Made by a program: the position numbers and the translations under genes. Under the pieces are notes generated by a model. It made no database searches. It saw only the letters and a program-made list of their open reading frames with translations, and was not told the DNA's origin. Source: Glutinoglossum americanum (lineage: Eukaryota; Ascomycota; Geoglossomycetes; Geoglossales; Geoglossaceae). Taken from it: a stretch of 64,000 bases of DNA. Position 1 is the first letter of the stretch. Each line of letters starts with the position of its first letter. Location of the stretch: positions 1 through 64,000 of the forward strand of contig JAGHQL010000014.1 in NCBI GenBank assembly GCA_020080175.1, written 5' to 3'. Positions 1 through 64,000 of this stretch are shown here, piece after piece.

Positions 1-3000
1 ATGGGGTGGTGGCTCGCTTCCCGGTGGTGATCCGCTTCCCGGTGAGCGACTCTAGCGTAAGCCCAGCCTCCACTCATCTTACTAACTGCCACTTCGGCCG
101 CATCCATGGTGCTAACAGCCGACTAAAAGACCCTCTTCTCGTCCGGGGTCTTCTCAGCAGATGGCGCAAGCAAGGGCGTAAACGCTTTCCAGCTCTGGCG
201 GCTCTACCTAGCATTCATAATCCCCCTAACCGTACTCGTGTTTCCCCTCTGGCTCAGCGGACCGCGCACGCGCAGCAAGCCGCGGAGCCCCTCTGGCAAA
301 CCCTTGCTGGGGTTACTGTGGACCCCTTCCTGGAGACTCCTGTTCTCCTCTAAGCCGCAAAAGGATTTGTAGGCGCCGTCGACGAAGAATACCGAGGGCG
401 AGCTCGCGCGGGATAGGGGCGCCGCGGCTCGGCGCAGGGCGTGACTGATATCTAGACCACCTTCGCGCCGAAGGGGCTCCCGCTTCGGGGGTAGCCTGGG
501 TTGATATAGGTGAGGATTGGTTGGCGAACTCGGCTGGGAGGAGCGGATCCGCGGCCCCGGGGAAACGGATCTCCGAGGTGGGCCTGGGGATATATGTTGG
601 CCGCTCGGACGGATTCACACTTTTCGTTGTTGGGGCTGTGCCTTGAGGGTCACGTGTGGGTTTCACCGCCAAGAATGTTGCGTGTTGGAATACCACCTCC
701 TTTACCCTCAGTTCTCCTAAAATTGAATTCCTCAAAAATCGCACCGGACCGTATTTTATACATCTCTCTGGCCCACCGTGTTTAATGCCGACTGGGTGAG
801 GCGCGTAGGTGATAAGCAATATTTCCCTTAGCCTTGGGCTATGATTGGCCGTCCGGGACCGTTAGCTGAGCGGGGTCCACCTCCATTCAGGCCGCTAGGA
901 TTCTCAATTTCGCAATATTATCATGAGCTCAACGAATTGAGCTCATGATACCGTAGGTAGAACCTAGGATGACGATATGGAGAGGGATGGCTATCTGGGG
1001 AGTCGCTAAAGCGGCGAGAACACTATTATTACAACTCATGCCAGAACCGCCATGCCTCCCAACAACCCTGTAGGCCCTACGCCAGTGCCCCGTCACGCCC
1101 TGTAATCTGCCTTAAACCCCAAGGGCAGATTTTCTTCGCCGGGTCCCGCGCTTACGTTTGAATTTAGAGGACAGGCTTGCGAATATGCGGGCAACAGCAG
1201 GGCCCAGAAGGAAAATGTCTACTAATTCAGATGGGGCAAGGGGCGGGAAGGCATCACTCGAGAGGGGATCTAGCGGGCAAAACAACCACGACCCGGAGGA
1301 GAAAATGATACATAATGTGTAGAGATATCAAATCCTGGACGACTGTGTACCCAATCCTGTCCATCGGGCCGGATGGATGCCCGTCTATTATTACGCACGG
1401 GCTAGACAAAAAGCGGTGGATAAAAATGAACATTTCGCGGATTAGATTATCATGCATGGTCGGGAAATAAATTGGAGATGACTGGGGCGCGTATGCCGCT
1501 GGCTCTGCGGAACCTCATTGGTGGGTCGGTGGGTCGGTTGGAGCTGAGGGGTTGGCTTGTGGGGATCCCTCGCTTCCCCGTCGCCTCTATAGTCGTTCCG
1601 CTCTTTGGCCAGCGGTTTCGCTAGGTCCGTCTTCGCGCACTCTACGTAGGTACTGCTTGTGTTGATGCGGCCCTATCCTTGCGATTAGGAATACGGCCAC
1701 CCTGGGGTGTTGTTCGCGGATCGCGGTTGGGGGGCGGGGTTTCCTTTGATTGTGGGAGGTGAGTCGGATGTGGAGTGTGTATCCGTGGCCCTTGGTATCT
1801 AATCGACCTAGTGTTGGTTAGCTTGGTTTCCATATTATCCTCTCGCCTTTGTTGTAGGGTGTTGTTATTTCTCGCGGATGGGGGCATGCTCGTAGCGTTA
1901 TACGGGCCGCATCTGAGCAACCAGCTTGGCAGGGGCGGCTTTATAGCTCTCATTCTAGCGCAGCACCCCCTACTCACCGGTTGAGCTTTGACCTTTCCAC
2001 TTCTTATGCACCCAAGCCCGGTATTCGTCGTCACATCATTTGGGAATTACGGCATGAGACTCACTACTATCCAATAGGTCGGATATTCTCTCTCGGATGG
2101 AACCTCCAGCTAGTAAGGCAACTGTTAGAAATGGGATTTCGCATGGTTTATTTTATGTGGCGTAGTGCTACTTGACGAGTAGATTGGCAGCATTCTTCTC
2201 ACTTCATGCTTAGTAGAATTAGCAACCGACGACATCCCTCCGCTCTAATATTTTGGCAGCCGTTAACCACGCAAGCCCTTTTGCATTGTTGCTGCTCCGA
2301 CACCTGGAGAGCTGGGGGTGATCGGGAGAGTGTTCGCTGCCATACCGCATCGGGCTCTGAGTGGTACCCGGTTCTGTGGCCGAATACATTGGCATAGAAA
2401 ACGAGATCTAATATCCCGGCATGGAACGGACTAGACTTTACGCAGCGCGGGAATTATGAGCGATTGCCTTGTAGCTGATTTGGCGCCGGTGTGGCGAGGG
2501 GCTGGGAAATAAAAGGGTAAGAGAGGGTAGAGCGAGCAGTGCGGGAGTTGTGAGGTTAGCAGAGAGAGGCTCCGGAACCAGTTAGCTAGGCGCTTAGTGG
2601 AACACGCACTGGTGACTGCATTGACTTAATTTCTCCATGTGGGACGCCACGAACCACGAACGAGCCCTGAGTGGGTTTGGTGGCACCAACATTTCAGAAT
2701 ATGGAGAATATGGTAGTCAGCAGGAGAACCATCGCCCTTTGCTCTTGTCTCTCGTCCCCACACCCATCAATGCCTGTTTAGAGTTGCGGCACTAGCCGAG
2801 CGAGCCAGCCCGAAATGCTGGTAAGCTTACTCGCTGCAGAGTTTGCTAGGGTCGATTTAGTTACTATCTACTTGCCAGCCTGGGACTCTCGATACCTGCA
2901 TCGCTCAGGGGAACTCTAGGATACTCACTAATACGGTGCTTGGCTAAGGTGCGCCAAGTCAAGTGTTGGGGGCTACGCTCAGGGATTGTTTGTGTTGCCT

Positions 3001-3459
3001 CGGGAAATTCCAGCGCACATGTCTTGCCCGGCCACCCCATCTTTCTGCCTGCAACCATGAAATACCACAACTGGATGGCGCTGTCCCCCTGATCGATCTT
3101 TGGGGCTAGGGACTCCACCACCGACGCCCTGCCAAGGGGGGGAGAGAAGAAGGCGTCCCCAATATGAGCCTCGGATATAACTTGAGCGATGGCCCCATCT
3201 TCTCGGTGAGGGTGGAGATCGTTCGTTTAAAATCCCCTACCATATTTGCGAGATACGTATTGTCCGTTTTCCAACTACCACCATTCATTAGAAACCAACA
3301 GGTCCGACTCTGGAGGAAGGTTCCTCTCTATGTTGCCGTTCTCACCGGACTCGGAGTCTTGAGTAGAGGTCCACTACTACTACGCAATCTTGTATTTCCT
3401 TCCTTCCTTACTATCTGTCTCCCCCCCAAAGGAAGCTGGTGGGTATTGACTGGTTACCG
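1..3459. other. Gene-free left flank
   Basis: No reading frame here looks like a real protein. The longest ones (for example 313-819 on the minus strand) are arginine/proline/serine-rich, have no recognisable domain and do not splice to neighbours. There are short G/T-rich patches (for example near 1500-1560, repeats of ggtgggtc). The only clear structure is a perfect hairpin at 919-950, listed separately. The stretch reads as old, decayed intergenic DNA. Confidence 0.6.
919..950. repeat. Perfect 14-bp inverted repeat, 4-nt loop
   Basis: Two perfect 14-nt arms (919-932 and 937-950; arm 1 tatcatgagctcaa) are separated by only four bases. The palindrome includes GAGCTC in both arms. It could extrude as a cruciform or fold as a strong hairpin in RNA. 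No gene lies within 2 kb and no target-site duplication is obvious around it. Confidence 0.85.
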
Positions 3460-5295
3460 ATGCAAGGTGCTGAGCTGATACTGCGTGCAGGGCAACTCAG
3501 TCTGATGCGAGCCCACCGAAACCCCGACTATTGGCAGATTCCCCACCAACAGGGCAATGGCCACGGCGTTCAGCCAACGGCCTGCAGCCCTTCACCCATG
3601 TGGCGACATGCCAGCCAGCGTATTGCTCACGCCCCCAAACCGACATCTTTTCTTGTGCCTGTTTTGGCGTTGATCTTGACGTCTACTATCACTGCCGCCC
3701 TAATACTTCTCGTGTTCACCGACCCTACCTTAGTTAGGAACACTGAATTCTCAAATTTAATTGCAAACGTTTGGACGGCTAGTATTTCCATTATTGCGAC
3801 GGTAATTGCTGCGTTTATTCGGGGCGAGCTCAAGGCCCTATGGCTTAAAGAAGTCGACCGTCAGCTGGAGAGCAATTACACCGGGGATACCAAAGGATAT
3901 CTCAACTCAACGTGGCGGACTGTCTTGCAAATCGGCACCATAATGGAACGTGTGCGCAACATCCGAATCGAGTTAACCTACCTTGTCGCTGCCCTGTTGT
4001 TTACCTGTATCGCGTCAGGGTTTAGCATTAATAAGGAATTTAAAAAGGTAGACTATAGTCCGGAGATACCTGACGGCAGCGACTACCTCTGCGCTAATAC
4101 TACGAGCACGCCACCTAATGCTCGAGATGATGAGGTTGGATGGGCTCTCGATAACGGTGACTACTTTGTTGTCCATAGCCATTTGATGGGCTGTCCGCCG
4201 TCGGAAGCACTTGCCCTTACCAGCAACATCAATCCTATCAGGCCAGCCGCGTTTGCATACTCGGACATGGGCATCGGTGTGTCGAGAGCAGCGATTGGGG
4301 CACCAGCATCAATCTATGGATGGGTTAACGGGCGAGACGAGGCAATTATCAAGCTGATCGAAGATTATAGCGTCAACCTTCAGGGCACCCACCAATGCGT
4401 CCCCGTCATGAAACAGAATCCCATCTCCTGCCGTCGCGGCGGGATGGTGGAACTATCTAGAAATAACATGACCGTCATATCCGATGACGAAAGCTGCACG
4501 GCCGGAGATGCATTTTTAGAGTCCGGCGCAGATCCACTAGAAGACCGAGTTATGGTGAAGGGCATGTGTGCTGGGGAAAAATTGGGAGAGGCTTCCATAG
4601 TTATGGCGGCGACCTCTGGCTTCGCGCCACTCCTTTCACGGGCTGTTGGTGAGCTGGAGGACCCCCCGCAGGGGCCTGGAGACTGGTTTGCAGTCACCTG
4701 TTCGGTCAACGTTTCACGAGACACCTTCGAGCACCGGTCCGTTGGCCTATACTTCCAAACCAACGTGGGGGCTTATGGTAGTTTTGGAAAGGCGTTAAAG
4801 GGCGAAGGGCGCTGCAGTGGGCCGGATCCAAGCAATGCGCTCATCGCAATGGCAGCGGCCGCCAACCAGAAGGTGCTTCTACAAAACTTTGGGCTGGACG
4901 GGTGGTTCCAGGCTCTCGCCGACTTGGCCCTCAATTCGAGCATGGATGGAGACTACGCCCCGAGAAAGGGACCCTGGGCCTTCAACGAATCCTCCAACAA
5001 CGCTCTCGAGGACGTCCTCGGCCTCACATCAGCCCTCGTCTCGTCGCGGATATATAACGAACGATCCCAAATGAGGCCCACGGAAGGCTACGCGGAGATT
5101 CTCGCGTGGCGGGTCGGCAGCGGTTCGAAATTCGCGCTCATCTTCGCCGTCCCTCCCTTTTTCGTGATGCTGTTCTTTTGGAAGCGTCTGGTGGTGCTCC
5201 GCGGCCTGCGGACCAGAACGGAAACCTCGAGCTTGGAGGATTTAATCGCTTATGGGAGGGAGGGAGGGCATGGTCAATGGGTGTCGCATAGATGA
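3460..5295 (+). CDS. Multi-pass membrane protein with large ectodomain (unknown function)
   Basis: A single open frame of about 611 residues. The frame begins with a GTG at 3439, so I take the first ATG (3460); the ATG at 3505 is an alternative. Near the N terminus are three hydrophobic segments (starting around FLVPVLALILTS, NVWTASISIIATV and LTYLVAALLFTC). Then comes an ectodomain of roughly 400 residues with scattered cysteines and N-glycosylation sequons, and a final membrane span before the C terminus (FALIFAVPPFFVMLFFW). This 3+1 topology recalls the fungus-specific DUF3176-type membrane proteins, and the protein at 26888-28735 has the same plan, but I cannot assign a function. The frame is clean. 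Upstream and downstream DNA is gene-free. Confidence 0.75.
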   Translation: MQGAELILRAGQLSLMRAHRNPDYWQIPHQQGNGHGVQPTACSPSPMWRHASQRIAHAPKPTSFLVPVLALILTSTITAALILLVFTDPTLVRNTEFSNLIANVWTASISIIATVIAAFIRGELKALWLKEVDRQLESNYTGDTKGYLNSTWRTVLQIGTIMERVRNIRIELTYLVAALLFTCIASGFSINKEFKKVDYSPEIPDGSDYLCANTTSTPPNARDDEVGWALDNGDYFVVHSHLMGCPPSEALALTSNINPIRPAAFAYSDMGIGVSRAAIGAPASIYGWVNGRDEAIIKLIEDYSVNLQGTHQCVPVMKQNPISCRRGGMVELSRNNMTVISDDESCTAGDAFLESGADPLEDRVMVKGMCAGEKLGEASIVMAATSGFAPLLSRAVGELEDPPQGPGDWFAVTCSVNVSRDTFEHRSVGLYFQTNVGAYGSFGKALKGEGRCSGPDPSNALIAMAAAANQKVLLQNFGLDGWFQALADLALNSSMDGDYAPRKGPWAFNESSNNALEDVLGLTSALVSSRIYNERSQMRPTEGYAEILAWRVGSGSKFALIFAVPPFFVMLFFWKRLVVLRGLRTRTETSSLEDLIAYGREGGHGQWVSHR

Positions 5296-8200
5296 TGTGG
5301 ATGATGCAAACGAGGAGTCTTGATTGCTATTTCCTTAATTCTCTATTTGTGTTTAATGGGGTTCGGCTTGGTTGGTGTTACTGCTGGGGGTGTTATCCTG
5401 TTTCGGTCCTCGGTGGTCGTGATCTTGTAGCAAGCATTGTTTCCCTTGCTTTGTTGTATTCTCCATTGTGGCGTACCCTTAGCAAATTGGGCCACTGTTC
5501 GCCGAGCGGAGGGCTCGCTGGCAGACGATATGCAGCTCACGAAATAAATGAAGGAACTGATTATGGATAAGGTACACACTACGTGGTCAATTTTGTTTCG
5601 GAAACGATTCCGGTCATCGTATTCTGAAGAATATGGATTTGCAAGGGTCATGACAGCCTCGGCGGTTAGACATCCCTTCCAGCCCACCGTCATTGGACCA
5701 ATGCCTTAGATGGTACATTTTATCATCGCTATATATATCGCCCCTCACATTCCACATGCAGCGGGCGGACTAGGGATCCCTGCTACGTCAAGTTTCAAAG
5801 TCCAACAAAATTCTGTTAACTTCATCCTTCAGTCGACAGGACGCCCCCTTCTCTCTCGAGCCGACCATGGACCTCAAATTCTATCATTTTATTGCGGGCG
5901 AAACCACCCAGCTTCGGCAGAGCTTGCATCGGGCACAACGCTTGAAAATACAGGATCGCTGCCGGTTCGGGGGGACGGCTCTGGTGAACCTAAGCAAGAT
6001 GGGCCGAATGAGAAAGAAAACCCGAGCACCTAGAGGTTTAGAGGCCATCTCATTTTCAAGGTGATACTTAGCCTCTAGAATCCTCGGCAGCGACCAACCA
6101 AGAATCTCAGGTTGAAGATAAATCTAACCCTACTACCACCCCGGGTACCCTAGACCTATGTCTCCTTGACTCCACCAGTGGCAAGAATAACAAACACCTC
6201 AAGTATTGATGTGCCCGATGGGCCTCCCGACTCAATCCTTACATCAACCGAAGATCTATTCCGGTGCTGGGCCAGTGCTGGAACACAGCGGCGAGCGGGT
6301 GTGTCTAGGCACCGCTCCTGCAAGTCACCATCAAATCGGTCGCTATGGAGACTGACCCATCACCACGGCAGGCCGTTAGTCAGCCCAGAAGAATCCGGGG
6401 TAATTTCGCGGCTCGAATTCCCACACTACGAGATCAATGTGGAAATTGAGGGAAACTACGAAAACCGAGCGCTGGGGACCCCGCAATGGGCTGTAGATAA
6501 GCTAGAGGGCTTTGGGCTTGGGTGGGGGATTTTAAAGAGCTGGATTACGGTACCCTGGCTGAACGGCTGGCCTGGTGTTGGGAAGCCAATCACTGTCCCA
6601 TAAATAACGCAAAGTGTTCTAGATGTTCTGGAAATACTGCCATGATACGGCAGTTCTTTGCTTCTGTAAGGCGGGAGACCCAAGTCCCGGCAATGCTGTC
6701 CGGCCTATACGCGCCCTCGCGGTTTAATTGGTGCTCACCATACCTAGCTCGAGGATAAAGCCGTAGGAACCTCGGGTAGACGGTTGTACTCTGCTTCATA
6801 CCCGCCCTAGCAGCTAGCTGGAACCCCCCCCCAAAGGCGTAACTTTGGGGTGCTTCTATTGTCATTTATGGCTTAGATGAATGTCTACGCGATGATGCTC
6901 TGGAGAGGGCCGAGCACAAAGCAGACGAGAGCCTCATTCAGGGGCCTATAGGACGCACCGGGGATCCCTGGGGTGGCGGTAAGGGTTGGCCCTGAGCGTT
7001 TTGGAGGCGGGGGTGTTGGCGGATGGGTCCTGCTGCGATCCGGGTTCTATGTATAACGCGGTTCGCGGTAGCGGTTTTCCCTGCGGGGTAGTTCGTGGGT
7101 AGTCAGGGTTTTGATTTTCGTAGATTCGGAGAGCTGTCGGTAGTGCTTGTGATCTGCGGGGCGAATCACGGTAAGTTTCTCCTTGGGTGGGTGTATGGGA
7201 ACGTGGATGCGGAGTGTAGTTTGGGGGTTGGACTTTACTTACGCGTAACTTAGAGCGAATGTAGGTGTTGGTAGGATAGTGGATGTCCTATTATCTGCCG
7301 AAATCTAGACTGGCCGTGGGTGTGGTGTATTTGGGCGATTCGGTTTCTGGGTGGCAGTATATGAGATCGGTCGTGTCTCTGAGAGTGCCTCCACGACGGG
7401 TAAATAGGTCATCCCACCAGCTATCCTACAACCCCCTTTCTATCGCAACAGGAGTTAGCTTCTACGCAATATCCCTTATTTGTCCTACACAAGTAATGGC
7501 GACCCGCCCAATTCGCTCACGCTGCCCAAAACCCTTCGTTCCCGGAAACTTCCCCCTCTCAGCCCTCGCTTCGCACAACTCCGCCACATCACGCCTAAGC
7601 GCGGATGAAATGTTCCTCCTACGCCGACAGCCATCACTGCCGGCACCTATTCCCAGTTACCGGATGCCCACAATAAAGATATGGCGTCGCTAAGGGCCAA
7701 CTAGATGCGTGGGTCTCTGACGACAGGTGAGCGCAGTCGCTCCCGAAGCCTGATCCCAACTTAAAACACGGGCCGATCATTAAAGGCGCCCCAGCTTCCT
7801 CCAATCGAGATTAATAGATGACACCGCAAATGCCATTTCGCTGGAACGAGGCTATGTGTCCGTCCCTGACTCAAGGAAGCCTAGAGGGCTTGGGAGGAGG
7901 CGTAAGCTTTTCCATCGCAAACCTTGTTTTCAGTCATATTATACGGGTTTCTCCACACGCAACTCTCCCCACCCCCAAGGCCTTCTCGCAAGCGTGCTCC
8001 CCTATATCGCTCCCCTAGCCCGTCAGCGGATATACTATACAGGAGACGTGAGTTCCCGTGAGATATCAGGCAGAGTTACTAGTGTGTTAGATTCTAGTTT
8101 CTGAAGCGGAGGGAAATGAAGGAGGCTGTGAGTCTTAAGTGTAGAGTTGGCTGGTTGGCCGGTTGCTGAGATTGGGTTCCTCTTCGGAGCGCACCCGACT

Positions 8201-8440
8201 GCTCTTCCTGGGAGGTTCTGGATGGCTGCGGAAGGGTGAGGACGGGCTCGATCTCGTGAGGCACCGAACACTCGGGCCTGCCTCGCTGAGCACTCAGGAT
8301 TCTAAGATTATCCTGTCTTACGCTGTCGCTTTAGCTCGGAATCTATGGCCAGGCCGATCCATAGGGGAATAGAGGGTGTGCAAGTAAAAGGGGAATAAGG
8401 GGATCCAGCACGCCTTGTTGTTAGCATACGCCCAATTGTC
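5296..8440. other. Gene-free stretch
   Basis: Open frames here are short, not conserved in composition and do not join through splice sites into a longer protein. The longest, 6166-6603 (145 residues), and 6522-6758, with several Cys and His, look like chance frames or very old relics. I recognise no family in them. No RNA gene was seen. Confidence 0.5.
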
Positions 8441-8448
8441 TATATAAA
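8441..8448 (+). promoter_or_regulatory. TATA box of the small secreted-protein gene
   Basis: A canonical tatataaa lies 200 bp upstream of the ATG at 8641, followed by a C/T-rich leader. It supports transcription of this locus at some time in the past. Confidence 0.5.
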
Positions 8449-8640
8449 CCCCATCCTACCCTCCCAAAAACTCTCCTCACCAAGCTTAGTCTCTATCTAG
8501 TTCTTCCATCAACTCGAAGCTACCCAACACATCATTAAGAGCCATTCCAACCGCCCAAACACTGCATCTCACCCGCAAACCGATAAAACAACACAACCAA
8601 AGACAATCTCCGGCACCCTAAACAAACCAACGACAATAAA

Positions 8641-8966
8641 ATGCTCCACCTTAAACCCACCACCGTCCTCCTCCTTCTCGCTTCCTCCCACCTGGCTCTC
8701 TCCGCCAGAGGTAAACCCCTCCCCCCCAAAAAGAGTGCCCGCCACCTTAACTAACCGATGTAGTCTGCGTCCGCCAATGGTTCGGCACCGCGCCTTCCTG
8801 AAATGGCGACTGCCCCCCGGGCTCGCGCGCTCTGGGGTACAACGATGTTGCCGGGTCGTGTGGCGACGGTGGGCCCGGCGTGACCGTGGTTTGTATCGGC
8901 CAGTCGGATAATAAGTGTGTTTTGGGGAATAAGGCGCTTTGCGAGGTTGCATGTGTCGATGTTTAG
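8641..8966 (+). pseudogene. Decayed small secreted cysteine-rich protein
   Basis: Exon 1 (8641-8710) encodes a signal peptide (a basic start followed by VLLLLASSHLALSA). A 53-nt intron (8711-8763) with donor GTAAAC, a CTAAC branch site and acceptor TAG joins it in frame to exon 2 (8764-8966). The mature part holds a WFGTAP motif, a CPPG turn, GSCGDGG and evenly spaced cysteines. This resembles the short fungal secreted proteins with a W-[FY]-G-T-A-P-F-C motif, which are effector candidates of unknown role. The splice signals, signal peptide and TATA box are all preserved, but the reading frame is interrupted, so the gene looks recently dead. I do not assign an activity. Confidence 0.55.
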
Positions 8967-10182
8967 GAGGGTGGTGATGACGCAGCCTTGGTGGGTGGTT
9001 GGGTGGTGGGTGGGTTCCTGAGGGGGAGTCGACTGTGGGGTTTTATATGGGTTAGGATGGCTCGGGGGGGGGGGGGGTTGCTCGGCGATGCTATGGTGTC
9101 GAGGAATTATTACCCCACCTCTTTCTTTGTTGATCTAATGGCTATTCGAGCCCGTGTAGTTATCCCCAAGGCGGTTAGTTGCAGGGTGATTGGATAGCCG
9201 GGGGCCGCCGGCTTCATCTTAAAAACGTGGTCTTTTCCGCTCTAGCTTTAATCTTCCTTCTTTCCGTGAAATCAATTGTAGAGCTAACAGGAGTGTGAAA
9301 GTGGGTAGTCTAGACGGAGGCACGATTACGGACTCGGAGTTGATTTGGCTAGTTGAGTCGCGCGGTGGGTTTAATACTGGGGCTAAGTGAGCTGAGGCGC
9401 TAGAGTTTGTGATGTATAGCGCATCTTAGAGTTCGCCAACTACGCCTAAGAGTGGGTAAATAAGGTTAAGCGTGCTTGCAATCCTCTGGTTTGCTTCTGG
9501 TTGGTCACTCGGGCTACCCTAAACTGGTCTCATGTCACCAGGCTATTGATAGAGCCGTAGCTATCGACCCTTCACCGCATTTCGATGGAATGACAATCAC
9601 ATAATGGGAGGCCCGGCTGCAGGGTGGCCTGAATGACCCCTGGAGGCTTATAAAAGTAGGACACAGTATGTCGTCCATATAAAACGCCCCGCTCCGGTCG
9701 AGATACCATTCTAGTCGAAAATGGACAGTGCCCGATGCCTGTGACACCGTATTGGAGCGCTATAGATGCCATTCCCTCGGTCTGTCCTTTATCTGCATGG
9801 CAAGCGGCCGGAATCACCGCACTGCAACTGTCGGCAACTAGAATCCCTGGTCCCCTAGTGGTACAACCTAAAACCCATCCCTAATGCAGATAATATTGCC
9901 GAATCCACCGGGATTACGAACACGATGGAGATCGGAGAAAACCCGCGCTTAGTAAGGTTAGATGCAGGCTTGTGGTGGCCGGTCCAGGAATATATCTCAA
10001 TGTCAACTACGAAGATGCTCTGAGAGGCGAGCCAATGCAACGTGCCAGAGAGAACCATTAGCAGGATCGCATATCGAGGAAGTTGGAGGAAGTAGGTACT
10101 GCGTTGGGAGCCAGATGGTGGACTAGAGACACGCAGAGGTTCCCGCTGATGTGCAAATCGGCTCCCGTGGAGTTATGGTGAT

Positions 10183-10822
10183 ATGGTCAAACTTCTCCAC
10201 TGGCGTGGGCGTATCCAGGTTGCAGTCATGGATGTTTTTCATACTTTAGTATCAAGAGGCCTCACCTCTCCGGTCGGCCTATCGCAGCCTATCGCCATTG
10301 CCGAATATGATGAGGAAGTGCAAGATTTGGTAGGGCTTCCGGCTTGCTTTAGGGGTGTTGTGATCGAAATGTTACAAAAGGTCTATTGCACCTATGGCCT
10401 CGATTTTGAGGACCCACCTCAATGTCTAGTAGTCCTCACCCTGAGTGGATTCGAAGCTCCTATTCGCAAAATCCTAGACATGATCATGGAGAGTAGCTCC
10501 CGGAGGAGTTTGGTGAAGAACTCCATGACGAATACCTACAGCGCAAGACCGATGATCCGAAAGCGGTAACTTCATAGCCCTAAATCCCAACATCTGCCTC
10601 AACAAACCAAACAGAGAAGCGTCATGGGGATTTTGGCTTCCGTGCGGACTGCAGACGAACGACGCAGATGTCGTAGCTGACGCGTTTAATACCAGGAAGA
10701 GGTGCTTCAGAGACTGGTATGGCCTACCGAAGGAGCAGCTGCGTCTAGAAGAAGAGCAGGCTGAGTATTTCAACAAATACCCGGATCACGAGCACGGCCT
10801 TTGCCCAGCGGGTCTTACCTAA
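10183..10822 (+). pseudogene. Coding relic of an unrecognised protein
   Basis: A frame of 128 residues (10183-10569) with protein-like composition is followed in another frame by an acidic, aromatic-rich stretch. That stretch includes NDADVVADAFNTR, RDWYGLPKEQ and EYFNKYPDHEHG and ends near 10822. A possible intron starts around 10568 (donor GTAACT) and ends near 10612 (acceptor CAG), but the frame also shifts near 10500. The two blocks look like one former gene broken by at least one frameshift. I do not recognise the family. Confidence 0.35.
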
Positions 10823-11858
10823 CACTCGAGCCATCTCAATCCGGCGGCGAGCATCGGAAATGACGGCGTTTGGGACATTGCCTAGGCCCACGCAGGGGAT
10901 AGAGGGGGAGCTTATAGGCACCTGGTTGCTAGCAACGTCGACGCTAATATTTAGTGGATTAAGTTACCGGGTTATTAATGTATGATCGACCCCCGGCTAG
11001 CAAGACCTGGAATAGGTGTTGACGGTTTGCGTCGGAAGCAATGGTGTGACCGAGAGCCAGCCCCTTATCCCCGTCGCACCACGACCCACATTACGTGATC
11101 TTAGCCCACCCACATAATCTATCGTATAGCCTCCCGGAGGGGTTTATTCAAGGCTAAAGGGGTTCTCTGATCTGAGTCCAAACCGCCTCAGGTGGTACGA
11201 TCGAACATGTATATAGTATTCTTACAACGACTAGTCTAACTTAGGAAATGAATTCGGTGTCCTGTTCCCAATTTATTAGGGTATTTGCATGGTCTAACTA
11301 AAGCCCCTTGAGGGCCCCTTAGGTCTAATATTAGTAGTACCGAGATATTTCCGGCTCTCTAAGGGAAGCTCTGAGTTGCCGTGGATCTGCTGGATCGATT
11401 CTACGCTTCGGACCCCGGCTAGCTAGCATATAAGAGTTGTAAGTTATATAATTCTATCCTATTAGTCAACGTTGCTCTATATGCTCGCTCCGGTCTCATT
11501 TTGTAAGGTAATCTCCAACAATTGCCACTATCCCCGGGGCTTCACCGGTAGCCCGAAGGGCACCTGCTCCGTAGATAACCCGCTCAAGGCAAGTAATAGT
11601 AACACTTGCGCTAGTAAATTAAGGTCAAGTGCAAGAGCTATTATCCAGAGATCATATAGGCGTTTGCCGCCCGAGGTACGCCGCTGATACCGGAGAGCGT
11701 ATGAAGCGGCAGGGTCCAAAGCCGAACCCCTCGAGAAGACGGATTGGTGATGAAGATTGAGCGGTTGGGGCATACGGTGCATATAAAGGAGTGGCAGAAT
11801 GGCTAGCTGTATTCTCGAAGGGTTAACTAACTAGCAGACGAGAACTCGTATTGCCAGA

Positions 11859-11881
11859 ATTAATACCAACTCGGTATTAAT
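11859..11881. repeat. Short perfect inverted repeat (9 bp, 5-nt loop)
   Basis: attaatacc at 11859-11867 is repeated inverted at 11873-11881 around the loop aactc. It is AT-rich and may be chance. No gene boundary is nearby. Confidence 0.4.
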
Positions 11882-12262
11882 GGTATATACACAGGGGCTC
11901 GTGGGCTAGTGTTAATGGCCTAGCCACATTATCTAACAATTAATATGTGTGGCAATGTATGGGGTGGCTGGAAGCATGGTTAATGGTGGGGGGAAATAGT
12001 CCCGGGGACATGAAAATTGGGAGTACGGGCTACGTAGTAACCGGTGCGGATGGATAAACTTGCTAAGAGAATCCGGCGTAGATTCGCGACCTTCATCCCC
12101 GCGCTATCATTTCCATACCCACATCCCCTAGGATCTGTATCGTGACAAAGGCCAACGGGCATAACATAGTTAGGGTAAGGTAACTAAAGAGCTACTCAGG
12201 GCTAGTGCTCATCAGACTTACAAATAGCGATAAGTCTCTAGTCGAAAAAGCCTACACTAGTA

Positions 12263-13594
12263 CTATTGCGCCTTCGTGGCAGTCTTACGATGGATTCTCG
12301 GCGCGAAGTCTTTAATGCGCTTTGTGATACGGCGGAAGAAGCGCTGTCGGGCGTTAGCGAGTGTGATGGGCTCAGCTGTGGAGGGTGAGGCTGGGTGCCG
12401 GGGGGGTCGGTCAACATCGGTAGCAGGAGCGAGACGGCCCTCGTCGTCGCGATGTAACGGCTCGTTAGCCAGCAACCCGGGGGCTCTAGCAGAGCCCCCG
12501 CTTAATCTCGACCTTCGGTCGCCATCCGCAAACACCGAGTCAATATCTCTATCCGAGTCGTTCATCTCGCGCATATCCCAGCCAGCCCGACCAGCCATTC
12601 GCAGAACCCTAATCAGGGAATACTGAAGCCGAAGCAGCTCACGGCTTGGGAGGGGTCGTGCTATAGGGTCATCGGTATGGAATGTGATGACGTGGCCATC
12701 TTGGATGAATGTCGGTGGGTTCGTTCGCCCATCTGGCAGGCCAACCCATCTGCCGTCGCCCGATAGTATCGTAGAAAGAGGCGGTAGCTGGTCGGTTAGG
12801 TTAATCGGTGCAAACACACCAGGTTCTAGTCGTGACGACTCGTGGGGATAAACCCAATGCACTACTGCACGTTGCGTGCGCTCGTCGCTAGGATCATCAT
12901 CGGGGTGCGGCTCGAGTGCAAAGCAGCCATCAGCCCAAAGAGCATGAGCATCCGGCCACATTATCATCACATTGTATAGGCGGTTGACCAGCGTTTTCGA
13001 ATTCGAGTTGCCTTGGTCTGGGGGCCCAAAGATGAGGTCCTGGAGTTCCTTTGTGGCTTCGTTACCCCAAAACATTCGTAAGACAGCCCAGAATTCGATG
13101 TCGGCCCGTGCCTGCGATTTTCCCATGCTGTACGGGACGATATGGGCTACCTCGCAGTAGTCTATACTTCGCCCAGTAATCACGCATTCGCGGTCTCGAG
13201 CCTTTGCCTATATATTCAAGAGTCAGTCGATGATTATGCGTCCATCAGAGTATTGGTTTACAACCTTTCCTGGAAGGGTGCTGTCCCTCGTCGTCAAACT
13301 TGGGGCATCTTCCATGACTTTGTAGGTCCGATCACAGCAAAGCCAAGCGTCAATCGCAATACGGCATCGCTCGCTGAATTGGACAAGTTGGTCGGATGAG
13401 AGTGCGAGAAGGCGCTGGCCTGCAGATGGCGGACAGAGGCGGCAGAACGCATGTAGCTCGCGCGAAACGGGTTGGGAAGATAAAGAGAGATGAAGCTGCC
13501 CTAGAGTAGCATTACCGAGGCCAGTCGAGAGTTCCATCGACGTTGGAGAGATGATCAAATTATGTCTATTGAGGTTGTCGTTGAGAGATGCCAC
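12263..13594 (-). CDS. HNH endonuclease-domain protein (HNH_2 type)
   Basis: Two exons, 13594-13262 and 13207-12263, joined by a 54-nt intron (13261-13208; donor GTAAAC, branch CTGAC, acceptor TAG), give 425 residues. The splice removes two in-frame stops and restores the start of the domain. The HNH_2 core begins about residue 115 with RDRECVITGR. Then come EVAHIVPYS (His at about 133), an FW..L..FWG segment, and LYNVMIMWPDAHALW with Asn at about 190 and His at about 199. These match the metal-binding and catalytic residues of fungal HNH_2 proteins. The C-terminal 150 residues are low-complexity and basic at the end. Family members are common fungal singletons of unknown role; DNA cleavage is inferred from the domain. 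It lies downstream of the NLR on the same strand, 820 bp away. Confidence 0.85.
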
Positions 13595-14414
13595 GTGATC
13601 GCTTTATTTGGGGCTTACGCCATTTCGCGTCCCATTGCAGGAGGGACCTGCCCGAGCTCGGTGTCTCTATTCTTCCGCAGTAATACACTTGCCTCTAAAA
13701 ACCCTAAATTTTTCTAAAAACAGCTCAAAGGTTTCTTCAATTAATGGGGTCCCCCAGAGACATTTTGTAGTATGTCCGCTAGCACGGGCGGGCTAAAAAA
13801 TCCTGTTAGGTCGGTGGAGACGTGTTCTTGAGAGTTGCGTTGTTGTATGGTGACTCACAGGGTATACGATGGCGGATAAGGCTGCCTTAAGATAACTTTC
13901 CTCGTAACACTAGGGCGGTATTAAGTTCGTATTATACTCTCCTTGAATTCAGCCCTGCTGCAATAGGTTGGTCCTCAACGATATCCACCCCGACGCGCCC
14001 ACTAGTTTCTAGCTCTAGAACAGGTAGCACCGAATAGGTATCTACTCAGGCAATTTAGATAAGGCAGCCCCTTAAGATGGCCCGGAATCCTCGATGTCAT
14101 AGGGGCTAAATCCTAAGACCCTAAATAGCCTACAAAGAAGAGAAAGTTGCATAACTAAAGCGATGGTGAGATTAAAACCGTATAGTTTTTCCAGAAACTA
14201 CGAATCAGGACATCCAAGTTCAGGCGCCTATGGGGGATTAGCTCCCATCTCCGGTTGCTCAGATGCAACCGGATTCTTTGGAACAGCCAGCCTCAACTGC
14301 TACCCAAGTTCAACCCAGAAATCGACCACTCGGGGCCACGTTGTATATAACCCCACATCAACTAATAGAATCTCCAACTCCTTCGGCCGTGTCCACAATC
14401 GGCTCTGGGGAAGG
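13595..14414. other. Intergenic spacer between NLR and HNH genes
   Basis: This 820-bp stretch serves as the NLR 3' region and the HNH gene promoter. It is moderately AT-rich in places. I see no further gene; the plus-strand frame at 14163-14699 runs antisense to the NLR C terminus and is a shadow. Confidence 0.5.
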
Positions 14415-17400
14415 CTACTTGATTTTATGATGGTTCGCTTTCAAGAGGTCGTCCCAGGATGCGCCGGTCCATTTCAAGAACCGGTCAGTTATCGCATAAT
14501 TGGCGACAACCTTGCCCCTTTTGTCAGCAATGTTGGGATCTGCACCAGCTTCTATCAATTCCTTCACGATAAGGACTGCCTCCCTGGACATATTGGCAGC
14601 TGCATGAATCAGAGAATTTTTTCCCTCCTTGTCTCTTGCATTCACATCACTGCCGTAGTCCAGAAGAAGTCTGACTTTCCGCAGGTCGCCGGTCTTTGAA
14701 GCACACAGCAAGGCGGTAAAATCACCATGATTCTTCACGTTCACATCCGCCTTGCACTCTAGCAGTAATCGAGTCGTGCCTGCATCAGGGTATCGCTGGC
14801 CGCAGCTGACAGTCAGAGCAGTATCGCCATTCGCGGTTTTTGCATTTACATCTGCCCCGTAGCCCAAGAGTGTTTGAACGGTCTCCAGTGAACCGGATCG
14901 AGAAGCCCGAATTAGAGCAGTCTCGCCATCTCCCCTCACTGCATTTACGTCTGCTCCGCGGTTCAGCAGTTTTTGAATTACCCCCGTCCGGTCGACTAGA
15001 TTTCCGGAGGCAGTAATGAGGGCCGTACGGCCATCTTTCGCTCTCGCATTCACGTCTGCTCCGTGGTCTAGGAGCATTTGAACCGCCTCTGCTGAACTGT
15101 GTGGTCCAGAAGCGTGGATCAAGGCTGTTTCCCCGGTTGTAGTTCTTGCGTTTACGTCTGCTCCATGGTCCAGGAGGATCTGGGCTGTCTCTATCCAGCA
15201 ACCGGACTTATAAGCGCAAATTAGAGCAGTTTCACCATTTGCTTCGGCTGCACTTGTGTCTGCCCCGTAATCCAACAGCATTCGAACTATCTCCGCTGAG
15301 GCTGGTTGAACTAACCGACAGGCGGCAATCAGAGCGGTTCCGCCATCTACGGCCATCCTATTAACGTGTGCTCCATAGCGTAGGAGTAGCCGAACATACT
15401 CGACTGAGCCAGACGCCGCTGCAGCTATCAGAGGCGCTTCCCCACCCCGAGCTTGTTCGTTCATGTCAACTCCATGCTCCAGTAATAGCTGGACCTTGTC
15501 CGGTGAGCCACTCTCCATCGCAGCTGATAGCGGGGTGGGGCCGGCGATATGCGCGTTTAGCTCCGCTCCATGCACCAGTAGCAGTTGAACCACCTCCGCT
15601 GAGTTATGTTGTAAAGCCCCTAGAATAGCAGTTTCTCCGGAAGGGGATAGTGCGTTCACGTATGCTCCGTGGCCCAAGAGCAGTCGGGTTGCCTCGACTG
15701 AGCAGTGGTTTGCTGCATATATAAGAGGAGGCTCACTCCTCCAAAGGCCAACTGTTGCCCACACATTCGTATTCGCTCCACGTTCCAGCAGCAGTTGAAT
15801 CATGTCTGCTGAGTTAGCTCGTATAGCCCTCATAAGGGGGGTTTCTCCGAGAATGTCTCCCACATTTACACTTGCTCCATGGTCTAGTAGCGCTTTCGCT
15901 ATCCTGGTGGAACAAGTTTTCACTGCGGCAAATAAGGCGGTTGATCCATTAGTCCTAGTATAATCAAGGGATGCCCCCTCTTTCAACACCGCCAAAACCT
16001 GGTGGTAGTCACCGCTAGACACAGCATCGAACAATAGCTCATTCACATCGGTGGCTTCCTGAGCAGAATCCATAACTCCAGACAATTGCAAATTGGAGAG
16101 ACTCCTGACCGCTGACTCAATCTCTATGTGTATGTATGTGTGCTTTTCAAGTGCGTTGTTGCTTGTGAAGCCAAAGCGGGCATATTCACAAGATGCATCG
16201 CGACATTTGAACGGCCGATCATGGTTAATAACATGCCGGTCGCGTTCGGCCTTCGACGCAAAACCCCTCACATAGTAGGGACACGTTTGCGCGCCACACT
16301 TAAACAAGCCGCAGCCGTAGAGTCTACTGAGTTGTTCTAAGTCGCCTTCGCATGACACTTGGCTCACTAGACAGTCGAATTCCTCCCAGACGCGAGCAGA
16401 GAGGTCTCTGAGAGTTAAGGGATCTAACTGTTGTTAGTGAGGGAACCATGGCAAGAAACGAAGATACAACAGGCCCACCCTGGTAGTTACTGCTAACGCG
16501 TCCCTGAGACCGGTGTAAAGCTATACGGGACAGTTTCTGATATACATCAGGCGAGCAGCCTCGGAAGGCGTCCAAAGGAAAATTTAGCGTCGGCACTGAA
16601 GGGTCGTCCTTGCTAGCATCCTTTTGCCATCGTGTTAGGAACTGGCGAAGGCAACAAACTAATTCATTGAGTTTTGTAGGGTCCACTCCGCTCCCAGACC
16701 TAACGTGGTCAAGCCAATTCGGCTCTACGTACTCCAGCCAAAGATACTCGCCACGAATAATATAGTCTTTGATTTCGGGATCTGTCAATCCTGGCCTGAA
16801 AGCCAGGAATTGCAGATACCTGAGACAACGAAGGCTCATTTTTTGGTTGGCAGTAGGTAAATCCAGATACGGACCGCTTTCTTGTGAAATTAAATGTCTG
16901 TCCCTTGTAAGCAAAAAAACCTTCGGCAGTGGGAAATGAGAAATTCTCACTCCTTTGCAGTGAAGTGTACCCAGTAAACAAAACCATCCCGGATCTCTAT
17001 AATTGGGCCACAAATCTCCAGGAGTGAGCGCATCAGTATCTGGTTTTTGTTAAAGCAGGTGTCGTTCACTCTGATTGTGAGCGCATGCTTGATCTCCGCT
17101 AGCCTGGGTGATCGTCTGGAGCAAGATAGGAACTCGAGAATTTCCCTTGCAGTGAGCCTCATGTTGGGCCCCAGTTTCTTGTCGATCCTTGTCAGGATCC
17201 TCTCGTAACTAGTTAGCGACGTCAGCATTCAAGCCTTCGCGGTGACTGTGTCAGCCTAAATCCAAAGGTTACATACGCTTCTCCAAGGCCATGAGGGAGA
17301 TTAATCGCGGCCTCCCTTAACTCTGCGATACTTGTTTGATCCTTTAGATTGTAAATTACCAATCGAGCAAATAGGAACATGCCTGTTTTAGATCGCGTCA

Positions 17401-19152
17401 TTAGTCATAGACAATACCTAACAGTGAGAGGACCTAACCTTCCGCCCGTAGTAAAATAGGGCGCAAGATCTTCTCAACCTCGGCACCTCCTATAGGGAAT
17501 AGATCCATTAAGGCCGGCTGCTCACTCATGATATATGTCTCTATGTCGTGCTCGTTATTCTGATTGACGACGATTTGGGGACAACTGGAAAGAAGGTCTT
17601 CCATATCGGCCACAGGTCTGCAACTTATGAGTAATTTGAGGCTACTATCCGTTGATAACCGGAGCAAAATTTTCATCAACTTCTTTCTGTCTTGGTCATC
17701 GAGCTCATCGACCCCATCCAAGAACAAGTAAAATGCTAGTTTCTCAGATTTCAGCAACAAATCTTTAATGTGGTCTTCAAGCTTTTGCAATGACCGAAAG
17801 TTAGATGAAGGAGAATCCCTTATTTCGTCTAGGACATGTAATAGGAGCTGGTCCGCTTCGAGGATATTGTAAATTAAAGTCCGCAAGACCGTCGTAGGTG
17901 CAAGTTTGTCGCGGATTCGATCACTTAGGAACATCCCAATGACAGCGGAGCCGGTGGGCAGAAGCCGGACCCTTGCGTGATTCATTCCAATATAAGACAG
18001 GATAGTTTTCCCTTCAATCCAGTTACGTTCTTAGCAAAACGGGGGATTCTGCAACCTTGGAATTAACAGGCTTACCAGCTCCTGGGATACCCTTGAGCCA
18101 TAAGTTCTTCTCAGGACAGCTATGGTCTAGCCAGTTGGTGAACCTGCCGTTTTGAAAAAACCATTGTCCAGTGTTCGTACAGTAATTATCCTCGCAACGT
18201 TGAAACTCGGCTTCGAAAGATATCGGTGAAAGCCACTCGATAATCCCCTGAAGCGCCCTCTTCTCCCTGTCCTTTCGTGCTTCATCAAATGCTAGCCTCG
18301 CATTGATACGAAATTGGCGTGCTTCAGCAAAATGCGCGGCGGTAGCTTCACTATCAACGAGAGCCGTATGTCGGTTGATGCGATTTACGATATCGGCAAA
18401 TTGATGGTCGAACTTCGCCCACATTATAGCAATGAGCTGCTTCCATGCTGAATAATCGGTCAGCCAAATATCGGAGTCGAAGGAGGTCACTTTAGCCACC
18501 CTACCTTTCATTCGGAAATACTTCAAGAACTCAGAGTAGAACTCCAGAATATCGCTATAGAGCCAACCAAGAACCTCTACGAATCTCGGTTTCTGCTCAA
18601 AAATGGCCGCAAAAGAATCGAAACGCGGAAGGTTTTCACCAATCTTTCGCAACGCGTCTAGAAGTATATCGAAAGACTGTATGTGGGTACTCGCCATCTG
18701 TTGTACGAAGGTAGAGTGAGCCTGCATTTTTAGAACACATTCCGGAGGGGAATTTCGCTTATGACCTGAAGCATTGATCTCAGTGGCCCCTACGTGCCGT
18801 GGCGGATGAGCATATGTTCCATCCAGTGGGAATCTCTAGCAGTGCAACGGTCAAGGGAGTGCCTGCGTACCCAAAGGAAGCCTAGAATATCCGGTCTTGT
18901 CGTTACAACCCCGACTCCTTCTATAGCCCTCAAGAAACGAACCATGCCATCAATGAACGGCGCGATTCTCCTGAGATACCGAAGGCAACCGTCCTTCTCA
19001 TGGCCCTTTTGTATTCTCTCCATTTCTTTGTAAACATCCCCGATGGTTGTGGGCTGAAACTCAGCCTTCTCCTTCGGCGAGAGGGTTTTTAGAAAATTGG
19101 AAAGGGCCACGTCAAATTCGCGTGTAGCTATTGTAGTAGACTCGGAGGCCAT
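14415..19152 (-). CDS. NLR immune-type receptor: DUF7708-like / NACHT / zinc finger / ankyrin
   Basis: Seven exons: 19152-18871, 18721-18076, 18011-17439, 17382-17277, 17208-16951, 16903-16468 and 16427-14415. Together they are 4314 nt, or 1437 residues, with no internal stop. An ATG at 19236 would add 28 residues. Domains in order: an N-terminal helical region (1 to about 250) of the fungal NLR type; NACHT with Walker A GIPGAGKT (305-312) and Walker B FYLFLDGVDELDD (about 403-415); a winged-helix-like region ending near the VHFTAKE motif; paired C2H2-like zinc fingers (LFKC..TCPYY, FKCRDASC); then about 14 ankyrin repeats to the end. The Walker A glycine codon is split by a 64-nt intron. Fungal NLRs of this build are sensors in non-self recognition and programmed cell death; the ankyrin array is the presumed ligand sensor. 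Its start faces that of the SNF2 gene. Confidence 0.9.
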
Positions 19153-19493
19153 TACTATGCCGTGTGTTTCTTGAAAGGTGCACCGGCATTCCGATATTTT
19201 TATGTTGTGTTCTACCATCGAGGTGATGGCTTTCATTTAGCTTTGGTCGCCACGTCAGGCTGCCAAGACTTTCACAGCCGCGATCAGCTGGCCGCAGCAC
19301 TCCACAGCCGACCGCAAGGCTTTCGGCAGAGCAAAGCCCTCAACATCTCTTGGTCGGCCGGTTACACAATCGAAACCCGCAGTGCTTCCGCTGCGCCGCC
19401 TTGTGCTGGTCATCTATAATTCATAATAGGTTTATCAGCCGGTAAAGAGGAGAATTTATCATTTGGCAATCGATAGCCTTTCCTAACGACAGG
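19153..19493. promoter_or_regulatory. Shared divergent promoter of NLR and SNF2 genes
   Basis: Only 341 bp separate the chosen NLR start (19152, minus) from the SNF2 start (19494, plus); it is 257 bp if the NLR begins at 19236. No other gene fits between. The spacing makes co-regulation likely. I did not find a clear TATA box on either side. Confidence 0.6.
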
Positions 19494-22400
19494 ATGTCTC
19501 ATCGGGAGCATCCAGCGCCGTGGGGCACCGGCGATAAAGAAACCCAAAATTTTCATCTAGCAAAGCGGCCCAAGATCGATTCACCAGAGTCAGAGCCACT
19601 ACAATACCGAAGCACTTTTAACGCCGAAAGCGAACCTATCTCCAACAGCCTATACCAGGGGGTTGAAGGCCCCTCGTTCCCGCAAGAGTTTGTCAGCTCC
19701 AGTCGCCAACCTCTCTATCACAGCCAGGGCCCTCTCAGGCAGGAGCCCTCACCGGTTCTGAATCACTGTCAGCACCCTAACTCTAGCCACCTATGGCTTG
19801 GAGTAGCCCCGGCAGTGGGTTCATTTCCCGGAGTCGGGAGTGATTACATTGGTGACTGCCAGCGGGCTGGGGTGTTCTTTGAGCAAAGCTTGGAGCAAGA
19901 TCCCTGCGGAGGTGTGGGGTTGGGGGCCAACCGATATACCACCCCAGATTTACAGATGGAATGCGTGGATCAAAACTTCAGTAGCGGCGGTGAAAGCTGC
20001 CGTCCAGCCACCTACCAGCCAGTAGGCCAAGGAAACCCCACTTGTCAAAACCATGATTTATTGGTCAGATCCCCAGTCCGTTGCGACGGGCTTCTCCTTA
20101 CACATGGTGAGACTTTCTCCCAGGACCGGGGTATTAGAGCATGTAAGTATCCCGTTTTAAACATGTTATGCCATCACAGTTAACTGGGGTATAACACAGG
20201 GAAGAGCGAAATTCCCGAAGATGTAGGCATGTCTGAGGTCGGTGGAGAAGGGGCGATAGAGCCTGGGCTACATGGGACCAAGGGCCACCAGCCCATTCAC
20301 GATGTCTGCTTTGGAATGGTACCTCATCGCCATATTCCATCGAACCTGGTTAGGTATAGAGCTAACTTTAACACACAAGATTTCGGATGCTACCATCAAT
20401 AATTCGAGGAGCTTTGGCAGTCTTTTCAAGGATAATGCACAGCCTAACATCGGCGACCTTACGCTCGCCCAACAGGGCGGCTTGATCACCGTGCACGGCA
20501 CATTGGGAAACTACTTGGGGCTTTTGGACCCTCGCACATCGAAGGCGATCACCAACTTGGCGGAGAATTATTTTGTCCATGTAGAGGCGTATTGCCTCCA
20601 GAACCCGGACCCTAGCAAACGCCAGGCTACGATCTCTATTAACCTATACGGCCTGTCAGAGAACATTGGCGAAGTGGGAGATATTCTCTTCAACAACGGA
20701 GTATTTCTTCAGCTGCCCTCAAAATATGACCCCAAAGTCGAATACAGAAATCCCCAAAGCTTAGAAATACCAAAAGGCGCCCTGGGCCGTTTCGGGAATG
20801 TCGATCGAAGGGCAAAATCCCAGAGGATCTACGACATGAAGGGCGATTTAACGGATTTTTTGGCAACTATAACGAAAGAGATGGCGTTCGAGGACTGCCC
20901 AGTCAGCACGCGGCTGAAAACACCACTACTCAAGTATGCTCCAAATTTTCTTCTCATTAATTCCTGCCATCTCCTGGCGGCTAACCTAACGTCTCCACAA
21001 TATGAAGGCACCAAAAGCAGGGTCTTTCATTCATGAGAGCGAAGGAGAGTGAGCTGTGCGGACCGAAGGATGCCATACCCGACTCTACGAGAACTCTCCT
21101 GCCTGGGCCAATCAGGTAAGTGGGCGTTGGGGTATTTCGGGTTATCCGATATCCGAGAGATCGCCAAGCATTCTCCGAATACATAGTGTATTGTACTCAA
21201 GAGTTGCCGGTCGTTCCTTGATTTCTTTTAACTTCGACCAACTTGAGGAAGGCATTTCTGACGTAGATAATTCGGTAGTGTTGGGGGAATCCTTGCAGAT
21301 CAAATGGGACTCGGCAAATCCCTGACTACTCTGGCCCTGATCGCGGGTTCGATTCCTGACATCGGCGAGGCGCGCGATCCACTCTCGAATGTGACTACAT
21401 TGCTAGTCGCACCAATGTCAAGTCGGTTGCCCCTGTGATTATTATCAAAACACTCTATTTGGAGCTATCGATACTAACAAAAAACAGTCTTGGCTACTTG
21501 GCAGGAAGAAATACAGAGGTATGGCTGTAATCCTAGATTTCCATTATGTTACGGATAGACTTACCCATTTTCTAGGCATGTCAGGCCTGGGTGCCTGAAT
21601 GTGCTCATCTATCACGGCTCTAGAGGCAAAATTGACCTCGACAAAATTGGAATGTCCGATGTCGTTCTGACGACGTATTCGACCGTAGTTTCAGAGTGGA
21701 CCAAACAAGAGTCACTGTTGCACCAGAAACAGTGGTTCCGAATCATACTTGATGAAGGTGCGGCCACTCTTAACTTGAAGCGGGATTACTGGTAACGTCA
21801 ACACAGCTCACTTTCTGAGAGAGCGTTCCACGAGACGGTTCCGCGCTATTTGTGCCCTAAAGGGAGAACGCCGTTGGGCCTTAACTGGAACGCCGGTACA
21901 AAACAGGATTGATGACTTAAGCGGATTGCTCATATTCCTCAAGATTAGCCCGTTCCATAACCATGCTGAATTTCGAGATCAGATTTCTAAGCCTCTCCAG
22001 ATGGGTAGCCTCGATGGGCTTTACCGACTTCGCTCACTTCTAAGCTCAATAGCTCTAAGGCGAACGAGGGAGATTATAGAGCTTCCGCCACGCCACGAGG
22101 TCATCGAAGAACTAGAATTATCAGTGAAAGAACGGCATATTTATGAAGTGTTTAGGGATGAGTCCCGTGCTCTAATTGACACGATGCTAGGTACCGAGGA
22201 TTACACCAGTAGATTTTCTATGATCCAGTCCATACTTCGACAGAGGCAGGTCTGCAACCACGGCACAGAGTTATTGCCTGCCAAAGTAAGGGCCAGGTTG
22301 GACCGGCGCTGTCGAGTTCAACTACTAGAAGGTAACTCGATGCCTGAACAGGGATTTCCAATATTTTGTGAGGGGTGTGACAACGAAATTGATGTCACAG

Positions 22401-23376
22401 AGAGCAATCAAGGAACTTTTGTATCCTGCTTCCATGTTGTATGCCCAAGGTGCCTCAATTCGACGGACCCTGATGCTACAAATGCCTGTCCACTATGCGG
22501 CGTTAATGATACTGAGATACAGGGGGGTAAGCGTAAGGTGAACTCAATATCGGAGTGGCTCAACCAATTAGACTATTCAGGACCATCGACTAAAGTAATG
22601 GCACTTATTGAGAATATCCGTAGTTCCCAGGAGCCAGGATCATCTGAACCTGTGAAGAGGTAAGTGCCGTCGTCGGCCGATTTTTGAGAATATTTACAGA
22701 ACCCTTTCTAGTATCGTGTTCTCAAGCTGGTCGAGGATGCTTTTACTGGTTGAGAAAGCATTCAAAGATTGCAACATACCCTGTACCCGCTTCGACGGGA
22801 CTCTTTCTCTGGAGGCACGGAAGAAAGTTCTGGATGATTTCCAGACGAAATCAGGCACTACCATACTCCTCATAACACTCGGAAGCGGGAGTGTAGGGTA
22901 AGATATACCGCAACCCACTAACACTTTTAAGCCCTAGTTATGTCTCTATACTTGCCTACTTACGCAGAACGGACAGCTTGAATCTCACTGCGGCTTCACA
23001 CGTCCACCTATTAGACATACAGTGGAACCCGCAGGCCGAAAGGCAAGCCTTAGACCGTGTACACCGCCTTGGTCAACGGAATCCCGTCAAGACGGTACGA
23101 TATATTGTCAAGGACTCTATCGACGGGGTGCGTGCCTATGTTTCTGCGGGATTTATGGCTCACTTTTGTGTCTTAGCTAACGGCATCATTGACAGGCGAT
23201 TCTCGATCTCCAGAGAAAGAAGCTGAACATGGCTGAGCTCTCTCTAAGTTCGGTTGAGGCCAGGGGAACCAATCAGACGAAGAAAAGACTCATGGTATCC
23301 TACCTCTCAGGCCTACAGTCTCGCTTCTCAAATATCGCTGACGAGTTTGCAGGATCTCCGTGCGGTGTTTAGGTAA
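19494..23376 (+). CDS. SNF2-family helicase with RING finger (RAD5/HLTF-like)
   Basis: Twelve exons: 19494-20142, 20200-20318, 20380-20933, 21008-21115, 21279-21421, 21488-21518, 21576-21757, 21807-22659, 22712-22897, 22977-23127, 23196-23294 and 23353-23376. Total 3099 nt, 1032 residues. Key parts: LAKRPKID (basic, possible nuclear signal, about residue 25); CFGMISDATI and the RAD5-type substrate region; motif I DQMGLGKSLTT (about 484-494); motif II DEAH (594-597); a RING finger with C-x2-C, CFHVVC and CPLC (about 784-826); helicase C-terminal lobe with FSSWSRM, FDGTLS and RVHRLGQ; a short tail ending DLRAVFR. Apparent frame breaks disappear once introns are applied. Two splice sites are unusual: the donor at 21422 is GTCGGT and the intron 21116-21278 is long. 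Such proteins remodel chromatin or act as ubiquitin ligases in repair. It is divergent from the NLR. Confidence 0.88.
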
Positions 23377-26300
23377 ATGGAAACTAGCATACACTATTCT
23401 AGCACTACCAAATTGGCAGCACCTTCTACTGAAAAACCATCAGTGAGGATGATAAATATATTATTATATCTTACATGTAGCATGTCTCGAGTGAAATTCA
23501 TTGTCACCGGGTGAGATGGACCTTATTTATGGGAAAACTTCTTTGGTTGGTTAGCCTAAGGCTCGCCATCCAGATAGCTACATTGGTATCTCCCACAGTC
23601 CTCTGCTCACCTCCCAACTCCATTAATTCTCGATTCTGAGTTCGAAGGCCCGGCTGTGCCAAGAGAACAAGGCAGCGACGAAACTAGAGAGGCGCACAGA
23701 CGGCCCTCTACAACCTCCGCCACAAAATCCAACACCATCACCACGAGAAAAAGGGCAATTCCCGCATCCGTCGAGGAATCGATTTCAATCGATGATGCCT
23801 AGACGTTCCGTGAGTTTCGTAATAGCACTACCTCCGTGGGTCTGCGACCTCTTCCGAGAGACTCCCAGCCCTATCCTCCAGCGAACGCCAAGAAACAACC
23901 AATATGCCATGGGAAAAGCAAATAGAATAACCACACCAAAACACTAACCCTAGCGAGCATCTCGCCAAAATCTCTCCCACCACTAAATCAAATCCCTAAA
24001 CACAACTGACCTCGCCGGGACACAAAGAATATATCTCCCAGAAGCACCACGTGCACAACAAAAGAGAAAGCCCTGAGCCAAGCAGGGGCCTGCAGCAGGG
24101 CAACTTCTAGCTCCAGCTATAAGCTAAACCCGAGATTACCGGCCCTACATCTATACCACCGTTTGAATGATGGGTGGGCTGGGGATGCGGAGGTGGAGGG
24201 GTTTCGTCAGCGTCCCGGCTAGTTTGTGTAGTAGCGGTCGGAGCCACCGCAGGGCCGTCCCGTGCACCGTCTCGTTCTCCATTTGCATCCTGTGCAGCGT
24301 CGTATTCCCTCAGCAGGAAGTTCGTCTCGCCGACCTCCAGCAACACGACATCGACAAGCTTGATGATAGGGGTGTATTCATCTCTTCCCCCCCAGTCTGG
24401 TGCTCCAGCGCCTTGCTCGTGCGCTAGCCTCTGAAGCTGGTAGGTTCCATCTATTGGAGGCAATTGGAACGGCGGAGGCAACTGGGCAAAGAATAGAATT
24501 AATTGAATACTTAGCTGGCTATATAGACGAAAGGAAACAGCCCCGTGGGCCGGCCAGCCTCACGGCCGAGGCCCGGAAAACCAGAATAGAAGTTCTATTC
24601 TAGCAGGTGGTTTTCATTAGCAATGGAAACGAGTTGCTACTCAGCCCCCTAGGGCCAAAATCCACAGAGCGAACCCTAATGGCAGGCTGCCCCCGGAAAC
24701 TGCCGTTTCCAACAACACCATCCACGACCTATTCGGGTTGGAGGTGTCTATAGTTTTGGTGGGTTTTCTGCCACCGGCCTATCCACGTGTCGGTGAAACA
24801 ACCCAGGCGATTAGGAAGTCGAGGATAAGGACGATAACTATGGCCATGAGATTGAAGCTCTGCCGGGCGGCCCCTGAAGAGTGTCTGATTTTTTGTTGGT
24901 TGCAGAGTTTTTGTGCTTCTGGGTCGGGCGGGCCCCCAAAAAGTTGATTATTCCTCGTTGGGGCTTGGCTAGGGAGACCTGGAACCATTTCTCTACCTCG
25001 ATGTTCCACTGGTTGTTGGGCAGTATGTCTACCTACACGGGATCAAAGACCGATTGGGATACTTTTAGGACGCCTGCACCTGGTCCATTGACCGCGTTGA
25101 ATGTGCTAGTCATCAAACCGTCCGTTAATACGCGCTATGCTGTGGCAATCTCTCTGGGGTCCAGGCCAATGTGGTCTATAAGTCCCACTACGTCGCCGTA
25201 AGCCGCATACGCCATGCATCCACTAACCTCGCCCAGGCTTGGGTTGCACACCCCGTGTTGGTCGATGCATTCCAATACATTCACATTCTAACTACCGACG
25301 TAGTAGATGCTGTTAGGATAAGGGGTATTTGCATTAGAGAGAACATCGTCCACTACAGCTGAGTAGTAAATATGGTTCGACATGAAGAAAAAGAGTTTGG
25401 TTGATTGGTATGCAGAACACTGGGGATGGCCACACAATACCCCTTGGTCAGCCACATCCTGAAGTGAGGGCGCTTGGAGTTTGTACTAAATACCGAGTAC
25501 GGATGTGTAATACAAAGTGGTTAATATTTTCCCCGCTGTTATGATTGCTCTTACGGGATGAATTCTCGGCATTGGACCAACCAGTTCCAGCATTTTAAAA
25601 GCTTTATTGCGCCTTGCTAATTTCCAGAAGGGCAAAGATTCCTGGCTCGCGTACCTGACCCGAAACAGTGGGAGTTAAAGCTTTGCACCAGTTGAACCAA
25701 TTCTAAACTCCAAACTATTGTCACAGCGTGCAGAGCCACAAGGGGCAGAGCTCGAGTCGAGCCGGCGAGCTCCTTTTCTAGTTGACGGTGTTGACTCCTC
25801 AACCTCCATCAGTCAACGCATCTTTTGTATAGTTTATCCGATAGAGACTCCTTCGTGAGTCCACATCCACCCCGCTGCCCAGCGTTGTTACTCTGTGGCC
25901 TTGCCAGACCTCCAGAACGTCTCTGCTAGCCACCTCGATGACCTTGAGTGCCCGCTGCATTTCGCAAGCCCTGACATGACTCTAGCTTTTTATCCCTAAC
26001 ATACCATTAATCTAAGCTTTAGACTGCCATTACAACTACAGATTTTATACAACTAATACTCAATAGTTATATGCAATTCAATTAATTGACTTGTATAGAT
26101 AATTCGAGTTATATTTCTGTACATTGGGCATAGGTTCAAATAAAGTACTTGGGTCATCCTGGATGACCTCCGACTAAGCAATTCACCACTTAATATTACC
26201 AAGACTAGTTCTTAGTTTACAGAGCTTGACCATAAGTAATATAAGTAGCTAGTGGTAATTTATGATATGCTGGGAACTATTTTTCAAAAATCATGGTATA

Positions 26301-26887
26301 AAAGTCATTTCCCGTAAAAACAATTACAAAGCAGGGGGTTTCCCATGAATTCGCCCGCACCGGGATTAATGCAAATAACAAATCGGGTCGACGCTTTGTC
26401 CCTAGCTAACTTGGTCCGGTGTGAACGCAACTCCGCTCAAAGCCGTAAAAGTTCTGCAACCCTCCAAGTAGGCAATCGCTCTTTGCTTTTTCCCACAAGA
26501 CAGGCCTAGATCACCGCCACGGTCCAACTAACGGATCATATCACCACCCAGTTGTCACAGCAAACGGGAAGGTGGGTCGTCTCATTCATTCACTGGATTT
26601 GCGATAGAACGGGTCATCCGAGATCGGGTGATATATGGTGTGACATGGTGGGTCCAGGTTCGTGGTTTTGTGAGGTGGCGTTGCTGTCGCCGGAGGTTTC
26701 GTTCGACGATTTTTATTTCCACTACCACTCCACTAATGATAACCATTGATCGGACACCCTCCAAGGAGATTCATGGGTGACTGGTTGCGTGTTGTCACCT
26801 TCACAGTGGGGTGCTCATGGGAATGATGCGTTAGGCTTCCCGGTAGGACCAACGACTTCTATATAACTAGTCGAGTATAGTTCTTGC
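23377..26887. other. Gene-free stretch
   Basis: 3.5 kb without a convincing gene. One minus-strand frame (24107-24481) is listed separately at low confidence. At 24584-24602 is a perfect 9-bp inverted repeat (agaatagaa, one-base loop). The section 25980-26350 is AT-rich. Frames at 24738-25362 are short and unrecognised. Confidence 0.5.
24107..24481 (-). CDS. Possible small hypothetical protein
   Basis: A 124-residue frame with an acidic, fairly hydrophobic middle (IIKLVDVVLLEVG, FLLREYDAA) and a threonine/proline-rich tail ending in a short nonpolar segment. It looks more protein-like than surrounding frames, but has no recognised domain, no signal peptide and no intron support. It may be a relic or chance. 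Confidence 0.25.
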   Translation of the reverse strand: MPPPFQLPPIDGTYQLQRLAHEQGAGAPDWGGRDEYTPIIKLVDVVLLEVGETNFLLREYDAAQDANGERDGARDGPAVAPTATTQTSRDADETPPPPHPQPTHHSNGGIDVGPVISGLAYSWS

Positions 26888-28735
26888 ATGGCTAGAATTC
26901 GAGTGATACCATCTACAGCAGTAATGTCGCCTTCTGACTCAGAAAACGCATCGGGCGAGCCGGCCAGAGCCTTTTGGCGCCGAGCTGCAACGTTCCTGTG
27001 GAAGCACTTGTCTTCTCTTGTCATTCGATGGTGGAAGTTCCTGTTGTTTGTCATGAAACGAAAGTGGAGGCTCCCCGTCTCAGTACTCGTGGTCACTGGC
27101 TGCATCATCGGTTCTTACACGTTTATTTCAAGCTTGGATGGGAAGAGCGTCTTGTCCTCCAGAGTTATTCACCCCCCAGCAATACTGAGTATTCTCTCCT
27201 CCATTTTTGGCATCTGTCTCGGCTTTGCAATTCTGGATGCCACTACTATATCCTGGTGGCGGACCCTTCTGCGTGGAACAACTGCAGCAAAACTCGACCA
27301 GATTTGGGATCGCGGTACTAGTTTGTGGGGCCTCTGGCAGACGGGCATCAGTCCTGATCCCGGTAGTAATCCCGAAGCCTGCGTGCTGGCTGCGGTAGCT
27401 TTCATCGGGTATGTCACAAAGTTTGCCTGCGGTCCTCTGCTACAGCAGGCCCTGCTTGTGCAAAGCCGGGAAAAGGCAACAAACGAGACAATGATGATGA
27501 ATATACCGCCACGGATTCCGGACGGCTGGGGAGGAAACATTGATTACACCAAGCTGGGGAATGCCTCGCTCTCTCCCAGTTTCATCTCGATCATTCAGCA
27601 GTGGCATTCGAATGTTCCAATCATGACCCACGATGCTAAAAATTATACCTGTCCTGGGACTTGTCGTGGGAATGCTACTGGCGCGGGTATGGAAGCGAAC
27701 TGCTCTTCGACCACCGAATCTCTGGTTTTCAATGACCTCTACCGCAATGGCACATTGGCATTCACAACGCACTTCAGCCAGTTCGAAGACCTTTTGGGGG
27801 TACCTACGCTGAGGCTTGTCACCAAATACGTTACTTCCGTCAACGAAACTTGCGGTGCAACTCTCACAGTCGACACCTGCAACATCCAAGCCGCAACTAT
27901 CAAGTATCCAGTCATCATTCAGAATTCCACTGTTTCGCTTAACCAGAGCCAGCTCATATCACCTGAAGTGGTGACACGCCTCAAAGCCGCTGGAGACTCA
28001 CCTGCTGCTAAGGCAGGGACGCCAATTGGTCCGCTGACAATTCTTAACGGTTTTGGCAATGCCCATTTCCAATCCAACGCTACGGTCACTTTTAACACGA
28101 CTACCCAGCAGTACGATATGAATCCAGAAGGCGTCCTGGCAAGATTATATCTCGACACCAATTGGACTCACTATCGTGCTGTCACAAACTGCAATTACCA
28201 ATTCCTCTCCCCGACTGACGACATCCTCAGCGCGCTTCGCGAGGTCCTTTTTCGAACAGCACTTGCTGCGGACAACGGAACTTTTAGCAATTTTTCAGTT
28301 CGACAGGTAGCCATAGAGCCAGTCTACCACGTCCAAAATAAATACTTAATATCAGCTGTTATCACCATGTCGGTTGCCTTATTAGTTGTCCTCTGGCCTG
28401 TTTTCGGTCTGTGGCGCAATCCTAGGGAAGGCGGTGGGGACCTAAGGAGTGTCACTGAGCTCGAGGAGGATATCAACCTCAGCCCGATCAAAGGAGCGCA
28501 AGTATGGCACCCACGCACACCAGATGTCGACACCTGGATGCGAGGTATGATTCAGTACAGGAGAATTGAGGGAGCGAGTCACTGGCGGATGGATGATAGG
28601 GGCATGCCGGTGCCCCCCCCAAACCATTGGGTATCATTTGAATTTAAGGAAGGTCAAAGCATACCAGGAAATATAACTTTTCGTCGAACCAACGAATCGG
28701 TTCCGCCCGCAGGGGGCGACTCTGCGGGACATTGA
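26888..28735 (+). CDS. Multi-pass membrane protein with N-glycosylated ectodomain (DUF3176-like plan)
   Basis: An uninterrupted frame of 615 residues from an ATG. After a basic cytosolic start there are three membrane segments (SVLVVTGCIIGSYTFISSL, ILSILSSIFGICLGFAIL and a third near ACVLAAVAFIGYVT). The SWWR..LRG....L..IWDRG stretch between them is typical of fungal DUF3176-type proteins. A long ectodomain (about 190-490) carries many N-x-S/T sequons and cysteines. A C-terminal span (VITMSVALLVVLWPVFGLW) leads to an acidic then polar cytosolic tail. Function is unknown for the whole group; a surface role is inferred from topology. It shares its plan with the protein at 3460-5295, suggesting distant paralogy. 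Confidence 0.85.
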   Translation: MARIRVIPSTAVMSPSDSENASGEPARAFWRRAATFLWKHLSSLVIRWWKFLLFVMKRKWRLPVSVLVVTGCIIGSYTFISSLDGKSVLSSRVIHPPAILSILSSIFGICLGFAILDATTISWWRTLLRGTTAAKLDQIWDRGTSLWGLWQTGISPDPGSNPEACVLAAVAFIGYVTKFACGPLLQQALLVQSREKATNETMMMNIPPRIPDGWGGNIDYTKLGNASLSPSFISIIQQWHSNVPIMTHDAKNYTCPGTCRGNATGAGMEANCSSTTESLVFNDLYRNGTLAFTTHFSQFEDLLGVPTLRLVTKYVTSVNETCGATLTVDTCNIQAATIKYPVIIQNSTVSLNQSQLISPEVVTRLKAAGDSPAAKAGTPIGPLTILNGFGNAHFQSNATVTFNTTTQQYDMNPEGVLARLYLDTNWTHYRAVTNCNYQFLSPTDDILSALREVLFRTALAADNGTFSNFSVRQVAIEPVYHVQNKYLISAVITMSVALLVVLWPVFGLWRNPREGGGDLRSVTELEEDINLSPIKGAQVWHPRTPDVDTWMRGMIQYRRIEGASHWRMDDRGMPVPPPNHWVSFEFKEGQSIPGNITFRRTNESVPPAGGDSAGH

Positions 28736-30222
28736 TTGAGGCCGTTGTTCGAAGAGAGTCCTTTACGCGCTAAAAGCAGGAGCTAAAAGGGGATCTGAAT
28801 TTGAGTTTGTTCGGGGTTTTCGGGAGCATTTTGCTTTGTCAAGATTTCCTATTTCTTAAAGAAAAGTCAGTTAAGCATTGCGGGTTGGTTAATTGCCGAC
28901 TCTGATAGTTAGGCAAACGCAAAGCAGTATAAAATTGGCCTTTATTGGACGCCTTTTGATCCATAGATGATGTGTCTGCACCCACCCACAGCCCCTGTAC
29001 ACGTTTGGAGTGTGCTCATTCTCTTGTTTTGGCTACTACTCTGTGAGTTTGTCATACCAGAGCCTAGCCGCAACAGTATTAGCAAGCCAGGCCGCTCGAA
29101 TTCATTCCTTCTTTCAGAATAAAATTACTTCTTAGAGGTTGCCAGGAAGTATAGACCCGTCTTCGATCCACTCCATATGCTACCAGAGGCGGCCATCATA
29201 GTGGCGGCCAGCAATCACCAACAGCATCAGAAAAACAGGACCAGAATCCAGAGCAGGGAATCTACTAAAAACGGTCCCACTCAGCCGCAATTTATTTAAT
29301 ATGTTTGTCGCAATACTAAGAGTAGATGGGTAGTAGAAAGTTTAATTCCGTTGTCCGAGATTCGGAACCTCGAAACGTCAATCGAGTGTAGGAGTTCAAT
29401 AAATATGGAGAAAGCAAATTATACCATTCCCAGCCGGAATTCTCTATCTGTGCAGTCACAAGCGAAACCCTCACTTCAAGAAGATGGCTATTTCAGGCTA
29501 CCAACTTCCCACGGCTCACCTCCAGACGGTCGAACTCGACTACCTGGCAGGTTCCTGCCACTCCGGTGGCGTTCTAACGCTGCAGGATATTCAACTACTC
29601 TATGCTATTGGGTGGAGGGTTAGTGCCGTTGGCCAAAGATACGACAAAAGTACCTCGCTGGCGAGATAGTATAGGGAACACTATTGGAGGCCCATTCGAT
29701 ATACGGAGTACTCACGGGGCTAGTTTTCCGGAGAAGGGAAACCGTTGGATTCCAGTACGATGTTCTTGAGTAGGTGCAAAGATCAAGTCACTTAACTGAA
29801 CCCGTCGCCAATTTACTTCATCCGCACCATGGAATCGCTCCCCCACCAAGCCGGAAGAGGCTGCTTTAGTGTCGTTGAGCAACTGTCATTAAAGCGGCCA
29901 TCCCTGGGACCCGCCTCTAAAATACATTAAATCTGACATACACGGGACCGCCAACCTATATGACACTCATTTAGAGGCTGAAGAACCGGCCCATGGAAAG
30001 CGAGAAACCCGATGCGCCCAGTTTAAAGCCAATTCCCCACCTTTCGCGTGCGCCCTAAAGTCGGATAGAGATCCCACCCAATGCATCCAAAACCAGTAAC
30101 CTAACCATCCCTCACGAACCGCCAGCACGAACCAGCCCCGCTGCCAAACCTCCCAAGACGCATAGCCACGCCAACCTAAAAAAAAAAAACACCGGTACAG
30201 ACGGCCCACCCGCCTAGCCATC
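28736..30222. other. Gene-free stretch
   Basis: No gene supported. A short frame at 29484-29669 has some protein character (LTLQDIQLLYAIGW) and could be a very small relic, but nothing joins to it. A run of A residues lies at about 30179-30190. Confidence 0.45.
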
Positions 30223-30756
30223 CTAGCGGTAACACCCCCACTCCATCCTCGCCCTCCAACAACTCCTACACCAGATCCTGCCCCCCCTCAAATCGAAATA
30301 GCAATCCTCGCACTCCACTTCTTCCCTCACAAACCGCCGGCGGTGGTGGGGCGGCTGGCTCCGATGTCGCCTCCCCACGATGATCACCGTGTCCCCGTCC
30401 TCCTTTGCCGGGACCAAGATCGATTCGCGGCGCCAGTCGTGCGGCCGGCCGCGCACCGAGATCTCCTCTTCGACCTCGATGTCGCTCCTAGCGCCGTTGT
30501 GGCAGCTTCGCCGCTCTTGGATCTCTAGCTCGTGGCTGCCGTGTCGGCCTTCGTGGTCGTGGACGAGGTCGCGGAAGCGGAGGTCGTGGGGGCCGCGGTG
30601 GCCGTCGTCGTTCTCTCTGATGACTATGTCGCGGCCGGGGTGGTGATCGTGGATGAATGTGTCTTCCTCGGAGGAGAATGAGTCGGAGACTGTGTTTGGG
30701 TGGAAGAACTCAGCGGTGCCGTTGTGGCGGCTGGGGAGGCGAATGACGACGGGCAT
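30223..30756 (-). CDS. Hypothetical charged, histidine/arginine-rich protein
   Basis: A single frame of 177 residues from an ATG at 30756. It starts MPVVIRLPSRHN, has an acidic serine patch (FSSEEDTFIHD), then long alternating charged stretches rich in H, R, D and E, and ends with four cysteines in C-x2-C..C-x2-C arrangement (ECEDCYFD, WCRSC) that could bind a metal. The GC-rich third positions fit coding sequence. No known domain is recognised. The two CxxC pairs are the only functional clue. Confidence 0.6.
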   Translation of the reverse strand: MPVVIRLPSRHNGTAEFFHPNTVSDSFSSEEDTFIHDHHPGRDIVIRENDDGHRGPHDLRFRDLVHDHEGRHGSHELEIQERRSCHNGARSDIEVEEEISVRGRPHDWRRESILVPAKEDGDTVIIVGRRHRSQPPHHRRRFVREEVECEDCYFDLRGGRIWCRSCWRARMEWGCYR

Positions 30757-31883
30757 AGCTTTGGAATATCAAGGGTCTTTTGTGCGATGGAATATTTTTA
30801 GAGTTTGTTTGATTATCGGCGATATAATTTTTTTTGATTTGCATTGTCTTTTCTGATAGAAGGTAGAGCAGTGGGCGTTAAATAGACATGCCTGTTATTC
30901 TGGCAAGAACAAGGTAGAAAGGATGAATTTTTGCGTGGCGTGACCCATGGTCCGACGATGGGGTGATGAAACCAATGAGTAGCGAGCGAGTGGGTGGGTA
31001 GACTGTCCCATCTCGCCACAGTGGCGACTCCACTATTCCAACTTCGCTCCATGACGCGCTTACAGAGTATTTGGAGCGGAGCTTTCTCGGCGGCTCTCCA
31101 CGTGTTCAGAGACTCTCTGGCCTGTCAACTGTGCGTTCGCGAAAGGCGAGTGCCAGAGTATCGAGCATGGGAAAGCGCAGGTCCAAGGGAATGCAAACCT
31201 CCGGCCTAGCCATCCTTTCTAGCACAGCTTATCAATAGTAGATCTGGAGCTACTCATTGGGGGGAGCTCATTGGAGGCTTAACTTTATATACTTCGATCG
31301 CTCTCTTAGTTCTGTTTCGCTTTCTCTCGCCTTCGCATCACAGAAACGCAACGCTCTATTTCCCCGCAAACTTTATATTCAATACCGTATGGTTAGTTGA
31401 GAGTAGATCTGCTACAGAGAGAATGAATTGAAGCCATAAAAGGCTAGTTGGGTGCATCGCCGACACAAGTATCCAGCTTTCTAGAGGATGAGCCCGCGAG
31501 GGCGGGGATTCTGTATTTGCAATCACAGGCGCGCGTAGCAGCATGAACATCCTCTGTGGTTCTAATTACGTCGCGGAAAGGCGACTAGACACACACGCTA
31601 GGTTTGTTATTAAAGCGCAAATTAGTACACTGCGAAACGGTTGAGTGGAGGTGTCTAGCTGTGACTTCCGGGAAGCTTTTGAGCGCCACGGCAGAGGTAG
31701 GTAGGTAAAGTAAGTAGTAGCTAAGGTGGCACACTTAGCCATATTCAAAACACGCGTGGGAATGAATCTTGAAATCCTTATAGGCGAAGAGAAGGGAAAA
31801 CTAGAATCCGCGAGCAGGCAGAAAATACCCATTCATGACAAGCAGCTAACCTGAAAACCAAAAAGGACCCGAAAACCCCCACC
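30757..31883. other. Gene-free stretch
   Basis: 1.1 kb with only short frames. It includes a short ggta/gtaa repeat patch near 31693-31715. It separates two minus-strand hypothetical genes and probably holds the promoter of the 30223-30756 gene. Confidence 0.45.
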
Positions 31884-32891
31884 CTACACGAACCGGCCCT
31901 TCCCAGTCCATCCAGTCTCCTTATCCCACTCATACTCCCAATTCGGCCTCCACAAATAGCTCAACGCCTCCCCGACCACCGCCTCCCAATCCGTCTCAAC
32001 CCCCACCTCCCTCGCCAACACATCATATCTCACAATAAGCCTGAAAAGCTCTTTCACGTACGCCCTCAGCCTCGCGTGGTCGGCAAACACATCCTCCCTC
32101 TCGAGCGTCTCTCCCAGCCGCGCCCCGCACCCCCCCACAACCTGCACGCCCTTGGCGTTCGGCCCGGTCTCCCACAGAAACTCCCGGTGCGGGATCGCGT
32201 GCGCGTCGTGGTTCCAGTGCGCGGTGATGCGCTCGGACATGTAGCGGTAGCTTTTCATCTCCTTATACCCGCCGCCGACCCAGGACCGCTTGGGGCGGGG
32301 GTTGGAGGCTTGGTACGCGACGAGGGTGTTGAAGAAGATGTAGGGTTCGAGCGCGCATTCGGCGACTTGGTCCCAGCCGTATGAGTTTCCGCAGGAGAGG
32401 CGGCGGTATCTCCCAATCGATAACTGCGGGTGGTGAGCGAGCATTAGTAGTGTTTCCATCTCTTCCTTTCCACCGTGCAAGAGCATTTTTACGATTTCCT
32501 CCATGTCGCCGTCCCAGCTATATTTTCGTGACTCCTTGTCGTTTACTCGGGTTATCCAATACTCGATATTCTGAATCTTCTCACTCAGAACTTCGTTCTG
32601 GAAGCCTGGGTATCCGGGTCTGGAATACGGCCATTTGTCCCTCAACTCGTCGGTGAATAGTTTCCCTTTTGTCGGAGCTTTAAATGTCGCGGGATATTTC
32701 GCTCGTTCGGTTTTTGAGAACTCCTGGATTATCGAGGACAGTCTTTGGACGAAGTAGGTTAACGATTTGGGCTGGGTGGGGAGGTTGAGGGGGAAGAAAT
32801 CGGTGACCCGAGGCGTTATGTGGATGTTTTCGAAGAAGGTGAAGTTTGAGGCTAGTGTGGTCCAGGGGACGTTGTGGGTCTGGTGGGCCAT
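31884..32891 (-). CDS. Hypothetical protein, 335 residues
   Basis: An intact, intronless frame. The open frame reaches a TTG at 32900, but the first ATG is at 32891 (MAHQTHNVPWT). The protein is soluble: no signal peptide or membrane span. It has even composition with several Trp and Tyr residues (for example EYWITRVNDKE, RSWVGGGYKEM, LSYLWRPNWEYEW). I do not recognise the family. Length, clean frame and biased third positions make a real gene likely. It is followed by the gene-free gap that precedes 30756. Confidence 0.7.
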   Translation of the reverse strand: MAHQTHNVPWTTLASNFTFFENIHITPRVTDFFPLNLPTQPKSLTYFVQRLSSIIQEFSKTERAKYPATFKAPTKGKLFTDELRDKWPYSRPGYPGFQNEVLSEKIQNIEYWITRVNDKESRKYSWDGDMEEIVKMLLHGGKEEMETLLMLAHHPQLSIGRYRRLSCGNSYGWDQVAECALEPYIFFNTLVAYQASNPRPKRSWVGGGYKEMKSYRYMSERITAHWNHDAHAIPHREFLWETGPNAKGVQVVGGCGARLGETLEREDVFADHARLRAYVKELFRLIVRYDVLAREVGVETDWEAVVGEALSYLWRPNWEYEWDKETGWTGKGRFV

Positions 32892-32918
32892 GATCACCAA
32901 GGTTTAGTCAAGATGTAG

Positions 32919-32954
32919 TTTGATGGTTTGATGGGTTGATGGGTTGATGGTTTG
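32919..32954. repeat. Short tandem repeat (ttgatggg, about 4.5 copies)
   Basis: Imperfect 8-nt units of the type ttgatggg / ttgatggt lie directly upstream of the ATG of the 31884-32891 gene (minus strand), so they are in its 5' leader or promoter. Copy number could vary between strains. Confidence 0.7.
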
Positions 32955-33861
32955 CCCTGAGATTGTACTCCGTGCGGGACAAAGTCATGCATTCCAACGT
33001 GGTCGGGAATGAGTCAGACGAGCTGCCCAGCAAAAGCGGCCTTGGCTTCGTGACCCTCTCAGCAAGCCTAATCTGGGAGATTTAGTAATGCCGGCCCAGA
33101 GCAAGTGCCTCGAGGTTCGTCCTCAACAGGCTATTGTGTGCCCCCGGATTCCGTTTCCTTTTAAGGGCGTGCAAACGTTCTGGCTATTAGAGTGATGGCC
33201 CCCGTGCGTGCAGGCGTACCTTTGAGCACTGGGTAAACGCAACTGGTGATCGCTGCTTTACAGTCTTCGCCAGGGTTGTCGGGATGCCTATTCCAGCCAA
33301 ATTTAGGCGTGAAGCTTCAGGATCGGCCAACCTAGCCTGGGCAATTAGTGACAACTCCTGGGAGTTAGGCGTAACTAATTGATTGCAATTGAGGCTGGGC
33401 GTACCCAAGTGTCCTGGTCTGATCGTCTTCCAGTTCGTTTCTCAAATAGAGCTCTGGCCTTCCGGAGAACCGGTCAATATCCGCCAGTCCTTTCGTCCTG
33501 CTTGGCAAGCGCTCTAGCTATTGACTCTGACTCACCCGCTCGCTGTACACAGAATGGGGAACAAAACCCGAACTCCAAATTGAAGTGATTCCAGTTGGCC
33601 GAGGCGCTTACTGTTTTATGTGATGTTAGCCATGGGCCGTGGAGAAAGGCTAAAGAATGTACTGTTGGATGGGGAGATATGCGAAGACCCGGTAATGAAG
33701 CTCTGACCTGCTAGGCGACCGTGGGCGGGCTGTATACGTCCGGCGGATGGCACGATCCCAGAGCCGTGGGCGTTGTTCGTCTCCCTCAGAGCCACAGAAA
33801 TATCCCTGAATCCCTTGGCGATATCTATACCCCCCCGTTAGCGGCATAGTAAGTTGGATGT

Positions 33862-34246
33862 TTAGTTATTACCCTCCCGGAGTGTCCTCAATCCCTCAAC
33901 GATCGCCACCTTTGAGGCCTCGGCTTCCACAAACCACATCTTGTCGGTTAGGTTGTTGATCCTTTTGAACATCAAAACCGGGTGGAACAGAGAGCCCGTA
34001 AATTTCTCTAAAAATCAAACAGATTGTTAGGCGCTTGGCCACTATCGACTTCCCTAAGGACTAAACTCACTAATGAAGGTTTTCTGGCAGAACCTAAGCA
34101 CACACACAGAAATCTACGATATAATTGTAGAATTTTACGAGTACATCCGCCAGTAGTGGTGAGCCTCTCAAATCTCTCTCAATGGCTTTAAACCGGGGAA
34201 GGATAAAAGCCGACTTCTCGAATATCGAATATTGCCTCTCGTGCCG
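33862..34246 (-). pseudogene. Relic of an NLR N-terminal helical domain
   Basis: On the minus strand a block starting near 34246 reads YSIFEKSAFILPRFKAIE, then LLADVLVKFYNYIVDFC, then after a frame slip at a tg-repeat (near 34110) RFCQKTFI. A likely intron with donor GTGAGT follows, then KFTGSLFHPVLMFKR and KMWFVEAEASKVAIVEGLR, ending at a stop at 33862. The pattern (LPRFKAIE, VL..FY..I..F) parallels the N-terminal helical domain of the intact NLR in this window (LPRFDSF, VLGWLYSDILEFYS). NACHT and repeat domains are missing. It looks like a truncated, dead NLR. Confidence 0.5.
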
Positions 34247-34833
34247 GCTTGGAGGCGTAAAGCGAAAGGAAAATAATCGAAGTATTAGGAGAGTTAATTA
34301 AGTTAGTTAGGGCTGTCGATTTAGATATACCGTCAGCATCCTTATGGGTTTAATCTCTGATATGGATGCACAGCTACTGTGGAGGAGTGTAACACCTGGT
34401 ATGATAGCTGATCTTCGTAGTGACGAGGCAGGATGCAGAATGCCCTTCTGAACCTGTGGTGGGCCCCGTCGCCTTATTGGCTGGGTGGGCTGACTCAGCC
34501 TCTAAACGGAAATTTTATCTTAACATATGTTGGGTGTAATGGGAAGGCTCAACAGTGGCGGGGACTAGCTGTCACCGACTAGGCTAGCCGACCAATCTAC
34601 GAGCTGTACTCACAAGCAGCCCAGAACCTATGAAATAGAAAAATAAAGCACACAATGGGCAACTATACCGAAACAGTTCATTGATGGTACGACTATTGCG
34701 TCCGGTATGAAACCAAAGTCACACGACTGCAGGGAGTCTGTGGATTAGAAGAGCCTAAAAAGCCAGCCTTAAGAAATCAGATCAGTCGTCTCGAAACTAC
34801 CCAGCTGTTTTTGAGTCCGCGTCAAATTTCAAG

Positions 34834-35610
34834 ATGCTCACTCCCTACATAATCGCCCTTTCGATCGCCCTCCTACCATCTCTCAGCACCGCACAAATCA
34901 ACCTACCGTTTGACACCATCTACTCCGTCCATGCGAACGAGGATCCTCGCTGCCCTCCCGATTATACTGCTGATGCTAGTTACATTGCCTGCTGCTCTAC
35001 GTACGCCACTTTGACCACCGCGTTTGCTCCAGGCCATATAGCAACGCCCGCATGCTGTAACCCCAACGCAGTTGATGGATGCACGGGGGCTGCCCCCGTT
35101 ATGCGTGACTGGTCTCTTAGCACCGATGCGATTTTTGGGTCGGGTAAGCTTGCGGATCTCCCTCTCATCATATATCGATCTGGTACCAAGTGCAGTGGAG
35201 CAAGTGGAGCATTGAGATAACTTTTGTTTTGAAATATAGCTAATTTAATAACTGATGCGCCTGGTGCCGCAACTATTACGCAATCGGCTAAACCAACTGG
35301 AACCGGGAGCAATGGTGGTGGTAACAGTGGGAGCACCAACGTCATCATATCCCCAGGCTCGAAGTCCGGCCTCTCAACAGCAGATAAGATTGGAATCGGG
35401 GTTGGTGTGCCCTCCGCGATTTTTGCGCTGTTTGGCGCGTATTTTACATGGAAAGCATATCGGAAGAATAAAAGAGAAGTTGCAACGAATAGTGATTGGG
35501 GGTATGCTGGGGGTGGTAGATTTGGCGATAATACAACTGAGGGTAAGATGCATCATCCGTATTCGATGGGTTCTATGTCGGGGCGACCGGCGAGGGAATT
35601 TGCGGCGTAG
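34834..35610 (+). CDS. Secreted-type single-pass membrane protein (Mid2-like architecture)
   Basis: Two exons, 34834-35182 and 35240-35610, with a 57-nt intron (donor GTACCA, acceptor TAG), give 239 residues. Signal peptide at 1 to about 20 (MLTPYIIALSIALLPSLSTA). Then a cysteine-containing ectodomain (six or so Cys, including YIACCS and PACCNP), a Gly/Ser/Thr stalk, one membrane span at about 167-187 (IGIGVGVPSAIFALFGAYFTW) and a basic, glycine-rich cytosolic tail. This layout is that of fungal wall-sensor-like proteins of the Mid2/WSC class, although the ectodomain is not a WSC domain. Role inferred from architecture only. Confidence 0.8.
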
Positions 35611-36993
35611 CACAAGGCGGGCGGATGCCTAGGTTGATTCTCATCCCCCGCGGCGGCATAGCTTTCTCTCTTATTTTTGTCAAAACAAAGATTACATTCC
35701 TCATGCGGTCTGAGTTGGTCAACATTTATTTACGAGTGTTCAATTAGCCATGTCAATGTTAGTTAACCACAAGGAAATGCCAAAAAACTGAGCCAGAGCA
35801 CGCACATTTTAAAGGTTCATTAATCGTTTGGTTCCTTACAGACTAGTCCAATAATATAGCCCCCCAAACCGTACGCGCTTCCCCTACCCGATCTGCCGGA
35901 ATACCTGGAGCCGTTCGCTAGATGACTTTGCTGGATCGGAGGCTCCTAATACATACTTAATGAAGGTTGGAACCAGGACAAGCCGCAAAGTGCTTGCAAA
36001 AATGGCGTACTACGAGCTCACACAAGCATTGATCTCGCCGGGTAAGGCCAGAGCACTATCTAGCGAATAGGGATAACTAATGGCTCGCATTCCTCACTAG
36101 AGCGTTGTTGCAACAGCAGTAGATACCAAATTCTGATTTTAGACAATCGTAACAGGCAAAGCAAGCATAATCGCGTATGATCCCATGGCACAAGGATGGA
36201 AGGGGGGTGAGAATCCTCGGCGCTCGCCCTAATCCGGGGACTGGTGCCTCACATCAGAAGTAGGTGGCAATACGACGTCAGATCAGACCACCGGCTTAAC
36301 CGATGGGAGGGTAAGTAGCGGCTAAGCGCCGCGAAATTGTGTCCGGCGGCAACACCCTTTCCTGGTCTGGGGATACTGTTGCCACTCGAGTATGATGGCA
36401 CAATACAAATGCATGTTCACAAGGTAGGGTCCATGCAAGAGCTGAAAAGTTCCGATGCGCATCAACTAATGCCTATAGTCTATAGTGTTCTCGATGGAGG
36501 GTTTTTCACGACTAGAGTAATGTTGACTACCCTGAGCCGCGCGCTGTTGGTTCGTGTGTTATTGCCACCCATAAAGCGACCGCTAGATTCTAGCTATAGT
36601 AGTGGCCAAACACTTTTCGTTGACCCGAACCAATGAACAAACTTGGTATACATGCTCAGGTGATCAAATCTCATGACTTTTCCTTCACTTGCTCATATGG
36701 GCCGGTCCGGGCCCCACGGGACGCCTCGGGAGGGGCCGTGTAAATTTCCTAGGTTTACGGGAAACCCATGGAAGGTAAAGGAAGAATATTTTCCGGGCCA
36801 CTAGACAATATCTAGCAGGTCCCCTTCTCCCTTGATCGCAGCTAGAAGTAGGAGCACCAAAATATCAGGAACCATATATCGAGCCGCACGCAACAAAGTA
36901 GGATCGTCCACACCACCCAGCGCATGCTCGTATTTATCCGTGGCGTTGGCTAACATCCGAGCCTTCTCGTAGAAAGCAAAAAATATTCAGATC
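35611..36993. other. Gene-free stretch
   Basis: 1.4 kb with no supported gene; the frame at 36337-36636 has no recognisable features. The 3' part is the likely promoter of the gene at 36994. Confidence 0.45.
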
Positions 36994-37467
36994 ATGTCGA
37001 GCCATCACTCCAACGAATCTCAAGAGAAACTCCACGACCTAACCACAGATGCCGGCGTCCTAGCGATAGCCGGCGGATCCGTCATTGGCATCCACGAAGC
37101 CATAAAAGCCTTCGAAAGCGAGCACCACAAGGGCAAACACCTAGGGTACGCCAGCCTAGCAGCCGCCATCGCAGCAGGCGGCTACGGACTCGCCACCAGG
37201 CCCGACCACCAAGCGAGCATCGACGCGGCCTGCCCAAAGCACAACCGAAAACACCGGTCCAGCTCGACGTGCTCGGACCCGGAGCACGAAAGACACCGCT
37301 CCAACACCAAGGTCAACCTCGGGGAGGAGGTGATCGGTGCGTGGGCCGTGGTCAAGGATCTGCTAGGCGACAAGCAGCATCCGACGGTCCACCGCCTGGA
37401 GGAGCTGCTGGGGCTGGTGGGGCTTTTCCAGGAGGTGAAGAAGCATAAGGAGTACAAGCGCGGGTGA
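36994..37467 (+). CDS. Small alanine/glycine-rich hypothetical protein
   Basis: An intact frame of 157 residues. It has a helical, glycine-rich hydrophobic segment (GVLAIAGGSVIGIHEAI), a second one (LGYASLAAAIAAGGYGLA), then a basic His/Arg/Ser-rich middle and an amphipathic C terminus ending in a lysine-rich stretch. The two Gly/Ala segments resemble those of fungal glycine-zipper or DUF3824-type proteins that associate with membranes. No catalytic motif is seen. Codon use is GC-rich at third positions, supporting a real gene. Confidence 0.65.
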   Translation: MSSHHSNESQEKLHDLTTDAGVLAIAGGSVIGIHEAIKAFESEHHKGKHLGYASLAAAIAAGGYGLATRPDHQASIDAACPKHNRKHRSSSTCSDPEHERHRSNTKVNLGEEVIGAWAVVKDLLGDKQHPTVHRLEELLGLVGLFQEVKKHKEYKRG

Positions 37468-38965
37468 AAGTACACGGGTCGATCGCGTGGCCTAGCCGCG
37501 CCCGTTTGCTCGGGGAGCCGGGAGCTTAACCCCCCCGCCCGTCCATCGCAGCGATAGGATTCTGTTGGGGAAAGCGAGGAGGCGCTCCTCTCTGGATTAC
37601 CCGCTTAGTCTCAATAATAATAATGATTTTCAAGTTTGATGTCGTAGCTGGGCGGTTTGGCAAATTTTCTTCACTCGTGCGTAGAGTTTGTCGCGCAAAC
37701 CGCCGGAGTTGTGGCGGTCGTGACATCGTGCGCCGCTATTATGGCGGGTCCCATCGGGGGGCTCTCCTGGTGTATCGTACACGGAAACTGCTGTTGAACG
37801 ACAATTTTTACCACCCAGTAGCCTTTCCATCCCTCTCGCTTCTTAGAACCCTTCTTGTTGTTAGGCGCCAGACCTCGTACCAACCATCCGTTCTACTAAA
37901 TGCGTCACTCTAAGGTTTTGGCTACGGTGCGTCGCCGAACGTTGGTCGCTAGTGCTTAGGCCTAGCCTTGGGCTCCTTCTCGTTGGCAATGCCGCCACGC
38001 CCACCCGTACTTGACGACCGTCAAAATGACTCGGACTCCCAGGTCTAGGGGTGTTGTGGCTGTCGCCCTTTGCTAGAACCAGACTCCCACCACAGAAATC
38101 GCCTGGTTGATTGGATTGGCTCCAGCGCTGGGTGGCGGGAGCTCCCTTCCGGCATGGGGTCACATCGCATAAACACTCCGCAAATCACCCCGGCGTAGCT
38201 TCTCGACCAGGTTTAGCGTGCCTCAGCGGGGGTTGATGCGATGGCTGATTATGGCAGAATCAGACCACGCAAAGAGATTGCCCCGACCCGGCTCGACCAC
38301 GACCATGAGAACCACGTGCCGAAATTTCCTTTTCTCGGATGGGGTGGTGAGGCGGAGAGATGCATCGCACCATTCAGCCCTCCTGCTCCCCGGCCGATGT
38401 CTGGCTAGGCCAAGCATCGGCCGGCGTAACCCGTACCCATTGGGCGGGTTTTGTGCGGCGATAAGCATCGCGACGCTGTTTCAGAGCAACCCCGCACCTC
38501 AGCCGCAAGGTCTCGGCGACGTGGGCATTCTAGGCCAACGCAATCGTGCAGTAGCCTTCCGCTTTTGCAGCTGATGCAGCCTCGTGTGTGGGGCACACTA
38601 GCTACACTCGCAGGGTTCGCGGGCCTAGTAGATCGCTGCGACTGTGGTGTGGAATTGCCATACTCGTACGGCTGTCGACGGTCGGGAGCCTCCCAATCGA
38701 AGTCATCAAAATTACGAACGGGCGTGAAAATCGGAGCAAATAGTCCTGAAGATTGTGGCATTTGAGTATTCTCCAAGGCTTTATTAATTCCCCCGACAAT
38801 CTCTTACGCTTTAAATTGAATTTTAAAAATTAGTCTTTGGATCCTTTCAGCTCTCTCGTTATGAGCAAAGTTGTAAACGGCACATATACTACTATTGTAT
38901 ATACACATTAGACGCTCGAGCATTTTTTTTGCCTAGCTCAGGTCCGCCCATATCACAACATGCGG
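37468..38965. other. Mostly gene-free stretch
   Basis: Contains an old repeat copy (38124-38195, listed). A minus-strand frame starting at ATG 38761 has a protein-like beginning (MPQSSGLFAPIFTPVRNF, DDFDWEAPDRR) but quickly turns into arginine-rich chance sequence. It may be the 5' end of a dead gene. Nothing else is supported. Confidence 0.4.
38124..38195. repeat. Diverged dispersed repeat, copy 1
   Basis: This block resembles 43142-43208: both run agcgctg, a G/C-rich segment, cttccgg or ctccggg, gcataaaca, then tcacccc. Many differences are C/T or G/A changes. Two copies only are seen; the element type is not identifiable. Confidence 0.45.
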
Positions 38966-39652
38966 TCATGGTTGAAACCATGCTAGGATGAGCCACATTC
39001 CCGCGACGATTCCCACAGCCCTATCGGCGCTGATCCTAGAGGCGGCATTTCCTGGCTGATAGAATGCTGTGCAAATTGGATACGTTGCGTTGGCCGCCCT
39101 GGTGGCATTGCTACGGTAGCTATAGCTTGGGCACCAGGCGCTGGTATTCACTAAAGGCGTTGTCATTGTTGTTGTACTCGAAGTGGTGCTGCTGGCGTGG
39201 TAGGGCACACATGCCCCGCCGGTAAGGTTGAGGACGTTCCCAAGATCTGCAGCGGAGCATAGGGACCGTGCGCACGACTTGACCGTTGGTTCGAAGGCGT
39301 CGTTATGGCAGACACCTGGCTTGGGCGTTAGTGATAGATAGAGGATATGGATGGCGCATTCAGAGATGAACTCACAGTCGAAGTTAGCTAGAGTACAGTT
39401 GCAGGATCTAAATGCGGATGTAATGCATGTTTGCTATCAACGGTCATGTTAGTAGCCGCAACGGTAGCACTAGATTCGTTCCGATGGCCTGCTTCACTCC
39501 CGCGCACGCTCGAATTGCTCCCGGTAGAGAAAGCAAATACATACCGCACACAATGGAAGACCCCCGATAGCCTCAACTATCTTGTCTGGTGCTTTCTGAG
39601 CGTAGAGGGCCGAAGCCAGTATGAAGAAGAGAAGCGCTCCCGCTCGGTACAT
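38966..39652 (-). CDS. CFEM-domain protein, probably GPI-anchored
   Basis: Three exons, 39652-39545, 39433-39376 and 39315-38966, encode 171 residues; introns are 111 and 60 nt. Signal peptide MYRAGALLFFILASALYA is followed at once by the CFEM domain: LPLCA (35-36), then cysteines spaced C-x3-C-x7-C-x-C-x6-C-x-C-x11-C-x4-C-x15-C. This is the CFEM pattern with one extra cysteine. A Thr/Ser-rich, N-glycosylatable linker follows, then a hydrophobic C terminus (VGIVAGMWLILAWF) after small residues (GNAAS), which fits a GPI signal. CFEM proteins sit at the cell surface and act in haem or iron capture, adhesion or as effectors. The gene is divergent from the membrane-protein gene at 40143. Confidence 0.88.
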
Positions 39653-40142
39653 GGTCTTATGGTAAGTGTCTCTCGATGGCGGAGCATCGTAGCCTTGGTT
39701 TTCTAGGCTAAAGATATTGGTCTGGAGGTAGAGCGATGGGTGGGTACGCCGGGATAAGCTAGTTTCTCCCATTGCTTTTATCTGAGATCATATTCTCGCG
39801 CTCAGCGTCGACGTGGCAAAAGCAAAATATCAGCCGAGGGGGGCGAGACCGGTTCCCCAAAAGGGACTTTGTCAGAGCGACATCTTTAGATTTGTTTTTC
39901 CCGGAGCCTAGAACCGGCGTTTCGTGCTTCGATAGGGTGCGTGATATCGCACCATGTCTTGTGGTCGGATGCAGCTGACGCCGCCGGTTGTGGATGGTTC
40001 TCGACCTTCATGGGCTTTCGATTAGGGTTTGGGCCGTTTAAGGACGGTGTTACCCCCAGAAATGCCCTCCATTCCTAAAGAGCTCCCCCCAATGCGACCT
40101 TAACTAGGATTCCCTCCCCATCGCGATTACCTATTCATCGGT
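39653..40142. promoter_or_regulatory. Divergent promoter between CFEM and membrane-protein genes
   Basis: 490 bp separate two ATGs that face away from each other. No gene lies within it. The tract 40085-40140 is C/T-rich, as in fungal core promoters. Shared regulation is plausible but not shown. Confidence 0.5.
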
Positions 40143-42068
40143 ATGATGATATTTGATAATACACATTCCCGAGCCTTCACCATCGTATGCATACTACTTC
40201 ACTTCATTCAACTCGCCTACTGTGCCGAACGCTGTGGGTCGCTTATTACTTACCGTCAATATGCAGCTCTTCTGGCTGAAGCACCGCAATGTTTGCGAGA
40301 TGGCTGCGGCAACAACAGTACCCTGAGCACTATCGCATCAACTTGCCCACCAGAGTCCCCATGCCACAACTTATGGGTGATATTAAAGACCCAGTTCGAG
40401 CAAGATTGGTGTTCGTCCTGCAAAGGAGACATTGCTTGCAGAATTTCTGGCTGGCCAATCCTCAATGCGAGTGCGGCATGCGAGACTACACCGAATGAAT
40501 GGCTCTTCTCCATTACTGGCAATTGCTGCGCGACCGATAGCCAGCCTTTTGAGCTTGCGGATTGGATTGGAAATATGTGTAATCGGTCGGAGTGGAGGAA
40601 GCCTTTTACACCTTATGGAGGCATGGCTTCGGAAGATTGGCAAGAATGGATCGTGCCCTGGAATTGGTCCGTACGCGCCGAGCGGCCTACCGAAAACTCC
40701 CCACAAGCCTCTTCCCAACCGGTGTGTCAACGCACGTCTCTCTATCTCGGCCTTTTCGCACTGGACAACTTCGTGGTTGTACTTTTTACCATTATTGAAG
40801 GATATGGGAGATATTGGGTGGTTTCCTGGGATGAATGGGATCGAGTGGATAATGTCCGTAGAGGCATCATTGGGTGGATTGTTGCAAAAGTTTTCAGACC
40901 TAGCGGTGCGGTTACATCGTTGATACTTGGTACTTTATGGGCGACCGTGGATATTGGAATCAATTTTGCGAATGCCTACTATATCACGCGTCAGCCTGGA
41001 TACCATCATGTTCCGTTAGTCGGGCTTGCGCTCTTGTACTGCTCACGCCCAAGCATCTCATGGCTACCGTGTTTTTTCGGATTTCTTCCAGGCAAAACTC
41101 ATGCTGGAAGGGCAGTCTACGCCGATATCGCGTACACTTCAGCATTTCGCGAATTCGTCATGCAGATCCTTGGCGGCATCTACCTGGGGAGGACTGGTAA
41201 TGTTGGCCGCCAGCGGGAATTCTATCTGATCCATCACCTCCGCCCTTACGCACACGGCAAAGCGGCTTATCGGATGTACCTCGGAGCTCTGTTCTGGCTG
41301 ATAGGTTGCGCCGTGATCATTCCTTTTTGGCTTGGTGTTGTTATCTTTATGATAATAAGTATCCGGATAAGGGATAGGCACATAAGGTGGCTCGATCGAA
41401 TTCGTAAAAGAGACAAACCGGCCAGCAGTCAACCTCGGCACAGCCGCATCAGAAGGTGGATCAACAAGCACATTCTACATGCGAAAGTCAGCGATTGGAT
41501 TGACCATACAGAGGATACAATTCTCAGAGCCAATTCGAATTTCAGAGAGAAGCTGCGAAGGGGGTTAGATAGATATGTTGTTCAGACACGAGTCACCAGG
41601 TGGCTTAGCTCGTATATCCTGCATGGGCGCTTCACCCCTTGGGAGCTGGTGCTCCAGTGGCGTAAACGACGACAGGAAGAAAATGCTCGCCGATTGCGAT
41701 GGAGGGATCCAGATGAAGAGCCAGAAGGAGATGGAAAAATGGAGGAATTGAAACAACCCATCATGACCCTTATGTTACTAATTGGGACTGCCTCTTTTGT
41801 TGCGCAGTGGATCTTCTGGGATGGATTTGTAAAGGCTGTAGGTTCCAGGTGAGGGAAACATTCTCATATCAGCAAAAAGCCGCATCTTGACTAATAGCCT
41901 CCCACTTGTATATTACATAGATACTGTCCACCCAAACTTGGGATATTGACCGTGATATGGGCTTGTGGGTCAATATTCGGTAGGCACATCCCTCCAAAAC
42001 GCGTTATCTATTTGCGCACGAATACTCACATTCAAGCAGGTATCAGTATTCCCTTCCTTGGAAATTAG
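40143..42068 (+). CDS. Multi-pass membrane protein with cysteine-rich N-terminal ectodomain
   Basis: Two exons, 40143-41848 and 41921-42068 (intron 72 nt, donor GTGAGG, acceptor TAG), give 617 residues. Signal peptide (VCILLHFIQLAYC), then about 170 residues with roughly 20 cysteines and several N-glycosylation sequons (GNNST, NASAAC, CNRSEW). Membrane segments follow (YLGLFALDNFVVVLFTIIEG, SLILGTLWATVDIGINFA, LFWLIGCAVIIPFWLGVVIFMIIS). A long basic cytosolic region precedes a late span (LMLLIGTASFVAQWIFW), and the tail continues in exon 2 as CPPKLGILTVIWACGSIF. I recognise no named family. The layout suggests a fungus-specific receptor or scaffold at the surface. It is paired head-to-head with the CFEM gene. 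Confidence 0.82.
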
Positions 42069-43141
42069 CCCGTCTTTGAGCCTTCGGGGGCTCTCTTTGG
42101 CCATGTTTCTAGTCACATTTAGGATTTCGCTAATGTGCAGAGAGGGTGGACATCTACATGTGGGTATCCAAGCCAAAAAACTTTTACCCTATTTTACCAA
42201 ATTTACTCCAGCCAAATACATCGGACTTAATATAAACCAATGCAAAGTCAAGATGAATTCGTCTAAACTGCCGCCGGATAATGCCTGCGGAAGATTCGTA
42301 GATACCCAGCATTTCGCGTTTCTGTCTTGACTAGGATCCTCCCAAAGAGACTAAATCGCCATATTGCAGGACACAGCCGACGTTCATTGACGCTGACCCG
42401 TATTCACAAAGAATCAGTAATAGTGTCGCATATACCCGCTTCCAGCCCAAATCTATAGCCTCTCAGCGCCGCAGTGCGGAGAACCCGGCCCACCAGACAA
42501 AGTCATACTTGTTGTTATCGCCACCTCGCTGGTGGCCCCTAATCGAATCCGGCATGTGGAATCGGAGGGCAAGTGACATCTAGAGCAAAACTGTTGAGAT
42601 TATTGTATTGGAGGTGCGGGTATGCTGCTTGGTAGCATGCATGTTCCCGCAGAAGTGATTCCCTCGCTGCATAGCAGTCTCGGGTTGTCGTTTGCTGCCC
42701 TTTCTCACACAGGGCACGTTTCTATGTATTCTGTTTATTTAATTAAAGCCTATTTTGCACATCGGCTGCGTGCACATAACATCACAAACGAGCGAACCTC
42801 TTTAAAGTGTTAATATGTCTCCCTATTACTTCATTCTCTTCAGAAAGCTTCAGTCAACTCACTCTTGATACCGGATATTATGGCGACCATAGACTTTAGC
42901 CTGAATACATTTTCACGAGCTAGCCTCGAACATACAAAACAAACTTTGGTAATTAGATAAACGGGATACATAAAGCGACTCCTATATGGACAAGTGACAA
43001 ACTAAAAACCCCTGTGCAACACGAAAACCGCTTCCGCGGGAGCATGCATGCTGCCGAACAGCATACCCGTGCCTCAATTACAAAGATCTCAACAGAGTCA
43101 AGCTCCCGTCAGCAGGGAAGAAACTGCATAGCTAAGTACCT

Positions 43142-43208
43142 AGCGCTGAGCGGTGGGATTTCCTCTCCGGGGCCATATTGCATAAACAGCCCATGAGTCA
43201 CCCCAGCG
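43142..43208. repeat. Diverged dispersed repeat, copy 2
   Basis: Partner of 38124-38195 in the same orientation. Shared landmarks are agcgctg at the left, gcataaaca in the middle and tcacccc near the right end. Differences are mostly transitions. Confidence 0.45.
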
Positions 43209-43828
43209 AGGAGGTTTAACAGGCCCTGGCGTAGGTTCAGTTTCTTCTATAGGTTGCTGGTATTGGTATCGCTATGGGGCTAGAACGGGAATGCCACCCG
43301 GTTGAGGTTGTAGTGCTACGGTAGTAGGAAATTTTTCACCGGTAATCAGTTTCAAGATCCAGTCACCGCCGCCAACCACTGCTTGATTGCCCTTCAGGCA
43401 CATGTAATCGCGATTCAACGTTCGTACAATCAAATTGGGTGGAGGATATTACACGGGAAACAGCTAGAAGACCCCCTAAATTGTTAACATGCGTCCAAGC
43501 GCTTCCCACATCCCACTGTACTTCGGGGGTAGGGGTGTTTACCTGCTCCTTGCCGACTGCTCACTAACGCGGTTGCGAGGAGGGAAATGGGGACTTTTCT
43601 TTCCCCTGTACGAAACACCCCTGCGACGTCCGTGCAGGCCAGCGTGAAACTCAGCGCAGAGGCTTCCTCCGCACCCTATATTCAGTACATTATTCAGCCA
43701 AGAAATTATACCCAACCCAACTGAGACCGCTTCGGCTTATCAAGATAACGCTTCCCCATCGCTCCCAGCCAAGTTTCTCAGTTGTGAGTGCAAACTCCTT
43801 CGAAATCCACCCGGGGATCTGCCGTAAT

Positions 43829-43960
43829 GTGGTGATTGCCACGGAAGCCGCGGCAAGCAAGACAACGTCCGTTTGGCGTTAAGTATGCTGCTCGGCGATA
43901 TGCTCACTCCCGCCGGGTACTCTACATACCCGGCATATTTCACTGAAAAGTCTGCTCCCG
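43829..43960. repeat. Diverged dispersed repeat, copy A
   Basis: Aligns with 45150-45279 from gtggtgat through the shared block gtccgtttggcgtt, then gctcggc, atgctca, catacccg and aaaagtctgct. The copies are about 1.3 kb apart in the same orientation. Confidence 0.6.
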
Positions 43961-44176
43961 CTATATGTCGCTTTCGGTGCTCCGTTTGAGCTCCAGGAGA
44001 CCCAGCAATGCTTCTCGTTCCGTACCTCCCTTTACTCTATAAACCCTACGATTGTGCCACTTCTTTATCCGTGCGAATCTCACGAATCAAATCAATCCTA
44101 CCCACTCTCACTCGCCTACCGCGCTTTTTAAGACCAATAAGATTGATTATCTACGATTCGGGGCGGGGATGACATC

Positions 44177-44328
44177 GCGGCTACGCTCAACGCCATCAAT
44201 CAGCACCTCGGCGCTATTCCCCCACACGCCTACCGCGTTTCCAAGCGAATAAGGTTTCCTGCGATCCAGGGCGAGAACAAGGCTGCGGCCGCACTCAACG
44301 CCATCGATCAGCGCCTCAGCGCTATTGA
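44177..44328. pseudogene. Relic with duplicated coiled-coil-like unit
   Basis: Two units of about 44 nt (44177-44220 and 44285-44328) are closely similar. In plus frame they read AATLNAINQHLGAI and AAALNAIDQRLSAI, the heptad-like pattern of a coiled coil. Further downstream the other frames still look protein-like (EIDRRIEEGFASIR), but stops and frame changes break it. It is probably the remnant of a fungal coiled-coil protein; family not identified. Confidence 0.4.
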
Positions 44329-45149
44329 CCGCTTTCCCATACCATTAATTAACAATGTCCGGCGAGCAGCCAGCGTTTTAACGGTATGGGCCAACACCCC
44401 GACGAAATAGATCGTCGCATAGAGGAAGGCTTTGCCTCTATCCGACCTGAGATGCCCACTGAGCAAGTAACCCAGATTCGCTACCTCCCGTATCGGAATA
44501 TCTGCTAACACCCTATCCTAGAGACCCCTATCACAGGAAAGGGGATCTCGTCTCCCCTGCCAGCATTCCGTTCGAGCTTACCATCGGCGAGGATAGTGAA
44601 CAATATTGTGAGTTAACTGGGCGATTGTATTGCCTGCTGGAGCACATAGGAAACTAACTAGGCTATATAGGAGTGGCGTGCCGAAAGCCCCCCATCGGAG
44701 GCCTCCTCACGGGTAGACCCGAGGCACTCGGCGGTACAGAGTAGTTATAAACAACACTTGGGTCTATTCAACAAACCATACCCAGCTCCCCTCCCACCGC
44801 ACAGGTTGTTAGGACCCTTGGGATGGAGGATATCGACATCGTATTGTATCGGTGGGGACGACCTTTGGTGGCGAAGAAGGATCGAGTGCTCACGCATGCT
44901 GGGGCTATTGGCATTGCAGTGGGCACGTTTCGTTGACCCCCGGGGGAACACCCAGCTACCCTATACCCCCACTGCGAGCTCATAACAGAGGGTGCCCTCT
45001 ACCGGATCCTTATTAGTTGGAACGCGCCCTAGAGGACGCAGGTGCGGACCCCTTGCACTTTGTGTTTGATATACTTTTAGCCTTTAATATATATATGCCA
45101 TGAGACTCGGTTTGTGAAACAAAACACATGGGAGCTTGTCCGTTGATGT

Positions 45150-45279
45150 GTGGTGATGTCATGGATTTCTTGGCCACCAAGGCGATGTCCGTTTGGCGTT
45201 GAAGCACTCAGCTCGGCAACATGCTCATATTGCGAGGTATTCTGCATACCCGACATTGCATTGGAAAAGTCTGCTTCCG
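45150..45279. repeat. Diverged dispersed repeat, copy B
   Basis: Partner of 43829-43960. Between the shared anchors many positions differ by C/T or G/A, with some transversions and small indels. The pair is therefore old. Confidence 0.6.
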
Positions 45280-48200
45280 GTAAAAAAGTCTGCTCCCGTT
45301 ATTGCTTGTCTCAGTGCCCCTTTGGCATTCGGGGGCTATGGTATGCCGTTCCTCATCCCCATTCTTTTCCACATGCACCCTACGGTTGCCTTTAGCACGC
45401 TCTCCCGGAGATACGGCCCTGGCGTAGCCCAAATCCTTCCGGTTCAATCCTCTTTTCAGCCCAGCCGTGCTTCTCGCAGTATCGCAATAATGTCAACGTG
45501 AAATGGCAATAAAGAAGCTAGTGGCCTAGGCGATTATCGCTCTTGAATTCCAATTCAGCCCCGTCCGAGTCCCCGTGCTTCCCGAGCAAGCGCCTTAAAA
45601 AGCAATAAGCGGGCCGAAGTCGAAACCGTAGTATTCCGGTAGACTTTTTGTGGCATCCGGGTAAATAAAAAAGTTCGCTGTATTTGAAACAATTCAAAAA
45701 AAAAATAAAAATAATCGACATTCGAATAATTGTCCGCAATTTCTATCCACGTCTTATGGACTCCGAACTTAGCCGTTATATCACATTGAACAATAGTGGC
45801 TGACTTCGTCTCCAGTCTTGTCGCGGGGATGATCACCAATGTGTGGACCGTATTGGCCATTATGAGCGGATTTACGAGCGAAACCTGGCCCTGAATCAGC
45901 CAATGTCAGCTCAAATGCCAATCCGAGTGCCGGCCTGACTGCGCCAAGGCGTGTATCGAGACTACCGGTTGCCGCTGCGCGTGCTTTGCACGATTAGTAT
46001 ATGTACCATGGATGTCGGAATTTGCGTCGCTGTTCGGCTTATTGCTTATATCGGGAAGAGGTACATCTCACAAGGTGGCTGCATGGTCGGGACGAGAATG
46101 AGTGGTCGGTGGGTGGAGAGGAAACCGCACCAGGGTCTGCTGGATTTTGGGACGTGGGCTGTACTCGTGGAGCCATAAATTAGGCGGGCTCAGTTGCCCT
46201 CTCTGGGGCATATCGGTGGGTGTAACACTCATCTCTTCCTATGGCGCTTTTAGCGATCCCGGGTCCTATCCTCTTGGAATGCTCATCACCGCTGGCCGGA
46301 TTACATTTTTCCTCCAAGCCCATGGGCCAAACCGATATGTTAATCTACCATACACCTATGCCATTGAAATGATATACGCGGCTTTGTACACCAAGCACGA
46401 ACATGGTTAGGTTTATATTCTCCCGTCTAAAGATAAGGGTTTTGACTCGGTCTGGAACCCCAAGATAGCTTATGAGCATCGTGGAATTGGTAAACTCTTG
46501 GACAGTGCGGAATGGGGAAGAGATGTGAAACCGCAATTCACCAAGAGCCAGGAAATTGGAGCAGACAGCGTCCTACTTGTTGGCCTATCAGAGTGCCAGC
46601 GCATGGACACCACAAAATTAGATGTTTTTACCACGGACTGACTCCTCGTGGACCCAGGAACGTTGATCCATTCTTGCTCTACCAACGTCTGAATCCAATT
46701 GAGCCTGGCTAGCGGTTCCCAATCGAACCCAGTGGGCGGATTCGGGTGGCCGGAAACATCTCTAGGGGCCTTGTAGCCGAACAAGCACGTTTCTCGAAAG
46801 CGTCTATTCGCTTCCTCATTGCTTCGTTCTTATTGGAAAGTTTGTTGATCCGCTTTTGTTGGTATTAGATATGCTAGGCCACTTCTACACTTCGCCCTCA
46901 CGCTATCCACTGCGGGCCGTGTATCGCTGCTTTAAGGCTCGGTACTCTTTCACTCGATTGTTTGACCTTGGGGCTCAAATTCGGTCGGTAGTGACTGCAA
47001 ACATTACGCGCGACCTTCTTCGGACAGGGCTTCTCGGGCTCTGGGGCCATCGGAAATTCCGAGGCTTTTTCACCAAAGTGGATTTTCTCGCGTCGGTCGG
47101 GTGATAAGGACATGCCCGAGCTCGATTATGTGACGGAGAGAGCGGGTATGAACACCTCAGGTGTGTTTGGCTCGCTCGGCGGACACGCGGCGTCTGAGAG
47201 GTTTTGCGGCTCCATAACCTAGTCATAGCTAACAGTAGGTGTACTTATATGGTACACGGGCATGCGCACGACGATTATGGAAGTCCCACAGCGGATAGGA
47301 TGTTGTAGAGCGGATATTTTAGGGGATTGTCGTTTTACTGCGGTTCCGTTACGCAAACTATGGCTGTAGGTGGCCTATTTAGGCCCAGCACCAATAGTTC
47401 CTGCAAAGCTGGGTTGCGATCCTGCGCCAATGAAACCCTCCTTTGGAAACCCCTATCTTCGAGGCTGATTCGGGAAGATTTCATTAGGTAAAGGAACTCG
47501 CATACCCACACTACACCGTACCATCGGGTTTGGACCGTTCTGTGCAGCATCCCTAAAAGGGTAAGGGTCCTCTCGAGGCTTTTCACAGGTAACCCCTTGT
47601 GAGCGAGATTGGGTTCAAGGCCATATCCTACCTAGGGTGGCACGCCATCTGTGCCGCCTTGTTTAATCGATCAGAGCGCAGGAAGGGGAGGCTGCTCATA
47701 AAGCGGCACAAATCGTGGGTATCCACGTAGTGGGAACGGTGTGCCCGTTAGGAGCGCATCTAGCCCTTACCCGAATAGGCTTCAGCTAGCATATCCGCAC
47801 CCCTCACAGCTTTGTCCTCGCTTGGTTCTAGCCTCGCATCCAATCACGAGACCACAAAATAGCTTCTAGACCCGCCCGCAGAGCAATCTATCCCCATCCT
47901 TTTATATGCTTCGAATTATAAGGATCTTCGGGGCCTTTCGAAGGAATTCCTGAGAATGTTAAAGCGGCTTCGAGATTCTGGGGGTTCGGTGGAGGCCGCT
48001 TTAGCTATGGAGCATTGAGATTCCTCGTGGCTGTCGGATTGACAATACAGGTGCCCACTCAGCCATGCCCCACGGTTAGGCTAGATCCTTCCCGGCTTAA
48101 CTAGTCCAGCCCTAGTTGGCTTATACTCGAGACCGAAGCGGAATGGAATAGGAGCCGACCGCGCGGGATAGAACACCGGAGATGATTGATAAAACTCACA

Positions 48201-48961
48201 CGAAACCGCGGGCCCCACATCCCTTCCTTATTTTCACAAACAATGTATGGAGGACAGCGTATCACAGCACCCAGAAGCGGAAGCGGTTACACCCGATCCA
48301 TATCTAGACGAAGCCATACGATTAGTTTCAGCCCTAGGATACTCTCATCAGCCGTGTAGGTCTACGCTCGCTTTCAAGGTCAGCTGAGCCTTGGCGCACA
48401 GCCTGGGGGCTGAGGCTGTTCTGGGCGGCAGCCTAATACCCTCTCAGGTGTATGATTAGCGGATGGGCGTAGTGGTGTATGATTCATGGTCGGAGGTCAG
48501 TCCTTGGAAGTACATCGCGCAAATACGGACTCTACATTCCGGGAGTGCGGGTGGTGGGCCGCGCGGCCCGCCAAACGCTGGCGCCCCGACAGTACCAACG
48601 GATATTTCTAAGTTCCTTCAATTCTAATTTCCTTTCCTCTTCATTCCTCACTTCCACTAATCTGTCCGCACTCAGCTATCGCTTGTGCCCAGCACCTTCC
48701 CCCTCACTAAGAGGTGACATTTTCTGATCGTGCGATCTCATCACTTTTTGAAGCCCCACCACACCAGTGCCCATCATTTCGTCGATTCAGCCCTAGCTAT
48801 ACCAGCTTACTCTAATAAATATGTCTACTAACTGGTGACCTCGTCTCGATATTTTTATTGGTTGTTGGCCGCCACCGGTTTGTTCCGCCCTTACTTGACA
48901 ATGTGACCGGGCTGCGGTTTCAATCCAGTTTGAGCAGGCTCTCACTTACAACAGGTTTCAC

Positions 48962-48967
48962 TATAAA
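48962..48967 (+). promoter_or_regulatory. TATA box of the lipase gene
   Basis: tataaa lies 98 bp upstream of the lipase ATG at 49065, a usual distance for a fungal core promoter. It is the only good TATA match in the preceding 200 bp. Confidence 0.5.
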
Positions 48968-49064
48968 GGGCAGAAGGGCGGCCTGTTGGCATTCGAGCAA
49001 CCAGCCCCCACGACCGACGTTCTAGATTTTGCCCGCGAAGCGATATTTCCCTACCTACACTATC

Positions 49065-50081
49065 ATGCAGGGGGTTCTGAGCCTTTGGGTCTGTACGCAC
49101 CTACTTCTGTTTGGATTGACATTGGCAGTCCCGGCCATCAAGGAGCGATGTAAGTATATCAAGTGGCCCCTTTGGGAAGGCCGGAGGCTAAAAATGAACA
49201 AGCCGTATCGCCGGATCTTTTTTGGCGCCTCAACCTGTTCGAGCAGTACTCGGCTGCCGCTCATTGCACCAACAATATTGCCGGTGGCGGGACACCTGCC
49301 CCTGGAACCAGGGTAACCTGCCCACCAGGTAACTGCCCATTAGTTGAGGCCGCAACAACGACCATGTTGACTGAATTCACGGATTCCGGAATTACTGGTG
49401 TTACTGGATTCGTGGCGGCCGATGCAACCAACAATCTTGTGGTTGTCTCTTTCCGCGGCTCCGTTTCCGCTAACAACTGGATCATCGATTTTCTAGTTGA
49501 TCTCGTTGATACTGGGCTCTGCAGTGGTTGTAAAGCACACACTGGCTTCTGGATCTCCTGGGCGGCTGCTAGGAACCAAGTCTTGAATGCAATCACCACA
49601 GGCATGAATCTGTATCCAGGTTATCAACTTGTAGTGACCGGCCATAGCTTGGGGGCTGCAATTGCTACTCTGGCTGCAGCGGAACTTAGAAATTCAGGGC
49701 ATACTGTAGCTCTGGTGTGTTCTTCTGCCATTGCCTAGCATGGCCTGATCGCCCCTAATGTAGCCTTGCATCTGCTGACGACCCTAGTACAACTACGGAT
49801 CTCCTAAAGTGGGAAATGACGCCCTTGCGGTGCATGTTACTAATCAGCCTGGCGGTAATTTTCGCGTTACGCATACCGATGACCCCGCTCCACGATTTCC
49901 TCTTTTAAACCTCTACGAGCACATTAACCCGGAATACTGGATTACCACAGGAAACAATGTTGCTGTGACTGCCGCTGATATCCAATACCTACCTAATGGC
50001 GGCGGAGATGTGGGCGCTACCCTAGGCCTTGACTTCGCTGCCCACGGCTGGTACTTTAACAATATTATTGCGTGTTCATGA
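49065..50081 (+). CDS. Secreted class 3 lipase / feruloyl-esterase-like
   Basis: Three exons, 49065-49149, 49203-49714 and 49788-50081 (introns 53 and 73 nt), encode 296 residues, the usual length for this family. Signal peptide from MQGVLSLWVC to LTLAVPA, then a propeptide-like KER before the mature start. The catalytic serine is Ser177 in GHSLG. The likely triad is completed by Asp231 in HTDDPAPRFP and His285 in AHGWYF, placed as in the Thermomyces lanuginosus lipase family. Cysteines CTNN, CPPGNC and GLCSGC could form the conserved disulphides. It should be exported and hydrolyse triacylglycerols or related esters. The start at 49065 is chosen because upstream in-frame residues would bury the signal peptide. 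Confidence 0.93.
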
Positions 50082-52342
50082 TAGCAGGCCAGCCGAGCAT
50101 GTACTTATTGGAGGTTATCTAACTGCCCGCTCCTGCGCCCTTCTACCCGAGCCAGAGCGTTCTACCGATCCTATCATTCTTTGTTCCCTTGTCAGGCCAT
50201 TGGCTTGCTCGCAGCCAGTATCCCCGTTGAGCATCAGCCCAGCAGCGTTTCACCGCCGGGCTTAGTCGATTAGCTTATAAAACCTCTTTACCAACCCAAT
50301 CTTCAATCTCACGCATCGCCGCCATTTGGGTTGCGTGAGATTAGTAGTGATCCGGCAGCATCCGATGTTCATGCCGCTCATCGATATCCTCGAGCTTGGT
50401 AGTTCAACTACTGCTCACCATTTGAGGCCCTAAAAGACTCACTCCGGAAGTTGGAAATAGGCGCGCTGGCTCATAGTGCTCTATACTCCCCAACTAGGTT
50501 GAAAAATATTACGGCACCAGGTAGTGGTGCGGCTTCCGCCGAGATACAAAGCGATCACCCACACAGAATTATGCTCTCCCTTCGCACGAAAATGGTAATG
50601 GAGTCTGAAGAACCATTGACTCATCAACAACAGCTCCCCCATCCTTAAATGAACACTGCACATCCTCCTAGCTTTGTAAGATGTGGAGTAAACGAATAAC
50701 AACTATAAACGACGTCAGTCAATGTTGCTGGGTGAGCTGGCTGCCGAGTGAGGGTCTGGGAAGGGCCATGTAATGGAGGGCGCGCACCTCGGGGCTATAC
50801 TTATTGCTCATTGCTCATTGTATAGCCTTCTGATAAATGTGCCCACCGGTTACCGAGACACCACCGGCGACCGAGACATATGGACCCATCGCCCTATCTG
50901 ACCGTGTAATATCTTCCAACATAGCCATCGCAATACTTGAAATATTGGATGGATAGAGAGTCTAAGGTTCCTCTTGCTATTGAGACCCTAGAAACCAGCC
51001 ATCCGGAGTCAGTTAGAGGTGTCCACACTACCCCTAGCCAGTCCCGGTAAACCTGTAATAAATATACTACTACCGGCAAGTCGCCGGTTCCACAGCCCCA
51101 GAGCCGCGGATTAGCACTACTGAAGAAAACAGCATGAAAATGTGGCCAAAACGGGAACTAGATGGGGAAGGTACCAGAACAGCCTACATATAGGTACCTA
51201 AAGGGCTACCATAGACGGTAGATAGGTGTTCGTTTGCGCATGCAGGCCACCCCGCTGTGGCGGCCAGGCTAGAGTGGCGTTACAGCCACCTTCCGGCACA
51301 TATCTATTATGAGAAGCCGGGCCGGGTTGCAATCCAATTTTTGATGTCATATGCTGCCATGTATATAGCTTCGGGTATCGCACATCCAATTCATACTTTG
51401 CCTGAATTCCTCGAGGGGATGTCTTCTCTCTTACACGGGGTACAGGGAAACAGTTCTATTTGCTGAATTGGCCAGTGGGGGTCAATCGGCCTTGCAGGTT
51501 GCCGAGAAGCTCTAGCCCCGCCCGTGACTCACCTTCCCGGATGCATTCTGGTTGGAAAAAAATCAGTGGAAAACGGAACCTCTTTATGCGGCTCTTTTCC
51601 ATGTTATATGTTCCAAATCGCAAGTAATGAGGAAAGGCCTGCCTCTTGTCTCCTGTCCTCTTGTTGGGCAGCGGTTGGAATTCCGCTCTAGCTATGTAAA
51701 GAGGTTGCCCAGAAACCGACTCAGTTAAGCCATCACTTAAGCCATCACTTTCCGTACTACGCGGACGAAAACCTAACCCCACACAATCCGGTGGTGAATG
51801 CGGTTCCACCGAACCTTCTCATGAACGGCTGGAATAATTTGTGCCGACTCCAACTCCCCGCTATGCCAGAGTGCTAGTTACGGCGTTTTCCGTCCCTATA
51901 ATGCCTCGAGGGTGTATGTGGACTTGGCGCCAAGAGCCTGGGCATTTTTCTGTGATTCGATAGCCTTGTTCTCCGCCAAGGGGCCCAGACCACCATATCG
52001 TTGCTTTTTGAGCCGTTTTCAGTGTTCCGCCGTACTGTACTATGCACTATGTGCTAGGTTATAAGCTTAACACACCTGGGTGGATTTTGGGCGGTACCGC
52101 TTAGCAAGCGTATTAAAACTTATGGCCCCATATTGTATCTCCGCGGGGGAGCACGATATGCTTCTGTAAAAACAAAATTTAGCGTTTGCAGCTTCTCAGC
52201 CCCAGCATAGCCAGCGTGGCTGCGGGGCAGGTGTCGATTGAAAGGGTAGGTAGGATGGGATGGGATGAAGCTTGACTTGCGGTTTTGCTCCCTAGTGAAA
52301 GCTCCTATACCACAACAACCCTAGGTGGGTTCATCACCGGAA
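50082..52342. other. Gene-free stretch
   Basis: 2.3 kb between lipase and permease. It holds the hairpin at 50305-50342. No frame joins into a longer protein. The last few hundred bases presumably form the permease promoter. Confidence 0.5.
50305..50342. repeat. Perfect 10-bp inverted repeat, 18-nt loop, downstream of lipase
   Basis: aatctcacgc (50305-50314) is repeated inverted as gcgtgagatt (50333-50342). It lies about 225 bp past the lipase stop, so it may fall in the 3' UTR or just beyond. A role in 3'-end formation is only a guess. Confidence 0.5.
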
Positions 52343-54539
52343 ATGAATGTAGGTTCGCCTGGAACAATGATCGAGATGAGTGGAGCTATCCCAGTTCCTC
52401 CAGTGCCGCCCGGGAACCGCAATAATCCTGAGAACGGCGCCCCAAACCCATCAACGCAACCACCTGGTTTCCCAAAGACAGAACTCAGGTGGGTCACTCA
52501 TCCATTTCTGATAGGACCAGCCTAGCAGACCCTGACATTTCAACACAGTCGTGTTTTAAAAGAACGGCATGTCAACATGATAGCCTTCTCCACCTGCGTA
52601 GGCATGGGCCTCTTCTTGCAATCCGGCAAAGTGATTTTCCTGGTCGGTCAGAGATTAGCATTCGTCGTATACCTGATTTCGGGGCTTGTGTTGTGGTGTG
52701 TGGCCGGAGCGTTGGGTGAGATGACGGCGTTGTTTCCGGTCAAGGGGGGCCTTTTTGTGTTTCCGAGACGGTTCTTGGACGCCGGGGTTGGGTATGCAGC
52801 AGGGTGGATGGTGTGGTGAGCAAACGCGGTTGTCGAGAGAGTACTCTGGTTGGGAGTTATGGCTGACATGGGTAGGTTCTCGTCGGTTGTCATCATCGCG
52901 TCGGAGGTTTTGGCGGTGGCACAATTGTTTAATTTCAACTTTCCGGAGAGATACCTCAGTGGTTTTAAATACCCGGACCCCGACCTTGGTTGGCGTTTCG
53001 CACAACCTAAACAGGGGGATGAAGCAGGTCCTAAATCGGCGATTTGGGCAGGTGCGTCCCTGTTGATCATGTTAGCTGTAAATTGTCTCCCTGTCCTCTG
53101 GTACGGTCGCCTCGAATACGTTATTGGCATTATAAAGATGATTTTTGTTGTCGGCTTGGTTTTTTTCAACGTGGTGGTGGTGGTGGTGAGACTGAGGCGG
53201 CGCTGCCCACTACACTTTGATGTAGCGCAAAACCTTACGCTTCACAAAGACCTTCCGGGCCACGAAGTCCATTATTACGGGGGTACCGGGAGGTTCCTGG
53301 CCTTGTGGAGTTCATTGACCACTGTGATGTTTTCTATGATCGGATTCGAGATGATCTCGATCACAGCACCAGAGAATAGAGACTTGGGAATCACTGAAAC
53401 AATTAAGATGGGCACTCGCAAAATCGTTCTGCGAATCACCTTGTTGTACGCCCTCTGTACTTTAGTTGCCAGCCTTAACGTGCCATTTCGGGACGAGAAT
53501 CTAGCTGATTTTACCATCCACTCCATCCAAGGTGGGCAGCACTCCGCCTTTATCCTCGCAGCGGTGCGAAACCGTGTCCGCGGCTGGCCAAACTTCTTCA
53601 ATGGATTTTTTATCTTCTCAGCCACGTCGGCTGGTGTCAATTGGCTCTACCTTTCCTCTCGAATCCTGCATGCTCTCGCCGGAATTGAGGAAGCTTGGCC
53701 GGACTATGCCGTCATCTCCAGCGTCAGGACCCGGCTCCAGCGGACGCATTTGGGGGTACCATACAATGCGATATCAACCAGCTGGCTGTTTGGCCTACTA
53801 GGGTTTCTTTCAACGAACAGCAACTCGTCGAAGGTAGGTCGGATCCCCCAACCGGCACGGTACTTGGGCCACCTAACATCTCCTAGATATTGGGGCGGAT
53901 GGCCATATTTTCGGCGGCATCCACGCTCATCGTTTACGCTGTTATCTGCTTATCATATCTTGAGTTCTACAATGTGTATGCAGTCATCTAAGGATCCTTT
54001 GGTATTGCGTCTGTCTTTCTGACGACCATAGTATCAACCGCGCAGCACGGGGGCTTACCCAAGACATGCATATTCCACCATCCCAGCCCTCCAGTACCTA
54101 TAACCGTGATTCTGCGCAGTACCCCTACAAATCCTGGGGGCAGTGGCTCAAAGCATTTATTGGCCTGGGAGGCTGCTCTCTTCTCGTTGTTTTCAACGGC
54201 TGGCAGTCGTTTGTCCCACCCTTTAGTTCACCCGATTTCGTTGCTTCCTATGTCGGTGTAAGGGCTTATCGTTTCTCCAGTTGCAATGGCCAAAGAAACT
54301 GACAGGGTCCCCAGCTCGCGATCTTTGCGGTTATGGCCATGGCATATCATATATCGCTTGATGGCTGGGACCCTCGTGCGTGGAAAAGAAATGTCAATTA
54401 CGACCTCCAGCACCCACCGCCAACCATCGTGGCTACGAGGGAACGCGTCGGGAGGCTGGGGGAAGTGGATATAGACAACGCCTTTTCCAGGCAGAATGCG
54501 AACACCTTTGGGTCTTGGATCTGGGCCTGGTTGAAGTAG
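52343..54539 (+). CDS. Amino-acid permease (fungal YAT/AAT family)
   Basis: Six exons, 52343-52488, 52549-52815, 52876-53833, 53887-53975, 54032-54257 and 54306-54539, total 1920 nt, 639 residues. A proline/asparagine-rich cytosolic N terminus leads to the family signature RVLKERHVNMIAFST with GMGLFLQSGK. Then come MTALFPVKGG, WMVWFSS, GFEMISITAPEN and SAGVNWLYLSSRILHALA, all landmarks of yeast-type amino-acid transporters with about 12 membrane spans. The tail has PYKSWGQWLKAF and WKRNVNYDLQ. Stops at 52819 and 53989 fall inside introns with good donors (GTGAGC, GTATGC). Substrate cannot be told. The usual G-x-G-x-G start of span 1 is altered (STCVGMGLF), and the G-P that follows in relatives is GQ. 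Confidence 0.9.
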
Positions 54540-56155
54540 ATATCTATTGTGCATTGCTTCCTCTAAACTTTTCCGAGCCTAGCCTAGCTGCTCATAAGGG
54601 GCAGTAACTAAAAAATAGTCTGTGCTCGCCTCTCTCTCTATAACGATGCCTGGAAATATAGCCTAACCCACCACGTCTTTCTTTATTCGATCGCGGGTGC
54701 TGTGGGGGCATTTCTATGCCCCATTTTCTGCCCTTATGCACCATTAATACTGGCCAGGTATTAGTCGTAGTCTTAGCAAGGGCGGCTTTGTTAACGAGTC
54801 TTAACCCATCTCAATTCATCATCCTTCTACCTACCGGTCAAGCTTTTGCCTCCTTAGTGCTGAAATTCGCCTTCCTCCGACATAACAGATGCAGTTAAAT
54901 CCACTGACTGTACTACTTGTCAACGATCCATTTCTTGCCCTTTCACCGGAGGCCACCATAAGTATATTTTATGTACCGGCCCCTATATCGTCTAACAAAG
55001 TCCGGCGTGGCGCTTGACCTAGACTAAAGAGCATGGGAACTATTATCTAAATCCCCGAGGTTGTGGGATTTTGTCAGATGAATGCTCTCTCCCCGCGGGA
55101 TATTTGGTTAGGGCTGAGCCCGGCGGAATTAAGGTAAGTATTCCTACACTTAGTATATACTGCTAATATTTAATAGCGAGAGGAGGACATGCGTGGTATA
55201 AAAAGCTATTAGTTGTGGACTTAAAGGCTCATGGATTGCAATGAAAATAGAGTATGGAGGGGAGTGGTTGGATTGCCGGAAGTCTGGCATCCTTGCCAGT
55301 TCGCGGAGCTTCCTACAGCAAAGACTGACGGAGCCGCATAGCTATTGTGGCTATATGACTAATTGCAATTGGTCATGACCCCTCCCCTCGAGGATTTGGC
55401 CTTAGCTCGAGGACCGGGGCCACGACCACTGACTTCATGAGGTCCGAGCAAGGTCATAAAACACCATATACGAGGTGTTCATGACGTCCAATCCTTCAGC
55501 TACGACACATACCCTTCACGATTAGGAAGGTGGTCAGCAATCCTTCGACTGGGCGCTTTAGCAGTGCGAGCATTTCTCGAGTTCTTGCTTTTCGCTCCTA
55601 TGAGCTTTATCACATATATAAGGAGGCCGCCATGCTTCAGCGGTCCTTCGCTCAATCCTTTGGAAGCCTCTAGCTATTTTTTTGGCGGCGGTGGCATGTG
55701 GCAGCAGGCCAATGCCCATGGCCACCTCACCGGCGGCATCAAGAAGCACGCAAACACCATGAAGTTGCCCTCGTTTTTACTTAGCAAGCAAGCAAGCAAT
55801 ACAATCCATTTTATGCCATATAACGCGCTCTAACCAAACAAGAGAGATATCGCAACCCAGCAACTTCTAGGCCTAGTACAGCACATAATATTGGGAGAAG
55901 CTAATAGACCTGGGTGTGTTCGTTGGGGAGAATGTATCCGTAGATAAGAAAAGAGAGAAAATCCGACCCGCAGTTAAAGTAGCCAATAAGAAAGGACTAG
56001 GACATCACTAAAAATTGGAGGGGGGTGGCTAAGGATCGCAGCCACGAATTAAAGAAGTTACTAAGCGGGAAAGCTATACAACCGGGTTTCGGAGACAGAT
56101 GCCGGGTTGCAGCTACAGCTATTTTGCGTGCATACACCGTACATACATGAACACA
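54540..56155. other. Gene-free stretch
   Basis: 1.6 kb with no supported gene. It contains a short aagc microsatellite (about 55783-55798). Frames at 55558-55833 have no recognised features. Confidence 0.45.
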
Positions 56156-57581
56156 TTACGCGTAAGCCCCAAGTTCGCTGAGGGATGTTGCCTCCATTTC
56201 TACACTGGCGAGTTCCCCCTCAGCCTCGTGAACGCTACCCACCGCCTCGTGAACGCTACCCACCGCCTCGTGAACGCTACCCACCGCCTCGTGAACGCTA
56301 CCCTCCGCCTCGTGAACGCTACCCTCCGCCTCGCGAACGCTACCCTCGTCGGGAGGACCCGCCATTCGATAGTCGATGTCTGGAATTATGCGCCTTTCCA
56401 GGCGTGTGTCCCGTCCGTTCCATGTAATGGTAGTCAAAACCATCTTTCCGCCCTCGACCCAGAACGTGTGAATGGTGTTCTCATTCGGCATCGCGATGGC
56501 CATCAAGTCATCCCCCGAGCTTGCCGACAGGCGCCTGCGACTCAACCTCATCCCCTTCTCAACACGGTTGCTATCCGTGTCGAGCCTGAACAGCATATAA
56601 GTGGCATCTACGAGCACTATGTATTTTCCTGAAGGACTCTGTGCCGCTCCTTGGAGTCTGAAAACCTGGATGTTCCAACCTTGGGGTTGCAGGTTTAAGC
56701 CGGTTATTGTGGAGTGGAATATCTCGTATGGTATGCTGGTAAATGCGGTGACGACTGCAATACCTGTGGCGCCATTATGCAGAACAGACGATAGTCCAAA
56801 GTCATCGCCTCCTCCCTGCCCAAAATTAGTTAGCCAAGTAGGGCTTGGGATCTAGAAAAGTACTTCGAGAAGTGAGGTACATACAAGATATTCATTACGG
56901 TTCATAGATATAGACCAGATTCTGGTGCCACGAAGATCATAGATCTCCATAGTGACCTTGCCGGTTGTTGCTCGCCTCGCTATAATCAACATCCTCCGAT
57001 TCTGATCCTGAGAAAAAGATAGTTTTTGACTCTCCAAATCCGATAGCTCCTTCAATTTCCAACGTGACGGCCATGGGCTGTGGAAATGGTAGATGTCGAT
57101 CCTGGACCCAAGACCTATAGAGGCAAGAGAGCCATCTTCAGACATCGCCATGCACAAAACTCTACCGTTTCCATCGACCCGCCCCAGCACTCTCCTATGG
57201 CCTGGCGTGGTGAAAGCCAGAATTTCGCGGTTCTAGGTGGGGTCGTCAGTTCTATCTCTCATAGCGTCGCCGAGCCTTCGGGGATCAGAATACGTTAGAG
57301 ACTGCAACAATTCTGCTCTCTCCGCCGGCCACTTCCTGGACGCCGGCTATCTGCCATAGGCGCCAATCCCATTGGTCGGAGTCTACCTGTGGAATTGCAG
57401 ATGCATAGATATAATCTTCACCTTTCGTCCAGAGGAGTAAAGTCTTGCCGTCCGCCGAAAAACAATGCGACCGTTGAGGTCTCAGCCTGGGCGGTGGGGT
57501 TTGGAGGGAGCGTTCCCCAGAATTCCTGCCCATATTACCGCGCGACCGGAGGTGGGTCCATACCCTAGCGAGGTGCGCCAT
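56156..57581 (-). CDS. Beta-propeller-like (WD40-type) protein with repeat tail
   Basis: Three exons, 57581-57294, 57232-56885 and 56815-56156 (introns 61 and 69 nt), encode 431 residues. Blades are suggested by repeated patterns of the type F-S-x-D-G-K-x-L-L-L-W (HCFSADGKTLLLWTKG, CMAMSEDGSLASIGL, GAAQSPSGKYIVLVDA) followed by hydrophobic strands. This is how WD40-like propellers look in fungal genes of this kind. The C terminus holds six copies of a seven-residue unit (EAVGSVH type), encoded by a 21-bp minisatellite. More N-terminal exons could exist upstream. No signal peptide. The function is unknown; a protein-interaction scaffold is inferred from the fold. Confidence 0.75.
56224..56349. 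repeat. 21-bp minisatellite, six copies, in a coding exon
   Basis: Six tandem units of cctcgtgaacgctacccacc type, each 21 nt, with copies differing by one to three bases. Because 21 is a multiple of three, gain or loss of a unit keeps the minus-strand gene in frame. The plus strand is also open across it (RYPPPRE heptads), which I regard as a by-product. Confidence 0.9.
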
Positions 57582-58106
57582 TAGCGATGGATGCTGAGGG
57601 CGCTGCGTGGTTGAGACGATGAATCAAAGAACGATCGGTGGTCTAGCTTCCAGGAGCTATATCGATCTGCAGGGCCTGACAGGAAATATGGGACAGCGCT
57701 TACACACCCCCTCTCCTACATGAGTGACTCCTATGCAATCTTCGCCTTGCAGGTTGGGAGCAACTTGCATGAGCCTATAAGCGGCCAATCTGGACATGGC
57801 GGAAAAAGAAATGTAGGATTGCTAAATGCCACCCAACTGCAACACGCCCCACCACACCACTTCAACCTCAGAGGATAGGCCGAGATCTCAAGCTCGTTCG
57901 CCCATGCCTAGCTGTGCAAGCCAAATTCTTAGCTCCGAGCCTTGCATTGTGCCTTCTTAGCTGGACTACAGTCTTAGGAGGCACGGAAAGGGAAGAGTCA
58001 TCTTGCCACTCCCAAAGCACCACCTGCGATAAGATCGAATAGCCAGCAGAGCGCTCTTCTTACAGCCTCGGTAGGGACTTGGTCTCAGCTTACCTCGTCG
58101 CATTCC
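57582..58106. other. Intergenic spacer
   Basis: 525 bp between the divergent propeller gene and the hydrolase-ankyrin relic. No gene or clear site seen. It would have been their shared upstream region. Confidence 0.4.
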
Positions 58107-59897
58107 GTGACATACCGAATCCAAGGCATTCCAGCCTCATGTTCCTGCAAACCTATAAAGAAACTTCTAGAGTCAGTCCTGGGCCTCGATGACAAGGAGC
58201 TCTGTGTTCAACTACATTCTCTGGCTACTGACCCTCGCGATCTTAGGGAAAAGATTACCATAGTGACATTCAGTGGGAGTCCGCTAGTTCTTTCACGGGG
58301 CCGAGCGGAATGGAAATTTTCGTTTATCAGAAGCGAGAATCGTGAAGCAGATTTTTCCATTGAAAACTTAGAGTCGGAGGTTACTATCGACACTCATTTC
58401 GAGGGGTTTACAGCTAGACTCCGTTAATCGTGGTGATAACCATGAGATTGAGTAAGTTAGCGATCACCTTAATAGAGCGAATGACCCTAACGCATGAGGA
58501 TAGCTGGCAGGCCACGCCTTCGGCTCCTGGAAAGAGCGAGGGGCGACCGCATGTGGCCTAGAGATTCGCTCCGGCACGGCCTCACTGAAGCTCGAGCATT
58601 GACATACGGCTACGGTCCCGAGTTGGTTAGAAGTAAGCCTTTCCAAGGGACTGAGGCAATCTCAAGCAGGTTTGCGGGATTGCTTTGGAGGGTTAGCCAG
58701 GTGTCTAGGGTGAGCAATCAGCTCGTTGGCTAAAGCATTTATGAAAGGGGGGTTAACATACCAATACCAAGACTCAATTCCGGGGCCTCTCGTATTTATG
58801 CCCATAGCTCGGGCAGACTTTTTCTGAAGCAGGCGCGCACTCTCTTTCTCCGCTTGCCCCACAGGATACCTGGTTCATAAAGACTGACTCTGGGGCACAC
58901 CGGCTTTGATCCAGATGCAAGATGGGAGTGACAAGAGAGATCAGAGTAACTTCAAAACTACATATGCGGCACTCTTCTTTAGAGTTCCAATCATGATCCG
59001 AATACACCATATCTCCGGACAATGATTAAGGACCAGCCAAATAAGACCCATATCGCGGAGCTAGAGCCCTCTTCGGACTGCGCCGCGGCTTCTGCAAAAA
59101 TTCAAGTTTACCGGTCCAAAAACTATATCATTCTACGAAACAGGATATTCGCCAACCCCCAGGCGGGTCAGTAGAGCCCAACCACTTATCGCCTTTACCC
59201 ACACAAGAGGCCTTGCTAACGCTTTCACAAATAGATGGAAAATGGCAAGTGGGCCTTGAGTGGAGAAGAGGCGAAATCGGTTGACCAATCTTCCGCAACT
59301 CATAGTCTCCCGTTGGGACCAATCATCCATACACAGGCTGTTAATCGATATCACTCGGAGATGACAAAATTTGGTCCTAGGGATACCCTGTACCAAACCG
59401 TGTTATCCTATCTCGGCCCCTTTTGTCGACGGAGCGTTGGTAGTTATTCGCGACCGATTTTCGGAATCTCAGGGTAAAAGAAGCTAGGTGTAGGCGCTGA
59501 TCTCGAGCCCGAGAGCCTCAAACAGGGTCACACGCCGCTTTAGCGGGCCGCGGACGAAGGGCGCGTTGAGGCGGTGCAATGCTTGCTAGGTAAGGGCGCA
59601 CGGCTAGAGGTTTAAGACGCCCTTGGCCAGACACCACTGTGGTGTGCCGCAGCCATGGGGCACATAGGGCCGGTGCAGGCGTTACCGACTAAGGGTGCCG
59701 AGCTAGATGTTAAGAATAAGCTCGGCCGCACGCCGCAGTTTCAGACCTTGGGGGAGGGAGACGCCAGGGTGGCGCAGCGCCTCATGGGACAAGGTGCCGA
59801 ACTCGACACCAAGGGCGACTCAGCCGGGACGCTGCTATCGTGGGCTGCAAGGAATGGGACCCCCGCAGTGGTACGGCCATTGAACTCTGCTCGCTGA
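58107..59897 (+). pseudogene. Decayed SERAC1-like hydrolase with ankyrin repeats
   Basis: Pieces of one fungal gene family appear in order but in different frames. First, the N-terminal region (58107-58427; TYRIQGIP, HSLATDPRDLREK, IDTHFEGFT). Then the alpha/beta-hydrolase start (about 58505-58700; GHAFGSWKERG, RDSLRHGLTEARALTYGYG, FQGTEAISSRFAG). Then LFFRVP and LRTMIKDQPNKTHIAELEP (about 58960-59080), AVNRYHSEMTKFGPRDTLY (about 59330) and ankyrin units (59480-59897; LGRTPQFQTL, LMGQGAELDTKG). In living relatives these make a hydrolase-like sensor with ankyrin repeats, often grouped with NLRs. At least four frame changes or stops are present, so it is dead. The GHSLG-type nucleophile region lies in the damaged middle. 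Confidence 0.7.
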
Positions 59898-61450
59898 ACC
59901 ACGGGATTGCCGACTCACCCCTCCAGCTATCTCTAGGAGATCTCCTAACAGAGGCAACATTCGATTCTCCCTATCTTACTTGTTTAACGGCCTACAATTA
60001 TGGTTCCTGCGGGAACCTCCGACCAACTAAAATGGATACTCTACCGAGTTCTCAATTTCTGAGCGGAAGCTTAGCTCATGATTATTGAAGATTACGTGTA
60101 TAGTAGACGTTCTATAGGCATTGCTTCAATTGATTAAGTACAAAGTTGTTGCTAAGTGAGCGTAGAGAAGAATTCTTGTTGGGCGTCGGGTGCCAAGCCG
60201 ACCAAATAGGGGCTAGCGGAAATTGGTGTACTCCTATTCCGTGTCACCGGTAACCGATTGGTTTGCGTCTCAATTTCAACTTCAACAATGATATTGCATC
60301 TTCACATGTAAGGACGCAGCTAGGACCACTGCATTTCATTCAATTTGCTTCGGAAGGTGACAGTCTGCAGCTGCATGGGGTTTTTCGCGGGTGGCGGTGT
60401 AATCGCCGGAACTGTCAGCGGCCGGGCTGGAACAGCATGCAATCGAGAAGTCTTTGTCTTAGCTCCAAACTAACCCAGATCTAGATAACGCTCGTCTATT
60501 CCCGCAGATAACACCATATATACCTAGATCCACTTTGCTTTTCTGCCCCCTATGTTAAGCGTTTGGCTAGCGGGGCTGGGTTCCCTTACCTGCAGGATAT
60601 CCTCTAAGCTTCGAAACGCGACTACCTCTCGTGGGAGGGACAGTTGAGACTCGAGTTACCCCCCCCCAGAATATACGCGCGAGCCCCGCGACGCTCCTAG
60701 TCTAGATCGCCGGAGTTCCGACTCCGATCGGATCAGGTGAAGTGATAGCACCGGTCCGACATGGGCTCGATTCCGGCGCCACCCACGCAGCCACTGCGCG
60801 TCATGCATTCTGAGAGCATTTCACGCCCTCAGTATTTTCCACCTTCTCTGGGCCCGGAGTCACGCACGGCAACCTGCATATGCAGGCTACAAGATGCACG
60901 CGCACCTTTTCCTTCAGGAATGGACCTCCTTTGTATTTACATACGCACTCATGTTTATCATGCAATCCAATCGGTTCTTACCAAGCTCATACCTCGTTCG
61001 CGGTTCTGGGTGCTGCTTGTCAACAAATACGTGGCTTGTTTGAAAGTATTTGCGCCGGAACTTGGCAGTCCCGGATCGAATGTGTTTGCCATTGTCGCCT
61101 GTGGATGGAGGCTGGAAAATCCCAAGGGGTTGTGATTGCAAATTTCATTCGATGATCGCTATTTCGTTTTCTTCCCGAGATCCAGCAACCGAATCAGGAC
61201 CACGTCCCTCCACCGGCAGCCGAATTTGGGAACGGATATGCTGTGCAACCGCCATATTGGGAGGCTTGCAGCTTCCCGGCATTTGCTGTGCTGGCAGGTC
61301 CCAGAACGTGTCGCAACACGTTCGCTTCTAGCAAACCCTCGCAGGATCTTTGTTGTTCCCCTTGTATAGATTTATCTGAGCTTTTATATTTTCTTCGTCC
61401 TGACTTGCGCTTCTGCAACCCCAAGGTGATTGCCTCTTCAACTAGCCAGG
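59898..61450. other. Gene-free stretch
   Basis: 1.55 kb with no supported gene. Short frames at 60263-60484 and 60761-61135 have no domain. The 3' end is the probable promoter of the ATPase gene. Confidence 0.45.
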
Positions 61451-63743
61451 ATGGCGGCCTCTTCAACGCTCAGTCCTGAGCTTAACGCCTGGGTCCGCAG
61501 TCAGTACCACATAGTTGGCATCGACAATAAGGGGAACTTCATCGGGTCTAATGCTTTCAAGGCAAAGCTGATCTCGGCGTATCCTAGCCAGGAACTAGCA
61601 ATACGACAGATAGTCAATAAGTGAGAACCTACGCCCCACCTCGCGAGGCAACATGTTTACGGGGGGCTATGACAGGATGCCGAAGGGAGGGTTCCCCCCT
61701 TCTGCTAAGACCCGGGCAAAGAGTACCGCCCAGTCAGCCCAGCCAACCAAAAAAAAAAACAAATCTTCCACCAGCAAGGAATTTGCTTCCAGCAGTGGCT
61801 CTAACTCTAATTTTAGGTCTACTCAAGGGGTAGGATCGATCCCTCGGACTATTTTAAACGGCACCACTTACGTAGCGACTCATCCAGGGACAGAGCGGCA
61901 GAAGCTCCCGTAGTTCGATTTTCGGACCCTCCAGGGAGGGCAAAGGAAAAGCAAGAGCGGTGAGACACCTACCACACAAATCTAATGACTGCCCAGAGGG
62001 ATGCTGATAATATCAAGATTTTCGATGATAATAATATCCCGATGGAGACCTCAAGCAACGACGGTCATAGCCTCGAACAACCTATCTTGGGTCCCAAACT
62101 CCTAGGTATCCTTCTAAGAGTTAAGGCAAATAGCTTGTTGCTAAGGGATCCCAGAACTACAGGCCTTCCTCGAGACATCGCCGGATCACACTGGAGGACC
62201 ACCCAGCGAAACCGCTAGCCAGTCTCCCCTTGGATCGCCCACATTTAGCCAGCAATCACCGCTGCTCCATCTCGATGATAGCGAGAGCACAGCCCACAAG
62301 GGAGAGCTCTCAACCGGCGACATGGAAAACGCTGTTCTCTTCTCCGCACATCTCTTGGACCACCAAGGCCATGGCCTCCCGCCCCAATACGGACTTTTGG
62401 GGGGTTCTAGTTGTAGGGGAGAGGCAAGCCCAGCAGACACAAGGCTTTTCCTGAACTCAAATATCCCGTTCTCGGCGTTTATATGTGGGGTTCAGGGGAG
62501 TGGAAAGTCACACACGACTTCTTGCATCATCGGCGAGTTAACCGTCCTCAAAACTTCAGTTCTCTACGAGTCCCTCCTCCTAACAGAGCTTCCTAACTAG
62601 AAAACTGCCTCATCCGCTCCCCAACATTAGGGGTCCTCCAAAAACCCCTTTCGGCTCTAGTATTCCACTTCTCTGAATTCACGTCCAGCCTGAATTTCAA
62701 ACCAAGCGAAGCCGCATTCCTAGCACTCCCCAACCCGCAATTTCGCTGTGGCTCAAACGTAGCTTCGGTAACCGTCCTCGTCTCGCCATCGAACTACCTC
62801 AACCTCCGCACGTCGTACGGGCAGATTCCGGGGGTTACGGTTCACCCGTTTAAGCTTCGTTCTAGAGACTTGAATATCGGGGTGATGCTGAAGCTGATGT
62901 CGGTCGATCAGACGCAGGGGCCACCCCTTTATATGAGTCAAGTGACGAAGGTCCTGAGGGGGATGGCGGCGGAGACTATTGGGTGTATTAATTATGGGGC
63001 GTTTAAACGTCACCTGGGGCAGCTAAATCTAGATGGTAAGCAAAGGGAGTTTTTGGGCCAACGACTCGATCTCCTGGAGTCGTTCCTGGACCTGAATGGA
63101 TCTACGACTAGTCCTGGTTTCGAGGCCGGTGGGGTCACCATCATCGATCTTTCCTGTCCCTTCATGGATGCAAATACGGCTTGTGTATTATTCCAAATCG
63201 GAATGAGTATGTACCTGGAATCCAACTCCACGGCTGGAAAAGCTATTGTTGTGGATGAGGCCCATAAAGTGCGCACATTTTCTTAATCCCCCACTCACTT
63301 CAACTGCCGCTTACAAGATATAGTACATGACCGACACACCAGCCTCAAGGGACTTGACTGAATCCCTACTAACGGTAATCCGCCAACAACGGCACTACGG
63401 CGTCCGGGTCATCATTTCAACTCAAGAGCCCACCGTGTCCCCACGCCTCATCGACCTATGCTCAATCACAGTTATCCACCGCTTTTCAAGCCCAGAGTGG
63501 TTCAATGTCCTTCGGAAACACATCTCTATTGTTGGCGAACAGGTTGTCACAAACGGTCTGGACGAGCTTTTCGAGGGAATCCTGAACCTTAGGACTGGAG
63601 AGGCAATTGTTTTTGCCCCTTCAGCGGTTGTCCAGAGGCGAGAGGGGGAAGAGCCATCAGGAAAATTGAATGGCGAGCTGTTGAAGATGAGGATGAGGAA
63701 GAGGTTGTCATGGGATTCGGGAAAATCGATTGTTTGTATTTGA
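61451..63743 (+). CDS. HerA/FtsK-type P-loop ATPase
   Basis: Seven exons, 61451-61620, 61676-61829, 61888-61959, 61997-62105, 62146-62532, 62601-63268 and 63324-63743, total 1980 nt, 659 residues. The first 225 residues are low-complexity (Lys/Ser/Gln-rich). The ATPase part has Walker A GVQGSGKSHTTS (from about 283), a Walker B ending KAIVVDEAHK (DEAH at 516-519), a following Y-M-T-D and R-Q-Q-R-H segment, and the VRVIISTQEP motif (about 547-556) with ITVIHRFSS downstream. This order matches the HerA/FtsK/VirD4 superfamily of DNA or protein translocases. The family occurs in fungi without a known role. Intron 5 (62533-62600) appears to start with GC (GCGAGT) rather than GT, and introns 3 and 4 are very short (37 and 40 nt). 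Start chosen at the ATG of MAASSTLSPEL; an alternative in-frame CTG lies upstream. Confidence 0.8.
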
Positions 63744-64000
63744 TCGTTCGAGGTGTCGTGTTTCGGAGGTTTCACGTTGTACGTACACGAATCAACCTTA
63801 CGGGGCATGATACTTATCCCCCATTAGAGTCCGAGATAGCCAAACGAGACGTGAACTCCACTAAAACCGCAAGAACTTCCACAATAGAGGTTTCGTACTC
63901 CCAGATTTTCTACAGTGAGCGCCACCATGTAAGCTCTATTAGAAAATAAAATTCAAGGCCATTAGGATATGTTGTTGCTTGGTCAGAACTTAAATATTGT

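What the first reader, a model, noticed from the sequence alone, without database searches (positions are those of the whole stretch)
14415..23376. Head-to-head NLR and SNF2/RING helicase: a possible sensor-effector pair
An intact NACHT-ankyrin NLR and an intact RAD5/HLTF-like helicase start only about 260-340 bp apart on opposite strands. In fungi, NLRs are often encoded beside their effector partner and share a promoter. A chromatin or ubiquitin-ligase helicase as partner is not something I know to be described. Both genes are complete (1437 and 1032 residues) although much of the surrounding DNA is decayed, which hints at selection on the pair.
Basis: partly seen in the sequence, partly recalled or inferred. 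Interest (0 to 1): 0.75.

Follow-up and report, generated by a model that had tools for sequence, protein, structure and literature searches.

The report
Ancient fungal NLR–chromatin helicase gene pair
In an earth-tongue fungus, an immune-receptor-like gene and a DNA-remodelling helicase gene sit side by side at eight separate places and have diverged in step, which suggests an unrecognised two-part defence or signalling unit.

Summary
A complete NLR (1427 aa; DUF7708, NACHT, C2H2 finger pair, ankyrin repeats) and a complete Rad5-like SNF2/RING helicase (1050 aa) lie 341 bp apart on opposite strands in Glutinoglossum americanum. The pairing recurs. In this genome all 8 detected members of the helicase subfamily have an NLR of the same kind beside them: 7 divergent (one, C156, seen only as an NLR N-terminus at a contig end) and 1 convergent. 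None of 26 other SNF2 loci has a listed NACHT match within 28 kb. NLR and helicase diverged in parallel (Mantel r = 0.857; 1 of 5040 permutations, the true pairing, reaches it), and maximum-likelihood trees show the same main groups. In Scytalidium lignicola both halves occur in one predicted 2102-residue protein that groups with two of these pairs in both families. The flanks compared share no third gene. This points to an old, co-inherited two-gene unit, most likely a nuclear NLR complex in which the helicase acts on DNA or chromatin; the direction of signalling is not shown. Seven literature searches showed no report of such a partner. Adjacency in other species rests on one predicted protein.

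The parts
14415..19152 (-). NLR gene, 8 exons, 1427 aa
   Evidence: hand-made spliced model without internal stop; relative-driven alignment without frameshift, 4 of 7 introns the same by length
18506..18897 (-). DUF7708 match, residues 86-166 (spans two introns)
   Evidence: Pfam PF24809, E 1.4e-8
17617..18175 (-). NACHT / NPHP3_N ATPase, residues 277-441; Walker A GIPGAGKT at 305
   Evidence: Pfam PF24883, E 1.7e-26; motif; STAND fold of the relative P0121
16125..16304 (-). pair of C2H2 zinc fingers, residues 799-858
   Evidence: motif; seven of the eight Cys/His positions are invariant in 7 own NLRs and the Scytalidium protein, the eighth His shifts by a residue and is missing in C250
14460..16034 (-). 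ankyrin repeats, from residue 889
   Evidence: Pfam Ank_2, E 6.7e-79
19153..19493 (.). 341-bp stretch between the two start codons, candidate bidirectional promoter
   Evidence: coordinates; promoter function not tested
19494..23373 (+). SNF2/RING helicase gene, 11 exons, 1050 aa; deposited in a shorter form without the motif I exon as FGG08_001100
   Evidence: spliced model, 8 of 10 introns confirmed with the relative P0009; P0001
20380..20933 (+). exon of the N-terminal domain (residues 256-440); in the relative P0009 this region aligns with the part of Rad5 ahead of its ATPase
   Evidence: no Pfam HIRAN match in this protein, 9 of 38 relatives match HIRAN at E up to 0.1
21012..22261 (+). 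SNF2 ATPase lobe 1, residues 442-747 (GGILADQMGLGKS, DEAH, LTGTPVQN)
   Evidence: Pfam PF00176, E 3.8e-62; motifs
22367..22501 (+). RING finger between the lobes, residues 783-827
   Evidence: PF14634 E 1.4e-4, below Pfam's cut-off; C-x2-C / C-x-H-x2-C-x2-C / C-x2-C pattern
22637..23073 (+). helicase C-terminal lobe, residues 873-974
   Evidence: Pfam PF00271, E 2e-17

Best explanation
The two genes form an old two-gene unit that is inherited and duplicated together. SHOWN: repeated pairing in this genome, parallel divergence, ATPase motifs kept in all eight helicases. INFERRED: the products work in one pathway, probably one complex in the nucleus. I think the NLR is the ligand-gated part: its C-terminal repeats or extra fingers sense something, the STAND ATPase switches and oligomerises, and the C2H2 pair docks on nucleic acid or on the helicase. 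The helicase, a Rad5/HLTF-like DNA translocase that in most copies keeps a RING, then acts on chromatin or on foreign DNA. About 0.9 for a functional pair of some kind, about 0.4 for this direction (NLR gates helicase). The first two rivals share the functional pair and differ in direction, so the numbers overlap.
For: 8 of 8 detected subfamily helicases beside such an NLR, one on a fragment; 0 of 26 other SNF2 loci with a listed NACHT match within 28 kb. Mantel r 0.857, 1 of 5040 permutations for 7 own pairs; 0.845, 3 of 40320 with Scytalidium. ML trees: C250, C290 and Scytalidium fall in one clade (100/100) in both families, C30, C43 and C70 in another, C46 next to the first, C297 apart. NLR plus helicase in one predicted protein, P0124. 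All 8 own helicases match the patterns for motifs I, II, III and VI. Rows of three NLR searches that reach the C2H2 block are all paired loci. DNA side: Rad5 is the best solved relative of P0009 (4.5e-61); 7 of 13 NLR relatives match Pfam zf-C2H2, and their profile finds classical DNA-binding fingers.
Against: No expression or interaction data. C290 is tail to tail, so a shared promoter is not needed. RING is degenerate in C70 and C297, so ubiquitin ligation cannot be the general output. The Scytalidium protein is a prediction marked partial, could be two merged neighbours, and its helicase half fails the motif I pattern; it was the only protein with both halves among the 43 hits and the 120 shown of 391. 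Trichoglossum hirsutum has an NLR relative (P0123, 49% over residues 644-1427), but no helicase from it is among the 120 shown of 2868; the window's own NLR is likewise not among the 43 hits, so annotation gaps are likely. Listed NLRs and helicases of Hymenoscyphus fraxineus and Hypoxylon NC1633 sit on contigs of different length, though they fall in lineages that are not each other's match. The C297 NLR was missed by all three NLR searches at the C2H2 block, so an unpaired divergent NLR of this kind could be missed too.
Confidence: 0.6

Rival explanations
1. Helicase as sensor, NLR as executor: the SNF2 protein recognises foreign or unusual DNA (mycovirus intermediates, transposons, non-self nuclei) and hands the signal to the NLR, which kills or arrests the cell.
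Against: The NLR carries its own variable repeats (ankyrin), usually the sensing part (recalled); no test of either direction was possible.
Confidence: 0.25
2. Guarded partner or decoy: the NLR watches the integrity of its neighbour helicase, as plant NLRs watch guardees.
For: Lineage-matched co-divergence fits a guard that must fit its guardee.
Against: Eight different guardees of one kind, each with a private guard, in one genome would be unusual.
Confidence: 0.12
3. Linked but not cooperating: the pair duplicates together because it is compact or shares regulatory DNA (the helicase may only control the chromatin of its neighbour), or because both ride a mobile element.
For: Compact layout in the window (341 bp); flanks were compared only over short distances.
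Against: Own pairs are only 23-39% (NLR) and 30-41% (helicase) identical, so the link is old. Flanks share no third gene apart from an ankyrin match between C43 and C250 (about 4-5 kb per side for C43, C250, C297 and C290, about 8.5 kb per side for the window, 5.4 kb on one side for C156, at most 1.5 kb for C30 and C70). Orientation is reversed at C290 and, if the gene model holds, in line in Scytalidium, yet the link stayed.
Confidence: 0.1

Closest known systems
nwd2 / het-S two-gene cluster (Podospora anserina and other fungi)
   Same: an NLR gene next to its partner gene, the two-gene cluster being conserved in various fungal genomes (passages of PMC10197012 and PMC9815663)
   Different: partner there is a pore-forming HeLo protein activated by amyloid templating; here a SNF2/RING helicase, and the NLR has a DUF7708 region at its N-terminus
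Fungal NLRs with CHAT or protease domains beside gasdermin genes
   Same: two-gene cell-death unit that can include an NLR (passages of PMC9815663, PMC10197012)
   Different: the neighbour here is a SNF2-family DNA translocase, not a gasdermin
Rad5 / HLTF (SNF2 ATPase with RING, HIRAN)
   Different: separate in the trees from six other SNF2 genes of this genome; RING degenerate in two of eight; HIRAN not detected by Pfam in this protein
C2H2-bearing fungal NLRs of Sordariales
   Same: C2H2 fingers in NLRs; 57 NLRs with zinc fingers reported, 34 of them C2H2, most C-terminal (passages of PMC12258605)
   Different: the main text has 0 occurrences of helicase or SNF2; there the zinc fingers next to repeats were all treble-clef type, here a C2H2 pair stands before ankyrin repeats
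Nuclear NLRs such as CIITA and NLRC5 (recalled)
   Same: STAND ATPase working on chromatin in the nucleus, as supposed here
   Different: no dedicated neighbouring remodeller is known to me

Membership tests
Fungal NLR (STAND) | NACHT or NB-ARC type ATPase with Walker motifs | tested here: met
Fungal NLR (STAND) | C-terminal repeats of ankyrin, WD40 or TPR type | tested here: met
   ankyrin in the window's NLR and in C250 by tblastn; C30 and C297 end in further finger-like pieces instead
Fungal NLR (STAND) | N-terminal effector or signalling domain | tested here: inconclusive
   DUF7708 found, function unknown; 0 papers of the library name it
NLR-effector two-gene cluster of the nwd2/het-S kind | adjacency conserved in several genomes | tested here: inconclusive
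   8 of 8 loci within this genome; other species only through P0124
NLR-effector two-gene cluster of the nwd2/het-S kind | partner is a HeLo-type or other pore-forming protein | tested here: not met
   partner is SNF2 + Helicase_C + RING-like
NLR-effector two-gene cluster of the nwd2/het-S kind | amyloid motif shared by both proteins | not tested
   no motif search was run
Rad5 / HLTF helicases | SNF2 ATPase with RING between the lobes | tested here: met
   RING pattern intact in 6 of 8 own paralogues, Pfam RING below cut-off in this one
Rad5 / HLTF helicases | N-terminal HIRAN domain | tested here: inconclusive
   no Pfam match in this protein or P0009; 9 of 38 relatives match at E up to 0.1; model of P0009 aligns with Rad5 from residue 205
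Mobile-element cargo | shared element genes or repeats around the copies | tested here: inconclusive

The most novel reading that the evidence does not exclude
Filamentous fungi carry a class of nuclear immune receptor in which an NLR and a dedicated Rad5-like SNF2/RING motor form one switchable machine: on sensing non-self it remodels chromatin or attacks foreign DNA, a eukaryotic parallel to helicase-based defence of bacteria. The eight lineages in one genome would be eight specificities of one system.
Probability: 0.35. Interest if true: 0.92.

Novelty: new variant of a known kind. Interest (0 to 1): 0.82.

Why it matters
Fungal NLR partners described in the passages seen open membranes, cut proteins or template amyloids. 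A chromatin or DNA motor as the standing partner would add a nuclear branch to fungal immunity and allorecognition, give eight natural replicates for testing sensor-partner co-evolution, and make the question 'do NLRs act on DNA directly?' testable in laboratory fungi.

Tried and rejected
Chance neighbourhood: rejected by recurrence and by the 0-of-26 control. Recent segmental duplication: rejected, the copies are 23-41% identical and the flanks compared differ. Broken genes in the pairs: two apparent frameshifts in the C30 and C70 helicases read as GC-AG introns once such introns were allowed. A third conserved gene: none found in the flanks compared, only an ankyrin match. Other fused proteins: none besides P0124 in the 120 shown of 391. 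Contig-length matching between hits to find same-contig pairs in other species led nowhere; only the top 120 of 2868 helicases are visible. The fold of DUF7708 was not settled: structural matches span model residues 281-712 and barely test the N-terminal helices; a HeLo-type fold did not appear there, which proves nothing. tRNA and Rfam scans of the window gave no match. My first splice models (and the NLR) had wrong boundaries and were replaced.

Literature; in the listings (at most 20 titles shown, of 0 to 242 papers each) I saw no paper on a fungal NLR with a SNF2 partner. The one paper holding all terms (PMC12246121, a review of pattern recognition receptors) was not opened. Of five papers only passages from word searches were seen; helicase and SNF2 had 0 occurrences in each main text. 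One search (the species name) listed three papers, none on its genome by title.

Limits of counts. Genome searches score only the best candidates (53 of 190, 49 of 229 and 39 of 216 in the NLR searches), so NLR counts are lower bounds; one search did not print its last matches. The 34 SNF2 loci were grouped by hand from 57 rows, and the distances use coordinates typed. Of the 26 other SNF2 loci 6 (C31, C222, one at C260, C275, C135, C272) were placed in a tree and fall outside the paired group; the other 20 were judged by low scores or no match. C156: the NLR N-terminus scored 73 with P0125 and 69 with the window's NLR, 55 with P0121, and was not found with P0122; the 200 shuffles, scored with P0121 and P0125, kept base composition only (maximum 49). 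Motif IV was not matched in C290 and motif I not in Scytalidium.

Full report
What was asked.

The genes. The window is contig C46 of a 25.77 Mb assembly in 317 contigs. The helicase matches FGG08_001100 of Glutinoglossum americanum (P0001), and the contig length of another hit, FGG08_002488, equals that of contig C250 (157,782), so the organism is that earth tongue. The NLR reads 1427 residues through 8 exons, the helicase 1050 through 11, 341 bp between the start codons. The deposited helicase starts later and skips the exon of motif I. Alignment with the relative P0009 supports the full form from about residue 256 on, with 8 of 10 introns identical. For the NLR, 4 of 7 introns agree by length with the aligner; introns 1, 2 and 6 differ.

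The pairing recurs. A search of the genome for the SNF2 family gives 57 matches, which I grouped into 34 loci; the NACHT-type family NPHP3_N gives 156 matches. Eight SNF2 loci belong with the window's helicase: C30, C43, C46, C70, C156, C250, C290, C297. Seven have a NACHT match 2.6-4.1 kb away and a modelled NLR of the same make-up: DUF7708-like N-terminus, NACHT, C2H2 pair. Six of these are divergent; C290 is convergent. The eighth, C156, begins about 1.25 kb from the contig end; there, on the opposite strand, the first 49 residues of such an NLR can be read, scoring 73 against a maximum of 49 in 200 composition-preserving shuffles. So 8 of 8 are paired, the eighth on a fragment. Of the other 26 SNF2 loci none has a listed NACHT match within 28 kb. 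Fisher p = 1.5e-6 for 7/8 against 0/26; binomial p about 2e-8. Conversely, in three NLR searches the rows that reach the C2H2 block (C30, C43, C46, C70, C250, C290) are all paired loci; the searches were not exhaustive, and none of them reached the C2H2 block of the C297 NLR.

The two families diverged in step. Among the seven own pairs identities are 23-39% for NLRs and 30-41% for helicases. The distance matrices correlate at r = 0.857, reached by 1 of 5040 permutations, the true one; with the Scytalidium protein r = 0.845, 3 of 40320. ML trees show the same main groups: C250, C290 and Scytalidium in one clade with 100/100 in both families; C30, C43 and C70 in another (100/100 helicase, 100/99 NLR); C46 beside the first (100/99 NLR; 90/90 in the second helicase tree, unresolved in the first); C297 apart, though it moves between the two helicase trees. 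Several helicase branches are long. Lineage C290 joins Fusarium sequences in both families, with Hypoxylon cercidicola among the NLRs.

Another fungus. P0124 of Scytalidium lignicola, 2102 residues and marked partial, holds the NLR with its C2H2 pair and then the helicase. It is a true fusion or two neighbours merged by gene prediction; either way the genes lie next to each other, in line rather than head to head. No second such protein appeared among the hits shown.

What the parts suggest. All eight own helicases match the patterns for motifs I, II, III and VI; the RING pattern is intact in six and degenerate in C70 and C297. The relative P0009 (C250) folds as a SNF2 motor (mean pLDDT 71), and Rad5 is the closest solved sequence (4.5e-61). 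The NLR relative P0121 folds as a STAND protein (mean pLDDT 74). Seven of 13 NLR relatives match Pfam zf-C2H2, and their profile finds classical DNA-binding fingers. By eye the C30 NLR ends in two more fingers and C297 in a finger-like piece. C46 and C250 have ankyrin repeats; C70 aligns with an ankyrin-bearing relative, C43 has an ankyrin-like frame behind it, and the C290 tail was not classified. The helicase N-terminus holds KRPK, a possible nuclear signal (my reading). Together this speaks for a nuclear machine that acts on DNA or chromatin. Which partner senses is open.

Against. No expression data. Neighbourhood in other species is nearly untested, since no other eukaryote genome could be searched. 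Trichoglossum hirsutum shows the NLR relative, but no helicase from it is among the 120 shown of 2868; the window's own NLR is likewise not among the 43 hits, so absence there means little. In Hymenoscyphus fraxineus and Hypoxylon NC1633 the listed NLR and helicase are on contigs of different length, though they belong to lineages that are not each other's match.

Verdict. Seven topic searches (listings, and passages of five papers) showed no NLR with such a partner. It is a new variant of the known fungal NLR-partner gene pair. The mechanism is inference.

Noticed in passing
L039 (C30 helicase) and L041 (C70 helicase): Each of these paired helicases carries one GC-AG intron at a place where paralogues have a GT-AG intron.
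   Followed up: yes
window 56159-56851 (-), TRF array 56217-56347: 6.2 copies of a 21-bp unit, 96% matches, coding a repeated EGSVHEA-like heptapeptide inside a 231-aa open frame with no Pfam match.
   Followed up: partly
window 12266-13207 (-): HNH_2 endonuclease-type open frame just beyond the NLR; no match to it in the compared flanks of the other pairs.
   Followed up: partly
window 62597-63286 (+): 229-aa open frame ending in a Walker B-like IVVDEAHK, no Pfam match at 0.001; perhaps part of a P-loop ATPase.
   Followed up: no
G000:C46:108541-109668: A DUF7708 match followed by a NACHT match on the same contig, about 89 kb away, with no SNF2 match near it.
   Followed up: no
whole genome G000: At least 156 NPHP3_N matches in a 25.8 Mb genome: a large NLR-like repertoire.
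   Followed up: no
P0001 (FGG08_001100) against window 19494-23373: The deposited helicase lacks about 255 N-terminal residues and the motif I exon, and the window's NLR was not among the 43 hits; such annotation gaps could hide this pairing in surveys.
   Followed up: partly
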